The position numbers and the translations under genes were made by a program. Shown here in pieces: positions 1 through 64,000 of a stretch of DNA of 64,000 bases. This DNA is from Salinibacterium sp. SWN167. Its GTDB lineage: Bacteria; Actinomycetota; Actinomycetes; Actinomycetales; Microbacteriaceae. The notes beneath the pieces were generated by a model that was not told the DNA's origin, made no database searches, and saw only the letters and a list, made by a program, of their open reading frames with translations. Where the stretch lies: contig NZ_JADYWU010000001.1 of assembly GCF_015864665.1 (NCBI RefSeq), positions 310,001 through 374,000 on the forward strand, given 5' to 3'. The first letter of the stretch is position 1. Every line of letters begins with the position of its first letter.

Positions 1-47
1 GTCACGGCTCTACGGTAGCGGGGAGTCGTTGGGTTTGGGGTTGTTCC

Positions 48-64
48 ATACCCTAGAGGGGTAT
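48..64. promoter_or_regulatory. CsoR-like copper operator
   Basis: The sequence ATACCCTAGAGGGGTAT has inverted arms ATACCC and GGGTAT around five bases. This matches the general TACCC...GGGTA pattern of CsoR-family Cu(I)-sensing repressor sites. It ends 12 bases before the proposed ATG of the copper ATPase, so repressor binding would overlap the promoter or transcript start. No csoR gene lies inside the window. The assignment is by pattern and context only. Confidence 0.6.
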
Positions 65-76
65 AGCGTGGCGCCC

Positions 77-2125
77 ATGGATGGAATGACCGAGCACGAC
101 ACGCAGACCTCCCACAAGCAGCACTCTGGCCACTCTGGCCACTCTGGCCATAGCGATCATGTCGCGCAGTTCCGCCGCCTGTTCTGGATCATGCTGGTCA
201 TGGCAATCCCAGTTGCCGGGTTCAGCATGATGTTCGCCCAGATTCTCGGCTACACGCTGCCCGAGAACATGGTCGTGCAGTGGATCTCCCCCGTGCTCGG
301 CACCGTCATGTTCGTCTGGGGCGGCAAGCCATTCCTCACGGGCGGTTTTTCTGAGTTGAAAGCCCGTAAGCCGGGAATGATGCTGCTGATTTCTCTGGCG
401 ATAACCGTCGCGTTCGTTGCATCATGGGCATCCACTCTCGGCCTCATCGCGGCCGAGCTCGACTTTTGGTGGGAGCTCGCGCTACTCATCGTTGTGATGC
501 TGCTCGGTCACTGGGTCGAGATGCGGTCGCTGGCTCAGACCTCCAGCGCGCTCGACTCTCTTGCCGCTTTGCTTCCGGATGAAGCGGAGAAGGTTGAGGG
601 CGACGACTTCGTCACCGTGCCGCCGGCTGACCTCGTGGTGGGCGACGTCGTCATCGTGCGCCCCGGCGGACGAGTGCCCGCCGACGGCGAAGTGATTGAC
701 GGTTCAGCCGAGGTGGATGAGTCGATGATCACCGGAGAGTCGCAGCCGGTTAAGCGGGGCCTGGGCGACCGCGTCGTGGCGGGAACCGTTGCGACCGATA
801 ACTCGATCCGGGTGAAGGTCACCGCGATTGGCGAGGACACGGCGCTCGCGGGCATCACGAAGCTCGTCGAAACGGCGCAAAGCTCGTCGTCACCCGCGCA
901 GCGCATCGCCGACACCGCGGCGGGCTGGCTGTTCTGGTTCGCTCTCGGTGCCGCGGCGATTACCGCTACAGTGTGGACGCTCGCGGGGAGCCCCGATGAT
1001 GCGATCGTGCGCACCATCACCGTGCTTGTGATCGCGTGCCCGCATGCTTTGGGTCTTGCGATTCCGCTTGTCGTCTCGATTTCTACCGAGCGTGCTGCTC
1101 GCGCTGGGGTGCTCATCAAGGATCGTCTCGCTCTTGAAACCATGCGCAAGGTTGACACTGTGTTGTTCGACAAGACTGGCACCCTCACCAAGGGCGAGCC
1201 CGCTGTCACGCACGTGGTCGCTGTCGGGGAGTCGAGTGACGATGAGGTGATTCGGCTCGCTGCCGCCGCAGAGTTCGACAGCGAGCATCCGCTGGCCAAG
1301 GCCATTGTGACGGCAGCGAAAGATCGTGACCTCGACCGGGCGACAGCCTCACAATTCAGCTCGTCGAGCGGCGTAGGTGTCGAAGCCACCGTCGACGGAG
1401 CCACCATCAGCGTTGGTGGACCGAGCATGCTCCGCCAGCACGACCAAACCGCGGTCGAGGTGACCGCGACGTGGGCGGCTGAGGGCGCAATCATTCTGCA
1501 CGTGCTCTCGGACGGGCACGTAATTGGTGCGATCGGTCTCGCGGATGAAGTGCGCGAAGACTCCCGCCAGGCTGTCGATGCACTCCACGATCGTGGCATC
1601 ACCGTGGTCATGATCACGGGCGACGCGGATGCCGTTGCTCAGTCAGTAGCCGCCGAACTCGGCATCGACCGGGTGTTCTCGGGCGTGCATCCCGAAGACA
1701 AAGCAAGCAAAGTCGCCGAACTGCAGAAGGCAGGCGCCACTGTTGCCATGGTCGGTGACGGCGTGAACGATGCGCCGGCCCTTGCGCAGGCGGATGTCGG
1801 AATCGCGATCGGCGCCGGAACTGACGTAGCGATCGCTTCCGCCGGCGTCGTGCTCGCCAGTGACGACCCGCGCTCAGTGCTTGCCGTGATCGAACTCTCG
1901 CGCCGCAGCTACGGCAAGATGCGCCAAAACCTATGGTGGGCTGCCGGCTACAACCTCCTCGCAGTGCCGCTCGCCGCTGGCGTGCTTGCACCTATCGGCT
2001 TCGTGCTGCCCATCTCGGTGGGCGCGCTACTGATGTCGGCCTCGACCGTTGTTGTCGCGGCGAACGCGCAGCTCTTGCGTCGCCTCGACCTGCGGCCCGA
2101 AGCTGTTATCGCGCGCAAGGACTGA
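77..2125 (+). CDS. copB: Copper-translocating P1B-type ATPase, CopB class
   Basis: Heavy-metal P-type ATPase that would export copper across the inner membrane using ATP (682 aa). It has no CxxC metal-binding domain; instead a His-rich N-terminus with repeated GHS units is visible around residues 11-25. Visible family motifs are TGES (about 219), the membrane metal-site motif CPH (about 321), the phosphorylation motif DKTGT (about 365), SEHP (about 404) and GDGVNDAP (about 560). CPH rather than CPC places it in the CopB (P1B-3) group. The frame stays open upstream to a TTG at 29, but a CsoR-like operator occupies 48-64, so ATG 77 is preferred (GTG 68 is possible). No clear Shine-Dalgarno is seen. 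A near-identical copy of its last 145 codons lies at 4183-4625. Confidence 0.9.
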   Translation: MDGMTEHDTQTSHKQHSGHSGHSGHSDHVAQFRRLFWIMLVMAIPVAGFSMMFAQILGYTLPENMVVQWISPVLGTVMFVWGGKPFLTGGFSELKARKPGMMLLISLAITVAFVASWASTLGLIAAELDFWWELALLIVVMLLGHWVEMRSLAQTSSALDSLAALLPDEAEKVEGDDFVTVPPADLVVGDVVIVRPGGRVPADGEVIDGSAEVDESMITGESQPVKRGLGDRVVAGTVATDNSIRVKVTAIGEDTALAGITKLVETAQSSSSPAQRIADTAAGWLFWFALGAAAITATVWTLAGSPDDAIVRTITVLVIACPHALGLAIPLVVSISTERAARAGVLIKDRLALETMRKVDTVLFDKTGTLTKGEPAVTHVVAVGESSDDEVIRLAAAAEFDSEHPLAKAIVTAAKDRDLDRATASQFSSSSGVGVEATVDGATISVGGPSMLRQHDQTAVEVTATWAAEGAIILHVLSDGHVIGAIGLADEVREDSRQAVDALHDRGITVVMITGDADAVAQSVAAELGIDRVFSGVHPEDKASKVAELQKAGATVAMVGDGVNDAPALAQADVGIAIGAGTDVAIASAGVVLASDDPRSVLAVIELSRRSYGKMRQNLWWAAGYNLLAVPLAAGVLAPIGFVLPISVGALLMSASTVVVAANAQLLRRLDLRPEAVIARKD

Positions 2126-2126
2126 G

Positions 2127-2624
2127 TCAGTGCTGCGCTAGATCGGACCGCAACTTGACGGCGGTGTAGGTGCCGAGGCCAGCGGCTGCAAGTAGTGCGA
2201 CACCGACAATCCAGGGCGTGAGGGACAACAAAAGTGGAAGATCAGCGCCTAAGAGCGCCGCATTGAATATCAAGGGAAGCGCGATTGCTCCGATAGCGCC
2301 GCCCGTTGCTGCCGCGATCGCCTGAGGTCGTATGGCCGGTGTGCGTCGGCGAACAACAAGACGCATCAGGATGGCGCCCAATGCACAGCTCACGCCCCAT
2401 GCGGCACCGCCGATGAGGGCGACTATGAAGGGGTAAAACCAGAACCTGAGATCGAACTCAGAGCGAAAAAGAGCGGGAACGATCCACCCGAGAAGGAGCA
2501 GTAGCGCGATCAGAGGCCCTGCCATCAGACTCATGAGAAGCAGCCCGTTCCACAAATCGCGGTCGAGGATGAAGCGCCGGAGGGCACTCTTCGGAGCATC
2601 GTCTACTTCGTTGTCTAGTGTCAT
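2127..2624 (-). CDS. Hypothetical integral membrane protein (165 aa)
   Basis: Not recognised as a named family. The protein begins MTLDNEVDDAPKSALRRF and has about four hydrophobic segments with short basic loops, including an Arg-rich loop (VRRRTP). The start is set by an ATGA overlap with the stop of the preceding small gene at 2621-2624, suggesting translational coupling. It converges with copB, whose stop lies one base away. The frame is open further upstream, but that extension is Arg/Pro-rich and reads as the antisense of the 84-aa gene, so it is discarded. Proximity to copB may be fortuitous; no metal-binding motif is visible. Confidence 0.65.
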   Translation of the reverse strand: MTLDNEVDDAPKSALRRFILDRDLWNGLLLMSLMAGPLIALLLLLGWIVPALFRSEFDLRFWFYPFIVALIGGAAWGVSCALGAILMRLVVRRRTPAIRPQAIAAATGGAIGAIALPLIFNAALLGADLPLLLSLTPWIVGVALLAAAGLGTYTAVKLRSDLAQH

Positions 2625-2875
2625 CCGAATGGCGTGAAGCCCGGGGCTGCGTGGGCAATCGCGGTGAGAACGCCGAGGATGATCAGGAGTGCGCCCAGCA
2701 TCCCAATGTAAAGCGGGGATGGCGCGAGCGGAGAGTGGGGGTTGTACCGGGGGAGCCAATCCTCGACGGCCGAAATCCAGAAAGCGAAGAGCGGGCGGCG
2801 CACGACGACGAGGGCAACGCCGGCCACGATTAAGCCAATGATCAAGAGAAGCTGATCCCACGCGAGACCATTCAT
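2621..2875 (-). CDS. Small hypothetical membrane protein (84 aa)
   Basis: Unrecognised small protein starting MNGLAWDQLLLIIGLIV. It has two clear hydrophobic helices (about residues 7-24 and 56-74) joined by a polar stretch ending in DWLPRYNPHSP. This may be a hairpin membrane protein. It is the first gene of a two-gene unit and overlaps the next gene by 4 bp. A decayed copy of its C-terminus, including the stop codon, is found at 8981-9053, so this gene or its locus has been duplicated and lost at least once in this region. Confidence 0.6.
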   Translation of the reverse strand: MNGLAWDQLLLIIGLIVAGVALVVVRRPLFAFWISAVEDWLPRYNPHSPLAPSPLYIGMLGALLIILGVLTAIAHAAPGFTPFG

Positions 2876-2976
2876 ATGGCCGGAAACCTTTCGCTAGACA
2901 CGGGACTGGACGCCACCGCTGGCGAGCACGCAACTGGTCTCAGTAATAGCAGACTGCGGACTCGAGAGCTACCCAC

Positions 2977-3004
2977 AAACAACTGTTGGCACCCACCGAT
3001 GAGG
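2977..3004. repeat. Copy of the left half of a terminator hairpin (second copy at 11570-11597)
   Basis: This 28-bp segment begins AAACAACTGTTGGCACCC. It differs from 11570-11597 at one position (GATGAGG here, GACGAGG there). In the second copy it forms one arm of the stem-loop after the KduD-like SDR gene; here the partner arm is absent. It lies in the 220-bp non-coding gap 2876-3095, which holds no other feature I can support beyond a presumed promoter for the small membrane operon. It looks like a remnant of a duplicated SDR locus. Confidence 0.6.
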
Positions 3005-3095
3005 CATACCTGCTATTCGCCGTGATGCTCGAGGTCGACATGGGGGAACGTTCGCTCTCCCCATCGACCTCAACACACGCTCAACGGAACGTGCG

Positions 3096-3731
3096 TCACG
3101 GATTCTTTGGGAACATCTCCGTGAGCTCGTGAAGGTACTCGGGCACTGGTCCAATGAGCGAGGACGCTAAGAGCTGCCCTGTTTCGATGGACAACCCATC
3201 TGTGGTGGCGAACTGACGGGCCGCTGAAGGCGATGTCCACCACTCGATCACAACGAGTTGTGATGGCTGGCCGATCACGGGGTAAACGTTGAAAGAGATA
3301 CAACTTTCTTGGCCCCGAACGTTCGGTATCTGCCGTTCGTACGCAGCGATGACCGCGTCTCGCAGGCCCGGCTTGAAGTCGAACACCGCAATCGCCACGA
3401 GTTCGCCTGGTTCAGCGGAGCGAGAAACTTCATCGTCCTCACTGACAATCGCGTCCTCTAAAAGGAACGCGACCGGAGGTTCGACGAGACCCTTTTCGGC
3501 GACTTGCATCAGAGCGACCTCGTAGGACTGCGCTCGGTGGAACTCCACCGCGTCGGCGTCTACGAACCGCTCATCCCCGTAAAACAAGTCGGGATCGTGG
3601 CGATCCTCGTACAGGCGGATCCCAAGACACCCTTCTTCCTCAACAGAGCCGGTGCGGACCCCTAGCAGCGCGGCCTTCACCTCAGCGCGAAACTCAGGCT
3701 TAGCTCGGAAACAACCAAGAACGTGAACCAT
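3096..3731 (-). CDS. Tandem ABM-domain (dimeric alpha/beta barrel) monooxygenase-like protein
   Basis: Predicted cytoplasmic protein of 211 aa with two antibiotic-biosynthesis-monooxygenase-type halves, about residues 1-95 and 108-205. Each half has the ferredoxin-like pattern: a starting strand (VHVLGCFRAKPEFRAEVKAAL; ELVAIAVFDFKPGLRDAVIAAY), a central CLGIRLYED or CISFNVYPV strand and a late aromatic strand with FERF- or WTS-like ends. Single-domain members dimerise, so a fused tandem would act as a built-in dimer. Family members oxidise quinols or aromatics without cofactor, but no substrate can be assigned here. It sits between decayed gene pieces with no operon partner. Confidence 0.7.
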   Translation of the reverse strand: MVHVLGCFRAKPEFRAEVKAALLGVRTGSVEEEGCLGIRLYEDRHDPDLFYGDERFVDADAVEFHRAQSYEVALMQVAEKGLVEPPVAFLLEDAIVSEDDEVSRSAEPGELVAIAVFDFKPGLRDAVIAAYERQIPNVRGQESCISFNVYPVIGQPSQLVVIEWWTSPSAARQFATTDGLSIETGQLLASSLIGPVPEYLHELTEMFPKNP

Positions 3732-3846
3732 GATTCTCCTCTTTGGGTCCAGACAGCCCCATGACGGAGCAGTGGGGCCAGCGTATCAAGCACATCGAAA
3801 AACTGATGTGGGTCGCGTCGCGTCGCGACGTCAACACACTACGTCT

Positions 3847-4182
3847 GCTACCGACGCCCCAGCGACCAGCGGGAATGCGGTCGAGGATTGCCTTTGAGCG
3901 GTGGGGGTCGTCTTGCAGCGCCTGGGTGTTGTCGGTCGCGTTGTAGCCGGGGGCGATCGCATTGACGGTGATGCCCTTGCCAGCCCACTCGTTCGAGAGT
4001 GCCTTCGTGAGACCGGCGATGGCCTGCGTGAGCGTGAACTGGCTCGACAGGTTCACCTGGATGACCCGATCCCACAGCTCGGTGGGGTGCTCGGCGGCGG
4101 GGGCGCGCTCGATGGTTCCGGCATTGTTGACGAGGATGTCCACATTGCGGGTCGAGAGAGTCTCGCCCAACGCGGTTACGGC
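3847..4182 (-). pseudogene. Truncated KduD-like SDR relic
   Basis: The minus strand matches the middle of the intact SDR at 11627-12412 almost codon for codon ([23 protein letters not shown]... through IPAGRWGVGS). Three defects are visible. The N-terminal Rossmann glycine motif is missing, because homology stops at 4182 where copB sequence begins. The C-terminus after RWGVGS is replaced by unrelated sequence. A 37-codon block between QAI and AGLTKAL is deleted, removing the catalytic YTAAK. The frame stays open but cannot encode an active dehydrogenase. The fused reading frame extends into antisense copB. Confidence 0.85.
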
Positions 4183-4625
4183 CGGGCGTGCATCCCGAAG
4201 ACAAAGCAAGCAAGGTCGCCGAACTGCAGAAGGCAGGCGGCACCGTTGCCATGGTCGGTGACGGCGTGAACGATGCGCCGGCCCTTGCTCAGGCGGACGT
4301 CGGAATCGCGATCGGCGCCGGAACTGACGTAGCAATCGCTTCCGCTGGCGTCGTGCTCGCGAGCGACGACCCGCGCTCAGTGCTTGCCGTGATCGAACTC
4401 TCGCGCCGCAGCTACGGCAAGATGCGCCAAAAGCTGTGGTGGGCTGCCGGCTACAACCTCATCTCGGTGCCCCTCGCTGCTGGCGTGCTTGCTCCCATCG
4501 GCTTCGTGCTGCCCATCTCGGTTGGCGCGCTACTGATGTCGGCCTCGACCGTGGTCGTTGCCGCCAATGCTCAGCTGCTGCGCCGGCTCGACCTGCGGCC
4601 CGAAGCGGTTATCGGCAAGGACTAA
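4183..4625 (+). pseudogene. 3' fragment of a second copB copy
   Basis: The plus strand encodes the last 145 residues of a CopB ATPase ([13 protein letters not shown]... to the stop). It is nearly identical to the C-terminus of the intact copB at 1680-2125. Only a few substitutions are seen (for example ATVAM/GTVAM and RQNLW/RQKLW), plus loss of one codon near the end (VIARKD to VIGKD). Several synonymous differences show this is a diverged copy, not an assembly echo. The membrane metal site, TGES and DKTGT regions are absent, so it cannot transport. It is joined head-to-head to the SDR relic at a short CGGG microhomology. Confidence 0.9.
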
Positions 4626-4729
4626 CCAGCGGCCGAGCTCTCACGGTGCGCGCGCTTCGGCGTCGCTAGCGCTTCGACAGCGCGTCGACGTCGCTGTGGC
4701 GTCGCTGTGGTTTCGTCGCCAGGGTGGTT

Positions 4730-5218
4730 TCAGGATTGGGGAGGGCAGTCCGCGGAATCGAAATCGTCGGGTTCAGCGCCGATGCTGTTCAGCGCCTTAG
4801 TGAGGACCGCTAATTCGTTCGCGTCGAGGCGGTCGAGCACGCGCCGACGGGCGCTGTCGCGGTGGCTGGGCCAGGCCTCTTTCAGACGTTTCAGCCCGAC
4901 TTCGGTGAGTACGACATCCGCGCCCCGACCGTCGCTAGCGGAGCGCTCTCGGGCTACGAGCTCGAGGGCTTCGAGGCGGTTCACGGTGCGAGTCGCACCG
5001 CTGATGGTCATCGATAGCCGGGTGGCGACTTCGTTGATGCGCAGGCGCTGGCCTTCTGCCTCAGAGAGGTAGGTGAGGGCGAAGTAGTCGGTGAGAGGCA
5101 ACTGCTGGTCGCGCTGAAGGTCAGCGTCGAGCACGCGCGGAACAACGCTAATCGCCCGCGAGAGTGCCTGCATTAGAGCCTTTTCGTCGCGGGTCATGCC
5201 GTTGTTGTGGTGAGCCAT
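4730..5218 (-). CDS. MarR-family transcriptional regulator
   Basis: Winged-helix regulator of 162 aa starting MAHHNNGMTRDEKAL; ATG 5197 (MTRDEK) is an alternative start. The central region has the MarR pattern: a helix with LPLTDYFALTYLSEAEG, a recognition helix region INEVATRLSMTISGATRTVNRLEALELVARERS, and a wing with DGRGADVVLTEVG. Family members are dimeric repressors released by small aromatic ligands. It is divergent from the SDR gene at 5316, with a palindrome in the shared gap, so it probably represses that SDR/SnoaL/luciferase-oxidase operon and itself. Extension upstream of 5218 would cover that promoter and is rejected. Confidence 0.85.
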   Translation of the reverse strand: MAHHNNGMTRDEKALMQALSRAISVVPRVLDADLQRDQQLPLTDYFALTYLSEAEGQRLRINEVATRLSMTISGATRTVNRLEALELVARERSASDGRGADVVLTEVGLKRLKEAWPSHRDSARRRVLDRLDANELAVLTKALNSIGAEPDDFDSADCPPQS

Positions 5219-5225
5219 AACGCAA

Positions 5226-5272
5226 TTGTACTTGATCAAGCAAGTAAGTGTTATAGTTGCCCAGTCAAGTAA
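5226..5272. promoter_or_regulatory. Divergent promoter with MarR-type palindrome
   Basis: TACTTGATCAAGCAAGTA (5229-5246) has inverted arms TACTTG/CAAGTA, and a further half-site CAAGTAA follows at 5266-5272. A plausible plus-strand promoter, TTGTAC at 5226 with a TTATAG-like -10 near 5251, would place the palindrome in the spacer. That is a typical repressor position. The site lies between the divergent MarR and SDR genes. Assignment to this MarR is inferred from position. Confidence 0.55.
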
Positions 5273-5315
5273 ATTCTCACCGAGCGACAGGCTCGAGATC
5301 GGTAAAGGCGAGACC

Positions 5316-6149
5316 ATGAACGAACACGAAAGCGCGACCGCGGTAGTAACTGGCGCGGCGAGCGGGCTCGGCAAAGACATTGCCGAGGAGCTCGCAGCGA
5401 AGGGCTACACCGTGTACGGAACGACGCTCAGCAGTGAGCCGGAAAGCGGAAACCCGCGCATTGTTCTCTCCCGCGTTGACATCACGAACCCTGATGCCGT
5501 GCGTACCTGGGCCGCAAACGTCGCGGCCAAATCCGGGGGAAAGGTCAACGTGCTCATCAACAACGCGGGCATCCTGACTCCAGGCCCGCTTGAACTTGTG
5601 CCTCTTGATGCGATTCGCCAAGAATTCGAAGTCAACACCTTCGCGCCGCTCACCGTTGTCAACGCGTTCCTGCCGCAGCTGCGTGCAGCTCAGGGCCGAA
5701 TCGTTCAGATCAGCACCATTTCGGCCGCATTCCCGATGGCGTTCAACGCGCCATCCGCTGCCTCCAAGATCGCCGTTGAAGCGCTGATGAAGGCCTACCG
5801 CACCGAACTTCACCGCTTCGGGGTTGAGGTCACGATTATCCAGCCCGGCAGCATGCTCACGGGAGGCCCCGCCAAATCGGCCGCTCTCCTCGGCCAACTC
5901 ACGAACTCTCTCACCGATGACCAGCGCGAACTCTACGGCGAAGCTCTTGCCCGTTTTGCGGCTGGGTTCAACGACGGCCAAGCGAAGGGGCTCACTTCGG
6001 CGGCCGCAGCAGTCGAAGTTGTTGACATCGCCGAACGCACCCCTGCCCCCAGCACCGCCACGATCGGTGACGACGCTGCGCAGCTCGTGCAGTTCCTTAG
6101 CTCATCAACCCCCGAGGAGCAGGACGCCCTGCGTCTCACTCTTGCCTAA
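5316..6149 (+). CDS. Short-chain dehydrogenase/reductase with atypical active site
   Basis: SDR-fold oxidoreductase (277 aa) starting MNEHESATAVV. The nucleotide-binding motif TGAASGLG and the structural NNAG motif are intact, so NAD(P) binding is likely. At the catalytic position the usual YxxxK is read as SAASK (within FNAPSAASKIAVEAL): the lysine is present but Ser replaces the tyrosine. Activity may therefore be lost or altered, or another residue may serve. It is first in a probable operon with the SnoaL-like and luciferase/FAD-oxidase genes and divergent from a MarR regulator. The frame is open to 5226, but that would overlap the operator, so ATG 5316 is chosen. Confidence 0.8.
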   Translation: MNEHESATAVVTGAASGLGKDIAEELAAKGYTVYGTTLSSEPESGNPRIVLSRVDITNPDAVRTWAANVAAKSGGKVNVLINNAGILTPGPLELVPLDAIRQEFEVNTFAPLTVVNAFLPQLRAAQGRIVQISTISAAFPMAFNAPSAASKIAVEALMKAYRTELHRFGVEVTIIQPGSMLTGGPAKSAALLGQLTNSLTDDQRELYGEALARFAAGFNDGQAKGLTSAAAAVEVVDIAERTPAPSTATIGDDAAQLVQFLSSSTPEEQDALRLTLA

Positions 6150-6194
6150 CCAACACCACCTAACCCATCCCACCCATAGAAAAGGAAACAGATC

Positions 6195-6623
6195 ATGATT
6201 GAAGCAGTAGACCCCACCGACGAGCGTGCCGTTCGTAACAAGAACAACCTCATCGACTTCTATGAGCAAGCGATCAACCAGAAGAACTCGGTTGAGGCGG
6301 CAAACAAGCTCGTCGCCGACGAATACATTCAGCACAACCCGCTGCTGCCGGATGGCGCTGCCGGACTCGGTGCCACCTTCGCTGCTCTCACGGCTGAGCG
6401 CCAGAACGCGCGCGTCGTCATCCACCGCATCATCGCTTCTGGTGACTGGGTGTGGGCACACGTCAACTTCCTCAACCTGTACAACGATGACGCTGATGAC
6501 CTTGGCGTGGCCGGTGTCGACATTTGGAAGATGGACGCCGACGGCATTGCGCTCGAGCACTGGGATGTTCTCCAGCCCATCACGGCCGCGGTCAGCCCCG
6601 TCAACGGTCACGGAATGTTCTAA
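6195..6623 (+). CDS. SnoaL-like (NTF2-fold) protein
   Basis: Small 142-aa cytoplasmic protein of the nuclear-transport-factor-2 / SnoaL superfamily. The helical N-terminus (RNKNNLIDFYEQAINQK), the motif YIQHNPLLPDG and the strands RVVIHRIIASGDWVWAHV and GVDIWKMDADGIALEHWDVLQ are typical. Characterised relatives include polyketide cyclases and small hydrolases or isomerases, while many have unknown function. It follows the SDR by 45 bp with a Shine-Dalgarno (AAAGGAAA) and precedes the luciferase/oxidase gene. This suggests a shared pathway on an aromatic or polyketide-like compound (inference). Confidence 0.75.
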   Translation: MIEAVDPTDERAVRNKNNLIDFYEQAINQKNSVEAANKLVADEYIQHNPLLPDGAAGLGATFAALTAERQNARVVIHRIIASGDWVWAHVNFLNLYNDDADDLGVAGVDIWKMDADGIALEHWDVLQPITAAVSPVNGHGMF

Positions 6624-6724
6624 CCGAACCCTGTTGCGGCAGTGCGCCGCGGATGTTGGCCTCGGTCGAACACCCGGCGTACTGCCTCTCTGTCTAAAAT
6701 CTTTACCTCAGCATTGGAGCCCTC

Positions 6725-8962
6725 ATGGACTACGGTCATCCGTTGAAATTCGGCGCATTTGTGACACCCGCGAATGCATCGCCGCAAGCACCCGTCGAAA
6801 CGGCGCAGCTCGTGGAGTCTTTGGGCTTCGATCTCGTCACCTTTCAGGACCACCCTTACCAACCCTCGTTCCTCGACACCTGGACGTTGATCTCGTACGT
6901 TGCGGCGAGAACTGACCGCATCCACATTGCGCCGAACGTCATGAATGTTCCGTTGCGTAATCCCGCTGTCGCGGCGCGAGCGGCGAGCAGCCTCGACCTT
7001 CTATCGGGCGGGCGCATCGACATGGCGTTGGGGGCGGGAGCGTTCTGGGATGCTGTGGTCGCCATGGGCGTTCCGCGGCTCACTCCCGGAGAATCGATCA
7101 CCGCACTCGAAGAGGCGATCGACATCATGCGGGGAATCTGGGATGCCGGAAATCGGCAACTTTTGCGCTTGGATGGCACCGTGCACAGCGTTCGCGGTGC
7201 CCAACGCGGACCGCTCGCAGCCCACGATATTCCGATCTGGATTGGCGCCCTCAAGCCGCGCGGCCTGCGCCTCATTGGTCGCAAGGCCAATGGCTGGCTG
7301 CCGTCGCTGGGGTATCTCCAGCCCGGAGATTTCGCGCGTGGCAACGCCACCATCGACAAGGCAGCAGTGTCGGCCGGCCGCGATCCTCGCGAAATTCGCC
7401 GGCTCGCCAACATCACCGTTCCTCAGACTGGTCTGGATGGCTGGGCTGAGCAGCTTGCAACGCTGGCGTTAGAAGACGGTGCGAGTACGTTCATCCTGGC
7501 CAACGACAGCGCGATGGTCTTGCAGCTCTTCGCCGAAGAAGTGATGCCTGCGGTACGCGAACTGGCCTCGGCGGAGCGAGCCCGCACGGGTCTTGAACCA
7601 GCCGAAGTGAAGAGCGCCGCAGCGGTCGCAGCGCGGCGAAGTGGGATTGACTATGACGCTGCGCCCGAGGGTGTGCGCGTCATCGAGCCCGGTGACTACA
7701 ACTTTTCCAGCGTGAAATCCACCTACATGCGCGGCGGTTCCCCGGGTCTGGTGTTGCAGCCCACCACGGTGGAGGAGGTTGTCGAGAGCGTCGAGTTCGC
7801 GCGCACTCATCGCCATCTTGAGCTTGCTGTGCGCAGCGGGGGCCACGGTATCAGCGGCCGAAGCACCAACGATGGTGGCCTGGTCATCGATCTCAAAGAA
7901 CTGAACTCGATCGAGATTCTCGACCGCGAAGCGAAGACTGTACGCATTGGGCCGGGCGCTCGGTGGTCTGACGTCGCGACCGTCTTGGGCGACGAAGGCT
8001 GGGCTTTGAGTTCCGGCGACTACGGCGGAGTCGGGGTGGGCGGGCTCGCGACGGCGGGTGGCGTCGGCTGGCTCGCACGTCAGCAGGGGCTCACGATCGA
8101 CCATCTCATCGCCGCCGACATCGTGTTGGCCGATGGCTCGCTCGTGCACACCAGCGCTGAAGAGAACCCGGAGCTGTTCTGGGCCATCCGCGGTGCCGGC
8201 GCCAACATGGGAATCGTCGTCAGCTTCGACTTTGTGGTGGAAGAAGTCGCCGACATCGGATTCGCCCAGCTGGGTTTCGATCCCGGAAACATGCCGGAGC
8301 TGCTCGAACGGTGGGGTGCTGCGATGGAGGAAGCTCCCCGCGACCTCACGACCGAGCTTGCGATCGTTCGCCAAAACTCGGCGCCGTACGTTGGCGTCAA
8401 CGTCTTGGGTGCTGTGGCGTCAGACGAACCAGACATCATCCTGAACCGCCTGCAGCCGCTCGCCGAAATCGCACCCCTCACCAGCCAATCCGTTCAGCTT
8501 CTGCCGTACAGCGCGCTGATGGGCAATACCAGCCCGGCACCACATTCCGGGCGGGGCGAACCCGTCTCTGCATCCGGCCTGATCGAGCACCTCACTCCAG
8601 ACGTTGCCGAGGTGTTGGCGCGCTTCATCGAAAGCGGGGCCAGCACGTTCATTCAGATTCGCTGCGTCGGCGGTGCCGTCTCCGATGTTGCGGCGGATGC
8701 CACGGCCTACGCCCATCGGTCAGCAAACTTTGCGATCAGTGCGGGCAGCTCCAACGCCCAACGCCTCGCCAAAGAGTGGGCCAAGGTGAAGCCCTTTCTC
8801 AGCGGAACCTACTTGAGCTTTGAAACATCGCTCGACCCTGAGCGAATCCACGATGCCTTCCCGCCGCCGACACTCTCGCGACTTCGCGACATCAAGGCGC
8901 GCGTTGACCCGCAGGGGCTGTTCCGCGACAACTTCTCGGTGATTCCGGCGGCGCAGGCCTAA
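6725..8962 (+). CDS. Fusion of luciferase-like monooxygenase and FAD-linked (BBE-type) oxidase
   Basis: A 745-aa two-enzyme fusion. Residues about 5-285 are a bacterial-luciferase-like F420/FMN TIM barrel (KFGAFVTPAN, TFQDHP, APNVMNVPLRNPAVAARAASSLDLLSGGRIDMALGAG in segments). Residues about 325-740 are a PCMH-type FAD domain: VLQPTTVEEVVESVEFA, then RSGGHGISG with a likely flavin-linking His near 374, the GGLATAGGVGWL glycine loop, and a berberine-bridge-like C-terminus DPQGLFRDNF. No second (Cys) flavin attachment residue is obvious. Fusion implies two consecutive oxidations or channelled intermediates; the substrate is unknown. It is last in the MarR-linked operon and ends in a hairpin overlapping its stop. 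Confidence 0.88.
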   Translation: MDYGHPLKFGAFVTPANASPQAPVETAQLVESLGFDLVTFQDHPYQPSFLDTWTLISYVAARTDRIHIAPNVMNVPLRNPAVAARAASSLDLLSGGRIDMALGAGAFWDAVVAMGVPRLTPGESITALEEAIDIMRGIWDAGNRQLLRLDGTVHSVRGAQRGPLAAHDIPIWIGALKPRGLRLIGRKANGWLPSLGYLQPGDFARGNATIDKAAVSAGRDPREIRRLANITVPQTGLDGWAEQLATLALEDGASTFILANDSAMVLQLFAEEVMPAVRELASAERARTGLEPAEVKSAAAVAARRSGIDYDAAPEGVRVIEPGDYNFSSVKSTYMRGGSPGLVLQPTTVEEVVESVEFARTHRHLELAVRSGGHGISGRSTNDGGLVIDLKELNSIEILDREAKTVRIGPGARWSDVATVLGDEGWALSSGDYGGVGVGGLATAGGVGWLARQQGLTIDHLIAADIVLADGSLVHTSAEENPELFWAIRGAGANMGIVVSFDFVVEEVADIGFAQLGFDPGNMPELLERWGAAMEEAPRDLTTELAIVRQNSAPYVGVNVLGAVASDEPDIILNRLQPLAEIAPLTSQSVQLLPYSALMGNTSPAPHSGRGEPVSASGLIEHLTPDVAEVLARFIESGASTFIQIRCVGGAVSDVAADATAYAHRSANFAISAGSSNAQRLAKEWAKVKPFLSGTYLSFETSLDPERIHDAFPPPTLSRLRDIKARVDPQGLFRDNFSVIPAAQA

Positions 8963-8971
8963 CGCCGCCGG
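8945..8971. terminator. Strong GC hairpin at operon end
   Basis: CCGGCGGCG (8945-8953) and CGCCGCCGG (8963-8971) form a perfect 9-bp stem with a 9-base loop that contains the stop codon of the luciferase/oxidase gene. There is no T-tract, as is common for actinobacterial intrinsic terminators. Confidence 0.6.
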
Positions 8972-8980
8972 ATGACGCGG

Positions 8981-9053
8981 TCACCCGAATAGCGTGAAGC
9001 TCGGGGCTGCGTGCGAAATCACACTGCCACTCGCCTGGTGCCGGATAATCCTC
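8981..9053 (-). pseudogene. Relic of the 84-aa membrane protein gene
   Basis: Bases 8981-9020 match 2621-2660 at 35 of 40 positions. On the minus strand they read ISHAAPSFTLFG-stop, against IAHAAPGFTPFG-stop in the intact gene at 2621. A second patch, GTCGAGGATT (around 9048-9057), matches the codons for the VEDWL region. The sequence between is shortened and out of frame. It is a decayed 3' fragment in the gap between two convergent units. Confidence 0.6.
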
Positions 9054-9089
9054 GACCGACGACAAGGGGCCCAGCTTTACTAGGCCCTG

Positions 9090-9875
9090 TTAGATCAGTG
9101 TGGTGAGAACTCCACCATCTGCGCGAACTGCCGCCCCGTTTGTTGCCGAAGACCGGGGGCTGGCTAGGTAAAGAGCAAGGTTCGCGATCTCAGTCGGGTC
9201 GATGAATCGCTGGAGAAGAGAAGTTGTGTTGCCGCCGATGATTGCGGCTTTCATGTCGTCTGCAGAGATCGCCTGTGCGGCAGCGATCTCGTTGACGGCG
9301 TTTGCCACGCCGTCGGAATAGGTTGGTCCTCCGAGGATCGTGTTTACCGTCACGTTTGTGCCGCGTGTGAGCTTCGAGAGCCCGTTGCTCAGGGCGAGGT
9401 TTGCCGCTTTAGTGAGACCGTAGTGGACCATGTCCGCGGGGATGTTCACTCCCGACTCGCTGCCGATAAATATGATCCGACCCGAGTTTTTTGCGATCAT
9501 GCCGCCTAGTACATGCCGCGAGAGCCGCACACCACTCATGACGTTCACCTCGAAATAGTGTTGCCACTCTGAATCGGGAATGTCTTTGAAGGGTGACAGC
9601 TCAAAGAGCCCAACATTGTTCACCAGAATGTCGATGTCGCCTAGCTGCTCGAGCAGGTGTTCGGTCTCAGGGGCATCACTGAGGTCCGCGACGATCCCGG
9701 AGACGGTTCCGCCCGGTTCGGATGCTTGGAGTTGGGCAACTGCTTCGTGAAGCTTGGCTTCGCTCCGCCCATTAATCGTCACGTCAACGCCCTCGGCGAG
9801 CATCGCCTGGGCAATCGCGTAGCCGATTCCTTGAGTCGATCCGCTGATGAACGCCTTCTTGCCCCTGAGTTGCAT
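9090..9875 (-). CDS. Short-chain dehydrogenase/reductase
   Basis: Classical SDR of 261 aa, starting MQLRGKKAFISGS and preceded by a good Shine-Dalgarno (AGGAGAAAT). It has the nucleotide-binding GSTQGIG, the NNVG motif and a complete catalytic YGLTK (in MVHYGLTKAANLAL), with Ser in the preceding SES segment. It therefore should reduce or oxidise a carbonyl/alcohol pair, with unknown substrate. It is divergent from the MarR-family gene at 10013, with an operator-like palindrome between them, so it is probably that regulator's target. Extension to 9935 would add basic residues and run towards the promoter; ATG 9875 is preferred. Confidence 0.85.
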   Translation of the reverse strand: MQLRGKKAFISGSTQGIGYAIAQAMLAEGVDVTINGRSEAKLHEAVAQLQASEPGGTVSGIVADLSDAPETEHLLEQLGDIDILVNNVGLFELSPFKDIPDSEWQHYFEVNVMSGVRLSRHVLGGMIAKNSGRIIFIGSESGVNIPADMVHYGLTKAANLALSNGLSKLTRGTNVTVNTILGGPTYSDGVANAVNEIAAAQAISADDMKAAIIGGNTTSLLQRFIDPTEIANLALYLASPRSSATNGAAVRADGGVLTTLI

Positions 9876-9951
9876 ATCCACAATTTCTCCTGCTCTCGAT
9901 GAGTAACGACGAGCCCGTTTCACTTTCCCAAGCAAGTAAAACTGATCCTGA

Positions 9952-9973
9952 TTGACTTTCTTGGTAAAGTCAA
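9952..9973. promoter_or_regulatory. MarR-type operator between divergent SDR and MarR genes
   Basis: Eight-base arms TTGACTTT (9952-9959) and AAAGTCAA (9966-9973) flank the spacer CTTGGT. Reading leftward, TTGACT can serve as a -35 with a weak CAGGAT -10 at 9950-9945 for the SDR gene. A repressor bound here would block it. The regulator is presumed to be the adjacent MarR protein. Confidence 0.6.
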
Positions 9974-10012
9974 ATTGCGGTGACTTCCCTCGATTTCAGG
10001 TAATCTTCAGCC

Positions 10013-10495
10013 ATGACAGATCTCAGCCCTGCGCCAGCTTTCGACGATGAAAAGCTCGAGACCTGGGCGGCGTTGGCGACGCTTCTCGAGTGGCTGCCAG
10101 CAGCCCTCGATTCCCAGATGCAGCGCGACTCCGATCTCACGCACTTCGAATACGGCATTATGTTCGCACTTTCGGATGCCGCTGACTGCACCCTCCGGAT
10201 GAGCACGCTCGCTACCTATTCGAACAGCTCGCTGTCGCGCCTTTCGCGGGCGGTTGCGCGGCTAGAGACCAAAAACTGGGTATGCCGTGTTCCCGACCCC
10301 AGCGATGGCAGATACACGCTTGCAAGCCTGACTGATCGCGGTAGAGAAAAGGTCGAACAGGCAACCCCCGGCCACGTTGAACTCGTGAGCCGCCTTGTTT
10401 TCGACGCCCTAACGCCGACGCAAACCCGGCAGCTGCACAACATCAGCCTACGAATCACCTCAGCTATCCGCGCCGAGGGTGGCTGGCAGCCATGA
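10013..10495 (+). CDS. MarR-family transcriptional regulator
   Basis: Winged-helix protein of 160 aa. It shows an N-terminal dimer helix, DLTHFEYGIMFALSDAADC, the recognition segment MSTLATYSNSSLSRLSRAVARLETKNWVCR and the wing DPSDGRYTLASLTDRG, all in standard MarR order. It sits divergently from the SDR at 9090-9875 with a 22-bp palindrome between, which fits local autoregulation. The SNSSLSRLSRAVARLE segment is characteristic of a MarR subgroup that usually controls a neighbouring oxidoreductase. No ligand can be inferred. Confidence 0.85.
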   Translation: MTDLSPAPAFDDEKLETWAALATLLEWLPAALDSQMQRDSDLTHFEYGIMFALSDAADCTLRMSTLATYSNSSLSRLSRAVARLETKNWVCRVPDPSDGRYTLASLTDRGREKVEQATPGHVELVSRLVFDALTPTQTRQLHNISLRITSAIRAEGGWQP

Positions 10496-10585
10496 TGAGC
10501 CGCCCCCGCTCAGGTGCTTGTTGGCTGGAGGTCTGCTCTTTCTGATGTTGAGTCGACAGAGCAGCCGGACATCGATGTCGCAGTC

Positions 10586-10861
10586 TTATCCGTCGTTCTG
10601 CTCCGCATTGGCCGGTGTGTGGGTCGGGAAGTCTGTCTCTCCGATGCCGCCGGGTCCGTAGAAAGCTTCAATAAACCCACGCGCTTCAGCGACCAGTTCG
10701 CTTGCGGTGATCTGAGCAGAAGATCGAGCCACAGTGAAACCGTACGTTCCTCCGGCTGGACCGTTGAGCCAATTTAAGTCGTAACTCATTGCTCCGCCCG
10801 GTTGAATTCGCTCGCTGATTCGGAACAACTCACCCCGAATCTCGACTTCGAATGAATCCAT
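10586..10861 (-). CDS. Hypothetical protein (91 aa)
   Basis: Unrecognised small acidic protein starting MDSFEVEIRGELFRI. The sequence is compatible with a compact strand-rich domain (GTYGFTVARSSAQIT) followed by a helix (ELVAEARGFIEAFYG) and a flexible tail rich in Pro, Thr and Asn. No signal peptide or membrane segment is seen. Overlapping plus-strand frames have poor composition, so the minus strand is preferred. It stands alone between the MarR gene and the toxin-antitoxin pair. Confidence 0.55.
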   Translation of the reverse strand: MDSFEVEIRGELFRISERIQPGGAMSYDLNWLNGPAGGTYGFTVARSSAQITASELVAEARGFIEAFYGPGGIGETDFPTHTPANAEQNDG

Positions 10862-10968
10862 TACGCGATTCTAGGCTCGATAAGCGCGAGCTCGACCCGG
10901 CAGCCACGCGAACGCCGTTGCGATTAACGGCCGGTGACCTGCTGAAGCGGTACTCATTGCACTAGATA

Positions 10969-10988
10969 ATGCTATATTTGTATAGCAT
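10969..10988. promoter_or_regulatory. Palindromic operator of the toxin-antitoxin operon
   Basis: ATGCTATATTTGTATAGCAT is a perfect 8+4+8 inverted repeat directly upstream of the antitoxin, with a strong GAGGAGG Shine-Dalgarno following at 10992-10998. A ribbon-helix-helix antitoxin would be expected to bind such a palindrome for autoregulation. AT-rich -10-like sequences lie inside it. Confidence 0.7.
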
Positions 10989-11003
10989 CCAGAGGAGGAT
11001 TCC

Positions 11004-11222
11004 ATGCCGCAAATCAATCTTCGCGTTGACGATGAGACGGAGCATCGCCTGCAGAACTTGTCTGCGCGCACTGGCCGGTCGAAAACTTTTTATGCGACCG
11101 AGGCATTGACGCAATATCTGGACGAGAACGAAGACTACCTCCTGGCAAAAGATGCACTCGAGGAATTCACTCAGTCCAATGACGATGCGATCGACCTTGC
11201 TGACGTGGTCTGGCCTGCGTGA
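11004..11222 (+). CDS. RelB-like ribbon-helix-helix antitoxin
   Basis: A 72-aa antitoxin. The N-terminal part PQINLRVDDETEHRLQNLS...YATEALTQYL is a ribbon-helix-helix DNA-binding domain that would dimerise on the upstream palindrome. The acidic C-terminal part (KDALEEFTQSNDDAIDLADV) is typical of the toxin-wrapping tail of RelB/DUF6290-type antitoxins. It overlaps the toxin gene by 4 bp (GTGA), giving coupled translation with the antitoxin first. It probably neutralises the following RelE/ParE-fold toxin and represses the operon. Confidence 0.85.
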   Translation: MPQINLRVDDETEHRLQNLSARTGRSKTFYATEALTQYLDENEDYLLAKDALEEFTQSNDDAIDLADVVWPA

Positions 11223-11485
11223 GCTACGCGATCAGATTCACCCCGAAGGCAGCGAAGCAAGTTACAAAACTCGACCCCACGGCAGCGAAGCGCATCCGTG
11301 GCTTTCTTGAACAAAAACTTGCTCGCCTCGACAACCCGCGGTTGCTCGGCAAAAAGCTCGTGAACGAGGAGTTCTGGCGTTATCGAGTCGGTGACTACCG
11401 CATCCTCACAGCTATCGACGACGATCAGATTCTCATCCTCATCGTTGAGGTTGCACACCGTCGTGAGGTCTATAACAAGCTCTGA
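11219..11485 (+). CDS. RelE/ParE-superfamily toxin
   Basis: An 88-aa toxin with a GTG start overlapping the antitoxin stop. It has the RelE-fold pattern: SYAIRFTPKAAKQVTKLD (strand plus helix), two helices, then LVNEEFWRYRVGDYRILTAIDDDQILILIVEVAHRREVYN in sequence. The WRYRVGDYRI strand and the terminal HRREVY segment carry the basic and aromatic residues used by RelE-type mRNA interferases. Ribosome-dependent mRNA cleavage is the expected activity by family; a ParE-like gyrase role is not excluded. Confidence 0.85.
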   Translation: MSYAIRFTPKAAKQVTKLDPTAAKRIRGFLEQKLARLDNPRLLGKKLVNEEFWRYRVGDYRILTAIDDDQILILIVEVAHRREVYNKL

Positions 11486-11575
11486 ACACAGAAGCACTCT
11501 TCGAAGACGCCAAGACAAACAGTTCGGTCGCGCGAGGGGTGCATCACGGCACGTTCTCGGCATCTCCAGAAACAA

Positions 11576-11611
11576 CTGTTGGCACCCACCGACGAGGATG
11601 GATGCCAACAG
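11576..11611. terminator. Stem-loop downstream of the KduD-like SDR gene
   Basis: CTGTTGGCA (11576-11584) and TGCCAACAG (11603-11611) form a perfect 9-bp stem with an 18-base loop, 16 bases past the SDR stop on the minus strand. It lies between convergent units and may serve either. Its left half recurs at 2977-3004. Confidence 0.6.
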
Positions 11612-11626
11612 TCTGCTGGGGAAGAA

Positions 11627-12412
11627 CTAGCGGCCGAGCCAGCCGCCATCTACGTTGAGGATGGCGCCCGAGACGTAGTCGGAGGAGCGCGAGGCGAGGA
11701 ACACGGTGGCACCCGCGAGGTCGCTGCCGACGCCCCAACGACCAGCGGGGATGCGGTCGAGGATTGCCTTCGAGCGGTCGGGGTCGTCTTGCAGCGCCTG
11801 GGTGTTGTCGGTGGCGATGTAGCCGGGGGCGATCGCGTTGACGGTGATGCCCTTGCCCGCCCACTCATTCGAGAGTGCCTTGGTGAGGCCGGCGATGCCC
11901 GACTTTGCTGCGGTGTAGCCGGGAACGTTGATGCCGCCCTGGAAGCTGAGCAGCGATGCCGTGAAGATGATCTTGCCGCGACCGCGCTCAATCATCGAGC
12001 GGGCGATGGCCTGCGTGAGCGTGAACTGGCTCGACAGATTCACCTGAATGACCCGATCCCACAGCTCGGTGGGGTGGTCGACGGCGGGGGCGCGCTCGAT
12101 GGTTCCGGCATTGTTGACGAGGATGTCGACGTTGCGGGTCGATAGGGTTTCGCCCAGCGCCGCTACGGCATCCGGGTCGGCAAAGTCGCACGCGATGCCC
12201 TCGAAAGTGCGGCCGTACGAGGTGACTGCCTTTTCGATGTCGCTGCCCGAAGCTTCGATCGTGGCGCTGACGCCGATGATGTTCGCGCCGGCGGCGGCGA
12301 GTGCCTCGGCCATGGCGAAGCCGATTCCGCGACGGGCGCCGGTGACGACCGCGGTGGTTCCGGTGAGGTCAAACATGCCGTTCACGGGGTTGCCTTTCTC
12401 TGTCGTGCTCAC
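11627..12412 (-). CDS. KduD-like 2-keto-3-deoxy sugar acid dehydrogenase (SDR)
   Basis: Complete SDR (261 aa) with TGARRGIG, NNAG and catalytic YTAAK, plus the strings ASLLSFQGG, EWAGKGITVNAIAPGY, NTQAL and RIPAGRW. These are hallmarks of 2-dehydro-3-deoxy-gluconate 5-dehydrogenase (KduD). In this cluster it is the natural candidate for oxidising 2-keto-3-deoxy-L-fuconate to the 2,4-diketo acid (inference from neighbours). It overlaps the upstream Zn-dehydrogenase by 4 bp (GTGA). An internal GTG at 12385 (MNGMFDLTG) would match KduD N-termini better. A truncated paralogue exists at 3847-4182. A stem-loop follows. Confidence 0.85.
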   Translation of the reverse strand: MSTTEKGNPVNGMFDLTGTTAVVTGARRGIGFAMAEALAAAGANIIGVSATIEASGSDIEKAVTSYGRTFEGIACDFADPDAVAALGETLSTRNVDILVNNAGTIERAPAVDHPTELWDRVIQVNLSSQFTLTQAIARSMIERGRGKIIFTASLLSFQGGINVPGYTAAKSGIAGLTKALSNEWAGKGITVNAIAPGYIATDNTQALQDDPDRSKAILDRIPAGRWGVGSDLAGATVFLASRSSDYVSGAILNVDGGWLGR

Positions 12413-13431
12413 TTTTGGCCCGCGACATCCACGAGAATCTTCATCGCTTTGCCGGCGGCAAGGTCAGCGAAAGCTTCGCTGGTTTGCGACAGCGGCACAA
12501 TGCGCGTGATCAACAGATCGGCCGGGATGACGCCACCATCAAGCAGTTCAATGGCCTTTTCGAAGTCGGTGCGCTGGTAGACGCGCGCTCCCATAATCGT
12601 GAGTTCGCGCCAGAAGACGCGCTGCAGGTTGATCTCGCGAGGCGTGGGGTGGATGGCGACAACCACGAGAGTTCCGCGCACCTTCGCGAGGTCGGTGGCG
12701 CCGAGCACGGCCGCCGCAGCACCCGAAACTTCGAAGACCACGTCGGCACCGGCATCCGCGGTCCACTCGTTGACCCAGGCGACCTGATCAACTTCGAGAG
12801 GGCTGAGGGTTGTGAAGCCGAGGGCGTCGATCTGAGCACGGCGGGCAGCATCGATTTCGATGACGGCAACCTCAGCGCCAAACTCGCGTGCGACGGAGGC
12901 GATGAGAACACCGATGGGGCCGCCGCCGATAATCACGGCCTTGTCGCCGGGCTTCAATCCCGAACGGCGAACATCGTGCACGGCAACAGCGGTGGGTTCG
13001 ACGAGCGCAGCGTGATCGAGGCGCAGCTCGGGCGGCAACGCAACGAGCGTTTCGGCGGGAACATTCCACTTGCCCTGAAGGGCGCCGGGGGAGTCGATGC
13101 CGATGAAGTCGAGGTTCTGGCAGATGTGCTGGTTGCCGGCGAGGCAGGCGGGGCAGGTGTTGTCCCACGAGAGCGGCATGACCGTGACGTGGTCGCCGAC
13201 GTTCCAGCCGTCAACGCCGTTACCGAGAGCGGAAATGGTGCCGCTCATCTCGTGACCAAAGGTCAAAGGCATTTGCACGCGGGCATCCATATTGCCGTGC
13301 AGGATGTGCATATCAGTGCCGCACAGTCCGTTGTAGGCGACCGCAATTTGAACTTCGCCGGCGGCCGGAGGCTTCGGTTCGTACTCTTTGACCTCAAGGC
13401 GTTGCTCGCCTACATAACTCACGCTCAGCAC
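12409..13431 (-). CDS. Zinc-dependent medium-chain alcohol/polyol dehydrogenase
   Basis: MDR-family dehydrogenase (340 aa) of the threonine/sorbitol dehydrogenase group. Catalytic zinc ligands are seen in CGTDMHI and GHEMSG. The structural zinc loop is only partly preserved: the stretch CPACLAGNQHIC retains three cysteines, one fewer than usual. The GGGPIG loop and following acidic strand (VIEID) suit NAD binding. The start is a GTG with AAAGGAG upstream. It precedes the KduD-like SDR in a two-gene minus-strand unit and is divergent from the CoA-transferase gene across a LacI-type operator. It could oxidise a sugar alcohol or deoxy-sugar acid of the same regulon. Confidence 0.85.
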   Translation of the reverse strand: MLSVSYVGEQRLEVKEYEPKPPAAGEVQIAVAYNGLCGTDMHILHGNMDARVQMPLTFGHEMSGTISALGNGVDGWNVGDHVTVMPLSWDNTCPACLAGNQHICQNLDFIGIDSPGALQGKWNVPAETLVALPPELRLDHAALVEPTAVAVHDVRRSGLKPGDKAVIIGGGPIGVLIASVAREFGAEVAVIEIDAARRAQIDALGFTTLSPLEVDQVAWVNEWTADAGADVVFEVSGAAAAVLGATDLAKVRGTLVVVAIHPTPREINLQRVFWRELTIMGARVYQRTDFEKAIELLDGGVIPADLLITRIVPLSQTSEAFADLAAGKAMKILVDVAGQK

Positions 13432-13545
13432 TGGTGCGCTCCTTTGCGATTAGTGGTGCGCGCGGGTCGAGTGGAAGCCGGATGCCGGAATGCGGCCCGT
13501 CTGAAGCACTGTTTCCCTTGCGCCTATTTCTGCGTCATACTAGCA

Positions 13546-13563
13546 TGATCAAACGATTGTTCA
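13546..13563. promoter_or_regulatory. LacI-type operator 1
   Basis: TGATCAAACGATTGTTCA is an 18-bp near-palindrome in the gap between the divergent Zn-dehydrogenase and CoA-transferase genes. It differs by one base from operator 2 (18511-18528) and shares TGATCAAACG with operator 3 (21362-21379). The central CG and arm symmetry fit LacI/GalR-family sites. Confidence 0.75.
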
Positions 13564-13590
13564 CGAGTATCTACAGAAGGCTGAACAGCA

Positions 13591-14850
13591 ATGACTGACC
13601 ACCACGGCGCACCAACGGAGTCTGCGCCACTGGACCGCCCCCTCGAGGGAATCCTTGTTCTGGACTTCAGCCAATTCTTGGCCGGACCAGTCGCAGCGAT
13701 GCGTCTCGCCGACCTCGGAGCCCGCGTCATCAAGATCGAACGCCCCGGCACGGGAGACATCGGTCGCACCCTCGCTTTCGCCGGTCGCGAGTTCGACGGC
13801 GACACTGTTTCGTTCCACGCGATGAACCGCAACAAGGAGTCGATCACCGCTGACCTCAAGGTCGCCGACGACCTCGCCTACGTGAAAGAGCTCGTCGAGC
13901 GTGCCGACGTGATCATCCAGAATTTCCGCCCCGGCGTAATGGAGCGCATCGGGCTCGACTTTGAATCCGTGCGCGCCATCAACCCCGGCATCGTCTACGC
14001 CAGCGCGACCGGCTATGGCGAAGAGGGCCCGTGGAAGGATCGCCCGGGGCAAGACCTGCTCGCTCAGTCGATGTCGGGCATCCCGTGGCTCAACGGCTCG
14101 AAGACCGACGGCCCCGTGCCGGTCGGGCTCTCGATCGCCGACCACCTGATGAGCTGCCACATCGCCCAGGGAGTGACCGCGCTTCTCGTGCGCAAGTTCC
14201 GCACCGGCAAGGGCGGCCTCGTGCAAACCAGCCTGCTCGAAGCGATGCTCGACCTGCAGTTCGAGCTGCTGAGCACCAAGCTCAACGACGACAGCATCAC
14301 GGTGCAGCGCCACGGCGAACACTCGGCTCACGCTTTTCTCGCGGCGCCGTACGGCACGTATCCCACCACTGATGGTTACATCGCGATGGCCATGAATCCG
14401 CTGCCGAAACTGGGCGACCTGCTTGGCATTGCAGAACTCAGCGCCATGCTCGACCCGCAGCTCGCCTGGGATCGCCAAGAGTATGTCGAAGAAGTTCTCG
14501 CCGCGCACTTCGCGACCGGCACCACCCAGCAGTGGCTCGACATTCTCGATGCCGGCGACGTGTGGTGCGCTCCCGTACTCACGCTCGACGAACTGCTGGC
14601 CTCGGGCGGTTTCGAAGCGATTCGGATGACGCAGCCCGTCAGCCGCGGAGGCAACGACCTGTTGACCACCCGCAGTCCCATCCGCGTTGACGGCCAGATT
14701 CTCACGAGCACTAAAGCGGCCCCGACTCTCGGAGAAGACAACGACAGCGTGCGGGCCGAGTTCCCGTCGCGCGCTGCTGCTGCCGCCGGTGCCGCCAGCG
14801 CTGCCGGTGCCGCTCCCGCCGCAACCGCAACGCAGGAGGCCTCCGCATGA
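13591..14850 (+). CDS. CaiB/BaiF family III CoA-transferase
   Basis: Class III CoA-transferase (419 aa) that would move CoA between two carboxylic acids. N-terminal LEGILVLDFSQFLAGPVAAMRLADLGARVIKIE is diagnostic, and the Asp in GQDLL (near residue 153) matches the catalytic aspartate region. The NRNKESITADLK and QNFRPGVMERIGLD segments are also typical. The last 30 residues are an Ala/Pro-rich low-complexity tail. It overlaps the next gene by 4 bp. It is unusual in a sugar-catabolic regulon: it may activate an acid product of the pathway for the downstream MaoC hydratase (inference). Confidence 0.88.
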   Translation: MTDHHGAPTESAPLDRPLEGILVLDFSQFLAGPVAAMRLADLGARVIKIERPGTGDIGRTLAFAGREFDGDTVSFHAMNRNKESITADLKVADDLAYVKELVERADVIIQNFRPGVMERIGLDFESVRAINPGIVYASATGYGEEGPWKDRPGQDLLAQSMSGIPWLNGSKTDGPVPVGLSIADHLMSCHIAQGVTALLVRKFRTGKGGLVQTSLLEAMLDLQFELLSTKLNDDSITVQRHGEHSAHAFLAAPYGTYPTTDGYIAMAMNPLPKLGDLLGIAELSAMLDPQLAWDRQEYVEEVLAAHFATGTTQQWLDILDAGDVWCAPVLTLDELLASGGFEAIRMTQPVSRGGNDLLTTRSPIRVDGQILTSTKAAPTLGEDNDSVRAEFPSRAAAAAGAASAAGAAPAATATQEASA

Positions 14851-15980
14851 GCCCGACCGTCATCCGCGGAATGACCTGGGAACACGAGCGCGGCTGCGGC
14901 AGCGTCGTGAAGGCCGCCGAAGCGTATCGCTCGGTTGCTCCCGATATTGAGGTGCAGTGGGAGTACCGCTCACTGCAGGCTTTTGCCGACCAAGATCTGG
15001 AGAGTCTGGTTGAGCAATACGACCTGCTCGTGATCGATCATCCGCACATTCCGGTTGCGGCAGAAGACAAACTCTTCACGCCGCTGAACGGGCGCGGCTT
15101 TGACGCCGAGTTGGCCACGCTGGCAACGCAGTCGGTGGGCCGTTCGCACGAGTCGTACCAACACCTCGGCCAGCAGTGGGGCCTCGCGCTCGATGCTGCC
15201 GCGCAGGTTGCCGCGTACCGCCCTGACCTTCTCGAGGCACCGCCGCGCACCTGGCCTGAGGTGATCGCGCTCGCCGAAGAAGGCCGGGTACTGTGGCCGT
15301 TCAAGCCCGTCGACTCGTACTCGAGCCTCATCACGATTGCGGCAGGACTCGGCGAAGACCCGATGGCGACGCCCGGTGTCTTCCTCTCCGAAGACGTGCT
15401 GACCCGCTCGATGGAACTGCTCACGCGTCTGGCCCGCTTGGTGCCCGCCGACAACGCCGGCTTCAACCCGATCCAAGTTGCTGATGTGCTCGCCGAGAGC
15501 GACACCTTCGCGTACTCGCCGCTGCTCTTCGGCTACACAAACTATTCGCGTGCCGGCTACCGGTCGAATCGCGTTCAGTACATCGACATCCCGAGCTCGA
15601 CGCGCGGCCTTGCCGGTTCGCTGCTCGGTGGGGCCGGAATCGCGGTCTCTTCACGAAGCAAGGTCATGGATGCCGCGATTGCGCACGCCTTCTGGCTCGC
15701 CTCGGGTGACGTGCAAGAGAGCTCGTATTACGACGGTGGCGGCCAGCCCGGCAATGCGGTGGCGTGGGAAAGCGCGCGCACCAACGCCGACAGCCTCGAC
15801 TTCTTCACGGGAACACGCGCGACGCTCGAAGGTGCCTATATGCGCCCTCGCTTCGCGACCTACATCGAACTACAGAATGCGGTCTCCCCGCTCGTGACCT
15901 CAGCCCTCCTGGGCGAAATCACAATCGCTGAACTACGCGAACGCCTCGATGAGGGCGTCGCAGAATGGCTGGTGCGCTGA
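14847..15980 (+). CDS. Solute-binding-protein-like protein without signal peptide
   Basis: A 377-aa protein with the fold signature of ABC family 1 extracellular binding proteins: [33 protein letters not shown] and [18 protein letters not shown]. It begins directly with a beta strand ([19 protein letters not shown]) and has no Sec signal, lipobox cysteine or membrane segment. It would therefore stay in the cytoplasm. It overlaps the CoA-transferase (ATGA) and MaoC (TGATG) genes, so all three are co-translated. It might bind an acid or CoA-linked substrate, or act as a regulator or subunit; none of this can be shown from sequence. Confidence 0.8.
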
Positions 15981-16435
15981 TGCTCACGAAAGACCGCTGG
16001 TATGACGACCATGAGGTAGGCGAGCGCCGCGAAACCGTCGGCCGCACCATCACCGAAGCCGACATCGTGCTGCACGCTGGCCAGACCGGCGACTTCTTTC
16101 CGCACCACATGGATGCCGAATGGATGGCAACGCAGCCCGCCGGTCAGCGGATCGCCCACGGCACCCTCATCCTCTCCGTCGCGGTGGGAATGACGGCGGG
16201 CGACATCAACCCGCAGGCGATGAGTTATGGGTATGACCGCATCCGCTTCATCCGCCCCGTTTTTATCGGCGACACCATTCGAGTGACGGCGGAGATCAAC
16301 GAGATGTCGTTGCACGCGAAGCGACCGGAGGAGGCGGGCTACCTGCACGAGCTGGTGACGGTAACCAACCAACATGGTGACACTGTGATGGTTCTTACTC
16401 ATCTTTATTTGGTCAATCGACGTACCAGCGAGTAG
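15980..16435 (+). CDS. MaoC-like hot-dog dehydratase
   Basis: A 151-aa hot-dog-fold protein. It has [33 protein letters not shown], and the downstream segment [15 protein letters not shown] is characteristic of MaoC-type (R)-enoyl-CoA hydratases or mesaconyl/beta-methylmalyl-CoA dehydratases. The Asp/His pair in the GDFFPHH region is plausibly catalytic. ATG 15980 forms TGATG with the stop of the preceding gene; ATG 15965 in the same frame would add five residues. With the CoA-transferase it implies CoA-ester chemistry, such as hydration or dehydration of a hydroxyacyl-CoA. Confidence 0.85.
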
Positions 16436-16457
16436 TTGCCCGAATACACTGGCAACC

Positions 16458-17471
16458 ATGGCTACCTTGAGTGATGTTGCGACCCGCGCCGGAGTTTCGG
16501 TGTCGGCGGTTTCCCGAGTGCTGAGCGAAAAGCCCGGCGTGCGGGTAAGCGTGGCAACCCGGCAGCGCATTCACGATGCCGCCAAAGAACTCAACTACCG
16601 CCCCAACTTCACGGCGCGGGCGCTCAAGTCATCGCGCACGCACGCGGTCGGCCTTGTCGTGCCCGGCGTCACGAACGCCATCTTCGCCGAGCTCATGCGC
16701 GGTGTCGAAGAGGAAGCCAGAACCAAGGATTACATGGTGCTGATCGCGAGCACCGAACGGTTGCCCGAGGGCGAAGAGTCCATCCCGCGCCTCATGGGCG
16801 AGGGCCGAGTCGATGGTGTTCTCGTGCAGTTCGGCGACCACTTGAGTGGCGACGACCTGCGCACCGTGACCGACAGCGGCCTGCCCGTGATCTCCATCAA
16901 CACGATCAACCCCGGCAAGGGCGGTTCCGTTCGCGTTGAAGATGAGGCCGGGATGCGCCTGGCGACCGAGCACCTCATCGAACTTGGTCACGCCCGTATC
17001 GGCTACGCCGGCGGTGTGCCGACATCAGAGTCGGGCCAGCGTCGTCTCGCCGGGTTCATGGAAGCGATGGCGACCGCGAAGCTCACTGTTGAGCCCGAAC
17101 TCGTCACCGACTTTGGTTACTACCCCAAGCAGGGTGCTCAAGCTTTGGATGCCATGGCCGAGCTCTCGACACCTCCCACCGCGGTGGTGGTGGCGAACAT
17201 CAACGCCGCGCACGGTGTGCTTTCCGAAGCACGACGGCTGGGCATCCGCGTTCCTGAAGACATGTCGATCGTCGCGATGCACGACACCTGGACCGCTGAA
17301 ATTGCGTGGCCGCCACTCACGTGTGTTCGCTTGCCCCTCTATGAACTGGGCCGCGCCGCGATGGCGAGCCTGTGGGACAACATCAACTCCGGCACCGCCG
17401 AAGACCGCGTTATCGCCGATCCAGCACCGGAGCTGATCGTGCGCGAATCAACTGCGCCACCCGCGCGCTAA
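16458..17471 (+). CDS. LacI-family transcriptional regulator
   Basis: A 337-aa repressor with an N-terminal HTH (ATLSDVATRAGVSVSAVSRVL), the hinge helix region RPNFTARALKSSRT and a periplasmic-binding-like sensor domain (VGLVVPGVTNAIFAELMRGVEEEA). It lies inside the catabolic cluster, 22 bp after the MaoC gene and 21 bp before the aldo/keto reductase. It is the obvious candidate for binding the three operators at 13546, 18511 and 21362. The inducer is unknown but should be a pathway sugar or sugar acid. Confidence 0.9.
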   Translation: MATLSDVATRAGVSVSAVSRVLSEKPGVRVSVATRQRIHDAAKELNYRPNFTARALKSSRTHAVGLVVPGVTNAIFAELMRGVEEEARTKDYMVLIASTERLPEGEESIPRLMGEGRVDGVLVQFGDHLSGDDLRTVTDSGLPVISINTINPGKGGSVRVEDEAGMRLATEHLIELGHARIGYAGGVPTSESGQRRLAGFMEAMATAKLTVEPELVTDFGYYPKQGAQALDAMAELSTPPTAVVVANINAAHGVLSEARRLGIRVPEDMSIVAMHDTWTAEIAWPPLTCVRLPLYELGRAAMASLWDNINSGTAEDRVIADPAPELIVRESTAPPAR

Positions 17472-17492
17472 CACTCCCTGGAGAAACCACTA

Positions 17493-18464
17493 GTGAAGAC
17501 CAGATCAACTCAGCGTGGACTTGAACTGACCGAAATCGGCCTCGGTGCCGCCCAGCTCGGCAACCTCTATCGCGAAACCACCGACGCCGAAGTCGAAGAG
17601 GGCGTAGCTGCGGCCTGGGATGCTGGCGTTCGCTACTTTGACACCGCCCCGCACTACGGGCTGGGGTTCTCCGAGCGTCGCCTGGGCGAACAGCTGCGCA
17701 CCCACCCGCGCGACGAATACGTCATCTCCAGCAAGGTCGGCAAGCTTCTCGTGCCCAACCCCGGTGGAGAAGACCGGATGGATGACCAGGGTTTCGCCGT
17801 GCCCGCCGTCACCAAACGACAGTGGGATTTCAGTCGCGACGGCATCCTCCGCTCAGTCGAAGAATCTCTCGCCCGCACCGGACTCGACCACATCGATGTG
17901 CTCTACATGCACGACCCCGACGACCACTTTGAGCAAGCGTCGACGGAGGGCATCGCGGCTCTCATCGAGCTACGCGAACAGGGCGTGGTGAAAGCCGTCG
18001 GTGCGGGCATGAACGCGGCGGCGCCGTTAGCTGAGCTAATTCGCCGTGCGGACGTCGACCTCGTGATGTGCGCTGGCCGCTTCACTCTCATCGATGATTC
18101 GGCGCTCGCCGACCTGATGCCCCTCGCGCTCGAGCGCAACGTTGGCGTCGTTGTCGCCGGGGTCTACAACTCCGGGCTCTTGGGTCGAAACCGCCCCAGC
18201 CCCGATGCGACCTTCGACTACGAACCCGTGCCGCCGGCAATTCTCGAGAGGGCCAATCGGGTAGCTGACGCGTGTGAAGCCCACGGCGTGACGCTGCCGG
18301 AAGCGGCCATCGCTTACGTGCTGCGGCATCCGGCGGTCGTCTCGGTGGTGGTCGGCGCTCGCGGTGGCGACCAGGTGCGTTCAAACATTGAGCGCTACGA
18401 AACCGCGATGCCTGAGGGACTCTGGGCTGACCTCGAAGCTGCCGGGTTGGTTGCTGCGCTCTAA
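17493..18464 (+). CDS. Aldo/keto reductase, L-fucose/D-threo-aldose 1-dehydrogenase type
   Basis: NAD(P)-dependent aldo/keto reductase (323 aa). The catalytic tetrad is visible as the Asp/Tyr of YFDTAPHYG, the Lys of ISSKVGK and the His of YMHDPD. TIM-barrel strands end in VVSVVVGARGGDQV for cofactor binding. The N-terminal TEIGLGAAQLGNLYR and the long insert KLLVPNPGGEDR resemble the L-fucose / D-threo-aldose 1-dehydrogenase subgroup, which oxidises the sugar to its lactone. The start is GTG with GGAGAA upstream. With the lactonase and fuconate dehydratase downstream it completes the entry of an oxidative fucose pathway. Confidence 0.8.
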   Translation: MKTRSTQRGLELTEIGLGAAQLGNLYRETTDAEVEEGVAAAWDAGVRYFDTAPHYGLGFSERRLGEQLRTHPRDEYVISSKVGKLLVPNPGGEDRMDDQGFAVPAVTKRQWDFSRDGILRSVEESLARTGLDHIDVLYMHDPDDHFEQASTEGIAALIELREQGVVKAVGAGMNAAAPLAELIRRADVDLVMCAGRFTLIDDSALADLMPLALERNVGVVVAGVYNSGLLGRNRPSPDATFDYEPVPPAILERANRVADACEAHGVTLPEAAIAYVLRHPAVVSVVVGARGGDQVRSNIERYETAMPEGLWADLEAAGLVAAL

Positions 18465-18510
18465 CTTCGCGTGACGACCGCTCATTTACGGATGCGGTCT
18501 CACGTGCTTG

Positions 18511-18528
18511 TGATCAAACGATTGATCA
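18511..18528. promoter_or_regulatory. LacI-type operator 2
   Basis: TGATCAAACGATTGATCA has 7-bp inverted arms around ACGA. It lies in the 112-bp gap after the aldo/keto reductase and before the enolase-superfamily gene, so the downstream genes probably have their own regulated promoter. Confidence 0.8.
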
Positions 18529-18576
18529 GATACCGTGACCACTATCGCTCGCTATTAGAAATGAGGAGCCCTTTCC

Positions 18577-19746
18577 ATGGGACTCACTGACACAGCCCTA
18601 ACCATTACCGCCGTGCGCGCAGTGTTGCTTTCGCACCGGTACCAGCCCGGAGAAGAACTGACGTGGGTAGGTGGCACCATTTGGTCGTGGGATGCCGCGC
18701 TCGTCGAAGTAACCCTCTCTGACGGAACCACCGGAGTCGGAGAAGCGGGAGCGGGCATCATGGCCGCCGCCGCCGTGCCCGGAATCGTCGATGCCTTCCG
18801 CCCCTACGTTCTCGACCACGAGTTCGCTCACCCGCTCGAAGTTGCTGACCACCTGCGCGCGTACACCGCCTTCTGGGCGCGGGGCGGCATGCTCAACGGC
18901 GTTGCCGGAGCAATCGAAACCGCTGCCGTGGATGCCGTAGGCAAGCGCCTCGGCGTTCCCGCCTACGAGGTGCTCGGTGGCCTCAAGCGCGACTGGATCG
19001 AGTCGTACGCCAGTGGCGGCCTCGGCACCACGTTTGGCGAGGTTTCCGACTGGGCCGCGGCTCAGATCGAAGCCGGCTTTGGCACCGTGAAGTTCCGTGC
19101 CATGACCGATCCAGACACCACCATCAAGCTGCTCGACCACGTGACCGCGCTGCTGCCCGAGGGCGTGCAGTTCGTCATCGACGCCGTGCAGGCCTGCGCC
19201 TCTGACCCGTGGCCCGTCGACGAAGCGATTCGCGTCGGCAAGAAGGCTGCCGAACTCGGAGCCCGCTGGTACGAAGAGCCCTGCCAGGCGGATGACGTGG
19301 CGGGCTACGCCGCCGTGCGTGCCGCCGTCGACGTGCCGATCTCCGGTGTCGAATCCAACGGAACCGTGCGGGACTTCGCGCAACTGCTCGACGCCAACGC
19401 GCTCGATGTTGCTCAGCCCGACGTCACTTTCGTGGGTGGCCCGAAGGCCTTCGCTCAGGTCGCCGAGCTCGCTCACGCCACCGGCGTGAAGACCGTGCCT
19501 CACGTGTGGGGCAGCGGCGTCACGTTTGCCGCCAACCTGCACACCGTGCTTGCGAACCCCTACGTGGAGCTCTTCGAATACTGCACCCTGCCCAACCCGT
19601 TGCGCGAAGCAATGCGGGTGGAGGAGGTCGACTTCAAGGATGGCGGAATTGTGGCTCCGAAGGCTCCCGGCCTCGGCATCCAGCTGACTCCCGAAATCGA
19701 AGCGCAGTTCCCCTTCAGCCCTGGAGGTGGACATGTCATCCGCTAA
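18577..19746 (+). CDS. Mandelate racemase/muconate lactonizing enzyme family protein
   Basis: Enolase-superfamily member (389 aa). The first catalytic motif is KFR (in GTVKFRAMTD) in place of KxK. Metal ligands are the Asp in VIDAVQA, the Glu in WYEEPC and the Glu in GVESNG, and the catalytic His is in VPHVWGSG. The family abstracts the alpha proton of a carboxylate, usually dehydrating or racemising sugar acids. The substrate is unclear: the regulon already has a clear L-fuconate dehydratase, so this may handle a related acid. ATG 18577 follows an AGGAG, and the gene overlaps the RraA-like gene by 14 bp. Confidence 0.85.
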   Translation: MGLTDTALTITAVRAVLLSHRYQPGEELTWVGGTIWSWDAALVEVTLSDGTTGVGEAGAGIMAAAAVPGIVDAFRPYVLDHEFAHPLEVADHLRAYTAFWARGGMLNGVAGAIETAAVDAVGKRLGVPAYEVLGGLKRDWIESYASGGLGTTFGEVSDWAAAQIEAGFGTVKFRAMTDPDTTIKLLDHVTALLPEGVQFVIDAVQACASDPWPVDEAIRVGKKAAELGARWYEEPCQADDVAGYAAVRAAVDVPISGVESNGTVRDFAQLLDANALDVAQPDVTFVGGPKAFAQVAELAHATGVKTVPHVWGSGVTFAANLHTVLANPYVELFEYCTLPNPLREAMRVEEVDFKDGGIVAPKAPGLGIQLTPEIEAQFPFSPGGGHVIR

Positions 19747-20425
19747 CGCCGTCAGCGCCGCCGCCAACGATTCAGGCTTCACGCCGCTGCCCGGTGACGA
19801 ACGCCTGACGACCGCGATTCTCAGTGACTCGTGTGACGAATCCGGGCTGCGCAACCAGGTTCTCAACCAGCGTTTTGCTCCGATCACGCCCGGTTCGCGT
19901 GCCTTCGGGCGTGCCCGCACCGTGCGGTTCGCTCCGGCACTCGAGTCAGATCTCGACGATCCGTATAAGGAGTCGATCGACTTCATCGACGGCATCGGCG
20001 CTGGTCAGATGATCGTGATCGCCACCGACAACAGCAACGACTCGGGCTTCTGGGGCGAACTGTTTAGCGCGGCGGCCCTGGGTGCGAAGGCCTCCGGAGT
20101 CATCACCGACGGTAACCTGCGCGACACCGACAAGATTGCCGAACTCGGCTTTCCGTCGTTCTCGCGCTCGCGTCGCCCGATCGACTTCCGTGCCCGGATG
20201 CGCGTAATCGCCTCGGACGTTGTTGTCGAGTTGGCGGGGGTACTCATTGCTCCCGGCGACCTCGTGATGGCGGATGACGATGGTGCCGTGGTGATTCCGC
20301 GGGCGCACGAAGAGGAAGTTCTCACGCGCGCTCGTACGCGGGCGGCCAACGAATCGACGGTTCTGGCTGAACTGCTCGCCGGAGATTCGTTGCGCACCGT
20401 ATGGGAACGGCACGGGATTCTCTAA
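19733..20425 (+). CDS. RraA-like class II pyruvate aldolase/decarboxylase family protein
   Basis: A 230-aa RraA/HMG-aldolase-like protein. ATG 19733 with TGGAGGTGG upstream is preferred over the GTG at 19727. The segments TAILSDSCDESG, GSRAFGRARTVRFAP, GAKASGVITDGNLRD, VVELAGVLIAPGDLVMADDDGAVVIPR in order are the family core, with the metal/substrate residues of GxxxDGxxRD and ADDDG. Characterised relatives cleave 4-hydroxy-2-oxoacids to pyruvate or decarboxylate oxaloacetate. In a pathway making a 2-keto-3-deoxy acid it is a candidate for the final C-C cleavage, which otherwise lacks a gene here (inference). Confidence 0.82.
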   Translation: MSSANAVSAAANDSGFTPLPGDERLTTAILSDSCDESGLRNQVLNQRFAPITPGSRAFGRARTVRFAPALESDLDDPYKESIDFIDGIGAGQMIVIATDNSNDSGFWGELFSAAALGAKASGVITDGNLRDTDKIAELGFPSFSRSRRPIDFRARMRVIASDVVVELAGVLIAPGDLVMADDDGAVVIPRAHEEEVLTRARTRAANESTVLAELLAGDSLRTVWERHGIL

Positions 20426-20452
20426 ACTAGCCACGAGTGAGAGGTAGTTATC

Positions 20453-21319
20453 GTGACTTTTCCAGTAATCGACGCCCATCAGCACATTTGGAACCCCCAT
20501 CGGGCTCACTATGACTGGCTCGATGAATCCCTCGCCCCCATCAATCAGGTGATGACGCTCGATCAGCTCCTGCCCGAGTTGCGGGCTGCCGGCGTCGATT
20601 ACACCGTTCAGGTGCAATCGGCCGACAACTTCGATGACACGCGCTTGATGACGGAGTGCGCGGCCGCCAACCATGAAGTCGCGGCGATCGTGGGCTACGC
20701 GCCCATCGATCGGCCCGAGCAGGCGGCCCGCACGGTGGAGTCGTGGGAGGGCGACACCCGCATGGTCGGGGTGCGCACTCTCATCCACAATCAGGAAGAT
20801 CCGGAGTGGTTGCTGCGACCCAACGTCGATGAGGGGCTCACGGTGCTGGAACGCGCCGGGCTCACCTTCGACGTGGTCGCGGTGCTCCCTGAGCACTTGG
20901 CGATCATCCCGGAGTTGTCGCGGCGGCATCCGGAACTTCGTATGGTCATTGACCATTTGGCCAAGCCGCCCATCGGGCTTGCCGATCGTGAGCCCTGGCG
21001 GTCAGCAATTGCTGAGGCCGCCCAGAACCCGAATGTGTACGCGAAGGTCAGCGGCCTCTATTCGGCAGCGGGAGATCCGCAGCAGTGGACGACCGAATAT
21101 GTGCGGCCGTTCTTCGATCGAGCTCTCGACGTGTTCGGCCCGTCCCGCCTGATGTACGGCGGAGACTGGCCGATTTCGGTGCTCGCCGGCGGCTATACCC
21201 GCGTCTGGCAGGGGCTCCAGCCCCTCTTTGACAGTGTGGATGCCGCTGACCGCGAGCAGTTGCTTGGCCGTACCGCTGCGGAGTTCTACGGCATCGATCC
21301 CGCTCGTCTCGGCCGCTAG
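20453..21319 (+). CDS. L-fuconolactonase-type amidohydrolase
   Basis: Amidohydrolase-2 family protein (288 aa, COG3618-like). DAHQHIWNP at the N-terminus carries the first metal-binding histidines. The segment MVIDHLAKPP holds another His, and the C-terminal MYGGDWPIS has the conserved Asp. Family members hydrolyse sugar lactones such as L-fuconolactone and L-rhamnonolactone. It lies 27 bp after the RraA-like gene, with GAGAGG before a GTG start. It would open the lactone formed by the aldo/keto reductase, delivering the acid to the dehydratase. Confidence 0.85.
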   Translation: MTFPVIDAHQHIWNPHRAHYDWLDESLAPINQVMTLDQLLPELRAAGVDYTVQVQSADNFDDTRLMTECAAANHEVAAIVGYAPIDRPEQAARTVESWEGDTRMVGVRTLIHNQEDPEWLLRPNVDEGLTVLERAGLTFDVVAVLPEHLAIIPELSRRHPELRMVIDHLAKPPIGLADREPWRSAIAEAAQNPNVYAKVSGLYSAAGDPQQWTTEYVRPFFDRALDVFGPSRLMYGGDWPISVLAGGYTRVWQGLQPLFDSVDAADREQLLGRTAAEFYGIDPARLGR

Positions 21320-21361
21320 CGCGCCGAAGCGGGCAGCAACAGATAACAGTTGAAAAACCTT

Positions 21362-21379
21362 TGATCAAACGTTTGCACA
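21362..21379. promoter_or_regulatory. LacI-type operator 3
   Basis: TGATCAAACGTTTGCACA shares its first ten bases with operators 1 and 2. A weaker related site, ATAACGTTTGAGCA, follows at 21395-21408. Both lie in the 165-bp leader before the sugar-binding protein gene, consistent with repression of the importer by the same LacI protein. Confidence 0.7.
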
Positions 21380-21484
21380 ACTTCCAAGGTTGGTATAACG
21401 TTTGAGCACCGGAGAAACCGAGCCGTTCCAGCGGCTCGCAGCTCTCCACTACGAAGCAGTAGTAACCCTCACCAAGGAGTGTCA

Positions 21485-22810
21485 ATGAAGACGAAGAGGT
21501 TCCTTTCCGCCAGTGCAGGAGTGGCCATTATTTCCGCCGCTGCACTCGTTCTATCCGGCTGTTCAGCTGATGGAGGCGCCACCGCCCCCGAGCAGACTGA
21601 CTCGGGTGGAAAAATCACGGTATGGGTTGACCCGCCCCGTGTTCCCGCCGCAGAAGCTTTCCAGGAAGCTCACCCGGAGATCGAAATCGACGTTGTTCAG
21701 ATTGACGGAACCGTCGGTGGACAGACGGTGAAGCAGGCTTTCGCGAACTTCGACTCCGCTGGCTCAGGATGGCCTGACGCCATCTTCTTCCCCTCCAACG
21801 ACGACATCGCGTGGGCAACTGGTGCAGCCAGCAACTACGCAGCCGACCTCACCGATCTGCTTCCCGATGTCATCGATGGTTACGACCCCGCAGTGCTCTC
21901 GTTCTGCGACATCGATGGTCAGATCCGTTGCTTGCGTAACGACGCTGCCCCCGACGTGTTCTGGTACAACAAGGCCTTCTTCGACGAGAACGGCTACACG
22001 CTGCCCACCACGTGGGAAGGCTACGGCGACCTCGCAGTACAGATCGCTGCAGAGCACCCTGACAAGATCAGCGGATTCCTCGGCGACGCCTACGCTGTGA
22101 ACCGCTACCTGCAGGCTGCAGATTGCCCCACGAACGACCGCCTCTCTGAGTCGGAAGTTCACATCAACCTCGATGACCCGAACTGTGTTCGTGCTAACGA
22201 ACTGCTCACGCAGATGTATGACGGTGGCGCACTCACCACTCAGGGAATCTTCGACGGTGACGCCGCAGCAGCTGGTGTCAACATGGTTATGAGCCCGGGT
22301 GCTGTCTGGTGGGGTAACTACCTCTTCCGCGACACCTGGAAGATCCCGGCTGGTCAGATGAGCGCAAGCGCACCGTTGACCTGGGAAGGCGAATCAAGCC
22401 CGACCGCCGGTAACGAAGGTGGCGGCCTCTGGGGCGTTTCCTCGCACATCACCGGAAAGCAACTCGAGAACACGCTGACCTTCGCGACGTTCGTTGCGAC
22501 TGACCCGGCCTGGCAGGTTGAGCTTTCGACCGGTCTTCCCGGTTATGGCCCGATCCAGGATGCCTGGCTCGAGAAGCTCGAAGCTGACGGCTACTTCGCC
22601 GATGTCGCCTCTGTTCAGCAGGCGTTCAAGGATGCCGCTGGCGCCGTAGCACCGTACTCGTACATGCTCTACGACACCGGTGCAGCCTGGACCGAGACGG
22701 TCAGCCCCACGCTGATTGCTGACGGATCCATCAGCGACGCACTCAGCACCTTCGGTACAGAACTCGTGAACCGCGCTGACTCGGTCGGCTACACGGTCAC
22801 AGCCGAATAG
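21485..22810 (+). CDS. ABC sugar transporter, substrate-binding lipoprotein
   Basis: Family 1 binding protein (441 aa) with a lipoprotein signal: KTKR, hydrophobic stretch, then LSGCSADGG with the lipobox Cys near residue 25. The mature part shows the carbohydrate-binding pattern (GKITVWVDPPRVPAAEAFQEAHPEIEI, DVFWYNKAFFDENGY and PTTWEGYGDLAVQIA). It would capture the regulon's sugar outside the membrane. ATG 21485 sits after AAGGAG. It is followed by a stem-loop and two permeases. Codon use is rich in alanine GCA in this gene, consistent with high expression. Confidence 0.9.
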   Translation: MKTKRFLSASAGVAIISAAALVLSGCSADGGATAPEQTDSGGKITVWVDPPRVPAAEAFQEAHPEIEIDVVQIDGTVGGQTVKQAFANFDSAGSGWPDAIFFPSNDDIAWATGAASNYAADLTDLLPDVIDGYDPAVLSFCDIDGQIRCLRNDAAPDVFWYNKAFFDENGYTLPTTWEGYGDLAVQIAAEHPDKISGFLGDAYAVNRYLQAADCPTNDRLSESEVHINLDDPNCVRANELLTQMYDGGALTTQGIFDGDAAAAGVNMVMSPGAVWWGNYLFRDTWKIPAGQMSASAPLTWEGESSPTAGNEGGGLWGVSSHITGKQLENTLTFATFVATDPAWQVELSTGLPGYGPIQDAWLEKLEADGYFADVASVQQAFKDAAGAVAPYSYMLYDTGAAWTETVSPTLIADGSISDALSTFGTELVNRADSVGYTVTAE

Positions 22811-22833
22811 AAGTACCCAGCTAGGCACAGCAT

Positions 22834-22867
22834 GTGTGGGGGTTTCAGATCCTTGAGGCCCCCACAC
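22834..22867. terminator. Intra-operon stem-loop after the binding-protein gene
   Basis: GTGTGGGGG (22834-22842) and CCCCCACAC (22859-22867) form a 9-bp stem with a 16-base loop, ending 35 bp before the permease ATG. Partial termination or 3' stabilisation here would give more binding protein than permease, a common arrangement in sugar ABC operons. Confidence 0.65.
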
Positions 22868-22902
22868 TCTGTTCCCACTCACAACTCATAGGCGAGGACT
22901 AC

Positions 22903-23883
22903 ATGAGCAGCTCAACGCTAACCACGAAAGGCACGGAGCCACCGGCTACCGGCCCCCGTGTATCCACCACACCCCGGCATCACCGCACCCGTCATGCAGA
23001 GTCACGCGGCGCGTGGATCTTGCTCGCTCCGTACCTTGCACTGTTCCTCGTTGCTGCTGCAATCCCCATCGGCTACGCCTTCTGGATTGCCCTGCAAAAA
23101 GCACCAACTCTCGTCAACCCGGCTAGCGGGTTCGGCGGTATTGACTCGTTCATTACGGTAATCACCGACTATCGGTTCTCCGGAACGTTCATCAACATCT
23201 TCTCCGTCATGATCGTGTGGTTGCCGCTCATGATGATCGGCATCGTCGGTTTGGCCCTGCTGGTTCACGCCAGCCCCGGTCGCTTCGGCTCCACGATGCG
23301 TTTCTTCTACTTCATCCCTGGGGCGTTGAGCGGAATCGCTAACTTCGTTCTCTGGGTTTACCTGCTCCACCCCACGCAGTCGCCCCTCGCCCCGCTGTGG
23401 CAAGAGGTCGGATTCGGCTCGCTCAAGGAGATCGTCACCGATAGCAATATGCCGATGATCCTCACCGGGATGCTTTTCTTCCAGGGCGTCGGAACGTGGA
23501 TCATCGTCGTCAACGGTGGCCTCAACGGCATCCCCGACGAGATCTTCGAAGCCGCCAAGATCGACGGCGCCAACGCCTGGGACCTCGCGTGGCACATTAA
23601 GCTGCCGCTCATCCGCCCGTGGATCGGCTACGCGGCCCTCATGAACTTGGCCTACGGTTTCCAGCTCTTCCTTGAGCCCTACCTGCTTCGGCAAATCTCG
23701 TCGGGAGCGATAGCCGGTGAATGGGCGCCAACCCAGTTGGGCTACGCCTTCGCGTTTACTAACCGAAACTTTCCGGCCGCGGCCGCCCTGTCCATCATCC
23801 TGCTTGTCATTACCTTGAGCATTGGAGTCGTCATCGTGATGAAGAGCGGACTCTTCGGCGACGAGAAGGAGAAGAAGCGATGA
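22903..23883 (+). CDS. ABC sugar transporter permease 1 (MalF/UgpA type)
   Basis: Inner-membrane permease of 326 aa starting MSSSTLTTKG, with a polar N-terminal tail and about six transmembrane helices starting near residue 38 (WILLAPYLALFLVAAAIPIG). The EAA loop for ATPase contact is visible as EIFEAAKIDGANAWDLAWHIKLP. It overlaps permease 2 by 4 bp. No ATPase gene is present in the cluster, so energy coupling must come from a shared MsmK/UgpC-type ATPase elsewhere. Confidence 0.9.
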   Translation: MSSSTLTTKGTEPPATGPRVSTTPRHHRTRHAESRGAWILLAPYLALFLVAAAIPIGYAFWIALQKAPTLVNPASGFGGIDSFITVITDYRFSGTFINIFSVMIVWLPLMMIGIVGLALLVHASPGRFGSTMRFFYFIPGALSGIANFVLWVYLLHPTQSPLAPLWQEVGFGSLKEIVTDSNMPMILTGMLFFQGVGTWIIVVNGGLNGIPDEIFEAAKIDGANAWDLAWHIKLPLIRPWIGYAALMNLAYGFQLFLEPYLLRQISSGAIAGEWAPTQLGYAFAFTNRNFPAAAALSIILLVITLSIGVVIVMKSGLFGDEKEKKR

Positions 23884-24809
23884 GCAACAGCGCTCCCAAT
23901 GTCGTAGGTGCCAAACACTGGACCCTCGGACGAATTGCCCGTATCACCGTCATGGTGGTCATCGCCGCCGCGTTCATCCTGCCCATCATCGGCTTCATCG
24001 CGATGGCCTTCCGCAGTCAAGAAGGCGTGCTGGCCGGCACCGATGGGTTCCTTGGTCTCGGCGGAATGTCCTGGGACAACGTCGTGTTCAGCTGGAGCCA
24101 GATCAACGGCTTCGGTCCTGGTGACGGAGGTCTCTTCACTCGCTGGGTCGGCAACTCGCTCGTCGTCGCCGTCATCGGTGGAGTGCTCGCCCTCGTCGCG
24201 GCCCTTCCGGCTGGCTACGCGCTAGCGCGGTTGCGATTCCGTGGCCGCAAGGTCATGCTCTTCGCCACACTGCTCGCGATGGTGATGCCCAACACCGTTC
24301 TCGTCATCCCGCTGTTCCTCGAAGTGAACGCGATCGGTGCTGTGGGTCAGCTCTGGCCCGTCGCCGTCATCATGGGCTTCTTCCCCTTCGGCACCTACCT
24401 CGTCTACATCCACTTCATGACGACGATGCCGCAGGAACTTGTTGAAGCCGCTCGTATCGACGGCCTTAGCGAGATCGCAACCTTCTTCTACGTGGCGTTG
24501 CCCATCTCGAAGCAGGTTGTCGCCCTCGTCGCGTTCTTCTCTTTCGTAGCGAACTGGACGAACTTCTTCCTTCCGCTCGCGCTGCTTACCTCGAGCCAAG
24601 AGAACAAGACGATCTCGATCGGTATCCAAGAGCTCATCGGTGCCAGCCCGCTGTTCAACGCCACAGTGGCAGCCGGCCTCGATGTGAAGCTCTACATGCC
24701 GCAGCTCGCGCTTGCGACGTTCCTCTCGATGATCCCGCTGCTGATTGTGTTCCTCACAGCGCAGCGCTTCCTTATTCGTGGACAAACCGTTGGTGCGGTG
24801 AAGGGATAA
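23880..24809 (+). CDS. ABC sugar transporter permease 2 (MalG/UgpE type)
   Basis: Second permease (309 aa), six predicted helices, beginning after a short polar N-terminus (residues 20-42 hydrophobic). The EAA loop is ELVEAARIDGLSEIATFFYVALPISK. It starts in an ATGA overlap with permease 1, giving equal translation. Together they form the heterodimeric channel for the upstream lipoprotein. The mutarotase gene begins 2 bp after its stop, tying import to sugar use. Confidence 0.9.
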   Translation: MSNSAPNVVGAKHWTLGRIARITVMVVIAAAFILPIIGFIAMAFRSQEGVLAGTDGFLGLGGMSWDNVVFSWSQINGFGPGDGGLFTRWVGNSLVVAVIGGVLALVAALPAGYALARLRFRGRKVMLFATLLAMVMPNTVLVIPLFLEVNAIGAVGQLWPVAVIMGFFPFGTYLVYIHFMTTMPQELVEAARIDGLSEIATFFYVALPISKQVVALVAFFSFVANWTNFFLPLALLTSSQENKTISIGIQELIGASPLFNATVAAGLDVKLYMPQLALATFLSMIPLLIVFLTAQRFLIRGQTVGAVKG

Positions 24810-24811
24810 CA

Positions 24812-25135
24812 ATGAAACGAGTAGCCCAGGTCATCGGCCTCCCGCCCGAGAACCGCGAAGAGTACGAGCGATACCACGCCGCGGTGTGGCCAACGATTCT
24901 CGAGCGGCTGTCGGCCAGCAACATCCACAACTATTCGATCTATCGCCACGGCGACCTGCTGTTCTCGTACTTCGAGTACACGGGTGATGACTACGAAGCT
25001 GATCAGGCGGCCATCGCGGCCGACCCGGAAACGCAACGCTGGTGGGCACTGCAAGAACCACTGCAGCGGCCGCTGGATGACCGGGCCGAGGGCGAGTGGT
25101 GGAAAGAGCTGCCCGAGGTCTTCCACCTTGACTAA
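24812..25135 (+). CDS. L-rhamnose/L-fucose mutarotase family protein
   Basis: Small 107-aa protein of the RhaM/YiiL dimeric alpha-beta barrel family. It begins MKRVAQVIGLPPENREEYERYHAAVWP, with the conserved His of YHAAVWP, followed by NIHNYSIYRHGDLLFSYFEY and a Trp-rich end. The family interconverts sugar anomers, and homologues sit in oxidative L-fucose clusters such as that of Xanthomonas. Placed between the importer and L-fuconate dehydratase, it probably speeds conversion of the imported sugar to the anomer used by the dehydrogenase. Confidence 0.88.
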   Translation: MKRVAQVIGLPPENREEYERYHAAVWPTILERLSASNIHNYSIYRHGDLLFSYFEYTGDDYEADQAAIAADPETQRWWALQEPLQRPLDDRAEGEWWKELPEVFHLD

Positions 25136-25232
25136 CTAGCTAACTACGCAGCCCGCGCATCGCAGCGCACCCAGACGCGCCTCACCAGCGCACATACCTT
25201 TTACCGGTTCTGAGCAAGGAGAACTCTTCAGC

Positions 25233-26549
25233 ATGACTACTATCACCAGCGTTGACGTCTATGACGTGCGTTTTCCGACGTCGCTCACCGCCGACGGCTC
25301 AGACGCCATGAACAAGGATGGCGACTACTCGGCCGCCTATGTTGTACTCCGCACTGACGAAAAGGGCGTCGCGGGCTACGGCTTCACCTTCACCATTGGT
25401 CGAGGAAACGACATCTGTGCGCTCGCTGCCGAGCAGCGCGCTGCACCGCTCGTGGGCCGGGATGTTGACGAGATCGTTGGCGACCTTGGCGGTATCTACC
25501 GTGAGCTGAAGTCTGACTCGCAACTGCGCTGGCTCGGGCCAGAAAAGGGTGTCGAGCACTTGGCGATGGCTGCCGTGATGAACGCCGTCTGGGATCTCGC
25601 TGCCCGTCGGGCGAACAAGCCGCTGTGGCGGTTGCTCGCGGACATGACCCCCGAGCAACTTGTCGACACTGCCGACTTCCAGTACCTCACCGACGCCCTC
25701 ACTAAGGAGGAAGCGATCGCGATGCTGAGCGAACTCGCTCCCACCAAGGAACAGCGCATCGCCGAGCTCACCGAGTCGGGCTACCCCTGCTACACGACGA
25801 GTGCCGGCTGGTTGGGTTACTCGGATGAGAAGCTTCGTCGTCTCTGCCAGGAGGCCGTGGATGCTGGCTACCGCCACATCAAACTGAAGGTCGGAGCGAA
25901 CCTCGACGAGGACATCCGCCGCTGCCGCATCGCCCGCGAAGTGATCGGCGATGACGCCAAGCTCATGATCGACGCCAATCAGGTGTGGGATGTCGACGAG
26001 GCGATCGACTGGGTGAAGGCGCTCGCCGAGTTCAAGCCGCTGTGGATCGAAGAGCCGACGAGCCCGGATGACGTGCTCGGCCACGCCACGATCCGCAAGG
26101 CTGTCGCCCCGATCGGTGTCGCCACGGGAGAGCACGGCATGAACCGGGTGCTCTTCAAGCAGATGTTCCAGGCTGAAGCGATCGATTTCTGCCAGCTCGA
26201 CTCTGCCCGCCTCGCCGGCCCGAACGAGATCATTGCCGTGTACCTGATGGCTAAGAAATTTGGTGTTCCGGTCTGCCCGCACGCGGGTGGCGTTGGCCTC
26301 TGCGAGCTCGTGCAGCACCTCTCGATCTTTGACTACGTTGCTGTGTCGGGCACGCTCGAGAACCGGGTGACCGAGTTCGTCGACCACCTGCACGAGCACT
26401 TCGTTGACCCCTGCATCGTCGAAAACGGCGCCTACCGGGTGCCGATGGCACCGGGCTACTCGGCTCAAATGCACGAGTCGTCGCTTGCCGAGTTCTCGTT
26501 CCCCGCGGGTAGCTACTGGGCGGGTGTCGCTGCGTCTGTCGTGTCGTAG
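25233..26549 (+). CDS. L-fuconate dehydratase
   Basis: Enolase-superfamily dehydratase (438 aa), strongly matching the L-fuconate dehydratase/ENOSF1 type. Visible are [31 protein letters not shown] with the KxK catalytic lysine, [31 protein letters not shown] and [15 protein letters not shown] with the catalytic His. It converts L-fuconate to 2-keto-3-deoxy-L-fuconate. The N-terminal [21 protein letters not shown] is also characteristic. This is the strongest evidence for what the regulon degrades. It has its own AAGGAG before ATG 25233. The 97-bp gap before it shows no LacI-type site, so it is probably read through from the transporter promoter. Confidence 0.93.
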
Positions 26550-26711
26550 GGTTCTCGGAGTCTTTGGGGCGCTTCGCGGTAGACCAGTTGGGTGAGTTGC
26601 ACTCGCCGCATCATGGCGATTAATGCTCGCTTATTGAGCCTCGCATCCCAGTAATACCGTGGGGTTTAGGGCAATCAACCCGGGCTTTCGTCAACCCGCC
26701 ACGCCGCGTGG

Positions 26712-26755
26712 CCCCCAAAATGGGGGTACGGTTCACGGTGTGAGGGGAGTATGTT
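26712..26755 (+). promoter_or_regulatory. Exopolysaccharide promoter with C5/G5 palindrome
   Basis: CCCCCAAAATGGGGG (26712-26726) is followed by GTACGGT and GAGGGGAGTATGTT, with a TATGTT -10-like hexamer at 26750-26755. The palindrome centre lies 31 bases before the -10. The same spacing occurs at the promoters near 34265-34338 and 35093-35137. It would drive the glycosyl-phosphate transferase at 27012 with a leader of about 250 bases. The rest of the 26550-27011 gap has no gene that I can support. Confidence 0.55.
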
Positions 26756-26763
26756 CTCCACTA

Positions 26764-26777
26764 CCCCCTTTAGGGGG
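26764..26777. promoter_or_regulatory. Second C5/G5 palindrome near the transcript start
   Basis: CCCCCTTTAGGGGG is a further copy of the exopolysaccharide palindrome type, centred about 20 bases downstream of the -10 at 26750. At that position a bound protein would block, not activate, so it could be an autoregulatory site or an RNA hairpin in the leader. Confidence 0.4.
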
Positions 26778-27011
26778 GGTCAGTGGTACCAGAGCAGTTT
26801 AACCAACCCGCCCCGCAGTGCGTGCCGATCAGTGCGCCACCTCCGAGCGCGCCCCCGCAGCGCTCCTATTAGCGTCCCCAATGTCGACACCCGAAATGTC
26901 GTGATCCCGATGCAAGCCATAACCGAATCTCCCCTGTCCTCCGCCCAGCAGCTGCACCACACGCCTGTGCAACGCCCGCATGTTCAGTCGTGCCAGTGCG
27001 GAAGTTGACCG

Positions 27012-28550
27012 ATGAGCCAGCTCCGAAAACTTCCTGGATCAGAGCCCAACGATAGAGAACGAGCACACCTTCGATTAGTCGATGGTGTGGAATTTGAGCC
27101 CCACGCTCCCAGCACTCCCCACCCCGACTCCGGGGTGGTCTGGGCCCGCGCCTACCAAACACGACTGCTCATTTCGGATGCCGCCATTATCGTCGTCACG
27201 ATGGTCGCAGCGGTCTTCATGCGGGCGGCCGTCGATAGCACCCCCGGCGTCATGTCAGAGTTGCCGCTAATTGTGTGGCTGGGTTTGGGCGCTATCGCGC
27301 TCGTGTGGATTCTGGTGCTCGAAGCCTTCCATACCCGGGACTGGCGCATCATTGGTTCCGGGCCCAACGAATACAAGCGTGTCATCACCGCGTGCATGAC
27401 TGCCTTTGGGCTGCTCTCTGTCACAGTGCTCATCGTCGAGGTTGGCTTTCCCGGAAAAGCAACCGTGGTCACGATGGCGTTGGGCGTCGTTGGCCTTCTC
27501 GTCAGTAGGTGGTCGTGGCGTCGGTGGCTTACGACGCAACGCCGTTACGGGCATGCGCTCTCCCGCGTTGTCGTTGTCGGCACTCGTTCGGAGATCGACT
27601 ACGTGGTGTCCCGGATCAAGGGAAACCTAAGCACCGCCTTTAAGCTCGTCGGCGTGCTCACCGACCCCGAAGTCAACGCCCCCACAACCGCAGGTACTCC
27701 GCACCCCTATAGCTTTACGCCCGAAGAGGTGGTGGAGGCCGCAGCGGATCTCGGGGCTGATGCGGTCATCGTCGCCGGCGATCACGGCTTTGGCAATGAC
27801 TTCATCCGCAACCTCGCCTGGAGGCTAGAGGGCACCGCTGCTGAGCTGATTTTGGCGTCATGCCTTGCCAATGTGGCTGGACCCCGCATCCACTTTCGGC
27901 CAGTGGAGGGGCTGCCGCTCATTCACGTTGAGATTCCGCAGTTCGAGGGCGGCAAGCATGTCGTGAAGCGGGGGCTCGACATTGTGGTCTCCAGCATTGC
28001 CCTTCTGGTGCTGGCGCCGCTGTTCTTGCTCCTGGCGCTCATCATCCGTGCCGAAAGCCCCGGCGGTGCGTTCTACAGCCAAGTGCGCGTGGGCCGAGAC
28101 CTCGAAACGTTCCGCATGTTCAAGTTCCGTTCTATGGTCTCGGATGCCGACGACAAGTTGGCTGAACTGCAAACGGAAAACGAAGGCTCCGGTGTGCTCT
28201 TCAAGCTGAAGAACGACCCCCGAGTGACCAGAGTCGGACGCTTCATCCGCAAATACTCTTTCGACGAACTGCCGCAGATCTGGAACGTCCTCAAGGGTGA
28301 CATGAGCCTCGTAGGTCCCCGACCGCCCCTGCCTAGCGAAGTGCGCGCTTACAAAGGGAAGGTCAATCGTCGCCTCTACATCAAGCCAGGGCTGACCGGC
28401 ATGTGGCAGATCAACGGCCGCTCCGACCTGAACTGGGAAGACAGCATGCGCCTCGACCTTTACTACGTCGAAAACTGGTCGGTCGTCGGTGACCTTGTCA
28501 TCATGTGGCGAACCTTCAAAGTGCTCGTCAACCCGGTCGGAGCCTACTAA
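27012..28550 (+). CDS. Exopolysaccharide polyprenyl glycosylphosphotransferase (initiating enzyme)
   Basis: WbaP/CpsE-like membrane enzyme (512 aa) that would load the first sugar-1-phosphate onto undecaprenyl phosphate. The N-terminal half has about four to five membrane helices, then a Rossmann-like CoA-binding-3 domain (RVVVVGTRSEIDYVV onward). The C-terminal catalytic domain (about 315-512) starts RGLDIVVSSIALLVLAPLF. It contains FRMFKFRSM, DPRVTRVGRFIRKYSFDELPQ, GDMSLVGPRPP and KPGLTGMWQINGRS, all family motifs. It is the first gene of the exopolysaccharide locus, behind a G/C-palindrome promoter. Confidence 0.92.
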   Translation: MSQLRKLPGSEPNDRERAHLRLVDGVEFEPHAPSTPHPDSGVVWARAYQTRLLISDAAIIVVTMVAAVFMRAAVDSTPGVMSELPLIVWLGLGAIALVWILVLEAFHTRDWRIIGSGPNEYKRVITACMTAFGLLSVTVLIVEVGFPGKATVVTMALGVVGLLVSRWSWRRWLTTQRRYGHALSRVVVVGTRSEIDYVVSRIKGNLSTAFKLVGVLTDPEVNAPTTAGTPHPYSFTPEEVVEAAADLGADAVIVAGDHGFGNDFIRNLAWRLEGTAAELILASCLANVAGPRIHFRPVEGLPLIHVEIPQFEGGKHVVKRGLDIVVSSIALLVLAPLFLLLALIIRAESPGGAFYSQVRVGRDLETFRMFKFRSMVSDADDKLAELQTENEGSGVLFKLKNDPRVTRVGRFIRKYSFDELPQIWNVLKGDMSLVGPRPPLPSEVRAYKGKVNRRLYIKPGLTGMWQINGRSDLNWEDSMRLDLYYVENWSVVGDLVIMWRTFKVLVNPVGAY

Positions 28551-28975
28551 TCGTGTGCGCGCTCACTGAAGTCAGAGCCGCTGAACGCTGTGGCGCGCAC
28601 CACCATTCACCCCAACCAGCATGTCTCTCCCCAGACGCCCTCACTGTTGTCATCGGGAGATCGGTGAGGGCAAAACCCGTCGCTGATATGCGCCACGAGA
28701 AGTGGGATTTTCGTGTACCCGTGCAGGCCGACATGAGAGGAGCTGTCGTGTACGGAACCGATGGCACGCTCGGGAGGCCTCGGCGCCCTCCGACACTCAC
28801 TCATTACCACCACACGGCAAGTCCACCAGCTCACGCGAAGCGGACTGCGCAGTCAGCGGCGGGCGCCCGATCATGGCTCAGAAAGGCTGCCCCATTAAGA
28901 GGAATGAAACCTCGTCGGGAAGGCCGTGTGCGGGTGCCCCTATTGAGAGGAGTAGCTCCGTTCGAAATGGAGCGA
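28551..28975. other. 425-bp gap without a supportable gene
   Basis: The gap lies between the convergent initiating transferase and the glycosyltransferase at 28976. Open frames exist but have poor, Arg/Ser-rich composition and match nothing recognised. Two imperfect copies of GCCCC(A/T)ATT(A/G)AGAGGA occur about 45 bases apart (near 28890 and 28935). It may be decayed coding sequence or simply convergent 3' untranslated sequence. Confidence 0.4.
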
Positions 28976-30097
28976 TTAGCGTGAGGCCCGGTGTGGGTCG
29001 TCGACAATGCGCGCGCGGAGGGCGCGAACGCTGGCAGCCCAAGAATAACGCGTGCTTTCTGCTGACTGTAAAGGGGCATCTGAGGCTAGCGTCACGCCGT
29101 TCGTGGACGGATGCTCGCGCGCGGGCGCCGAACGGATTGCCGCAGCGATAGCCGCCACATCATCAGGGTCGGCGAAGGTCGCCTGCGCCCCGGCTAGCTC
29201 GTGAAAGACAACGATGTCGCTTACGACAACCGGTGCGCCGAACGAGAGTGCCTCGATGACGGGAAGCCCGAAGCCTTCGTCACGAGTGAGAAAGAGCAGT
29301 AGTGCCGTGTGGGCGTAGAGCCATGCCAATTCGTCGTCGTCGATGAAGCCGAGAAATCGGATGGCGCCACTCTCCACGGCAGCGGCGGCTGCAGCGGGCA
29401 ACTCTGCACTGCGACCTTGGGGTTCCCCCACGATCACGAGCGGAGTGCGCTCGGTGGCGCGGCCCGACGCCAGGGCTGCCTCGATGGTGTTCGCCAAATT
29501 CTTGCGGGCATTGAGCCGGCCAACGCAGAGCAGAAAATCGCCTGCTCGATCGTCGAGCCCCGGCGGCTTTCGTGGAGCGGACTCCGTGAGCCCGCGCCCC
29601 ACGGCCAGCCCAATCGGCGTGACGGCGCGACCCTGGCTCAGCCGGCTGATGCGCGCGGCCTCCGTTGCCGACGATGTGAAGAGCCACGTCGCCCGCCGAG
29701 AACTCAAGGGCATTAGCGCAAAGTACGCACGTTCCTTGAGCGTGAACCACTCGGGCGACGTGAGAAACATGTAGTCGTGGATGAAGACTGCTGAGCGCCC
29801 GAACGCTGGTGTGAAATTGTGGGTGATGGTGACATCCGCGTGCAGCCGTTTCGCGATGAAGGGCAGCTCGGCGATCGCACTGACGCCTTGAGGTCGGAGG
29901 CGGGTGCCGACCAAGTCCGCGCTCGCGGGCAGCTCTGAACGCGCAGTATCGATGGATGCTCGGGGCACCGCCACCGTGACTTCGTCATCGGGGAATTCGC
30001 GCAGCCAGGCGCACACGAACTCGCGCAGCACTTGGCGGTTCGAGGCCGGACCTCGAACCCACCAGAACCCGTCAAAGAGAACGCGCATGACCCCCAT
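28976..30097 (-). CDS. GT4-family glycosyltransferase
   Basis: Retaining glycosyltransferase (373 aa, GT-B fold) for exopolysaccharide assembly. The C-terminal nucleotide-sugar half is clear: FLLCVGRLNARKNL, IRFLGFIDDDELAWLYAHTALLLFLTRDEGFGLPVIEALSFGAPVV in segments, containing the E-x7-E motif. The N-terminal acceptor half starts MRVLFDGFWW; ATG 30088 is an alternative start. It sits alone on the minus strand, divergent from the CDP-alcohol transferase. The sugar and linkage cannot be assigned. Confidence 0.88.
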   Translation of the reverse strand: MGVMRVLFDGFWWVRGPASNRQVLREFVCAWLREFPDDEVTVAVPRASIDTARSELPASADLVGTRLRPQGVSAIAELPFIAKRLHADVTITHNFTPAFGRSAVFIHDYMFLTSPEWFTLKERAYFALMPLSSRRATWLFTSSATEAARISRLSQGRAVTPIGLAVGRGLTESAPRKPPGLDDRAGDFLLCVGRLNARKNLANTIEAALASGRATERTPLVIVGEPQGRSAELPAAAAAAVESGAIRFLGFIDDDELAWLYAHTALLLFLTRDEGFGLPVIEALSFGAPVVVSDIVVFHELAGAQATFADPDDVAAIAAAIRSAPAREHPSTNGVTLASDAPLQSAESTRYSWAASVRALRARIVDDPHRASR

Positions 30098-30172
30098 GCT
30101 AGCCCCGGCGGTTTCGCTGCCCGCCGGGGGACAGCTCTCGACCCAGCCCCGAGCCTAGGGCTATGGTGAAAC

Positions 30173-30937
30173 ATGACCGCCACAGGGGAACGCCCAGAAG
30201 TGCCGGAAACATTCGGCGCGATTGTCCGCTCGCTCGCGTCTGCTCAGAAGCCTGGGCGGGGTGCTCCGCCGTATTCTCGGTGGATCAACCGCCGCCTTGG
30301 ACGCCTCCTCGCCGCCGCGGCCTATCTCGCCGGCCGCACGCCCAACCAGGTCACGGGTCTCAGCGCCCTCATGACGGCGATCGCGCTTGTGCTCGTGGCA
30401 ACCGTGCAGCCGAGCTGGTGGCTTGGCATCCTCGTGGCCTTCCTGCTATTGCTCGGGTACGCCCTCGACTCTGCTGACGGCCAACTGGCGCGGTTGCGCG
30501 GCGGCGGTACGAAAGCGGGAGAGTGGCTCGACCACGTGGTCGACGCGTTCAAGATCGTGATTTTCCATGGTGTCATCCTGATCTCGCTGTACCGTTTCGA
30601 CACTGGATGGCCCGACACCATCTTGCTGATTCCGCTCGGCTTCATCGTGGTGTCGTCGGTGTTCTTCTTCGCGATGATTCTCACCGATCAGTTGCGCCGC
30701 ATTGCCTCCGCCGAGCGCGGGCGCGCCTATGCCAAGCCCAGTGGTGGTGGCGGCTGGCTGCAGACGATTGTCGCGATTCCCACCGACTACGCCGTGCTGT
30801 GCCTCAGCTTTGTTCTCTTTGGCTGGATGGACGGCTTCGTGGTGTTCTATGGCCTGCTGTTTCTCGCCAACGCGCTCATTCTCCTCGCTGTGCTTGGGCG
30901 CTGGTTTCGGCAGTTGCGCGCGATCGACGCGAGTTAG
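30173..30937 (+). CDS. CDP-alcohol phosphatidyltransferase family protein
   Basis: Integral membrane enzyme (254 aa) with the full family signature, read as DSADGQLAR...AGEWLDHVVD: two Asp pairs holding Mg and the CDP group. About six helices are predicted. It transfers a phospho-alcohol group from a CDP-linked donor to a hydroxyl acceptor. Placed in an exopolysaccharide locus that also encodes a cytidylyltransferase-like enzyme (46518-46961), it may add a polyol phosphate or make a phospholipid-linked acceptor rather than an ordinary phospholipid (inference). A TATGGT -10-like box lies just upstream of the ATG. Confidence 0.85.
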   Translation: MTATGERPEVPETFGAIVRSLASAQKPGRGAPPYSRWINRRLGRLLAAAAYLAGRTPNQVTGLSALMTAIALVLVATVQPSWWLGILVAFLLLLGYALDSADGQLARLRGGGTKAGEWLDHVVDAFKIVIFHGVILISLYRFDTGWPDTILLIPLGFIVVSSVFFFAMILTDQLRRIASAERGRAYAKPSGGGGWLQTIVAIPTDYAVLCLSFVLFGWMDGFVVFYGLLFLANALILLAVLGRWFRQLRAIDAS

Positions 30938-30988
30938 CACAGCCGGTTAGGCTCCCACGCTCGCCGCACGAATCGTTGCCGACGCGAG

Positions 30989-31915
30989 CTAGTTTTCGAA
31001 CTCGCGCACGAGCGCAACGGTGCTCTCGATGTGAGAACGACTGGATGCCCCAAACACGATTGATTCGATTCCGGGCTGCGCAGAGATCCACTCCAGTGCC
31101 TCTCGCGGCGGGATCGCTCCCGACGCAAACACCGACATCGCGACAGCACGGAACGGCCGCTTGGCCAACGCATCCTGATACGCCTCGACGCCGCCCGACA
31201 TCCGGAAGCCGATCTTGTTGATGTTGGAACACACGAGAGGATTCTCGATGCCGGCCTGATCGAGGTGATCGAGTAGCATCGGCAGGTTCATCGTGATGAA
31301 GCCGGGCTCGGCGCCGTAGCGCGTGCGCACGTGGTTCGCGAAGATCGCAAAGGCATCGGTAAAGCCGAGCCCCAGCAGCAGATCGACTACGACGTTCTGC
31401 AACCAGACCACCGGGGTGCGCACGCCAGCGAAGCCAGCCATTTCGGCATCCACCAGCAGGGTGATGATGCCCTCGATGTCTTTCTTGGCGAGCGAACGAC
31501 CGCCGCGCATCATCGCGTTGAGCATGCCTTCATCGGGCATGAAGCGATTGAGAGCGCCCAGAATGCCGCTCTCGGTCACGGCGTCGGCATACTTGTGCGC
31601 GTAGGGCATGCAGGGGAAGAACGAGAACCCGTCGTAGCGTTCCGGCTCAGCCCGCACTCGCTCCACCACGTCGGCGATGCGATCGTGCGTCGTGCACATG
31701 AGGGTGCGGATGCCGCTGGCGTAGGCATCGTCGATGACCGCCATGATCGCATCCAGATCCTGAAAGCGCATGGCCTGCTCGCGCGCTTTCTCCTCGGAGC
31801 GGTGGTTGATGCCAAAGAACTGGTTATCGCCAAACAGCACCGGGTCGAGTTTCGACGAACCGGGAGTGGTGAGCGGGCCGCCGGAGTCGGCGGTGCGCGG
31901 TGCGGTGGTGCTCAT
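30989..31915 (-). CDS. Conserved hypothetical TIM-barrel-like (aldo/keto reductase-related) protein
   Basis: A 308-aa cytoplasmic protein. Segments such as VLFGDNQFFGINHRSEEKA, ASGIRTLMCTTHDRIADVV, PLVCSNINKIGFRMSGG and the ending GIESIVFGASSRSHIESTV resemble strands of an aldo/keto-reductase-type barrel. The catalytic Tyr/Lys tetrad of that family is not evident. It is third in a tightly coupled unit (4-bp overlap with the Gfo/Idh/MocA gene). A role in making or modifying a sugar for the polymer is suggested by position only. Confidence 0.6.
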   Translation of the reverse strand: MSTTAPRTADSGGPLTTPGSSKLDPVLFGDNQFFGINHRSEEKAREQAMRFQDLDAIMAVIDDAYASGIRTLMCTTHDRIADVVERVRAEPERYDGFSFFPCMPYAHKYADAVTESGILGALNRFMPDEGMLNAMMRGGRSLAKKDIEGIITLLVDAEMAGFAGVRTPVVWLQNVVVDLLLGLGFTDAFAIFANHVRTRYGAEPGFITMNLPMLLDHLDQAGIENPLVCSNINKIGFRMSGGVEAYQDALAKRPFRAVAMSVFASGAIPPREALEWISAQPGIESIVFGASSRSHIESTVALVREFEN

Positions 31916-33015
31916 GAGCGTCTCCCTAGAAGGCTTCCGCGGCGGGCTTTGGGCGAGGTCGAAGCCGTGGTCTCTCCGACGAGGGTGGTCGTGGCGGGCC
32001 CGGCAGCGGCATCCGCTGTCAGCAGTTCGATGATGCGGTCGGTGATGGCAGCACTCGCGAAGTCGTTGGTGGCGGGCAGCGAGGGGTCACCGATGCGCTG
32101 CACGAAGTGATCGAGTTGGGCGCTGTACTCCTCTCCGCGGAGGTAGAACCACACCTCATCGGTGAGCTCGGTGGTCGACCTGATCGTCCAGCCGGGTTCG
32201 TAGCCCTCGAGTTCGGGGGCGGTGCTGCGCAGGTAGACCTGAATCTCTTGGCGGTCGGCAATGATCTTGCCCTGCGTGCCGAAGATGCTCACCCGGGTGG
32301 TCATCTTGCGGTACGACTCATCCGACCAGTTCACCGAGAGCTGCCCGCTCACACCGTCGGCGAAATAGATCGTGCTGTAGACCTCGTCTTCGGTACTCTC
32401 CGAAAAGACGCTGCCCAGAATCGTGCCGCCGACGCCGGTCGCGTTGCCAACAAACCACGTCGCGAGGTCGAGCGGATGCGCGGCATAGTCATAGAGACAA
32501 CCGCCGCCCTCGGTGCGCTTGCTGCGCCACGTCGTGCCCTTCGCCTTGAGCACGACCGGGCCATACGATTCGGCCTGCAGGTGAGTGACCCGGCCGATCG
32601 CGCCCGTCTCCAACAGCCGTTTGGCCTCGCGGAAGGTGCCGACGAAGCGGTTGTGATAGCCGACCTGCGTGACGAGGCCACGGACGGCTGCCACTCCCGC
32701 AAGCTCGGCGGACTCCGCGGCGGTGAGCGTGAGGGGCTTCTCGCAAAATACGTGAAGCCCGCGGTCGAGAGCCGTGCGCACCATCGCCGCATGAAACCGG
32801 GTCGGGGTCGCGATGAGCACCGCATCGAGTTCAACGCTGTCGAGCATCTTCTCGAAATCGGTGAAGGTCTTCAGGCCCGTGTACTTCGACAGCACCCCCA
32901 AGATGTAGCCAGCCGAATCGACAACCGCCTCCACCGAGACGTCCGGATGCGCCCGAATCATCGACAAGTGTGAGAGCCCCATTTTGCCGAGCCCGACCAC
33001 GCCCACGCGGATCAT
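31912..33015 (-). CDS. Gfo/Idh/MocA-family oxidoreductase
   Basis: NAD(P)-dependent sugar oxidoreductase (367 aa). N-terminal Rossmann GVVGLGKMG, then VLIATPTRFH and the signature GLHVFCEKPLTL; the C-terminal domain has the substrate-side GGGCLYDYAAHPLDLATW with the conserved Asp-x3-His-like pair. Start ATG 33015 overlaps the upstream glycosyltransferase (ATGA), and its end overlaps the TIM-barrel gene (ATGA). Such enzymes oxidise or epimerise nucleotide sugars or inositols; here probably a polymer precursor. The C-terminal 30 residues are Thr/Ala/Arg-rich and likely disordered. Confidence 0.87.
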   Translation of the reverse strand: MIRVGVVGLGKMGLSHLSMIRAHPDVSVEAVVDSAGYILGVLSKYTGLKTFTDFEKMLDSVELDAVLIATPTRFHAAMVRTALDRGLHVFCEKPLTLTAAESAELAGVAAVRGLVTQVGYHNRFVGTFREAKRLLETGAIGRVTHLQAESYGPVVLKAKGTTWRSKRTEGGGCLYDYAAHPLDLATWFVGNATGVGGTILGSVFSESTEDEVYSTIYFADGVSGQLSVNWSDESYRKMTTRVSIFGTQGKIIADRQEIQVYLRSTAPELEGYEPGWTIRSTTELTDEVWFYLRGEEYSAQLDHFVQRIGDPSLPATNDFASAAITDRIIELLTADAAAGPATTTLVGETTASTSPKARRGSLLGRRS

Positions 33016-34202
33016 GCGTTCGCTCCGGGTCGCGGCGACGGGGTCGAGCGCGGAGCCGAGACGGGAGCCGTGCCAGCGGGAAGGTGCTCGGCGAGGAGCT
33101 CCGCGTACTGCCCCGCGACGCGTTCCCACGTGAATTCGGTGGCGTGCCTGGCGCGGCTGGCGGCCGCGAGCGAAGCCCGGCGATCGGGCGCCGAGAGCAG
33201 CATCGTGATGTGGGCGGCTGCGTCATCCACGCCCGAAAAATAGAGTGCACCGTCACCGGCAACCCAACGGTTGTAGGGATTGTCGTGAGCGATCACCGCA
33301 TTGCCGGCGGCCATCGCTTCGACGAGCGAGGGGTTGGTGCCGCCCACCGTGTGGCCGTGCAGGTAGCCCAGGGAATGGAATCTCAAAGACGACACCTCAT
33401 CGGGTTCGTAAATCGGGCCGACGAACAGCACCTCGTCGCTGGCGGCTTCGCGCACCGCCCGCGCATAGGGATCGCTGTCGTCGTAGGTGCCGAAGATCGC
33501 CAACTGGTGATCGCGGCGTTCTCGGGAAAACGCGGTGACAAGTTCGAGAATCGTGTTCTCGGGGATGGGCCGACAGATGAGCGTGAGATAGCGTCCGGGC
33601 GTGAGGCCGCGACTCGTCACGGGGAGGGTATCTGCCGCCGTTACGGCATGGGCTCCATAGGTGATCGTCACGATTTTCGAGCGACGGGCGCGCGTGGCCA
33701 AGTAGGTTTCGATCACCGGATGATCGGCAATGAGTCGATTGCCCACCCAACAGGCGATCCGTTCGTTTATCCACAGAATTGCCTGCCGACCTTTGCCCCA
33801 GCGCGAACGAGACCACTCGATGCCATCCATGTTGATGACATTCGGGATGCGCTTGAGACGCTGCAGGATGTTGAACACGGCCGTGTTGTACCCAAACGTG
33901 AGGCAGATATCCCGGTGTCGAATCGCATGCCGGATTGAGGTGAGGTCGAAGCGTGCGGTGCCCAACCATCCTTCGCGTTGTTCCGGAATCAGCACCCGTT
34001 CGATGCCGTGCCACAGGTCTGTCGTGATGGCGCCGGTGCCCGGAACTTGGCAGTAAACAACAGGGCGCCAGCCGTGGTCACGCAGAAAAATGGCGACGTT
34101 CTCGGCGGCAGTTTCAAAGCCACCGTAGGCGGCAGGAATGCCGTGAGTTCCGAGGAGGCGAACGATCGGTTCGCGCTCGGCAGGGGGGCGTGGGCCGTTC
34201 AA
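33012..34202 (-). CDS. DUF1972-type glycosyltransferase (rhamnosyltransferase-like)
   Basis: GT-B glycosyltransferase (396 aa) with the DUF1972 N-terminus RLLGTHGIPAAYGGFETAAENVA, found in rhamnosyl- and related transferases. LTFGYNTAVFNILQRLK, NMDGIEWSRSRWGK and the GT4 half SLGYLHGHTVGGTNPSLVEAMAAGNAVIAHDN in segments are clear. TTG 34202 with a strong GGAGGAGG Shine-Dalgarno is taken as the start; the frame is open upstream but crosses the divergent promoter. It is first in a coupled three-gene minus-strand unit. Confidence 0.87.
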   Translation of the reverse strand: MNGPRPPAEREPIVRLLGTHGIPAAYGGFETAAENVAIFLRDHGWRPVVYCQVPGTGAITTDLWHGIERVLIPEQREGWLGTARFDLTSIRHAIRHRDICLTFGYNTAVFNILQRLKRIPNVINMDGIEWSRSRWGKGRQAILWINERIACWVGNRLIADHPVIETYLATRARRSKIVTITYGAHAVTAADTLPVTSRGLTPGRYLTLICRPIPENTILELVTAFSRERRDHQLAIFGTYDDSDPYARAVREAASDEVLFVGPIYEPDEVSSLRFHSLGYLHGHTVGGTNPSLVEAMAAGNAVIAHDNPYNRWVAGDGALYFSGVDDAAAHITMLLSAPDRRASLAAASRARHATEFTWERVAGQYAELLAEHLPAGTAPVSAPRSTPSPRPGANA

Positions 34203-34264
34203 CTTTCCCTCCTCCGTTGACGGACTCAAGAACTTCGACCAGACTCCCCACTGTCTGGCTTGGA

Positions 34265-34338
34265 AGTGTACGCCGCTCACGTTTCTCTCTGTGGCCCCAG
34301 AACGGGGGGTACGGTGTTGAAAGGCGCGGGTGTACCGT
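34265..34338. promoter_or_regulatory. Divergent exopolysaccharide promoters sharing one palindrome
   Basis: CCCCAGAACGGGG (34295-34307) is centred at 34301. On the plus strand a TACCGT -10-like box starts at 34333, 32 bases away. On the minus strand TACACT starts at 34270, 31 bases away. One palindrome could therefore serve both the membrane-protein gene at 34373 and the glycosyltransferase unit. GGGGGTACGGT after the palindrome is shared with 26722-26732. Confidence 0.5.
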
Positions 34339-34372
34339 CCAGTACCGACCACTCCCGAGGCACGGAGCTGCC

Positions 34373-35050
34373 ATGACTATGTCGAAGCACCCAGGAACCG
34401 AGTTAGAGCCTGAAGCTGTGGCGGCCACGCCGTCGTGGCTAGGCACTCGCCCCCGTCGCGTGATTGCGGCCGGCATCGTGATTGCGCTCCTTGTCGTGCT
34501 CGGGGTGGTGCTGTTTGGGCAGTTTGCGCCGACCGCGACTCCCGGCGCTGCGCCCGCGGCGACGCCGAGCGCTGGGGCGTCAACCGAGTCGCCAGCAGCG
34601 ACGGCGACAGCGACAGCGGCACCGGTCGACGGGCCAGCCGTGCCCGATGTCACACCCGTTCCGATCGAGGAGCCTGCGGATGTCACCGCCGGCCTCGTGG
34701 CAAAAGTCACGAAGGTTGAGGAGGTCGATGGCACCGCTCGCGGCCCCGGTGAAGTCGCCGGTCCGTCGTTGCGCGTCACGGTCACGATGACGAACTCGAC
34801 CGCGTCAGTGGTCTCGTTGCGCACCACGGTCATCAGTTGTTACTTTGGCGCCGATCGCACGCCGGCGCCCGAACTTCGCGAGCCCGGAGGGGCACCGCTG
34901 CCGGCATCCCTCGCGGCGAATTCGGCGATTGACGGTGTGTATATTTTCACTGTTCCTGCTGATCAGCGCGGCAATGTCACGCTTCTGGTTGACTACTCCG
35001 TCGACGTGCAACCGGTTGTTTTCCAAGGGGATATTGCGGACCTGCTGTAA
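34373..35050 (+). CDS. Membrane-anchored protein with Thr/Ala-rich linker and extracytoplasmic domain
   Basis: A 225-aa protein. After a short cytoplasmic part, a single hydrophobic helix (about residues 28-48, IAAGIVIALLVVLGVVLFG) anchors it. A Pro/Thr/Ala/Ser-rich linker runs to about residue 100, and a compact strand-rich domain (RVTVTMTNSTASVVSLRTTVISCYFG to NVTLLVDYSVDV) follows, resembling DUF4352-like immunoglobulin folds. It is immediately upstream of the giant secreted protein and has its own palindrome promoter. It may tether polymer or the secreted protein at the surface (inference). Confidence 0.7.
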   Translation: MTMSKHPGTELEPEAVAATPSWLGTRPRRVIAAGIVIALLVVLGVVLFGQFAPTATPGAAPAATPSAGASTESPAATATATAAPVDGPAVPDVTPVPIEEPADVTAGLVAKVTKVEEVDGTARGPGEVAGPSLRVTVTMTNSTASVVSLRTTVISCYFGADRTPAPELREPGGAPLPASLAANSAIDGVYIFTVPADQRGNVTLLVDYSVDVQPVVFQGDIADLL

Positions 35051-35092
35051 CGATCGGTCTACCCACCTCGGCGGGCGACCCCCGAAACGTGA

Positions 35093-35137
35093 CCCCCTTT
35101 TGGGGGGCACCCAAAAGGGGCGGAGGGGGAGTATGGT
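35093..35137 (+). promoter_or_regulatory. Exopolysaccharide promoter with C5/G5 palindrome before the giant gene
   Basis: CCCCCTTTTGGGGG (35093-35106) is followed by a smaller CCCAAAAGGGG (35110-35120), then GAGGGGGAGTATGGT with a TATGGT -10-like box at 35132. The main palindrome centre is about 32 bases before the -10, matching the other copies. GAGGGG(G)AGTATG is shared with the promoter at 26742-26753. Confidence 0.55.
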
Positions 35138-35187
35138 GACCCACCAAGTGGAACCTGAATAGCCACAAACCCCCGAGAAGGCACATC

Positions 35188-38100
35188 ATGCGCTTAACCC
35201 GCCGGATGCCACCGAACCCGCTGAGGCTTGTTTCCGCCGCAGCGGCGATGACATTAATTGCGACTTTGCTCACCGTAACGCTGCCCACCGCAGCTGTTGC
35301 CGACACTGCGGCTGCCCCGCCTGTGCCCACCACTGTGTCCACTGATCCCTTACCCACGCCCCAGATCAATGGTGTGGTCTGGGACCAGGTCATCGTGGGC
35401 AACACCGTCTACGCGTCTGGCGATTTCAGCTCAGCCCGCCCCTATGGTTCGCCCGCGGGCACCAACGAGCAGAGTCGCTCGTACGTGCTCGCGTACAATC
35501 TCACGACTGGCGCCCTGCTGCCGTGGGCTCCGACGTTTAACGGGCAAGTTCGTGCACTGGCCGCATCTCCCGACGGAAGCCGGCTCTATGCGGTCGGCGA
35601 CTTCACATCGGTGAACGGCGTCTCGAAAAGTCGCATCGTTGCGTTCAGTACCGCCACGGGGGAAATCTACGGCGGCTTCGACGCTGGCGCGAACTATCGC
35701 GTTTATGCGGTCGTAGCCACGAACACTCAGGTCTTCTTTTCGGGACCATTCACCTCGGTCAGTGGCAACACTCGCCTCGGCGGCGCGGCAGCTCTCGCGA
35801 CGAACGGCAGCGTGACCTCCTGGGCTCCCGAGCTCGCCGGCGGTCGTGCCTTCGGCATCGTTGTCTCCCCAGACGAATCCAAAGTCGTGATTGGCGGAGA
35901 CTTCACGACCGTGAACGGATCGAGCGATCCCGGCTACGGCCTTGCCATGGTCGATTCCACGGTCGGAGCACTCATCACGCCCTTCGCCACCAACAATCAG
36001 GTGCGTAACGCTGGCCTCAACGCCGCCATTTTCTCGCTCGCGTCTGACGGCGACAGCTTCTACGGTTCCGGTTATGTCTATGGCTCTGGCGGCAACCTTG
36101 AGGGCGTCTTTCGGTCGAACTGGTCGGATGGCGAACTTGTCTGGGTCAACGACTGCCACGGTGATACCTACTCGGTTGCACCCTCGCCCAACGGAGCCAT
36201 CTATGCCGCTGGCCACTCGCATTACTGCGGCAATATCGATGCCTTCCCGCAGACAAACCCCTGGTCGTTCAACCGCGGAATCGCGTTCTCGAAAGACGCC
36301 ACGGGCAGCATCTCGCGCGACCCGTACGGCTACCACGACTGGTCGGGCAACTCGAGCCCCTCGCTCCTGAACTTCTTCCCCGAGATCAACCTCGGAACCT
36401 TCACCGGCCAATACCAGGGACCGTGGGATGTCGCGACGAACGGTGAGTACACCGTCTTCGGCGGAGAGTTCACTCGCGTCAACGGCCAAAACCAGCAGGG
36501 GCTTCTGCGGTTCGCCGTGCCCGAGATCGCGCCCAACCTCGACGGACCACGACTAACCGGTGCCGACCTCGTTCCCTCGATGAGTTCTCCCGCTCCCGGC
36601 ACAATCGCGCTGAGCTGGACCGCCGACTGGGACCGTGACAACGAGAACCTCACGTACCACCTCATCCGCGATGGCAAGAGTGGTTCGCCGATTTACGTGA
36701 CCGAGCAGGCGTCGCGATTCTACGACCGGCCGACCATGACGTACGTGGATACCGGCCTCACGCCGGGCCAGACGTACACCTATCGTTTGCGCGCGATCGA
36801 CCCGTACGGCAACAACGGCTGGGGTTCGACCGTGTCGTTCACTGCGGGGGCCACTGGCCAGTTGAGCGATTACGCGACGGCTGTGATGGAGGATCAGCCC
36901 TCCCACTACTGGCGCCTCGGCGAGAGTGGAAACACCGTGGTGGATAGCGTCGCTCGCGACAACGCGACGGCGACCAATAATGTGGGCTTCGGAACATCCG
37001 GAGCAATCATCGGCGACAGCAACACCGCTGCAACCTTCACGGGAAGCTCGAACAGCTATGCCGGATCGAACACCCAAATCTGGCGCGACAACACCTTCTC
37101 GGTCGAAGCCTGGTTCAAGACCGGCACCAACTCCGGCGGCAAGATCGTCGGCTTCGGTAACCGCCAAACCGGCAACTCGAGCAACTACGACCGCCATGTG
37201 TACATGGACAGTTCGGGCCGCCTGAACTTCGGTGTCTACACCGGCAGCACTCGCGTCGTGCAAAGTGCGAAGTCGTACAACGACAACGAGTGGCATCAGG
37301 TCGTCGCCAGTATGGGCGCCGATGGAATGGAAATGTTCGTCGACGGAGTGCGTGTTGGTGTAGATCCCGACGTGGTGTGGGGCCAGAACTACTGGGGCTA
37401 CTGGCGCATCGGTGGAGACCGCAGTTGGAGTGGCTCTGACTACTTCAACGGTGCCATCGATGAAGTGGCCGTGTACCCGAACCCCCTCACCGCGGCCCAA
37501 ATTCAGAACCACTTCGAGCTCTCGGGCCGGTCGCTCTCCGGACCGCCCGCACCGACCGACGCCTACGGTGCTGCGGTCTACAACGCGAGCCCGCAGCTGT
37601 ATTGGCGACTCGGTGAAGCCTCCGGTGCCGTCGTGAATGATGCAGGACTGCAGGGGATCGATGGAGCCCTCAGCGGAACCTACACCCGCAACGTGCCCGG
37701 TGCTCTTGGGGGCACGAGTGACTCGGCAACCCAGTTCACACAGGCGCTCGCGGCAACGACGACCTCGCTGCCCAACCCCTCGACGTATTCGAGCGAAGTG
37801 TGGTTCAGAACTACGAGCGCTACGGGCGGAAAACTCGTGGAGTTCGGATCCTCCGCCACCGGCACCGCCAGCAACTATGGCGACCACGTGATGATGCGCA
37901 ACGACGGAACGCTCGTGTTCGGAACGGGCAACAGCACCGTTTCGAGCACCGCCTCGTACAACGACGGCCAGTGGCATCAGGCGGTAGCGACCCAGGGATC
38001 AGCAGGGCTGCAACTGTTCGTGGATGGCGCGGTCGTGGCATCCAGTGCGGCAACACCGACCCAAACGTTCTCGGGCTACTGGCGCCTGGGCCGCGGTAAC

Positions 38101-40518
38101 ACGGTCGGAGTGGCATCGTCGAACTACTTCAACGGGGATCTCGATGAGTTCGCGGTGTACCAAACGGTGTTGACCCCGAGCGAAGTCAGCTCACACTTCT
38201 TGATCGGAACAGCGAATGAAGCACCGCTTGCGGAGTTCACGCACGCGGAGAGCGACCTTGTCGCGAGCTTCGACGCGACCGGATCGAGCGACCCCGACGG
38301 CACGATCGACGCCTACGAATGGGACTTCGGTGACAGTGAATCGAGCACGGATGCCGTGGTCGACCACACCTATGCCGCCGCGGGAACCTACGACGTCACC
38401 CTCACGGTGACCGACAACAAGGGAGCCTCGGCAACCGCCTCCGCCACAGTGACGGTGTTGGCTCCGAATGTGGCGCCGACTGCAGCCTTCACGAGCGAAA
38501 CCACCGACAACGTGGTGAGCTTCGACGCGAGCGGTTCGGCCGATAGCGACGGCACGATTGGCTCGTTTGCGTGGGACTTTGGTGATGGAGCATCCGACAG
38601 CGGAGAGAGTACCTCGCACCTCTACGCTGCGGCCGGCGACTACACCGTGACTCTCACGGTGACCGATAACCAGGGTGCGACGGGAACGATCAGCCACGTC
38701 GTGACGGCCCTCGATCCGCCCGTCGTCACCGTGCTGGCCCGCGACGAGTTCGCTCGCTCCGAAACCTCTGGCTGGGGCACAGCTCTCGTCGGCGGTGACT
38801 GGTCGACGAACAGCAACGGCAACTTCTCGGTCGAATCGGATGTCGGTGTCGTGAACCACAGTTCGTCGGGTACCACCCGGCACGCGTGGTTGCCGAGCGT
38901 CTCCACGGACGACGTGACGGTGAGCGCCAGCATCTCGATTGACAAGGCGATCACGGGCGGCGGTGCCTACACCGGCATCACGATGCGCGAAGTCGGCAAC
39001 GGGTTCTACCAAGCCCGCGTGCGCTACTTCTCCAACGGCACCCTCGCCTTCCAGCTGCTGAGTGGCAGTTCGACCAACATTGCGTACACGGATGTTGTGG
39101 GCCTCACTTTCAGCCCCGGCGACGTGCTGCTCGTGAAAGCGCAAACCTTCGGAACTTCGCCCACGACAATTCGCGGCAAGGTCTGGAAGCAGGGAACTCC
39201 TGAGCCCAGCGACTGGACCCTCACGGCAACGTCGTCGGTAGCGAACCTGCAGACCGCGGGTGCGGTCGGTCAGTACAGCTACCTGTCTGGCTCAGCCACG
39301 AATGCTCCCGTGCACGTGAGCTACGACTCGTTCCTAGCGACTGCAGGCCATGCCGACGAGCCCGTGACGCCGACGAACTTGTTGCCCACGGTATCGTTCA
39401 CTAGCTCGGTGAACCTATTGACGGCGAGCTTCGACTCGAGTGCATCTAGCGACCCCGATGGCAGCATCGCCTCTCGATCCTGGGACTTCGGAGATGGTCA
39501 GTCGAGCACGGCAACGAGCCCCGATCACACGTACGCGGCGGCGGGCACCTATCAAGTCACGGTGACAGTGACGGACAACCAGGGTGCAACAGATGCGGTA
39601 ACTCACCCGATAACGGTGAGCTCGACTCCGGCGAATCAGGCTCCCACCGCCGCGTTCACCTCGTCGGCGACCGCGCTCGCCGTGGCGTTCGATGCGACAG
39701 GATCGACGGATGCCGATGGCAGCATCGCGAGCTACGCCTGGGACTTCGGGGATGGCCAGAGCGACACCGGCGCCACGCCTTCGCACACCTACGCGAGCTC
39801 GGGCACCTACACCGTGGTGCTCACGGTGACGGATGACGAGGCCGCGACGGGCACGGTCAGTCACGATGTGGTCGTGACGGCACCGCCCGGTGCCGCGTTC
39901 GCGGAGGACACCTTCGAGCGCACGGTTGCCGCCGGTTGGGGCAGCGCGGATACGGGAGGTGCGTGGTCGTCGAGCACGAACTCGACCTACACCGTAGGTA
40001 ACGGTGCTGGCGCCTTCGTGCACACGAGCACCGGCACCACTCGCCGCGCGTTGCTCGAGGGCGTGAGCGAAACCTCGGTCGAAGCGCAGGTGGAGATCAC
40101 GGTCGACAAGGTCGCCGAGTCTGGGCACATTGTCGTCGGCGTGATCGGTCGTCAGGTCGGGTCGGCGTTCTATCAAGCGCGGCTGCGCCTGCAAACGGGC
40201 GGCGTCGTCGGGCTGCAAATCATGGCGGGCTCCACGGTGGTGCTGGCCAACATGAATGTGCCGGGGATGACCTACGCGGCCGGAGACACCTTCATCCTGA
40301 AGACCAGTGTGGAGGGCACGAGCCCGACCACGATTTCGGCCAAGTTGTGGAAGGAGGGAGACACCGAGCCGGCCGCCTGGCAGCTCGTGACTACCGATTC
40401 CACGGCAGCGCTGCAGGCGGCAGGTTCGGTCGGATTTGAGAGTTACCTCTCGGGTTCGGCACCCAACGCCCCCGTGACCGTGAGGTTCGATAACTTCAGC
40501 GCGCGGCCCGTGCAGTAG
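35188..40518 (+). CDS. Giant secreted multidomain carbohydrate-binding/PKD protein
   Basis: A 1776-aa exported protein. Signal peptide about residues 1-39 (RLTRRMPPN, hydrophobic core, AAVADT). Next comes a beta-propeller-like region (about 45-440) with repeats of the type TVNGSS.PGYGLAMVDS and FGGEFTRVNGQNQQGLLRF. A fibronectin-III-like domain follows (about 447-550). Two LamG/concanavalin-like domains come next (about 560-785 and 790-1005, each starting YWRLGE). Two PKD domains follow (1010-1180; WDFGD motifs), then a lectin-like domain (1182-1390), two more PKD domains (1396-1565) and a second lectin-like domain (1566-1776). No LPxTG or membrane anchor is seen at the C-terminus. It probably binds polymer or host glycans at the cell surface. 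Confidence 0.88.
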   Translation: MRLTRRMPPNPLRLVSAAAAMTLIATLLTVTLPTAAVADTAAAPPVPTTVSTDPLPTPQINGVVWDQVIVGNTVYASGDFSSARPYGSPAGTNEQSRSYVLAYNLTTGALLPWAPTFNGQVRALAASPDGSRLYAVGDFTSVNGVSKSRIVAFSTATGEIYGGFDAGANYRVYAVVATNTQVFFSGPFTSVSGNTRLGGAAALATNGSVTSWAPELAGGRAFGIVVSPDESKVVIGGDFTTVNGSSDPGYGLAMVDSTVGALITPFATNNQVRNAGLNAAIFSLASDGDSFYGSGYVYGSGGNLEGVFRSNWSDGELVWVNDCHGDTYSVAPSPNGAIYAAGHSHYCGNIDAFPQTNPWSFNRGIAFSKDATGSISRDPYGYHDWSGNSSPSLLNFFPEINLGTFTGQYQGPWDVATNGEYTVFGGEFTRVNGQNQQGLLRFAVPEIAPNLDGPRLTGADLVPSMSSPAPGTIALSWTADWDRDNENLTYHLIRDGKSGSPIYVTEQASRFYDRPTMTYVDTGLTPGQTYTYRLRAIDPYGNNGWGSTVSFTAGATGQLSDYATAVMEDQPSHYWRLGESGNTVVDSVARDNATATNNVGFGTSGAIIGDSNTAATFTGSSNSYAGSNTQIWRDNTFSVEAWFKTGTNSGGKIVGFGNRQTGNSSNYDRHVYMDSSGRLNFGVYTGSTRVVQSAKSYNDNEWHQVVASMGADGMEMFVDGVRVGVDPDVVWGQNYWGYWRIGGDRSWSGSDYFNGAIDEVAVYPNPLTAAQIQNHFELSGRSLSGPPAPTDAYGAAVYNASPQLYWRLGEASGAVVNDAGLQGIDGALSGTYTRNVPGALGGTSDSATQFTQALAATTTSLPNPSTYSSEVWFRTTSATGGKLVEFGSSATGTASNYGDHVMMRNDGTLVFGTGNSTVSSTASYNDGQWHQAVATQGSAGLQLFVDGAVVASSAATPTQTFSGYWRLGRGNTVGVASSNYFNGDLDEFAVYQTVLTPSEVSSHFLIGTANEAPLAEFTHAESDLVASFDATGSSDPDGTIDAYEWDFGDSESSTDAVVDHTYAAAGTYDVTLTVTDNKGASATASATVTVLAPNVAPTAAFTSETTDNVVSFDASGSADSDGTIGSFAWDFGDGASDSGESTSHLYAAAGDYTVTLTVTDNQGATGTISHVVTALDPPVVTVLARDEFARSETSGWGTALVGGDWSTNSNGNFSVESDVGVVNHSSSGTTRHAWLPSVSTDDVTVSASISIDKAITGGGAYTGITMREVGNGFYQARVRYFSNGTLAFQLLSGSSTNIAYTDVVGLTFSPGDVLLVKAQTFGTSPTTIRGKVWKQGTPEPSDWTLTATSSVANLQTAGAVGQYSYLSGSATNAPVHVSYDSFLATAGHADEPVTPTNLLPTVSFTSSVNLLTASFDSSASSDPDGSIASRSWDFGDGQSSTATSPDHTYAAAGTYQVTVTVTDNQGATDAVTHPITVSSTPANQAPTAAFTSSATALAVAFDATGSTDADGSIASYAWDFGDGQSDTGATPSHTYASSGTYTVVLTVTDDEAATGTVSHDVVVTAPPGAAFAEDTFERTVAAGWGSADTGGAWSSSTNSTYTVGNGAGAFVHTSTGTTRRALLEGVSETSVEAQVEITVDKVAESGHIVVGVIGRQVGSAFYQARLRLQTGGVVGLQIMAGSTVVLANMNVPGMTYAAGDTFILKTSVEGTSPTTISAKLWKEGDTEPAAWQLVTTDSTAALQAAGSVGFESYLSGSAPNAPVTVRFDNFSARPVQ

Positions 40519-40529
40519 GCAGCCTGAGC

Positions 40530-41735
40530 GTGGCAGGCAGACGGTCGGCCCTGGGAGCAATCGGCTCTCAGGGAATGCAGGCTCTCTCGAGCTTCACGAT
40601 TCAGGTGCTTGTCGCGCGCACTCTCGGCTTCGACGGGCTGGGCGCCTTCGCCATCGCGTACGGCGTGATGGTGCTCGTCGCCGGGCTTGCGAGTGGGATG
40701 GTCGGCGACTCGCTCGTCGTACTGGAGCGGCGTGCTCCGGCCGTGCGCTCGGCGCTGCAGCAGTTCGCTCTCGGAATTGCTGCGGTGACCGCGGTTCTTT
40801 CCGCAGCGATCGCGGGAGCATCCGGTCTCATGGATGTCGCCACCGCCGTCATGTTCGGAGCCGGCGTCGCCCTCTTCGCGCTCGAAGAACTCATGCGTCG
40901 ACTGCTCATGGCCGGCTTCGGGTTCTGGCGCGTCATGATGATCGACTTCGCGTCGTTCGCGGTCGCGCTCGCCGTGATCGGGTTGAGTGCGCTCGCCGGA
41001 GCCCTCAGCCTCTTCGCGTTTCTCGGGGCGGTTGCGGCAGGCCAGCTCGCCGCTCTCGGGCTCGGCGCAGTGCTGCTGCCGCGGGAAGAACGCTTCGTCG
41101 TAGGCTTCGTGCGTGGGGGCGTTGGCACCGTCTTTCGCTACGGCAGCTGGCGGGCGGGCCAACAGTTCCTCCGCCCCGCCCTGCTCACCGTCGTGCGCAC
41201 CCTCGTCACCGTGCTCGCCAGCCTCGCCGCGACCGGACTGCTCGAGGCGGGCCGCGTGTTCGTCGCCCCGGCCACCCTCGCGGTCAGCGGCCTCAGCTCG
41301 TATCTCTTTGTCTCCTTCGCGCGTGACAACAGCAAGCCCCTGGCCGAGAAACTACGGCGAGCGGATCGTGCCGTCAGTACTCTGGTCAGCCTCACCGTGG
41401 TCGTCGGCGCTCTGCTCGTCGCGCTGCTGCCGTGGGGAGGCGCACTGCTCTTTGGCACCGCGCCCGACCTGCTCGCCGTGATCGGGTGGATCGCCTACAC
41501 CGCGTCTATTGCCGCCGTGACTCCGTATGGTGCGCTCGCGGCGGTCGGCGGAAAGCAGGCGGCCGTATTTGGAATTCGGGCGGCCGATACCGTTCTCGCC
41601 ATCGGATTCGTGAGCGCGGTGTTGCTGGCCGGGGGAGACGTGCAGTGGGTTCCGGCGGCGTTGGCTGCGGCATCCATTTTGGGCGGTCTCGGTATTCGGT
41701 GGCTGATCCTGGTGCCGCTCGTGCGGGCGGGCTAG
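40530..41735 (+). CDS. Polysaccharide flippase (Wzx-like, MATE/MOP superfamily)
   Basis: Polytopic membrane protein (401 aa) with about twelve hydrophobic segments. Its opening is GSQGMQALSSFTIQVLVARTLGFDGLGAFAIAYG, a pattern typical of O-antigen/polysaccharide flippases. It would move undecaprenyl-linked repeat units across the membrane. Start is GTG 40530, 11 bp after the giant gene. Its TAG stop shares CTAG (41732-41735) with the stop of the convergent beta-helix gene. Confidence 0.8.
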   Translation: MAGRRSALGAIGSQGMQALSSFTIQVLVARTLGFDGLGAFAIAYGVMVLVAGLASGMVGDSLVVLERRAPAVRSALQQFALGIAAVTAVLSAAIAGASGLMDVATAVMFGAGVALFALEELMRRLLMAGFGFWRVMMIDFASFAVALAVIGLSALAGALSLFAFLGAVAAGQLAALGLGAVLLPREERFVVGFVRGGVGTVFRYGSWRAGQQFLRPALLTVVRTLVTVLASLAATGLLEAGRVFVAPATLAVSGLSSYLFVSFARDNSKPLAEKLRRADRAVSTLVSLTVVVGALLVALLPWGGALLFGTAPDLLAVIGWIAYTASIAAVTPYGALAAVGGKQAAVFGIRAADTVLAIGFVSAVLLAGGDVQWVPAALAAASILGGLGIRWLILVPLVRAG

Positions 41736-43483
41736 CGCTCGATGACGCTGCCGTCGAGGTGCTCGAGCCCGGTCTGCTCCTGCCCGGTGCCGCGCGCGAA
41801 GTCAGCGAGCGAGCTGAACGGCGTGACCCCGATCGCGTTGGTCGGCCACGCGATGAGCGTGCGCGGTTCGAGTTCAGTCGCGCGCACGTAGAGGTTGTTG
41901 TCGACGGTGATGCCGAAGTCGCGGGCGCTGCGGGTGCGGGAGTAGTCCTCGATCCAGATGAGAGCTTCACTGCTGCCGACGAGAGTGTTGCCGACGATGC
42001 TCACGTCGGTGCCGACCCACGTCATCTCGGGGTCATCCCGATACCGCTCGTCGTGGCCGGCCTCGTTGTCGTCGCTCTTGAGCCGTTCGTCTTGCAGCAC
42101 GGCGATGGCGTTGCGGCTGCCCACCACGATGTTGTCGCGAATCTCGACGCTGCTCGTGTCGTTGATCTTCATGCCAAAGATGCGGTTGTCGGCGAGGTAA
42201 TTGTCGGCCACCAGTGCGCGGGCCGAGATCTCGAGAAAGAGACCATGCCCGGCATTGCCCACGAAGGTGTTGCCCGTGATGGTCAGGTCGCGGCAGGACT
42301 GATCGAACCAGAGCGCCGTCGCGTTGTTGTCGGAGAAGTCGGAGTTGCGAATCTCAACCGTGCGCGAGCGCGTGAGTTTGAACCCGCCAGCGACGGGTGC
42401 ACGGTTGAACCACTCGGTGTTGTTGCCGGATGCCTTCAACCCATCGACCAGCAGATTGTCGGCGTAGTTGGCTGCCACCCCGATCATCCCGCTCTCGGTA
42501 ACCGTCACCTGGCGGATCGTCGTGTTGGCCGCCGTGATGAACAGCCCCGTCGTGGCCGACTCGGTGATCACCACGTTCTCGATTGTCACGTCGGGGCGCT
42601 CAACCGTGACCGCGCCAAAATCGGGCACCGACGGTGCAAAGCGACGCACGCCAATCCCGCGAATCGTTGACCCTTCTGCTCGGATGCTCAGGGCCCGCTG
42701 CAGCGTGCTCGCCCTCACGGTGTGGCCGCTGGGGTTCTCGCCGATGTACAGCACGCCCGTGCTCTCGTCGTGGAAGAAGCTCGACGCCGTCACCTCGTCG
42801 CGCGAGCCGACCTGCGTGAGCGGGGCGTCATCCAGCCACAATTGATCCGGATGCGCGGCGAGCGGATGCTCGGCAGTCACGAAGTTCCAGTACTGCTCAG
42901 TGTTGTCGGGAGCGCCCCGCTCGTAGGTGGGGCTCGAGTCGAAGACGGTGCCCCAGGCCACTGACCAGAGTTCGCCACCGGACTGCGTGACGTCAGGCTG
43001 CCAGCCCTCCACAATCTCGCTGCCATCAAGCCAGACGACCTCACCCGGATACGACTGCACCGTCAGCGGCACACCTTCGGCAATCGTGAACGCCTCGTGG
43101 TACTCGCCGGCGCGCAACACGATCATGCCGCCCGCGGTAACCCGCGCCAGCGCCGTCTTGATCGTGCGGAGCGGTGACTCGAGGCTGCCGTCCGCGTCGT
43201 TGTCGCCCGAGGGCGAGACGAAGAGAGCGCCAGCCTGGATGTCGTAGCTGGTGGTTCCGAGTTCGGCTGCTCCGGCATCCGCAGCCCTCGCCGCAACATC
43301 GTCGGGGGCGCCGACGCCCTCGACAACAGGAACGTTCGTTCGAGCGGTGCTGTTGGCGCTGCCGCCGAGAGATGAGACCACTAGAGCACTCGCAGCGATG
43401 GCGAGAGCGAGCACGATTGCGACCGCAGCGAAGACCTGTCGGCGTCGAAAACGCCGATTCGTCGTGCCTGTCGCAACGCTCAC
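41732..43483 (-). CDS. Membrane-anchored right-handed beta-helix protein
   Basis: A 583-aa protein with an N-terminal signal anchor (about residues 14-36, VFAAVAIVLALAIAASALVVSSLGG). A pectate-lyase-like DUF1565 start follows (GALFVSPSGDNDADGSLESPLRTIKTALARV in pieces), then many parallel beta-helix coils (for example ITGNTFVGNAGHGLFLEISARALVADNYL). Such proteins in polysaccharide loci are often lyases, epimerases or polymer-processing enzymes that act outside the cell. No catalytic set was identified. It lies on the opposite strand to the flippase and chain-length genes. Confidence 0.82.
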   Translation of the reverse strand: MSVATGTTNRRFRRRQVFAAVAIVLALAIAASALVVSSLGGSANSTARTNVPVVEGVGAPDDVAARAADAGAAELGTTSYDIQAGALFVSPSGDNDADGSLESPLRTIKTALARVTAGGMIVLRAGEYHEAFTIAEGVPLTVQSYPGEVVWLDGSEIVEGWQPDVTQSGGELWSVAWGTVFDSSPTYERGAPDNTEQYWNFVTAEHPLAAHPDQLWLDDAPLTQVGSRDEVTASSFFHDESTGVLYIGENPSGHTVRASTLQRALSIRAEGSTIRGIGVRRFAPSVPDFGAVTVERPDVTIENVVITESATTGLFITAANTTIRQVTVTESGMIGVAANYADNLLVDGLKASGNNTEWFNRAPVAGGFKLTRSRTVEIRNSDFSDNNATALWFDQSCRDLTITGNTFVGNAGHGLFLEISARALVADNYLADNRIFGMKINDTSSVEIRDNIVVGSRNAIAVLQDERLKSDDNEAGHDERYRDDPEMTWVGTDVSIVGNTLVGSSEALIWIEDYSRTRSARDFGITVDNNLYVRATELEPRTLIAWPTNAIGVTPFSSLADFARGTGQEQTGLEHLDGSVIER

Positions 43484-43652
43484 TAGCGCTCCTTATGGCG
43501 TGAAAACCGCAGCAATCGGGGGTGCGCTGCGGAATCGATCCGGTATCTATTCTCCCAGAATCGCCCGGAAGCTACTAGGGTAAGGAAACCTGCAACGCTT
43601 GTTCAGCACACTGTCGTGCTGATTGTTACCCATCCCGATTGGGGTTCAACGC

Positions 43653-45242
43653 GTGGAAAGTTTGAGCTATCTCGAAATTTTCCGGCAGCGATGGCGTGCG
43701 ATCCTTATTGCTGTCGTGGTCGGAGTGGGTTCCGCTGCGCTTATTGCGTTCAGCATCGCGCCGACCTACACGTCGACCGCCACTCTCTTCTTGTCGGTGA
43801 AAGACGTCAACGCCACGCTCGCGGAGCGATCGCAATTCTCCCTTGCTCGGGTCAACTCATACACCGACCTCGTGCGCAGCTCCGAGGTTCTTGAGCCGGT
43901 CATTTCAGACCTCGGCCTCGACCTCACGGTGCAAGAGTTGCGCAGTCAGGTCTCGGCAACCAACCCCAACAGCACCGTCAACATCAACATCGCTGCTCAG
44001 GCCAGTAGCGCTCAGGATGCCGCCCGCATTGCCAACGCGGTTGCTGACAGTCTGTCGCGCCTTGTTTCCCGCGTCGAAAATTTCGGCACGTTCTCGGTCT
44101 CGCTTGAGCGACTCATCCCGGCGCTGCCGCCAGCGGCACCGAGCGCTCCGCAGAAGACGGTCATTCTGGGTCTCGGCCTGGTTGCGGGGCTCGCCGCCGG
44201 CGCTGTACTTGCCCTGCTTTTGGCGCGCTTCGACCGTCGGATGCGTCAACCCAGTGATGTGCGCCGCGTCACAGGATTGCCCGTGCTGGCGGCCGTTCCG
44301 CGAGGGCATCGTCGCTCGCGAGGCAACGGTGCTGACCCCGAGTCGACAGTAGAGGCTGCGTACACAGAAGCTCTCGCCCGCATCACCCAGGCCAACGGTG
44401 GCACGGTGCCGCGCATCCTGTTGCTCGCGCCGGCCGGAGCCACAGCCAATCACGCTTCGGTCTCGTTGGGCGTTGTCGGTGCAGTTTCTGCAACCGGCAG
44501 GCAAGCGCTCTTTGTCGAAGCGGAAGTTTCTGGGGGCGATGACACCGCCCTTGGCCACTTCGCCGGCACCGCAGGACTCGCTGAACTGCTCAATGAGTCG
44601 ACGACTCTGCCTGAAGTCACGCGCACGCTCGATGGTTCGGAGGCACTATTCGTCTCCGCCGGGGTCGCCGAAACGACCGAAGTTGCCGCCGACAAGACCC
44701 TGCGATCGGTGCTCACGCGGCTCATTTCGCGAGCGGATGTTGTGATCACGCAAGCGACAGCCGAGAGTCGCCCGCTGAGCATTCCCCTCATCGCCCCGTT
44801 CGTGGAGGTGGCCATGATCGTGGTTCGCTACAACCACACCTCCGAGGCTGAACTTGCGCAGACGGTCAGCCAGCTTCGTATTGCCGGTGTTCGCCCGCTC
44901 GGTGTCGTGCTGACGGATGTGCCGAATGCTCGCCACCTCGAACTGATGGCGACGTGGACTCCGGATGACTTCGCAGGCGGCGCCGCGAAAGCGCACGTGC
45001 ATTTGCGGCGCAAGGCCAGCAAGCCCGCGGCGCCCACAGCGACCGCTACTGCCACCGCGGACCCTTCAACGGACACCAAGGTTGGTCCGGACAGGAAGAA
45101 GAACATGGCATCCGAATCCTCACCTTCGCCGACGCCCGTACCGAAGCCGTCACCGCCTAAGCCTGCCCCGCCCTCAGGACGCACAGAAACTGCCGCTGCC
45201 GCCGAGCGCTCAAGCGAGAATGAACGCGTGGTCGTGGACTAA
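43653..45242 (+). CDS. Wzz/CapA-type chain-length protein with degenerate BY-kinase-like domain
   Basis: A 529-aa membrane protein. It has a Wzz-type N-terminus (ESLSYLEIFRQRWRAILIAV, TM1 about residues 15-35), a periplasmic coil, TM2 about 170-195 with the PxxP-like APSAPQ before it, and a cytoplasmic Rossmann domain like the tyrosine kinases that control polymer length. At the Walker A position (about 255-270) it reads LLLAPAGATANHAS: no GKS/T is present, and no Tyr cluster ends the protein. Instead there is a Pro/Ser/Ala-rich tail. It is therefore probably a non-catalytic regulator. GTG 43653 is taken as the start; upstream in-frame residues are atypical. Confidence 0.8.
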   Translation: MESLSYLEIFRQRWRAILIAVVVGVGSAALIAFSIAPTYTSTATLFLSVKDVNATLAERSQFSLARVNSYTDLVRSSEVLEPVISDLGLDLTVQELRSQVSATNPNSTVNINIAAQASSAQDAARIANAVADSLSRLVSRVENFGTFSVSLERLIPALPPAAPSAPQKTVILGLGLVAGLAAGAVLALLLARFDRRMRQPSDVRRVTGLPVLAAVPRGHRRSRGNGADPESTVEAAYTEALARITQANGGTVPRILLLAPAGATANHASVSLGVVGAVSATGRQALFVEAEVSGGDDTALGHFAGTAGLAELLNESTTLPEVTRTLDGSEALFVSAGVAETTEVAADKTLRSVLTRLISRADVVITQATAESRPLSIPLIAPFVEVAMIVVRYNHTSEAELAQTVSQLRIAGVRPLGVVLTDVPNARHLELMATWTPDDFAGGAAKAHVHLRRKASKPAAPTATATATADPSTDTKVGPDRKKNMASESSPSPTPVPKPSPPKPAPPSGRTETAAAAERSSENERVVVD

Positions 45243-46504
45243 TGATCGCGACAGAACAGCGGGAGCGCAGTACCGTCTCACGTTCCTTGATCGGAACGTG
45301 GCTCCTCGTTGTTCTGAGTGTCGTCTCGTGGCGACCCGATGCCCTTTTTGATGGCGGCTTTGACGTCGTGGTCATCGCAAAGGCCCTTGTCGCCTTTACA
45401 GCTTTTCTGTGCGCAGTAGCGATTCATTCGCGTGCTCGTGTGCACGCGCGAGTCGGCGTGCGATCGGTCATCCTGCTCTTCATCGTTGTGGGGCTCTCGT
45501 GCGTTGGCGCACTGGCAACAGATAGCGCGATGCCGTCGCTCGTGCTCGCGGTGCGCATCGTGCTGCTCGCCGCAACCGTGTACGTGCTGGCGAGCAGTGC
45601 TGCGCCGCTTGAGGTGTTGACGTCCCTGTTCATTGCGATGGGCATCCTGACTCTTATCGGTGCGGCGAGCGGGCTACCCGAGTTTCTGAGCGACGGCCGA
45701 CTGCCGAGTGGCATCCCCGCCATGAAGCCCAACGAGCTCGCCGGGCTTGCCGCGCCGCCTCTGCTTGCGATTGCGATCGATATCGCGCGGCGCGGTCTCA
45801 CGCCGCGCAAGTCGGTGCTGCTCGTGACATTCGCAGCGATTCTGCTGGCCACCGGATCTCGCACCACCCTGATCGTCGTCGTCATCGCGATGGTGCTGGC
45901 CGTCGTGCTGGCGTGGCCGGTTCCGCACTCCACGGGCATCGCGCTCATTCTGCTCGTGCCTGTCTCCTATGCGATGGTGGCGTTCACGAATGTGGTGTCT
46001 GAGGTCGCTATTCGCGGGCAGGATGTCAGTGAACTCGCCACTCTCAGTTCCCGCACGATTGCGTGGCAAGCCGTCTTCAGCATCCCGATGGACACCTGGC
46101 ACAAGTGGATCGGCGTCGGCCTCGCCGCTAAGACCATTGAGGTCGATCAGCGCTGGTGGGATGTTCAAGTGCTCGACAGCAGTTGGATCTCCATCCTGTC
46201 GCAGGCTGGCATCCTCGGCCTGATCGCAGTCGGCATCTGGGTGCTATTCACGCTGAGGGACAGTCTCAAGAATCGCGAACTTCGCACCCTCACGCTTCCC
46301 CTGCTCGTTCTGCTTCTCGTGCGCAGTGCGCTCGAGAACGGCCTCATCGAGTCGAGTGTGATCTTCACACTCTTCTTCCTCACGTCGCTCCTCCTCGAGC
46401 GAGGGCACCGCTACCCCTTCGAACACGACCGCTCCGTGCGGTTCGCGCTCGCCGTGGCACCGCTGCCTACCCCCACCACAGAACTCACGCCTTCCCCGAC
46501 CTGA
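45242..46504 (+). CDS. O-antigen ligase/polymerase (Wzy-like) membrane protein
   Basis: Polytopic protein (420 aa) with about ten hydrophobic helices and one large extracytoplasmic loop containing SSRTIAWQAVFSIPMDTWHKWIGVGLAAK. This is typical of Wzy polymerases and WaaL-type ligases. It would join lipid-linked repeat units into polymer. It starts in TAATG with the chain-length protein, so the two are translationally linked, which suits their functional pairing. Substrate specificity cannot be judged. Confidence 0.82.
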   Translation: MIATEQRERSTVSRSLIGTWLLVVLSVVSWRPDALFDGGFDVVVIAKALVAFTAFLCAVAIHSRARVHARVGVRSVILLFIVVGLSCVGALATDSAMPSLVLAVRIVLLAATVYVLASSAAPLEVLTSLFIAMGILTLIGAASGLPEFLSDGRLPSGIPAMKPNELAGLAAPPLLAIAIDIARRGLTPRKSVLLVTFAAILLATGSRTTLIVVVIAMVLAVVLAWPVPHSTGIALILLVPVSYAMVAFTNVVSEVAIRGQDVSELATLSSRTIAWQAVFSIPMDTWHKWIGVGLAAKTIEVDQRWWDVQVLDSSWISILSQAGILGLIAVGIWVLFTLRDSLKNRELRTLTLPLLVLLLVRSALENGLIESSVIFTLFFLTSLLLERGHRYPFEHDRSVRFALAVAPLPTPTTELTPSPT

Positions 46505-46517
46505 ACCCGGTGAGCAT

Positions 46518-46961
46518 ATGTCTCAAAGAATTGGATACGCCGCAGGAGCCTACGATCTCTTTCACGTTGGCCACCTCAACATTCTCAAACGCGCCAAAGA
46601 ACAGTGCGACTACCTGATCGCCGGTGTTGTCTCCGACGAAATGCTGGAGCAGACCAAGAAAATGCGCCCCACAGTTCCCCTTGAGGAGCGCTTAGAAATC
46701 GTGCGCAGCATCTGTTATGTGGATGAGGCGGTCGCCGAAACGGTGCCAGACAAGTTGGAGATGTGGCGTCGTTTGCAGTTCACTCTGTTCTTCAAGGGCG
46801 ACGACTGGCGCGGCACCGAAAAGGGGCTGAAGTTGGAGCGAGAGTTCGCTGCCGTCGGGGTAGAGGTTGTGTACTTCCCGTACACCGCCAATACGTCGAG
46901 CACCGGCCTGCGGCGGGCGCTGGAGTTGATTGAAGAGATGTCGGCTCGCGCTCGGGCGTAG
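46518..46961 (+). CDS. Glycerol-3-phosphate cytidylyltransferase-like nucleotidyltransferase
   Basis: TagD/RfaE-type nucleotidyltransferase (147 aa). It shows GAYDLFHVGHLNILKRAKE with the HxGH catalytic motif, then MRPTVPLEERLEIVRSI and FKGDDWRGTEKGLKLE. The usual RTEGISTT signature appears as YTANTSSTGLRR. The family makes CDP-glycerol or CDP-polyols from the polyol phosphate. In this locus it could supply a CDP-alcohol to the transferase at 30173-30937 (inference). It is the last gene of the Wzz-Wzy unit. Confidence 0.85.
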   Translation: MSQRIGYAAGAYDLFHVGHLNILKRAKEQCDYLIAGVVSDEMLEQTKKMRPTVPLEERLEIVRSICYVDEAVAETVPDKLEMWRRLQFTLFFKGDDWRGTEKGLKLEREFAAVGVEVVYFPYTANTSSTGLRRALELIEEMSARARA

Positions 46962-47071
46962 TGGAGCAAGCGCCCCCGATTCACGCGGCAACTATTCAGA
47001 CACCCGGAATAGCGTGGCGTTGCGGGCGGTTCACCCCTGCAACGACTTTTTCCCCAATTTTTTGGAGCGCC

Positions 47072-47716
47072 ATGAATCTCACCCAGCAGCTTAAAGAACG
47101 TGCCGACAACAGTGCGGCAACAAAATCTGCCGAAGACAGCGCGACTCTCACGAACTCGGTGACCGAAGTCGAAAAGGCTGGCATCGTCAACAACGCGCTC
47201 AAGGTCGGCGATACCGCTCCCGACTTTGCGCTGCCGGATGCCGAAGGCAACACGGTACGCCTGAGCGAACTGCTCGAAAAGGGCCCGGTCGCAATCGCGT
47301 TCTACCGCGGCTCCTGGTGCCCCTACTGCAACCTCGAGCTCAAGGCGCTGCAGGAGACTCTGCCCGAGTTCCGTGCCGCCGGAGCAACCCTGGTAGCTAT
47401 CTCGCCCCAAACTCCCGACGAATCCCTCTCTCTCGAAGAGAAGCACAACCTCGAGTTTCCGGTGCTCTCCGACGGCGAGCTTGAAGCGATCAACGGCTTC
47501 GGACTCCTTCACCCCGTGGATGACCGCACCAAGGCCTTCTACGAGAAGTCCGGCTACGACCTCGTGAAGTCCAACGGTGCGACCGGGTGGCAGCTGCCGC
47601 TCCCCGCCACCTACGTGATCAAGCAGGACGGCACCATCACGTTCGCGTTCGTGCAGGCCGACTACAAGTTGCGTGCCGAGCCCTCCGATGTGGTTGCGGC
47701 CATCAAGTCCCTTTAG
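47072..47716 (+). CDS. Peroxiredoxin-like AhpC/TSA family protein
   Basis: Thioredoxin-fold protein (214 aa) starting MNLTQQLKERAD. It has a helical N-terminal extension, then GDTAPDFALPDAEG and the redox site FYRGSWCPYCNLELKALQ with a CxxC. The family reduces peroxides or acts as a thiol oxidoreductase. The WCPYC type is the BCP/AhpC-like group often annotated as alkyl hydroperoxide reductase/peroxiredoxin-like. ATG 47072 follows TTGGAG; upstream in-frame extension has no homology features. Standalone gene after the exopolysaccharide locus. Confidence 0.87.
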   Translation: MNLTQQLKERADNSAATKSAEDSATLTNSVTEVEKAGIVNNALKVGDTAPDFALPDAEGNTVRLSELLEKGPVAIAFYRGSWCPYCNLELKALQETLPEFRAAGATLVAISPQTPDESLSLEEKHNLEFPVLSDGELEAINGFGLLHPVDDRTKAFYEKSGYDLVKSNGATGWQLPLPATYVIKQDGTITFAFVQADYKLRAEPSDVVAAIKSL

Positions 47717-47783
47717 GTCGTTGGCCACGCGCCGACCTCTGGCGCGCGGCCGCCGCCCTCCGGCTCAGGCGTAGGCTGGCGGG

Positions 47784-47972
47784 ATGATTGAAACTCAGAC
47801 ACTTTTCGATGGCAGTTGGGCGTGGATTGCCCTCGCTATTGTCACCGCCGGCCTTGCGGAAATGAAGCATCGTCGGCGCTGGGTGTGGTTTCTTCTCGCC
47901 CTTATTTTCGGGCCGATCGCCACTGCGCTCGTCGTGATCTGGCGCCGCCCCGATTCCCCCTTCGGAAGGTAA
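47784..47972 (+). CDS. Small membrane protein (62 aa)
   Basis: Short protein MIETQTLFDGSWAWIALAI... with two hydrophobic segments split by a basic loop (KHRRRW). It ends in WRRPDSPFGR. It resembles the phospholipase D-nuclease N-terminal-like small membrane proteins, but the match is too short to name. Its stop lies 6 bp before the SGNH hydrolase gene, so both may be co-transcribed. Confidence 0.55.
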   Translation: MIETQTLFDGSWAWIALAIVTAGLAEMKHRRRWVWFLLALIFGPIATALVVIWRRPDSPFGR

Positions 47973-47978
47973 CGCAGT

Positions 47979-48743
47979 ATGTCTCACCAGTTCGCTAGCT
48001 ACGTCGCCATTGGTGACAGTTTCACCGAGGGCGTCGGAGATGAACTGCCGGATGGTCGGGTGCGCGGTTGGGCAGATCAGGTTGCTCTCGGGCTCGCGCT
48101 CGCCTCGCCCGAGCCGGTCACCTACGCCAACCTCGCGATTCGAGGCCGCCTTCTGGCGCCCATCGCGGGGGAGCAGCTGCAGGCAGCGGTTGCCCTCCGG
48201 CCTCAGCTGATGAGCCTCAACGGCGGCGGAAACGACATCATGCGCCCCAAAGTTTCGCTGGAGTCGATCACCGACCAGCTGCTGGCCGCCGTCGACACGG
48301 CGACCGCCAGCGGCATCCACGTTCTCCTGCTCAGCGGCGGCAACCCGAGCAAGCACTTGCCGTTTGGTTCGGTAATGGCCACGCGCGGCGACAACCTTGC
48401 GCGAGAAGTGATGGCGCGGGCGTCGAAGGACAACGTGACGTTCGTCAACAACTGGGCCGACCAGGAGCTTACGAAACTGCAGTACTGGTCCGTTGACAAG
48501 CTGCACCTCAACGCGCGCGGGCATGCGCGGGTGGCGAGCAACGTGTTGTCGGCACTCGAGATTCCGGTGCCCGACTTCGCCGCCGATGAGGGGCCAGCGG
48601 ATGATGCCCGCCCCCGCACCGCAGCCTACTGGCGTGAATACGTGCTCCCGTGGATCGGCCGCCGTCTCACGGGGCGTTCCTCGGGTGACAACCGCGAACC
48701 GAAGAGTGCAACCCTGCAGCCCGTGGAAGTCGAGGGGCGCTAG
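47979..48743 (+). CDS. SGNH/GDSL-type hydrolase
   Basis: Esterase/lipase-fold hydrolase (254 aa). Block I YVAIGDSFTEGVGD holds the nucleophile Ser, block III is NGGGNDIM, and block V is DKLHLNARGH with the catalytic Asp and His. No signal peptide is present, so it is cytoplasmic. Actinobacterial relatives hydrolyse short esters of unknown origin. GTAACG precedes ATG 47979; the gene is close behind the small membrane protein. Confidence 0.88.
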   Translation: MSHQFASYVAIGDSFTEGVGDELPDGRVRGWADQVALGLALASPEPVTYANLAIRGRLLAPIAGEQLQAAVALRPQLMSLNGGGNDIMRPKVSLESITDQLLAAVDTATASGIHVLLLSGGNPSKHLPFGSVMATRGDNLAREVMARASKDNVTFVNNWADQELTKLQYWSVDKLHLNARGHARVASNVLSALEIPVPDFAADEGPADDARPRTAAYWREYVLPWIGRRLTGRSSGDNREPKSATLQPVEVEGR

Positions 48744-48797
48744 GTTTTTCCGGCGGCGTTGGCGAGGCTGGCGCCGCACAACGATGAAGGAGCTCTC

Positions 48798-49235
48798 ATG
48801 ACAACGGCACCGACGACGTACGAAGTACACGGGCGAAGTGTCGCCGGGCAGGAGGCGTCGATTCAGGCCGGGAATCAGACGATTCCGATCGATGCGCTGT
48901 GGGGTTCCGCAGAGTCTTCTGCGCTGCCGGGGCCAGCAGATCTACTCGCGTCAGCGTTGGCCGCATGCATGCTCAAGAACCTCGAGCGATCCGGTGCGCT
49001 CATCCCGTTCAGCTACGAGAGCGCTGAAATTGATGTTCGCGCTCGACGCCAAGATGCGCCGCCGAAATTCGTCGAGTTCGAATACGAAATCCGCCTTGTC
49101 ACGAACGAAGACGAACGACGGGTCGAAATGTTGCACCGCAACCTCAGCCACTACGGCACCGTGTACAACACGCTCGCGGCAGTTGCCGACGTGCACGGCA
49201 CCATCGTTGTGGTCAAGCCCTCCGCCGAGAGCTAG
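48798..49235 (+). CDS. OsmC-like family protein with one active-site cysteine
   Basis: OsmC/Ohr-fold protein (145 aa) starting MTTAPTTYEVHG after GAAGGAG. The first redox cysteine is in ALAACMLKNLERS. The second, expected in a KYCPV-like motif, is replaced: the sequence reads NLSHYGTVYNTLA with Gly at that place. A peroxidase needs both thiols, so this protein may bind rather than reduce hydroperoxides, or use an external thiol. Standalone gene. Confidence 0.82.
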   Translation: MTTAPTTYEVHGRSVAGQEASIQAGNQTIPIDALWGSAESSALPGPADLLASALAACMLKNLERSGALIPFSYESAEIDVRARRQDAPPKFVEFEYEIRLVTNEDERRVEMLHRNLSHYGTVYNTLAAVADVHGTIVVVKPSAES

Positions 49236-49249
49236 GCGCGCGCGGCGAG

Positions 49250-49867
49250 CTAGTTGCGAGCGGCCAGCAGTTTCGCCAGGCGGGGCAACTGGGTTTCGTC
49301 GGCGAGTGCCGAACCGACCGCAACGACCTTCGCGCCCGCTGCGAGGTAGTCGCCCGCGTTACTGGCATCCATTCCGCCGGTCGCGACGAAGTTCATTCCG
49401 GGGAACGGGCCGCGCATGACACCGAACCAGTTCGTGCCCAAGAGGGACGCCGGAAAAGCCTTCACCCAGGTGAGGCCAGCGGCTTGTGCGGTCTGAACCT
49501 CGGTGGCGGAGGCGACGCCCGGCAGCGGCGGCATGCCCGCTTCGAACGAGGCGCGAACGACCTCAAGGTCGAAGCCGGGGCTGACGGTGAACGCCGCTCC
49601 GGCATCCGCGGCTTGGCGAACGTGTTCGAGGGTGACGACGGTTCCGGCGCCAACGGCCTTGCCGAGTTCCTTGCCCGCGGCGACGACGGCGCGCAACGCT
49701 TCAACGTCTTCATCGCTCTGGATGGGCACCTCTACGGAGTCGATGCCAAGCTCCCACGCGGTGCGTGCCAGAGCAACACTGCGCTCGACGCCGAAGCCGC
49801 GCAGGATCGCCATGAGGGGCTGACCGTCGAAGAGCTGGTCGAGCGAGGCGTTAGAGATCTGAGTCAT
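49250..49867 (-). CDS. eda: KDPG/KHG-type aldolase
   Basis: Class I aldolase (205 aa) with the Schiff-base Lys in WVKAFPAS, the catalytic Glu region MAILRGFGVE and the phosphate/substrate loop FVATGGMD. It cleaves 2-keto-3-deoxy-6-phosphogluconate (or similar keto acids) to pyruvate plus glyceraldehyde 3-phosphate. It lies 42 bp after the PfkB-type KDG kinase on the same strand, forming a two-step phosphorylative route under an IclR-type operator. Confidence 0.88.
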   Translation of the reverse strand: MTQISNASLDQLFDGQPLMAILRGFGVERSVALARTAWELGIDSVEVPIQSDEDVEALRAVVAAGKELGKAVGAGTVVTLEHVRQAADAGAAFTVSPGFDLEVVRASFEAGMPPLPGVASATEVQTAQAAGLTWVKAFPASLLGTNWFGVMRGPFPGMNFVATGGMDASNAGDYLAAGAKVVAVGSALADETQLPRLAKLLAARN

Positions 49868-49909
49868 GGAAAGTGCCTTTCAGGAGCGATCGAGAGTTGC
49901 GGTGAGTAA

Positions 49910-50800
49910 CTAGAGCGTGGGGAGGTCGGTTGTGGATTGCAGTACGAGGGCTGCGCGATCGTGGCCGAGGCTGAGGCGCTGTTCGGCGGTGCTGCCGGCA
50001 AGGTAGCCGGAGAGGTAACCGGCCGCGAAAGCGTCGCCGGCGCCGACAGCTTCAACGACGTCGACCTTGTGGGCGGGAACGAAGACGCGGTCGTCGCCGC
50101 TGAATTCAGTGGCGCCGACATCGCCGTCTTTGATGACGAGGATGCGGGGGTCGGGCAGCAGGGCCCGCACGGCATCCGGCGTCGTGGTTCCCCACAGCAC
50201 TTCGGCTTCATCGAGGCCGACGAGCACGATGTCGCACTGCTGGGCGAGAGCAAGAAGGGTGGGGCCGGCTTCGGAGACTGGCCAGAGCGCGGCGCGGTAG
50301 TTCACGTCGAAGCTGAGGGTCGTGGCGCTATGCTTCGCGCGGTCGATTACCGACTCGATGAGGGCATTACAGGTCGGCGACAACGACGGGGTGATACCCG
50401 AGATGTGGGTGAGGGCTGCCTGCTCGAAGGGGACATCAGTGAGGTCATTGGGTGTCATCGCCGACGCGGCAGAACCCGCGCGGTAGTAGATCACGCCATT
50501 GCCGGGATCTTTGAAGTAGAAACCCGTGGGGGCGTCGTCGCTGAACTTCACGAGGCTCGTGTCGACTCCGCGCTCGCGGAGTTGGCGTTCGACGCGACGA
50601 CCGAAAGCATCCGCTCCCAGGTGGCTTACCCACGCCGCATGGTGACCGAGAGCGGAGAGGTGCACGGCCAAGTTGGATTCGGCGCCACCGGTCTCGAGGC
50701 GGAACAGCTCGGCTGTTTCGAGAGGCTCGGCAACGGTGGGCGTGATGAGCACCATCGTCTCGCCGATGGAGATGATCTCTGGTTGCGTCGTCGTCTGCAT
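49910..50800 (-). CDS. kdgK: 2-keto-3-deoxygluconate kinase, PfkB family
   Basis: Ribokinase-fold sugar kinase (296 aa) starting MQTTTQPEIISIGETMVLITP. It has GAESNLAVHLSALGHHAAWVSHLGADAFG and the C-terminal catalytic motif VEAVGAGDAFAAGYLSG, with the GAGD anion hole and base Asp. SFDVNYRAALWP is typical of KDG kinases. It phosphorylates 2-keto-3-deoxy-gluconate for the following aldolase. It is divergent from the IclR regulator, with a three-half-site operator between. Confidence 0.85.
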   Translation of the reverse strand: MQTTTQPEIISIGETMVLITPTVAEPLETAELFRLETGGAESNLAVHLSALGHHAAWVSHLGADAFGRRVERQLRERGVDTSLVKFSDDAPTGFYFKDPGNGVIYYRAGSAASAMTPNDLTDVPFEQAALTHISGITPSLSPTCNALIESVIDRAKHSATTLSFDVNYRAALWPVSEAGPTLLALAQQCDIVLVGLDEAEVLWGTTTPDAVRALLPDPRILVIKDGDVGATEFSGDDRVFVPAHKVDVVEAVGAGDAFAAGYLSGYLAGSTAEQRLSLGHDRAALVLQSTTDLPTL

Positions 50801-50842
50801 GGTGTGTTCCACAGCTCCACTATCGACCATATGCGCAGTCTG

Positions 50843-50868
50843 TGCAACACTGTTGCATATAGTGCAAC
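50843..50868. promoter_or_regulatory. IclR/KdgR-type operator
   Basis: Three half-sites TGCAAC/GTTGCA/TGCAAC form two overlapping palindromes: TGCAACACTGTTGCA (50843-50857) and GTTGCATATAGTGCAAC (50852-50868). They lie in the gap between the divergent kdgK and IclR genes, so the regulator probably controls both directions. Confidence 0.75.
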
Positions 50869-50919
50869 ATACGCGAGCGGGTCAGGATTTCGTTTGCGCA
50901 GCAAGGAGAGGGAGCCCGG

Positions 50920-51657
50920 ATGTCGCAGAGCGTTCGTCGTGCAGCACGCATTGTCGATTCAATAGCCCTTCGCCCGGCCAGCGTTAGTGAGCTCGCCGAG
51001 GAGTTCGGAGTGCACCGCTCCACGATGTTCCGCGAGGTGCAGTCGCTCGAAGAGGTCGGCTATCTGCGCAAGCGAAAGAATGGCGAGTACGTGCTCGGCC
51101 TGCACCTCATCGCGCTCGCCCACCAGGCATCCGACAGTCTCGATTTGCGCGAGATCGCCCACGATCGCCTTGTGAAATTGCATCGCACGGTCGGCAACAC
51201 CCTCCACCTCGCTGCCCTTGTGGACCACAGCATTGTCTACGTCGACAAGGTCGAAGACACCAGCGGCGTGCGCATGTATTCGCGCATCGGCAGCCCGGCA
51301 CGGCCGTACTGCAGTGGCGTCGGCAAGGCGATTCTCGCTGAACTGTCGGCGAGCGATCGGGATGCGGTGCTGCGGGATGCGGTCTGGGAACCGTTCACGG
51401 CCAAGACCCTCACGACGCGCCCCGAGCTCGACGCTGAACTCGAGCGCGTCGCCGCCCGCGGCTGGGCAGTAGACGACGGCGAGTTCGAAGACTTCGTGAA
51501 CTGCGTCGCCGTACCCATCTATGGGCCAGCCGGTGTCGTCGGCGCACTCTCGAACACCGCAATTCGGATGGCGGCCGACCTGAATGCCCTCAGAGCGCAT
51601 CTGCCGCTGCTGCAGAGCGTCGCGCGTGAGATCTCGGCGGAGCTCGGTGGCGCCTGA
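50920..51657 (+). CDS. IclR-family transcriptional regulator
   Basis: A 245-aa regulator with an N-terminal winged helix (ASVSELAEEFGVHRSTMFREVQSLEEVGYL) and a C-terminal IclR effector domain (VGNTLHLAALVDHSIVYVDKVED, ARPYCSGVGKAILAEL, CVAVPIYGPAGVVGALS). It is divergent from the KDG kinase/aldolase operon. Effector is likely 2-keto-3-deoxy-gluconate or a related acid by analogy with KdgR, but this is inferred. Confidence 0.9.
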   Translation: MSQSVRRAARIVDSIALRPASVSELAEEFGVHRSTMFREVQSLEEVGYLRKRKNGEYVLGLHLIALAHQASDSLDLREIAHDRLVKLHRTVGNTLHLAALVDHSIVYVDKVEDTSGVRMYSRIGSPARPYCSGVGKAILAELSASDRDAVLRDAVWEPFTAKTLTTRPELDAELERVAARGWAVDDGEFEDFVNCVAVPIYGPAGVVGALSNTAIRMAADLNALRAHLPLLQSVAREISAELGGA

Positions 51658-51700
51658 GTGCGACCGGAATTTTCCTCGCATATTCGCTTAGGGTTGCAGC

Positions 51701-51892
51701 ATGGCCAAGATCACCGTCCTCCTCTATCGCCTCGGCGCGACGGCAGCGAGTATCGCGCAGAGCGTTGTGCAAGCAAACGGTGGTGGCAATGGCGACCCTC
51801 AGGTCTTCGACGAAACATCGAAGCGCGCCGCGAAGCCGGTCGCGCCTGCAGCAGAGCAGCCTGAGATCACCGAGAAGCGCCACGACAGTTAG
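51701..51892 (+). CDS. Small hypothetical protein (63 aa)
   Basis: MAKITVLLYRLGATAASIAQSVV... begins with a short amphipathic stretch and ends in a charged Pro/Ala-rich tail. No family is recognised. It ends 8 bp before the MFS transporter ATG and may be co-transcribed with it. The start has only a weak AGGG upstream, and the other overlapping frames look worse. Confidence 0.45.
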   Translation: MAKITVLLYRLGATAASIAQSVVQANGGGNGDPQVFDETSKRAAKPVAPAAEQPEITEKRHDS

Positions 51893-51900
51893 TTCGATCG

Positions 51901-53187
51901 ATGACAGGCACACCGCGGTTTCTCGTCAGTAGAAACTTCGCGCTGCTGTGGGTAGCTCAAGCCACTTCATCGTTCGGTGAGTTTGTCCTCGGTGCCACCG
52001 TCACGGTGTGGCTTGTGCTTGACCTCGCGAATGGTGACCCGCTACTCCCGACTTACATCGCAGCTGTGGTGATTGCGGCATCCGCACCGCGTTTGCTGGT
52101 GGCGCCATTCGCGGGGGTGTGGGTAGACCGGTGGCAGGCCAAGCGCACCATGATCGGGGCTGATGTAATGCGTGCCGCCCTCGTCGCTCCGGTCATTGTG
52201 GTCGCAGCGATCACGCCGGGCAAAGAACTGATGATCGGTTCACTGCTCGGACTGCTTGTGGGCATATCGGTGCTCTCGCAGTTTTTCAATCCCGCACGCG
52301 CTGCCCTCATGCAGGTGGTCATCCCTGCTTCGCGGCGCGTGGATGCGTCGAGCAAGAGCATGTTCGCGGGTTTGGGCGTTGCGGCAATCGCGGCTGCGCT
52401 CGGCCCCACACTGTTCGCGCTCTACGGTGCTATTCCGGCGCTCACAATAACCATGCTGAGCTTCCTGGTGTCCGCGCTCGTCATTACCCAAACGAGAAAG
52501 CTCGCGGCAATACCGATCTCAGATCCCGAAATCACGTCGTTCTGGTCTCGCTTTCGGCGTGGCCTCGCCACAGCATGGCGAGTGCATTCGGTGCGGCTGG
52601 TGATCATTGGTGTTGGCCTTTACGGCGTCTCGTTGGGAATCAACAACGCCGTGTTGGCTCTCTTCGCCCTCGAAACGCTTCACCTCAGCGCCGCGCAGTA
52701 TGGAATTGTTGCTGCGGCCTTCTCGGTCGGCGGTCTTATTGGCGCCGTTCTCGCCACGCCGCTTCTGAGTAGGGTCGGAAGTGAGCGGCTCTTTCCTGCC
52801 GCGATCGTCTTGCTCGGGCTGTCCTATTTCGGTTACGCCCTGACCCGTAACTTCTGGCCGGCGTCGGCGCTGATGCTGCTTTTGGGAGTCATATTTGCGA
52901 TCTACGTGGTGGCCCAAGGGCCGATTCTGCAGGCAGCCACCCCGCCGGGATTCATGGGGCGCATCACGGCAGTGAGCGTGCCCATTCTTGGCCTCTCCTC
53001 AACGCTAGCGACGGTCATCACCTCGCAGCTTCTCGCGTGGGCCTCGCTGCGCGCTTCCGCAGCGGGAGTGACCTTGGACCCACAGGCGTACGCCGTGGCT
53101 ATCGCCGTAGGTGCGGCGGTGCTGTGCGTCGGTGGCGCGGCGATGGCGGTCGGTTCGCGGCGAAGATTGCGTGAATCGAGGCCGTAG
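51901..53187 (+). CDS. MFS transporter
   Basis: Major facilitator superfamily exporter (428 aa) with twelve predicted helices. It opens RNFALLWVAQATSSFGEFVLGATVTVWLV and has the loop 2-3 motif FAGVWVDRWQAKRTM. The central basic loop separates two six-helix halves, and LLSRVGSERLF marks the second half. The sequence type resembles the enterobactin exporter/macrolide efflux (MFS_3) group, but the substrate is unknown. It stands alone with a possible small upstream partner. Confidence 0.87.
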   Translation: MTGTPRFLVSRNFALLWVAQATSSFGEFVLGATVTVWLVLDLANGDPLLPTYIAAVVIAASAPRLLVAPFAGVWVDRWQAKRTMIGADVMRAALVAPVIVVAAITPGKELMIGSLLGLLVGISVLSQFFNPARAALMQVVIPASRRVDASSKSMFAGLGVAAIAAALGPTLFALYGAIPALTITMLSFLVSALVITQTRKLAAIPISDPEITSFWSRFRRGLATAWRVHSVRLVIIGVGLYGVSLGINNAVLALFALETLHLSAAQYGIVAAAFSVGGLIGAVLATPLLSRVGSERLFPAAIVLLGLSYFGYALTRNFWPASALMLLLGVIFAIYVVAQGPILQAATPPGFMGRITAVSVPILGLSSTLATVITSQLLAWASLRASAAGVTLDPQAYAVAIAVGAAVLCVGGAAMAVGSRRRLRESRP

Positions 53188-53239
53188 GCTCCCCGTTTGA
53201 GCGCAACAGGACCGGTGCAAGCCCCGAGGCAAGCCCGAA

Positions 53240-54007
53240 CTAAGCGAGCGAAGCGCGCACGTGGTCGCGCTCGGGCTGGGGCAAGCGCTCCGTAGCGCGA
53301 CGAATGGCGGGCGGCGGCATGCTCGACGCGTGCGTCTTCAGAAACGCAAGTACGGCATCCGGATGCATGGCCAGCAGTTCGCGCAGCACCCACCCGAGCG
53401 CGCTCGACACGGTTTTGCGCCGGTCGTCCACGCAGTTGGCGAGTAGGCGAAGGCAGGGGTCGATCGGCAGGAAGACGGCGTTCTTGCCGCTGTAATGGAT
53501 GAGACTCACCATCGCGATGCGCCGGTGCCACTCACTGTCGGAGCGGCTCCACTCGTCGAGGACGGGATACACACGCTCCGGCTGGTCAGCCAGCGCGAAC
53601 GAGTACAGCCGGGCAAGGTCATCGGCGTGAGCCCAGTTGTCGATGCGATCGATCCAGCCGACGGCGGTGCCCCAGAACGCGGCGCTGTCAGTCGTGGTCC
53701 ACGAACGCGCGCCCATGCGCCGGCGATAGAAATCGAGCGCCGCAAACATCACATCGCCGTTGGCGGCAAGATTCCAGATCTCATCCCAGGCCACGAGAAC
53801 GGATGCCGCATCCTGGTCGGTGAATGAGAAGCCAGCCGCGCCTCGGCGGCGCCGGTCGGTCGTGCGCAGACCGAAGTACTCGAACTCGGAGCGACGATCG
53901 GCCCGCACGAGTTCGCCGCGTTCGGGCGAGATGCCGGTCTCTGCAGCGTGCGCGGAAAGCGCACCGAGTACCTCGTCGTAGTGCTGCTGCGCCGTGGGAG
54001 AGCTCAC
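53240..54007 (-). CDS. AlkD-like DNA alkylation repair protein
   Basis: Alpha-helical HEAT-like repeat protein (255 aa). Features that suit the AlkD family are the sequence around FWGTAVGWIDRIDNWAHADDLARLY, EWHRRIAMVSLIHY and KTVSSALGWVLRELLAMHP. Family members remove N3- or N7-alkylated bases without base flipping, using Trp/Asp/Arg residues of the type seen in the DNWAH segment. It neighbours an aldo/keto reductase on the same strand, with no obvious functional link. Confidence 0.75.
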   Translation of the reverse strand: MSSPTAQQHYDEVLGALSAHAAETGISPERGELVRADRRSEFEYFGLRTTDRRRRGAAGFSFTDQDAASVLVAWDEIWNLAANGDVMFAALDFYRRRMGARSWTTTDSAAFWGTAVGWIDRIDNWAHADDLARLYSFALADQPERVYPVLDEWSRSDSEWHRRIAMVSLIHYSGKNAVFLPIDPCLRLLANCVDDRRKTVSSALGWVLRELLAMHPDAVLAFLKTHASSMPPPAIRRATERLPQPERDHVRASLA

Positions 54008-54051
54008 GCTCTAACCTCCCACAGCGACTGCAGCTGGCGGGCGATGGCGGG

Positions 54052-55080
<1,029 letters not shown>

Positions 55081-55204
55081 TCGCTAATGCTGCCATAAAT
55101 TTCCTCACGAAAGCAGGGAACGGGAGTTCCTCATCGGGACCAGTGTGCTGCTGAGTAAGCCCGATCACACACCTCGGGTCCAGGGGAGCCGTAGCATTGG
55201 GCTC

Positions 55205-55912
55205 ATGACAAAGCCCCGCGCCTCAACTTTGTGGCGCGCTGGCGTTCTTGTCGCAATCCTCGTGGCGATCGTGATCGTCGCGTTGACCGTGCAGATCCCC
55301 TCTACGGATGAGATTCACGAATGGACGAAGAGCGCAGGAAGCCCGGGGATCGCCATCTTTGTGGCTGGGTACGCGCTTCTCACGCTCACTCCGATACCGA
55401 AAAGTGTGCTCAGTATCGCGGGTGGGGTTGCCTGGGGGCTCTGGATCGGCAGTCTCATCGTGCTGATCGGCGCCCTGATCGGCGCTGCGCTTTCGTTCTG
55501 GCTCGGACGATACTTGGGGCGGGATGCCGTCGAGCACTTCACGGGCGGGCGAGTGCGCGTTGTCGATGACATGTTTCAGCGCCGGGGCCTGCTGTCGGTG
55601 ATTGCCCTACGCCTCATCCCCGTGCTCCCGTTTACCCTCATCAACTACGCCGCAGGGCTGACCGCCGTGCGCGTGCGGGATTACGCCCTCGGTACTGTCA
55701 TCGGCATCATCCCGGGGACGCTCGCGTATGTCGCGGTGGGCGCTTACGGTGCAGAGCTCAATGACGGTTTTTACTTCGCGCTCGGAGCCATCGGGGTCCT
55801 CGCGGTCGCTGGTGTACTTGTGGTCAAGCGCCTCCGCAAGGACGATCCCACGTCGCAGCTCGAGCCCATCACGTCAGCAGTCGACGAGCAGATCGTGCCC
55901 GATAAGGCCTAA
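55205..55912 (+). CDS. TVP38/TMEM64 (DedA-like) membrane protein, copy 1 (YdjX/YdjZ type)
   Basis: Membrane protein (235 aa) of the VTT/SNARE-associated family. After TM1 it has the conserved GYALLTLTPIPKSVLSIAGGVAWGLWIGSLIVLIGALIGAALSFWLGR in segments. This includes the F/WLGRYLGRD motif and a re-entrant LRLIPVLPFTLINYAAGL region. It closely resembles copy 2 at 60256-60963, so they arose by duplication. The family includes lipid scramblases and DedA transporters. ATG 55205 is chosen. It is convergent with the ABC ATPase gene. Confidence 0.87.
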   Translation: MTKPRASTLWRAGVLVAILVAIVIVALTVQIPSTDEIHEWTKSAGSPGIAIFVAGYALLTLTPIPKSVLSIAGGVAWGLWIGSLIVLIGALIGAALSFWLGRYLGRDAVEHFTGGRVRVVDDMFQRRGLLSVIALRLIPVLPFTLINYAAGLTAVRVRDYALGTVIGIIPGTLAYVAVGAYGAELNDGFYFALGAIGVLAVAGVLVVKRLRKDDPTSQLEPITSAVDEQIVPDKA

Positions 55913-55956
55913 CGCTCGGCGGGTGAGCTGTGCTGCCAGCTTCGGCGATTGCGCGG

Positions 55957-57093
55957 CTAAGAGAGAACCGTCCAGAGCGCTTCGCACGGCAGAGAAACCG
56001 TGACGGAATCGCCCGCTGCGAGAAGATTGCCGGGGGCGGCCTCGGTGCGGATCTCGGCGTCGCCGACTCGAACGAGAAGCTCGCGACGCGGGCCGCGCTG
56101 AATGGCCGAGGTGACGACGCCGTACAGCTCGCGCGGGCCCCGACTCTGGCACGCGGTGGCATCTGAATCGCGAGTGACAGGTGGCGAGGCATCCGTTCGG
56201 TTATCGGGGACGCGCGCTGAAGCAGAGACCGCTTCCTGGCGGAAGACGAGCGTTGCGGGGCCCGATTCAACCGTGGAACTGATGGCGACGGCGCCGATCG
56301 CGGAATGATGCACCCCGTTCCTGACCTCCCCGGCGAACGCATTCTTGCCGCCAAGAAGTCGAGCAACCGCGAGCGATGCCGGCCGGTGAAAAACATTGTC
56401 GACGGTGTCGTGTTGCAGCAACTGACCGTTCTCAAGGACAACGACCCGTTCGGCCATCGCGCTCGCCTCATCGCGGTCGTGGGTAACGAAGAGGATGGTC
56501 GGATTCACGGCCTCCCGGATGCTCGCAATCATGGCGTGCATCTCATCCTTGAGTCCAGGGTCGAGGGCGCTAAACGGTTCGTCGAGCAGCAGCACGGATG
56601 GCTGTGCGGCGAGAGCTCGTGCCACAGCGATTCTCTGCTGCTGGCCGCCCGAAAGCGAGTGTGGCGAGCGGGATGCGAATGCCCCCATCTGCACCAGCTC
56701 TAGGTGCTCGCGGGCGCGCTCCCTAGCCTGCCCGCGGCTGAGTCCTGCCGCGCGATCGGCGAAGGCGACATTGTCGAGAACCGTTAGATGCGGAAACAGA
56801 AGCGGGCGCTGGAACACCATCGAGATACCGCGCTGCTCTGGAAGAAGCGCGGTGACATCCCGACCGCTGAGGCGTACTTGGCCACCATTGGCATCCTCGA
56901 GGCCGGCGATGATGCGCAAGATCGTGCTCTTGCCTGAACCGCTCGGCCCCACAATCGCGGTGCTCGTGCCCGGCAAAATATCGAGGTTCACCTCGCGCAG
57001 CGCGGCAGGGGAGGCGGCCGAGTAACTCTTCGTGATGCCCGTGAGGGTGATCGCAGAGGTCTCCACGTCAGTGGTCTGGGCGTGAGTGGTCAT
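55957..57093 (-). CDS. YnjD-like ABC transporter ATP-binding protein
   Basis: ABC ATPase (378 aa). Walker A GPSGSGKST, Q-loop VFQRPLLFP, signature LSGGQQQR, Walker B VLLLDEPFSALD and the H-loop VTHDR are all present in the first 210 residues. The C-terminal 140 residues form a TOBE-like domain. It overlaps the second permease by 4 bp and is the last gene of a four-gene minus-strand operon for a YnjBCD-type transporter. It energises the permeases; the substrate is unknown. Confidence 0.88.
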   Translation of the reverse strand: MTTHAQTTDVETSAITLTGITKSYSAASPAALREVNLDILPGTSTAIVGPSGSGKSTILRIIAGLEDANGGQVRLSGRDVTALLPEQRGISMVFQRPLLFPHLTVLDNVAFADRAAGLSRGQARERAREHLELVQMGAFASRSPHSLSGGQQQRIAVARALAAQPSVLLLDEPFSALDPGLKDEMHAMIASIREAVNPTILFVTHDRDEASAMAERVVVLENGQLLQHDTVDNVFHRPASLAVARLLGGKNAFAGEVRNGVHHSAIGAVAISSTVESGPATLVFRQEAVSASARVPDNRTDASPPVTRDSDATACQSRGPRELYGVVTSAIQRGPRRELLVRVGDAEIRTEAAPGNLLAAGDSVTVSLPCEALWTVLS

Positions 57094-57974
57094 CGTTGCT
57101 TCCCTGGGTCGAGATTGCGGGTGCGAGCAATGAAGCCCAACAGAATGAGGGGTGGAATGACCGCGGAGAGCGACAACACCGCCACGCTTGATTCGTTGCC
57201 GACACCGGATGCACTTGAGGCAATGATCAGCGGCAGCGTAATCATGTGGCCGCCTCCCACCACGAGCGTGATGAGGTAATCGCTCCAGCCGACCAAGAAC
57301 GCCAAGAATGCAGAGCGTGCCAACGCCGGAGCGATTAGGGGGAGGTGGATGCGCCACAGTGTGAGCCGTGAGCTCGCCCCGAGCGTGCGGGCTGCGTCAT
57401 CGAAGCCGTCGTCATAAGCGGCGTAGGCGGCGCGCATCGAGAACGTTGTGTACGGAATCGCCACCGCAACGAGCACGAGAACGACGCCGACTGCCGGGGG
57501 TACCCACGCACGCAACAGCAGCACATTGAGGCCGAGCACCGCGGCAAACGGCGGCAGCAACACAGGAGAGAAGAGCAGAACGGTAATCGCCTTGCCGAAG
57601 CGAACGTGACCGCGCGAGAGCGCGCGGGCGGCCATCGCTCCGAGCGGGGTCGCGATCGCGGCCACTACGAGCGACAACAGCAGCGAGTGGAGGAAGGCGC
57701 GGCCGCCGCCGTTGGCGATTGCGGCGGTGAGGCCGTCGGTGCCGGCTTCCATCGGAAATGCGGCGGGGTGCATCCATTGGTTGGCGAACGACCACAGCAT
57801 GAGGGGTAAAAACGGCAGCGCAAACCACAGCGCGATGAGCGCGGTCGAGACGATACGCAGCACACGGGCAACGCCGCGAGACTGAGTCAGCGGGCTGCCG
57901 TGGTCGCCGGGCATCCGCCGGGGTGGGTGCACGACCGGCTTGTCGAGGCTGACGCTCGTGGTGCTGACGCTCAT
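57090..57974 (-). CDS. YnjC-like ABC permease (second half)
   Basis: Inner-membrane permease (294 aa) of the Fe3+/thiamine/sulfate type. A polar N-terminal tail is followed by six or more helices. The ATPase-contact loop reads DGFDDAARTLGASSRLTLWRIHLPLIAPAL. Start ATG 57974 overlaps the first permease (ATGA). It pairs with that protein; in E. coli the homologous YnjC is one fused protein, so here the two halves are separate genes (inference from family knowledge). Confidence 0.85.
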   Translation of the reverse strand: MSVSTTSVSLDKPVVHPPRRMPGDHGSPLTQSRGVARVLRIVSTALIALWFALPFLPLMLWSFANQWMHPAAFPMEAGTDGLTAAIANGGGRAFLHSLLLSLVVAAIATPLGAMAARALSRGHVRFGKAITVLLFSPVLLPPFAAVLGLNVLLLRAWVPPAVGVVLVLVAVAIPYTTFSMRAAYAAYDDGFDDAARTLGASSRLTLWRIHLPLIAPALARSAFLAFLVGWSDYLITLVVGGGHMITLPLIIASSASGVGNESSVAVLSLSAVIPPLILLGFIARTRNLDPGKQR

Positions 57975-58831
57975 TGCCACGCTCGCATTCGCCGAAGCCC
58001 GAGCATGGCTACGCCCACGATCGCCGCAGTGAGAAGCAGAGTAATCACGGCAACGGCGGCAGCCTCGGGCCGAGCGGTGAGGCTTGCCGAGTTGAATAGC
58101 CGCAGCGCCATGACCGAGAGCGGCTCGGGGTAGGTCTTGCCGAGCAACCACGCGACCTCGTAAGAACCCAGCGTGTACGCAAACGCGATAGCGGATGCCA
58201 CGAGCAGCGAAGGGGCGGCGAGCGGAAACAGCACGAGTCGTAGTCTCGCCCCGCGGCTCGCACCGAGCACAGCGGCAGTTTCGTCGTAGGACGTGATGCG
58301 GGTGGCGAGGGTGCCGACAATGATGAGCGCGACGAAGGCGGATTCTTTCCACGCGTACTCCGCGATCACGGCGAACCAGGTGGGGCCGGCGACGAGCGCG
58401 GGCCACGATTCTGGCGGGATGCCGAGAATACGGGCGAGCACGCCAGAGTCGGAGAGCAGAAGGCCGACGCTCGCAGCTCCGACGAGGTGAGGCACGGTGA
58501 CGGCCGCAGCGCTGAGTGCGCCCACGATGCGGCCACCCCAGTTGCCCGAGATGATGAGCACGGCGGTGAAGAACCCGACGACCGCAGCGATCGTGGTTGA
58601 CACGACGGCGATCCCAAGAGAAAGCAGCGCGGAGCCGAGCAGGTTGTCGGTGCTTTCGAAGGCGTCAACGCTCAACGCGGGCGTGCCCACGAGTGGCATG
58701 AGACCGAGACTTTGCACCACAGTGGTGCCGATGCCTCCGATCACTACGATCGCGACCGGAATGATCGCCGGGAGCACGAGAAGCGTGGCGCGCATCCCCT
58801 GGCGTCGCGGCCGACTCTGCACCGCCGTCAT
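57971..58831 (-). CDS. YnjC-like ABC permease (first half)
   Basis: Inner-membrane permease (286 aa) starting MTAVQSRPRRQGMRATLLVLPAIIPVAIVVIGG. The EAA-type loop is YDETAAVLGASRGARLRLVLFPLAAPSLL. Start ATG 58831 forms ATGA with the stop of the binding-protein gene. With the following permease it forms the translocation channel of the YnjB-C-D type transporter. Confidence 0.85.
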   Translation of the reverse strand: MTAVQSRPRRQGMRATLLVLPAIIPVAIVVIGGIGTTVVQSLGLMPLVGTPALSVDAFESTDNLLGSALLSLGIAVVSTTIAAVVGFFTAVLIISGNWGGRIVGALSAAAVTVPHLVGAASVGLLLSDSGVLARILGIPPESWPALVAGPTWFAVIAEYAWKESAFVALIIVGTLATRITSYDETAAVLGASRGARLRLVLFPLAAPSLLVASAIAFAYTLGSYEVAWLLGKTYPEPLSVMALRLFNSASLTARPEAAAVAVITLLLTAAIVGVAMLGLRRMRAWQ

Positions 58832-60111
58832 CAACGCGCAGCGATCGTAGTGCGCCAACCGTCATCGAGTGCAGGAACCCATTCGGCCGAGAGTTCGGGG
58901 TTGGCATTCTGCGAGAGGATGTCGAAGGTTGGCACAACAGGCGACTGCGGCAGGGCATCGAACAGGGCGCGATCATCGGCGGAAAGCGCATCCAGATCCA
59001 GCACAGTGAACTGGCCCCACACGGCAGGGTCAGCCTTCGCGACCTGCTGCTCAACCGACAGAGCCTCGTTGGCGACGACCATCGCGCCAGCGATGTTGCC
59101 GGAGTTGCTGGGGATGCCGAAGAAGCTGGCATTGCCCAGCGTTCCGTCCTCCACCGTGAGCACTCGTGTGGTCTCGGGGAGCGTGCCGTTCTCCACGAGT
59201 GCGGTGAGCGTGGCGGGACCATACGTCATCATCATGTCGATCTCGCCATCGGCAAACAGCTTCGTCAGTTGTTCCGAGGTTGCGGGATAGGTGGTGCCTT
59301 CGCGCCACAGTGACGGCGCGAGCTGGTCGAGTCGTTCGTAGAGCGCAGGGGAAAGTTCGGCGAAAGCGTCATCGCTGTAGACCGAAGGAACATTCTCATA
59401 ACCGCCCGAGACGCTGTAGAGCACCTCGCGTAAGAAAGCGGATCCCGTGAAGTCGGGAGCAGCCGGGTAGGTGAAGCGACCGGGGTTATCTTCGGCCCAG
59501 TCGAGGATGCCCTCAATGGTGGTTGGTGGGTTCGGCACCGTGGCCTCGTTGTAGACGAAGGAGAATTGCGCCTTGTGCCAGGGAGCCTCGCAGCCATCCA
59601 CAGGAGTGCCGAAGTCTTCGGTGAGCAGTGGGTCAGAGTCGGAGACCAAGGTCATGTTGGGCAGCAGATCTGTCCACTCGCAGAACCAGGCATCAGCCTG
59701 TTTGCCAGTGCGGAAGTTGTCGCCGTTGATCCACACGAGGTCAACAGCACCATCCGTATTACGGCCAGCCTGCAGCTCAGTAAAAACGCGGTTGAGCGCA
59801 TCCTTGGTGTCGGCAATCGGAACACGTTCGAGCGTGACGCCCTGCGCCGCCGCAGCTGGAGCAAGAACGTCATCAACGTACGCGTTGCCCTGATCGTCAC
59901 CGCCCCACATCCACAACTTCACGGTCTGGCCGTCGGCAGCGATCTGCACATCAGCCCAATCAAAGAACTCAGGACCTCTCGGAGTGTTTGTCGGTGCCGA
60001 GCACGCGCTCAGGGCCAACGCGGTCACTGCTGCAGTAGCAAGCACGGGGAGGATGCGGCGGCGGGCAGTGGTGGGGGAAGCCGCACGACGAAACGGTAGC
60101 CAGATCTGCAC
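58831..60111 (-). CDS. YnjB-like ABC transporter solute-binding lipoprotein
   Basis: Solute-binding lipoprotein (426 aa). Signal with Arg-rich start (FRRAASPTTARRR), hydrophobic core and the lipobox LSACSAP near residue 37. The mature part opens LWMWGGDDQGNAYVDDVLAP, followed by GVTLERVPIADTKDALNRVFTE and VDLVWINGDNF, the characteristic YnjB pattern. GTG 60111 with GGAGCACC upstream is preferred over earlier in-frame codons, which add no signal feature. The ligand is unknown; the YnjB family is uncharacterised. Divergent from the TVP38 copy 2 gene. Confidence 0.88.
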   Translation of the reverse strand: MQIWLPFRRAASPTTARRRILPVLATAAVTALALSACSAPTNTPRGPEFFDWADVQIAADGQTVKLWMWGGDDQGNAYVDDVLAPAAAAQGVTLERVPIADTKDALNRVFTELQAGRNTDGAVDLVWINGDNFRTGKQADAWFCEWTDLLPNMTLVSDSDPLLTEDFGTPVDGCEAPWHKAQFSFVYNEATVPNPPTTIEGILDWAEDNPGRFTYPAAPDFTGSAFLREVLYSVSGGYENVPSVYSDDAFAELSPALYERLDQLAPSLWREGTTYPATSEQLTKLFADGEIDMMMTYGPATLTALVENGTLPETTRVLTVEDGTLGNASFFGIPSNSGNIAGAMVVANEALSVEQQVAKADPAVWGQFTVLDLDALSADDRALFDALPQSPVVPTFDILSQNANPELSAEWVPALDDGWRTTIAAR

Positions 60112-60255
60112 GCAGGTGCTCCTAAGTAATTGAGGGCTCACGGGAAACTGTCGAGATGCCCCGCACAGCGCACTCCAGATTAAGCGCGAACAACTTATTA
60201 CTTCAGTAAGCCACATCACATACGGACTTCATAGCTCCGACATAGCATTGCTGAA

Positions 60256-60963
60256 ATGAAAAACAAACGCGCCTCAGCGCTCTGGAAAGCTGGCGCGTTC
60301 GTCGTGTTCCTCGTGGCCATTGTCATTGTGGCGTTCACGGTTGAGATTCCGAGCGTTGAAGAGATTCAAGCGGCAGCAGAAGGCACCGGCGTGCTGGGCG
60401 CCGTAATCTTCATCCTTATTTATGCGGTCCTCACCCTGACTCCAGCGCCCAAAGCCGTGATCAGTATTGCCGCAGGGCTCGCGTGGGGTCTGTGGATCGG
60501 CACCCTACTCGTGCTCGTGGGCGCCGTTATTGGGGCAGCCCTCTCCTTCTGGATCGGTCGCGTGCTCGGACGCGAAGCTGTTGAGCAGTACACGGGCGGC
60601 AAGGTTCGCGCCGTTGACGAGATGCTGCAGAAACGCGGCTTGCTCTCCATGATTGCGCTGCGCCTCATCCCTCTCATTCCTTTCACTGTTATCAACTACG
60701 CCGCTGGCCTCACCGCCGTGCGAGTGCGCGACTACATGATCGGCACCGCCGTCGGCATCATCCCCGGCACCATGGCGTTCGTCGCGGTCGGGGCCTATGG
60801 CGCTGAACTCAACACCGGGTTCTTCATCGCTCTCGGAGCGCTCGGCGTGCTCACGATCGGCGGCGGCATTGTTGCCGCACGACTGCGCAAGAAAGATGCT
60901 GCGACTGCCGCAGCCGCCGGTGATGAGGATGCCGCCAAAGAGCTCAACGCGGAGAACAACTAG
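60256..60963 (+). CDS. TVP38/TMEM64 (DedA-like) membrane protein, copy 2 (YdjX/YdjZ type)
   Basis: Membrane protein (235 aa), same length and domain order as copy 1 at 55205. The conserved core matches at most positions (LTLTPAPKAVISIAAGLAWGLWIG, SFWIGRVLGREAVEQYTGGKVRAVDEML, LRLIPLIPFTVINYAAGL, GTAVGIIPGTMAFVAVGAYG). Its stop is 2 bp before the CDP-alcohol transferase start, so the pair is co-expressed. It diverges from the YnjB-like operon. Role unknown; lipid flipping or small-ion transport are possibilities by family. Confidence 0.88.
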   Translation: MKNKRASALWKAGAFVVFLVAIVIVAFTVEIPSVEEIQAAAEGTGVLGAVIFILIYAVLTLTPAPKAVISIAAGLAWGLWIGTLLVLVGAVIGAALSFWIGRVLGREAVEQYTGGKVRAVDEMLQKRGLLSMIALRLIPLIPFTVINYAAGLTAVRVRDYMIGTAVGIIPGTMAFVAVGAYGAELNTGFFIALGALGVLTIGGGIVAARLRKKDAATAAAAGDEDAAKELNAENN

Positions 60964-60965
60964 CC

Positions 60966-61634
60966 GTGCTGGATGCCCAACTGCGCCGAGCGGTCAGTCG
61001 ACCGCTCAACGGCATGGCATCCGCCCTCGACGTGCCTTGGATCACGCCCGACCGCATCACGATCGCCGGGCTCGTTGTCGGCCTGAGTAGTGCTGCGCTC
61101 GCCGCAACGCAATGGTGGAGCCTCGCGCTCATCGCGTGGCTGCTGTCGCGAGTGCTGGATGGGCTCGACGGAACTCTTGCTCGACGGCGGCTCGCTGCGG
61201 CATCCGCTTCGGGTCGGGATGGCGTTGATGCCTCGAGCTCCGCTGCTGCGAGCCAAGCGGGCGGCTTTCTCGATATCGTCGCCGACTTCGTGGTCTACGG
61301 CGCGACGGTTCTCGGCGTTGCGATCGGTGCGACCACCGCATTCGGGGCGCCCTGGTGGCCGTTCTTGCTCGTCATGTTCAGCTACTACCTCAACGGGGCC
61401 GCGTTTCTCGCGTTCTCCTCGATAGCTGAACGCACCGGCCGAACAGTCTCAGACGAAGACAACCGCTCGCTTTTCTTCCTCGGTCGTATTGCCGAAGGCG
61501 GCGAGACGGTATTTACTCACGCACTCTGGCTGATCGTGCCGTTCTTTGCATGGCAGATCGCGATTGTGTGGAGCATCATCGTGTTCGTCAGCGCCACCCA
61601 GCGGATGATCGTCGGCTACCGCCTGCTGCGCTAG
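60966..61634 (+). CDS. YnjF-like CDP-alcohol phosphatidyltransferase
   Basis: Membrane enzyme (222 aa) beginning MLDAQLRRAVSRPLNGMASALDVPWITPDRITIAG, followed by the signature D-G-LDGTLARR and, after an inserted Ser/Ala-rich stretch of about 20 residues, GGFLDIVADF. The later LFFLGRIAEGGETVFTH matches the YnjF subgroup. All four signature aspartates are present, so activity is plausible, but the insertion falls inside the motif between AR and G. The start is GTG 60966, 2 bp after TVP38 copy 2. It shares CTAG with the convergent flavoenzyme stop. Confidence 0.85.
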   Translation: MLDAQLRRAVSRPLNGMASALDVPWITPDRITIAGLVVGLSSAALAATQWWSLALIAWLLSRVLDGLDGTLARRRLAAASASGRDGVDASSSAAASQAGGFLDIVADFVVYGATVLGVAIGATTAFGAPWWPFLLVMFSYYLNGAAFLAFSSIAERTGRTVSDEDNRSLFFLGRIAEGGETVFTHALWLIVPFFAWQIAIVWSIIVFVSATQRMIVGYRLLR

Positions 61635-63070
61635 TCTTTCGGCTTTCCCAACGTTGCCCGGCGAACCCGAGCCAACAGTTGGATAGCTGACTTCACGACG
61701 CCGCTCTTCAAACGGTATTGAACGTCAGCGATGGCCGCATTCCAGAGGGCATCGCTGAAGGTCGGGTAGGCGTGGGTCGCCGAGGCGAGCGCGCTCGTGG
61801 AGAGTTTCGCGCTGACGGCGAGTGTGAGCTCTCCGAGGCTTTCGCCCGCGCGCGGTCCGACGATGGTGCCGCCAAGTACCCGGCCGCGAGTATCGACGAC
61901 GATCTGCGCGAAACCCTCTTCTTCACCTTCGGCAATGGCGCGGTCCGTTGAGAGGTGTTCGCCGGTGTAAACGCGGTGCTTGCCGGGCACGGCATCCGCC
62001 GCGGTGATACCGACGGCTGCGATTTCGGGCGAGGTGAACGTGACGCGGGGCACGAGCTGGTCATTGAACTTGCGGCGTAGGCCCAGGGCCGCGTTGGTGC
62101 CTGCAATACTGCCGCTTACTCCGGCGATGTGGCTAAACTTTGGCAACCCGGCGGCGTCGCCGGCCGACCAGATGTGCGGGTTGGAACTGCGCAGCGAGGC
62201 ATCGACATCGATGAATCCCTCGGCCGTGATGTTTACGCCAGCGGCCTCGGGGGCGAGAGTCCCCACCCGGGTTGAGCGTCCGATCGCGGCAAGCAGGCGG
62301 TCGAAGGGCACACGGCTGCCGTCGTCGAGCACGAGCTCTCCGGCTAGTCCGTCGGTCGAGATGACCTCGGCGGCAGAGCGGCCGTTGAGCACGGTGATGC
62401 CGTCGCCGTCGAACGTCGCCTGCAGGATGCTGCTGGAACGCTCATCCTCAGTGGGAAGGATGCGGTCGCGGCGGTTCACAATCGTCACGGCGGAACCGAG
62501 TCGGGCCATTGCTTGGCCGAGTTCACTTGCGATCGCACCGCCGCCCAGCACGACGAGGCGGGGTGGTAGTTCGTCGAGTTCCCAAATGCTGTCGCTCGTG
62601 AGCATCTCGATGCTGTCGGTGCCGGCGAACTTGGGGAGGCGCGGTTCGGTTCCCGTCGCGATCACGGCCTGCACGAACGTGTGGCGAGTGCCATCGATTT
62701 CTAGCGAGTGGCGGCCAGTAAAGTGAGCATCCCCGTGGATGACCTCGATGCCGAACTCGGCAAAAGCCTCGGCGGAATCGTGCGGCTCGATCGTGGCAAT
62801 CGCATCCTCGACGTGCCCCATCGCCCGCGCAAAGTCGATTGTTACGTTGTCGGCGGTGATGCCGAAGCGTTCAGAAGTCCGCATGACGTGAGCGGCATGC
62901 GCTGTAGCGATCAGTGACTTCGAGGGAACGCAGCCGGTCCAGAGGCAGTCCCCACCGAGGCGGTGGCGTTCGACCATCAACACCCGTGCACCGAATCGGG
63001 CGGCGGTCTTGCTAGCGACAATTCCGGCGCTGCCGGAGCCGATGACGATGAGATCCCACTGAGCGGGCAT
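61631..63070 (-). CDS. Dihydrolipoamide-dehydrogenase-like disulfide oxidoreductase
   Basis: FAD- and NAD(P)-binding enzyme (479 aa). GSGSAG starts the FAD domain, the redox disulfide is in GGDCLWTGCVPSK, and a second Rossmann motif GGGAIASELGQAMA binds NAD(P). The C-terminal catalytic His is in THAYPTFSDALW. The sequence type is the mercuric-reductase/Lpd-like group often found next to TVP38 proteins, not the 2-oxoacid dehydrogenase E3 itself, as no E1/E2 genes are nearby. ATG 63070 follows AGGAACACGC. Physiological disulfide substrate unknown. Confidence 0.85.
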   Translation of the reverse strand: MPAQWDLIVIGSGSAGIVASKTAARFGARVLMVERHRLGGDCLWTGCVPSKSLIATAHAAHVMRTSERFGITADNVTIDFARAMGHVEDAIATIEPHDSAEAFAEFGIEVIHGDAHFTGRHSLEIDGTRHTFVQAVIATGTEPRLPKFAGTDSIEMLTSDSIWELDELPPRLVVLGGGAIASELGQAMARLGSAVTIVNRRDRILPTEDERSSSILQATFDGDGITVLNGRSAAEVISTDGLAGELVLDDGSRVPFDRLLAAIGRSTRVGTLAPEAAGVNITAEGFIDVDASLRSSNPHIWSAGDAAGLPKFSHIAGVSGSIAGTNAALGLRRKFNDQLVPRVTFTSPEIAAVGITAADAVPGKHRVYTGEHLSTDRAIAEGEEEGFAQIVVDTRGRVLGGTIVGPRAGESLGELTLAVSAKLSTSALASATHAYPTFSDALWNAAIADVQYRLKSGVVKSAIQLLARVRRATLGKPKD

Positions 63071-63182
63071 GCGTGTTCCTTTCGAGAGGGCGTTTGCCCC
63101 AGTCATGTTTAGCAGCGCATTGTTCAGCGAACCGTACGCTAGATCACAGTTCGCAGGGAGGGCTCGCCCGTAACATCGGGTC

Positions 63183-63932
63183 ATGGCTACCGAAACTAAC
63201 GTGAACACCGTTCCTGCTGACGCTCCCCGCTACGACGGGCTGAAGGCCGTCTTCATCAACTGCACGCTCAAGAAGAGCCCCGAGATGAGCCACACCCAGG
63301 GCCTCATGGATTCAAGCATCCAGCTGATGCGCAGTGCCGGAGTGCACGTCGATAACGTGCGCTTCATCGACCACGACGTTGCCATCGGTGTCTACCCCGA
63401 CATGCGCGAGCACGGCTGGGAGAAGGATGCCTGGATGGACGAAGTCTGGCCTCTTATCGAAGCGGCCGACATCCTCGTCATCGGTGGACCGATCTGGCTG
63501 GGCGACAACTCCTCTGTCACCCGGATGCTAATCGAGCGTCTCTACGCGATGAGTGGCGAGTTCAACGACAAGGGCCAGTACGTGTTCTATGGCAAGGTCG
63601 GCGGCGCGCTCTTCACCGGCAACGAGGATGGCGTGAAGCACTCCGCCATGTCGGTGCTCTACAGCCTTCAGCACATTGGCTACGTCATTCCTCCCGCAGC
63701 GGATGCTGGCTGGCTCGGCGAAATCGGCCCCGGCCCCAGCTACCTCGACGAAGGCTCGGGCGGCCTCGAGAACGACTTCACGAACCGCAACACGACCTTC
63801 ATGTCGTGGAACCTCATGCATTTGGCATCGATCCTCAAGAACGCCGGCGGTATCCCCGCTTACGGAAACACCCGCAAGGCGTGGAACGACGGCGAGCACT
63901 TCGGCTTCGAAGCTAACCCCGAGTACCGGTAA
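63183..63932 (+). CDS. Flavodoxin-fold NAD(P)H-dependent FMN reductase-like protein
   Basis: Flavodoxin-like protein (249 aa). LKAVFINCTLKKSPEMSHTQGLMDSSIQLMRSAGVHVDNV gives the phosphate loop and helix, EAADILVIGGPIWLGDNSSVTRMLIERLY the second flavin-binding loop, and KVGGALFTGNEDG the third. Such proteins bind FMN and act as NAD(P)H:quinone or flavin reductases. It is divergent from the disulfide oxidoreductase gene, with a 112-bp gap, and runs towards the window end. Confidence 0.85.
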   Translation: MATETNVNTVPADAPRYDGLKAVFINCTLKKSPEMSHTQGLMDSSIQLMRSAGVHVDNVRFIDHDVAIGVYPDMREHGWEKDAWMDEVWPLIEAADILVIGGPIWLGDNSSVTRMLIERLYAMSGEFNDKGQYVFYGKVGGALFTGNEDGVKHSAMSVLYSLQHIGYVIPPAADAGWLGEIGPGPSYLDEGSGGLENDFTNRNTTFMSWNLMHLASILKNAGGIPAYGNTRKAWNDGEHFGFEANPEYR

Positions 63933-64000
63933 CCCTCAAGTGAGCATGTCATGATGGATCCGTGCGGCGAGAGAGTGGCGTCAGCCCCCCTGGCGGGCGA

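Follow-up and report, generated by a model that had tools for sequence, protein, structure and literature searches.

The genes for a YnjBCD-type importer, a YnjF-type CDP-alcohol phosphatidyltransferase, TVP38/VTT-domain membrane proteins and a MerA/Lpd-like flavoprotein stand together in the window (the whole stretch of 64,000 nucleotides analyzed here, from Salinibacterium sp. SWN167), and they very probably form one functional unit. This conclusion is based on their co-occurrence across genomes, on TVP38-flavoprotein fusion proteins, on the gene row in Metabacillus, and on the correlated protein distances of four families.

Gene layout of the locus

All seven genes named in the preliminary description were found within positions 55205 to 61634. 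The two TVP38 genes, TVPa (55205..55912, + strand) and TVPb (60256..60963, + strand), matched PF09335 (VTT_dom) at 112.9 and 105.3 bits, respectively (cut-off, 33.9). The YnjF-type transferase gene (60966..61634, + strand; PF01066, 29.2 bits; cut-off, 22) starts two bases after TVPb. The four ABC genes lie on the - strand, joined by overlaps of 1 to 4 bases: the YnjB-type solute-binding lipoprotein (58831..60111; NF008633, 454 bits; cut-off, 203), permease 1 (57971..58831; BPD_transp_1, 35.6 bits; 30% identity to part of YnjC), permease 2 (57090..57974; BPD_transp_1, 50 bits; 27% identity to part of YnjC), and the YnjD-type ATPase (55957..57093; ABC_tran; 37% identity to E. coli YnjD). Binding protein, permease pair, and ATPase are thus encoded together on one strand.

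The flavoprotein gene (61631..63070, - strand; Pyr_redox_2 and dimerisation domains) is part of the recurrent set and was underrated in the preliminary description; it was present in all 10 module loci of relatives. Two further genes, both of uncertain membership, flank it on the + strand: an NADPH-dependent FMN reductase-like gene (63183..63932; PF03358, 31.3 bits), which adjoins the flavoprotein gene in 9 of the 10 relatives' loci (the exception is G043, from another family), and the 5' part of a CRP/FNR-family regulator gene (63951..64000, continuing past the window to about 64730). In an empty-site check of 26 of the 60 genomes, the AKR and FMN-reductase flanking genes were not adjacent in module-free members of the genus, and the check thus revealed no empty site.

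Distribution of the module across genomes

The families were kept together in different gene orders across four phyla, which supports this part of the preliminary description. YnjBCD and YnjF occurred within 10 kb of each other in Actinomycetota, Pseudomonadota, Bacillota, and Chloroflexota, so the co-occurrence extends well past E. coli relatives and the genome of the window. Independent acquisition of each gene was not seen either: the distance matrices of the four families were correlated (r, 0.80 to 0.87), with 0 of 2,000 permutations as high. Of 60 genomes (the window's own and those of 59 relatives), 11 had a YnjB scoring over its cut-off, and the same 11 had YnjF: the own genome, nine other genus members, and G043. 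In a sample of 396 Actinomycetota genomes, YnjB was found in 37 (36 over the cut-off and one fragment), YnjF in 28, and both in 22 (Fisher's P = 4e-21, kinship being ignored); the fragment, in G256, was counted although it fell below the cut-off, and G372 (95 bits) was not counted. Both genes were within 10 kb in 16 of the 22 genomes, the own genome included. Five of the six nonadjacent pairs were on different contigs, and that of G133 was 540 kb apart.

Named genomes were represented by the best 80 of 588 YnjB loci; many contigs end within the 10-kb flanks, and some of the loci counted here had also gone into building the profiles for YnjF, TVP38, and the flavoprotein, whereas the 396-genome sample was separate. 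YnjF was in the flanks of 28 of these best 80 of 588 loci and was missing from 52. TVP38 accompanied 17 of the 28 loci with YnjF and 1 of the 52 without it; for the flavoprotein, the counts were 19 of 28 and 2 of 52. Nine of the 28 had neither TVP38 nor the flavoprotein in their flanks, a count that includes short contigs (L090, L099, and L100) as a caveat. In Metabacillus, the genes form the row TVP38-flavoprotein-YnjB-C-C-D-YnjF.

Several YnjB loci lacking YnjF have catabolic neighbors (nucleoside hydrolase, dihydroxyacetone kinase, and epimerase), and a Roseobacter-type group with YnjF adjoins hydantoinase-type genes; YnjBCD may therefore have been co-opted as an importer for many purposes. 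The locus could also be read as a cassette importing a solute for catabolism, with YnjF and TVP38 as incidental hitchhikers. Consistent with this reading are the nucleoside- or sugar-type enzymes at some YnjF-less loci and the commonest neighbors there, GntR, IclR, and AsnC regulators and amidohydrolases (4 to 5 of 130 genes each, in a control set cut down from 150 genes; on the YnjF side, 27 of the 28 loci supplied flank sets). However, the genes co-occur in four phyla in differing orders, and YnjF and the flavoprotein are also found together in genomes without YnjB. We consequently disfavor this reading as very improbable.

The YnjBCD-type importer

The binding protein of the window was 38% identical to YnjB of E. 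coli K-12 and carries a lipobox-like ALSAC stretch. Its structure model (pLDDT, 90) had as top fold match the Salmonella protein stm0429, which we take to be a 2-AEP binder. Its nearest folds as a whole spanned polyamine-, iron-, thiamine-, dinucleotide-, and sugar-type binding proteins. Because the fold matches form such a broad set at 13 to 20% identity, naming a ligand from the structure was rejected. A profile search gave a single weak match, to agropine permease (E = 0.0073), and the top NCBIfam matches of the ATPase, PotA and PhnT2, were both under their cut-offs. YnjBCD is reported as enriched in a Marinobacter clade (PMC9207381), and COG4134 appears in a table concerned with predicting Tat substrates (PMC3305326); both sources call the transporter uncharacterized. 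No functional study of YnjBCD-YnjF was found in the open-licence literature searched.

TVP38/VTT-domain proteins

The two TVP38 proteins of the window were 68% identical to each other, and their sequences point to a recent duplication. Each was 30 to 36% identical to E. coli YdjX and YdjZ, which share 26% identity; the window pair are thus recent paralogs and not the counterparts of YdjX and YdjZ. Two TVP38 proteins had been described as a conserved feature, but only TVPb is constant: it adjoins YnjF, divergent from YnjBCD, in 10 of 10 module loci of relatives, and a TVPa-type second copy was present in 5 of the 10. The undecaprenyl-phosphate transporter UptA was rejected as an identity (29.8 and 21.8 bits against the NF052604 cut-off of 250). 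By their likeness to YdjX and YdjZ, the TVP38 proteins are putatively of the COG0398 type. VTT proteins of this group have been proposed as possible phospholipid scramblases (PMC10127716).

The YnjF-type transferase and a proposed lipid pathway

The transferase was 32% identical to E. coli YnjF. Its catalytic motif, DxxDGxxAR...GxxxDxxxD, is intact and was invariant in 31 aligned members. The closest solved folds were AF2299, phosphatidylinositol phosphate synthase (PIPS), and IPCT-DIPPS. The fold and catalytic motif are common to YnjF, PIPS, and AF2299, but the ERPER stretch of PIPS (6h53), whose arginines presumably bind the acceptor phosphate, aligns to EGTET in YnjF. The PIPSynth profile gave no match to the window protein at E ≤ 0.001, and a Klebsiella relative scored 44.9 bits against a cut-off of 170. 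PIPS proper was ruled out by this replacement and by the missed cut-offs, as YnjF reaches that of no inositol-phosphate family.

The earlier suggestion of a shared lipid or phospho-alcohol pathway is plausible. We tentatively propose an inducible envelope module, a scheme that we hold as possible but short of probable and whose solute, lipid product, TVP38 activity and direction, flavoprotein substrate, and acting regulator we infer. YnjBCD would import a small polar solute, and YnjF, with its PIPS/AF2299 fold, would join the imported alcohol or a derivative to CDP-diacylglycerol, the product being a phospholipid whose head group is unusual. TVP38 would carry this product, or a precursor of it, across the membrane; at the inner face, the MerA-like flavoprotein would reduce its substrate with NAD(P)H; and control of the CRP/FNR or ECF-sigma type would switch the module on. 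The scheme is supported by the catalytic motif of YnjF, its nearest folds (AF2299, PIPS, and IPCT-DIPPS), and the scramblase proposal for VTT proteins (PMC10127716). Further support comes from the flavoprotein cysteine pair for the redox step and, for control, from the ECF sigma counts, the CRP-type gene with the shared cis-element, and FNR in E. coli. Counted against it were the YnjF-less flanks of 52 of the best 80 of 588 YnjB loci, the 9 of 28 YnjF loci with neither TVP38 nor the flavoprotein, the catabolic and hydantoinase-type neighbors described above, the E. coli operon without an adjoining flavoprotein, the distance between YnjB and YnjF in G133, and the tension between FNR activation in E. 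coli and the aerobic occurrence of COG0398 proteins (PMC10127716).

A more specific version appears unlikely: a dedicated pathway in which this VTT branch, the flavoprotein, and YnjF would build, reduce, and translocate an undescribed phospholipid, its head group supplied via YnjBCD and possibly redox-active or metal(loid)- or chalcogen-bearing. If true, it would be the first pathway assigned to this VTT branch. The recurrent partners of these VTT proteins (a head-group transferase, an importer, and a flavin reductase) make their job assayable.

The MerA-like flavoprotein

The flavoprotein of the window has an intact redox cysteine pair (CLWTGC), and the C-x4-C pair was present in all 28 flavoproteins found at the loci surveyed. 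Like MerA and dihydrolipoamide dehydrogenase, it is a two-domain flavin disulfide reductase with such a pair, but it scored under the cut-offs of both. For mercuric reductase it reached 338.5 bits (TIGR02053; cut-off, 454.45). MerA carries C-terminal vicinal cysteines; a C-terminal cysteine pair is absent from the window protein, which ends ...ARVRRATLGKPKD. For dihydrolipoamide dehydrogenase it reached 327 bits (TIGR01350; cut-off, 408.8), and it has a tyrosine where that enzyme has its catalytic histidine, as in MerA.

In proteobacterial versions, the flavoprotein is fused to TVP38. The fusion adjoins YnjBCD and YnjF in Klebsiella, Paracoccus, Catenovulum, and Falsirhodobacter, and a full-length match to the fused protein implies the same arrangement in Pseudoalteromonas. 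These fusions strengthen the earlier idea that an Lpd-like gene adds redox chemistry. COG0398 fusions to flavoprotein domains (bifunctional TVP38/FAD-dependent oxidoreductases) are noted in PMC10127716, which calls for experiments; they have the same two domains as the window pair, although in the window and in Metabacillus these are separate genes.

The main rival to the lipid scheme is that the module handles a metalloid or chalcogen: TVP38 and YnjBCD would move a metal(loid) or a sulfur or selenium compound, the flavoprotein would reduce it, and YnjF and accessory proteins would make an organic or lipid-bound form. The MerA-like tyrosine fits this reading, as do several neighbors. TIGR03169 (Nterm_to_SelD) oxidoreductases, found in 5 of the 28 YnjF loci (best 80 of 588 YnjB loci), scored 333 bits in Paracoccus, passing the cut-off of 310, and 287 in Klebsiella, not passing it. 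A radical SAM neighbor matched TrsS weakly (26 bits; cut-off, 490), and an ArsM-like methyltransferase (196 bits; cut-off, 263) lies in one Streptomyces locus. NF045663 and TIGR04282 proteins, both over their cut-offs, adjoin YnjBCD in Halanaerobacter, and TIGR04282/TIGR04283 are annotated by the fusion in B. glumae. On plasmids of Paracoccus, Klebsiella, and B. glumae, the fusion has bufferin-type gene sets next to it (6 of 40 plasmid matches listed in one search and 5 of 50 in another were examined). However, the accessories are patchy (radical SAM in 10 and Nterm_to_SelD in 5 of the 28 loci, from the best 80 of 588), and the flavoprotein misses the MerA cut-off and the C-terminal cysteine pair. 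In addition, selD was over its cut-off in just 8 of 19 genomes (E. coli is outside the 19) and not in the own genome (best, 42 bits; cut-off, 125), and TIGR04167 (profile name rSAM_SeCys), which we take to be ArsS, was over its cut-off in 0 of the 19 (own best, 22 bits). Selenium via SelD, an idea raised by the TIGR03169 and TrsS-like neighbors, and an arsenosugar via ArsS, raised by TIGR04282/TIGR04283 and the ArsM-like neighbor, were accordingly rejected, and metalloid or chalcogen handling as a whole is rather unlikely. A TrsS radical-SAM selenoprotein neighborhood has been described (Haft and Tolstoy 2025, as cited in PMC13188914); 10 of the 28 YnjF loci (best 80 of 588) have a weakly TrsS-like radical SAM protein, but the window genome has no selD over the cut-off. 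The lipid scheme leaves the radical SAM and Nterm_to_SelD neighbors unexplained.

Regulation and comparison with E. coli

A putative cis-element, AGTAAGCC-N2-ATCACA-N-AC, was matched exactly at 55154..55172 (+ strand), 5' of TVPa, and at 60205..60223 (+ strand), in the divergent YnjB/TVPb promoter region; these were the only two exact matches in the 3.0-Mb genome. Its core, GTA-N2-CC-N2-ATCACA, was present in 9 of 9 aligned genus sequences, the window included. A sigma-70 promoter scan returned 0 sites. The regulator gene product was 98.8% identical to a protein of cluster c9, which carries cNMP_binding and HTH_Crp_2, and a CRP/FNR-family gene was present in 10 of 10 module loci of relatives, the survey covering module loci alone.

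An ECF sigma gene was found in 10 of 28 YnjF loci, compared with 1 of 52 without YnjF (best 80 of 588 YnjB loci). Together with AhpD-like and HAD neighbors, plasmid loci that have TetR, redoxin, and MsrAB annotated close by, and an AhpC/TSA gene directly 3' of the Nterm_to_SelD gene in Cohnella, this could reflect a stress-response neighborhood, in which induction by redox, chlorine, or copper stress would be common but the importer, membrane maintenance, and thiol repair would be separate pathways. The TVP38-flavoprotein fusion, the Metabacillus row, and the frequent pairing of YnjF with the flavoprotein imply a tighter link, and we regard separate pathways as improbable.

As stated in the preliminary description, the E. 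coli genes lie in one stretch, ydjX-Y-Z-ynjA-B-C-D-E-F. Like the window, it holds TVP38 proteins, YnjB, YnjC, YnjD, and YnjF; unlike the window, it has no flavoprotein beside the operon, adds YdjY, YnjA, and YnjE, encodes YnjC as one long permease instead of two, and has old TVP38 paralogs instead of recent ones. Calling the system undescribed was too strong, as PMC3688515 gives ydjXYZ-ynjABCD as a direct target of FNR activation, the operon and this activation also appear in PMC8921622, and TVP38-flavoprotein fusions are already in PMC10127716. With a version under FNR control in E. coli K-12, the module is testable in a laboratory strain. This activation is in some tension with the aerobic association that PMC10127716 gives for COG0398.

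Organization of the module genes

The window carries TVP38/VTT-domain membrane protein genes together with genes for a YnjBCD-type importer, a YnjF-type CDP-alcohol transferase and a flavoprotein, referred to here as the module. All seven genes that the preliminary description had placed at 55205-61634 were present, and an eighth gene, encoding the flavoprotein (61631-63070, minus strand), also belongs to the set. The first TVP38 gene, TVPa, occupies 55205-55912 on the plus strand. The importer genes are on the minus strand and are ordered from the right as the YnjB-type lipoprotein (58831-60111), permease 1 (57971-58831), permease 2 (57090-57974) and the ATPase (55957-57093), with overlaps of 1 to 4 bases. 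TVPb, the conserved TVP38 copy (60256-60963, plus strand), lies 2 bases from the transferase gene (60966-61634, plus strand), whose end overlaps that of the flavoprotein gene by four bases.

The E. coli K-12 neighborhood named in the preliminary description was indeed a single 8-kb stretch from ydjX to ynjF, and the window proteins showed 27 to 38% identity with their K-12 counterparts. In E. coli, ydjX to ynjE has been handled as a single eight-gene operon (PMC8921622), and ydjXYZ-ynjABCD is on a list of direct FNR activation targets (PMC3688515). COG0398 has been linked to aerobic metabolism (PMC10127716), an association that fits uneasily with FNR activation in E. coli.

Distribution and coinheritance of the module

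Among 60 genomes, comprising the source genome, 26 others of the genus and 33 further relatives, YnjB exceeded the cut-off in 11 and the transferase was found in the identical 11, namely, the source genome, nine congeners and G043, from another family of the same order. As 10 of the 27 genus members carry it, the module is an accessory unit in the genus. In all ten relatives' loci (G005, G009, G010, G015, G017, G020, G023, G025, G026, and G043), TVPb and the transferase were divergent from YnjBCD with the flavoprotein nearby, and five had a second TVP38 copy. In G015 (L035, 8130-9394), the YnjB-type gene was split into two overlapping frames, which could reflect a frameshift, a misassembly or a genuine lesion. 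In loci L028 and L033, where TVPa was missing, a predicted acyltransferase-like frame of about 260 amino acids stood between an AKR gene and the ATPase.

A YnjB profile scan of named genomes was examined in its best 80 of 588 loci, of which 28 had a YnjF-family gene in their flanks. TVP38 accompanied 17 of these 28 YnjF-positive loci compared with 1 of the other 52, and the flavoprotein 19 compared with 2; neither was present in nine YnjF-positive loci. Within the same best 80 loci, the YnjF-positive ones include Actinomycetota, Alphaproteobacteria, a Chloroflexi bacterium (L064) and Cohnella (Bacillota, L113). YnjBCD and YnjF also occurred together in five of six plasmid loci examined (Paracoccus, Aliiroseovarius, Klebsiella, Rhizobium, and Catenovulum), the sixth, from Deinococcus, having YnjBCD alone. 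Four of five further loci (Pseudoalteromonas, Falsirhodobacter, Metabacillus, and a second Klebsiella) held the set, and the fifth, from B. glumae, lacked YnjBCD and YnjF but had a TVP38-flavoprotein fusion. In Metabacillus, the genes for TVP38, flavoprotein, YnjB, two permeases, ATPase and YnjF stood in a row on one strand. In a Klebsiella plasmid locus (L151, 16485-18020), the permease was annotated in two pieces, which in the related L044 are one.

In a YnjB tree of 89 rows, with the root drawn at the midpoint, the loci having YnjF and either TVP38 or the flavoprotein fell to either side of that root. The module label needed 10 changes, each required by well-supported branches, compared with 23 in shuffles. 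The label is clustered on the tree, yet was repeatedly gained or lost.

In a separate sample of 396 Actinomycetota genomes, the YnjF profile scored family members at 159 bits or more and other CDP-alcohol transferases at 109 bits or less. YnjB was found in 37 genomes, in 36 of them over the cut-off and in the other as a fragment; 28 genomes had YnjF, and 22 had both (Fisher P = 4e-21, a value that ignores kinship among genomes). The two genes were within 10 kb in 16 of the 22, including the source genome; in five others they were split between contigs, and G133 had them 540 kb apart. We retrieved every one of the 12 YnjF loci with no YnjB close by, four of them contigs of 3 to 7 kb, together with 8 of the 16 in which the two genes are adjacent. 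The flavoprotein (>300 bits) was present in 6 of the 12 and in 8 of 8 adjacent loci, whereas TVP38 was present in 3 of the 12 and in every one of the 8 adjacent loci, one of its matches being weak (39 bits). Therefore, YnjF accompanies the flavoprotein also in genomes in which the YnjB search found nothing. The two were together in G409, G212, G340, G169, and G250, genomes without a YnjB match, with an ATPase adjoining in G250, and other ABC-transporter pieces were visible at some of the 12 loci.

The distance matrices of YnjB, YnjF, TVP38 and the flavoprotein correlated at 0.80 to 0.87 over 24 to 36 common loci for each pair, and none of 2,000 permutations was as high; common species history contributes to this correlation. 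The correlated matrices speak against the genes having been acquired independently of one another, the outcome that the preliminary description had set against its proposal. There is good support for conservation of the module genes together as a single functional unit.

Putative control element

A 19-base element, AGTAAGCC-N2-ATCACA-N-AC, precedes each TVP38 gene without mismatch (55154-55172 and 60205-60223). With three mismatches allowed, at least two matches arose in 3 of 100 shuffles in the window test. The two window sites were the only exact matches in the 3.0-Mb genome; a third site matched with two mismatches, and at that tolerance the reversed control matched once. The core GTA-N2-CC-N2-ATCACA was present in nine of nine aligned genus sequences, three times in G009 (L030), and absent from the loci of G043 and Microbacterium enclense. 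Because TVPa and TVPb are paralogs, the element common to them may simply have come along in the duplication. The element also occurs in G023, which has a TVP38 of 56% identity, and this favors a functional role for it. A CRP/FNR-family gene lies just beyond the window end and in all ten relatives' module loci, and our guess is that the product of this gene binds the putative element.

Functional reading of the module proteins

The flavoprotein was nearest to dihydrolipoamide dehydrogenase (Lpd) and mercuric reductase (MerA), yet below the curated cut-offs of both. All 28 flavoproteins from these loci, including two whose loci lack YnjF, had a C-x4-C pair. The window flavoprotein has Tyr at the Lpd catalytic His position, as in MerA; when the 28 were searched with a motif, 21 had this Tyr and seven gave no motif match. 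TVP38-flavoprotein fusions were annotated in Paracoccus, Catenovulum, Falsirhodobacter and B. glumae, and a single Klebsiella protein combines a VTT domain (residues 68-184) with a reductase (239-685). Fusions of COG0398 proteins to these domains are already published (PMC10127716), and the available part of that article makes no link between them and YnjBCD with YnjF. On the B. glumae plasmid (L149, 6911-13275), the fusion stands with bufferin-type genes, an FAD oxidoreductase, TIGR04282/TIGR04283 glycosyltransferases and MTA phosphorylase, and YnjBCD and YnjF are absent from this stretch; this gene set is a possible alternative module.

The transferase model (pLDDT 90) matched AF2299, M. tuberculosis phosphatidylinositol phosphate synthase (PIPS) and IPCT-DIPPS. 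In a profile alignment, EGTET in YnjF stands at the ERPER stretch of PIPS, whose arginines we take to bind the acceptor phosphate. Because ERPER reads EGTET, the YnjF acceptor is probably not inositol phosphate. Among readings of the parts, the best is that the module would work by a lipid-and-redox mechanism. The strongest rival is metalloid or chalcogen handling, whose two simplest forms, through SelD or through ArsS, were not supported.

Further genes adjoined the module. Among the best 80 of 588 YnjB loci, those with YnjF compared with the other 52 had an ECF sigma factor in 10 of 28 versus 1, a radical SAM protein in 10 versus 0, a TIGR03169-type oxidoreductase in 5 versus 0 and an AhpD-like protein in 3 versus 0. 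CxxxCxxC was retained in the nine aligned radical SAM proteins, and one such protein from these loci matched TrsS weakly. Bufferin-type genes (DUF2282, DUF692, and DoxX) lay beside the fusion in three plasmid loci and in the second copy of the Klebsiella one; bufferins have been described as copper-stress peptides (PMC12452194). In Halanaerobacter (L109, 6235-17002), a stretch without YnjF, YnjBCD and TVP38 lay beside NF045663 "diclust_near_Sec," TIGR04282, a GT2 glycosyltransferase and a kinase-like gene.

The binding protein model (pLDDT 90) was placed among polyamine-, iron-, thiamine-, dinucleotide- and sugar-type binding proteins, and this fold comparison names no ligand. Catabolic genes and regulators often adjoin YnjB loci without YnjF, which fits recruitment of the importer family to several pathways. 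In L088, L095, L107, L121, and L125, YnjBCD without YnjF lay beside DhaK-type kinase and epimerase-like genes, in some with nucleoside-hydrolase-like genes; these loci may form a branch of the YnjB family that imports nucleosides or sugars.
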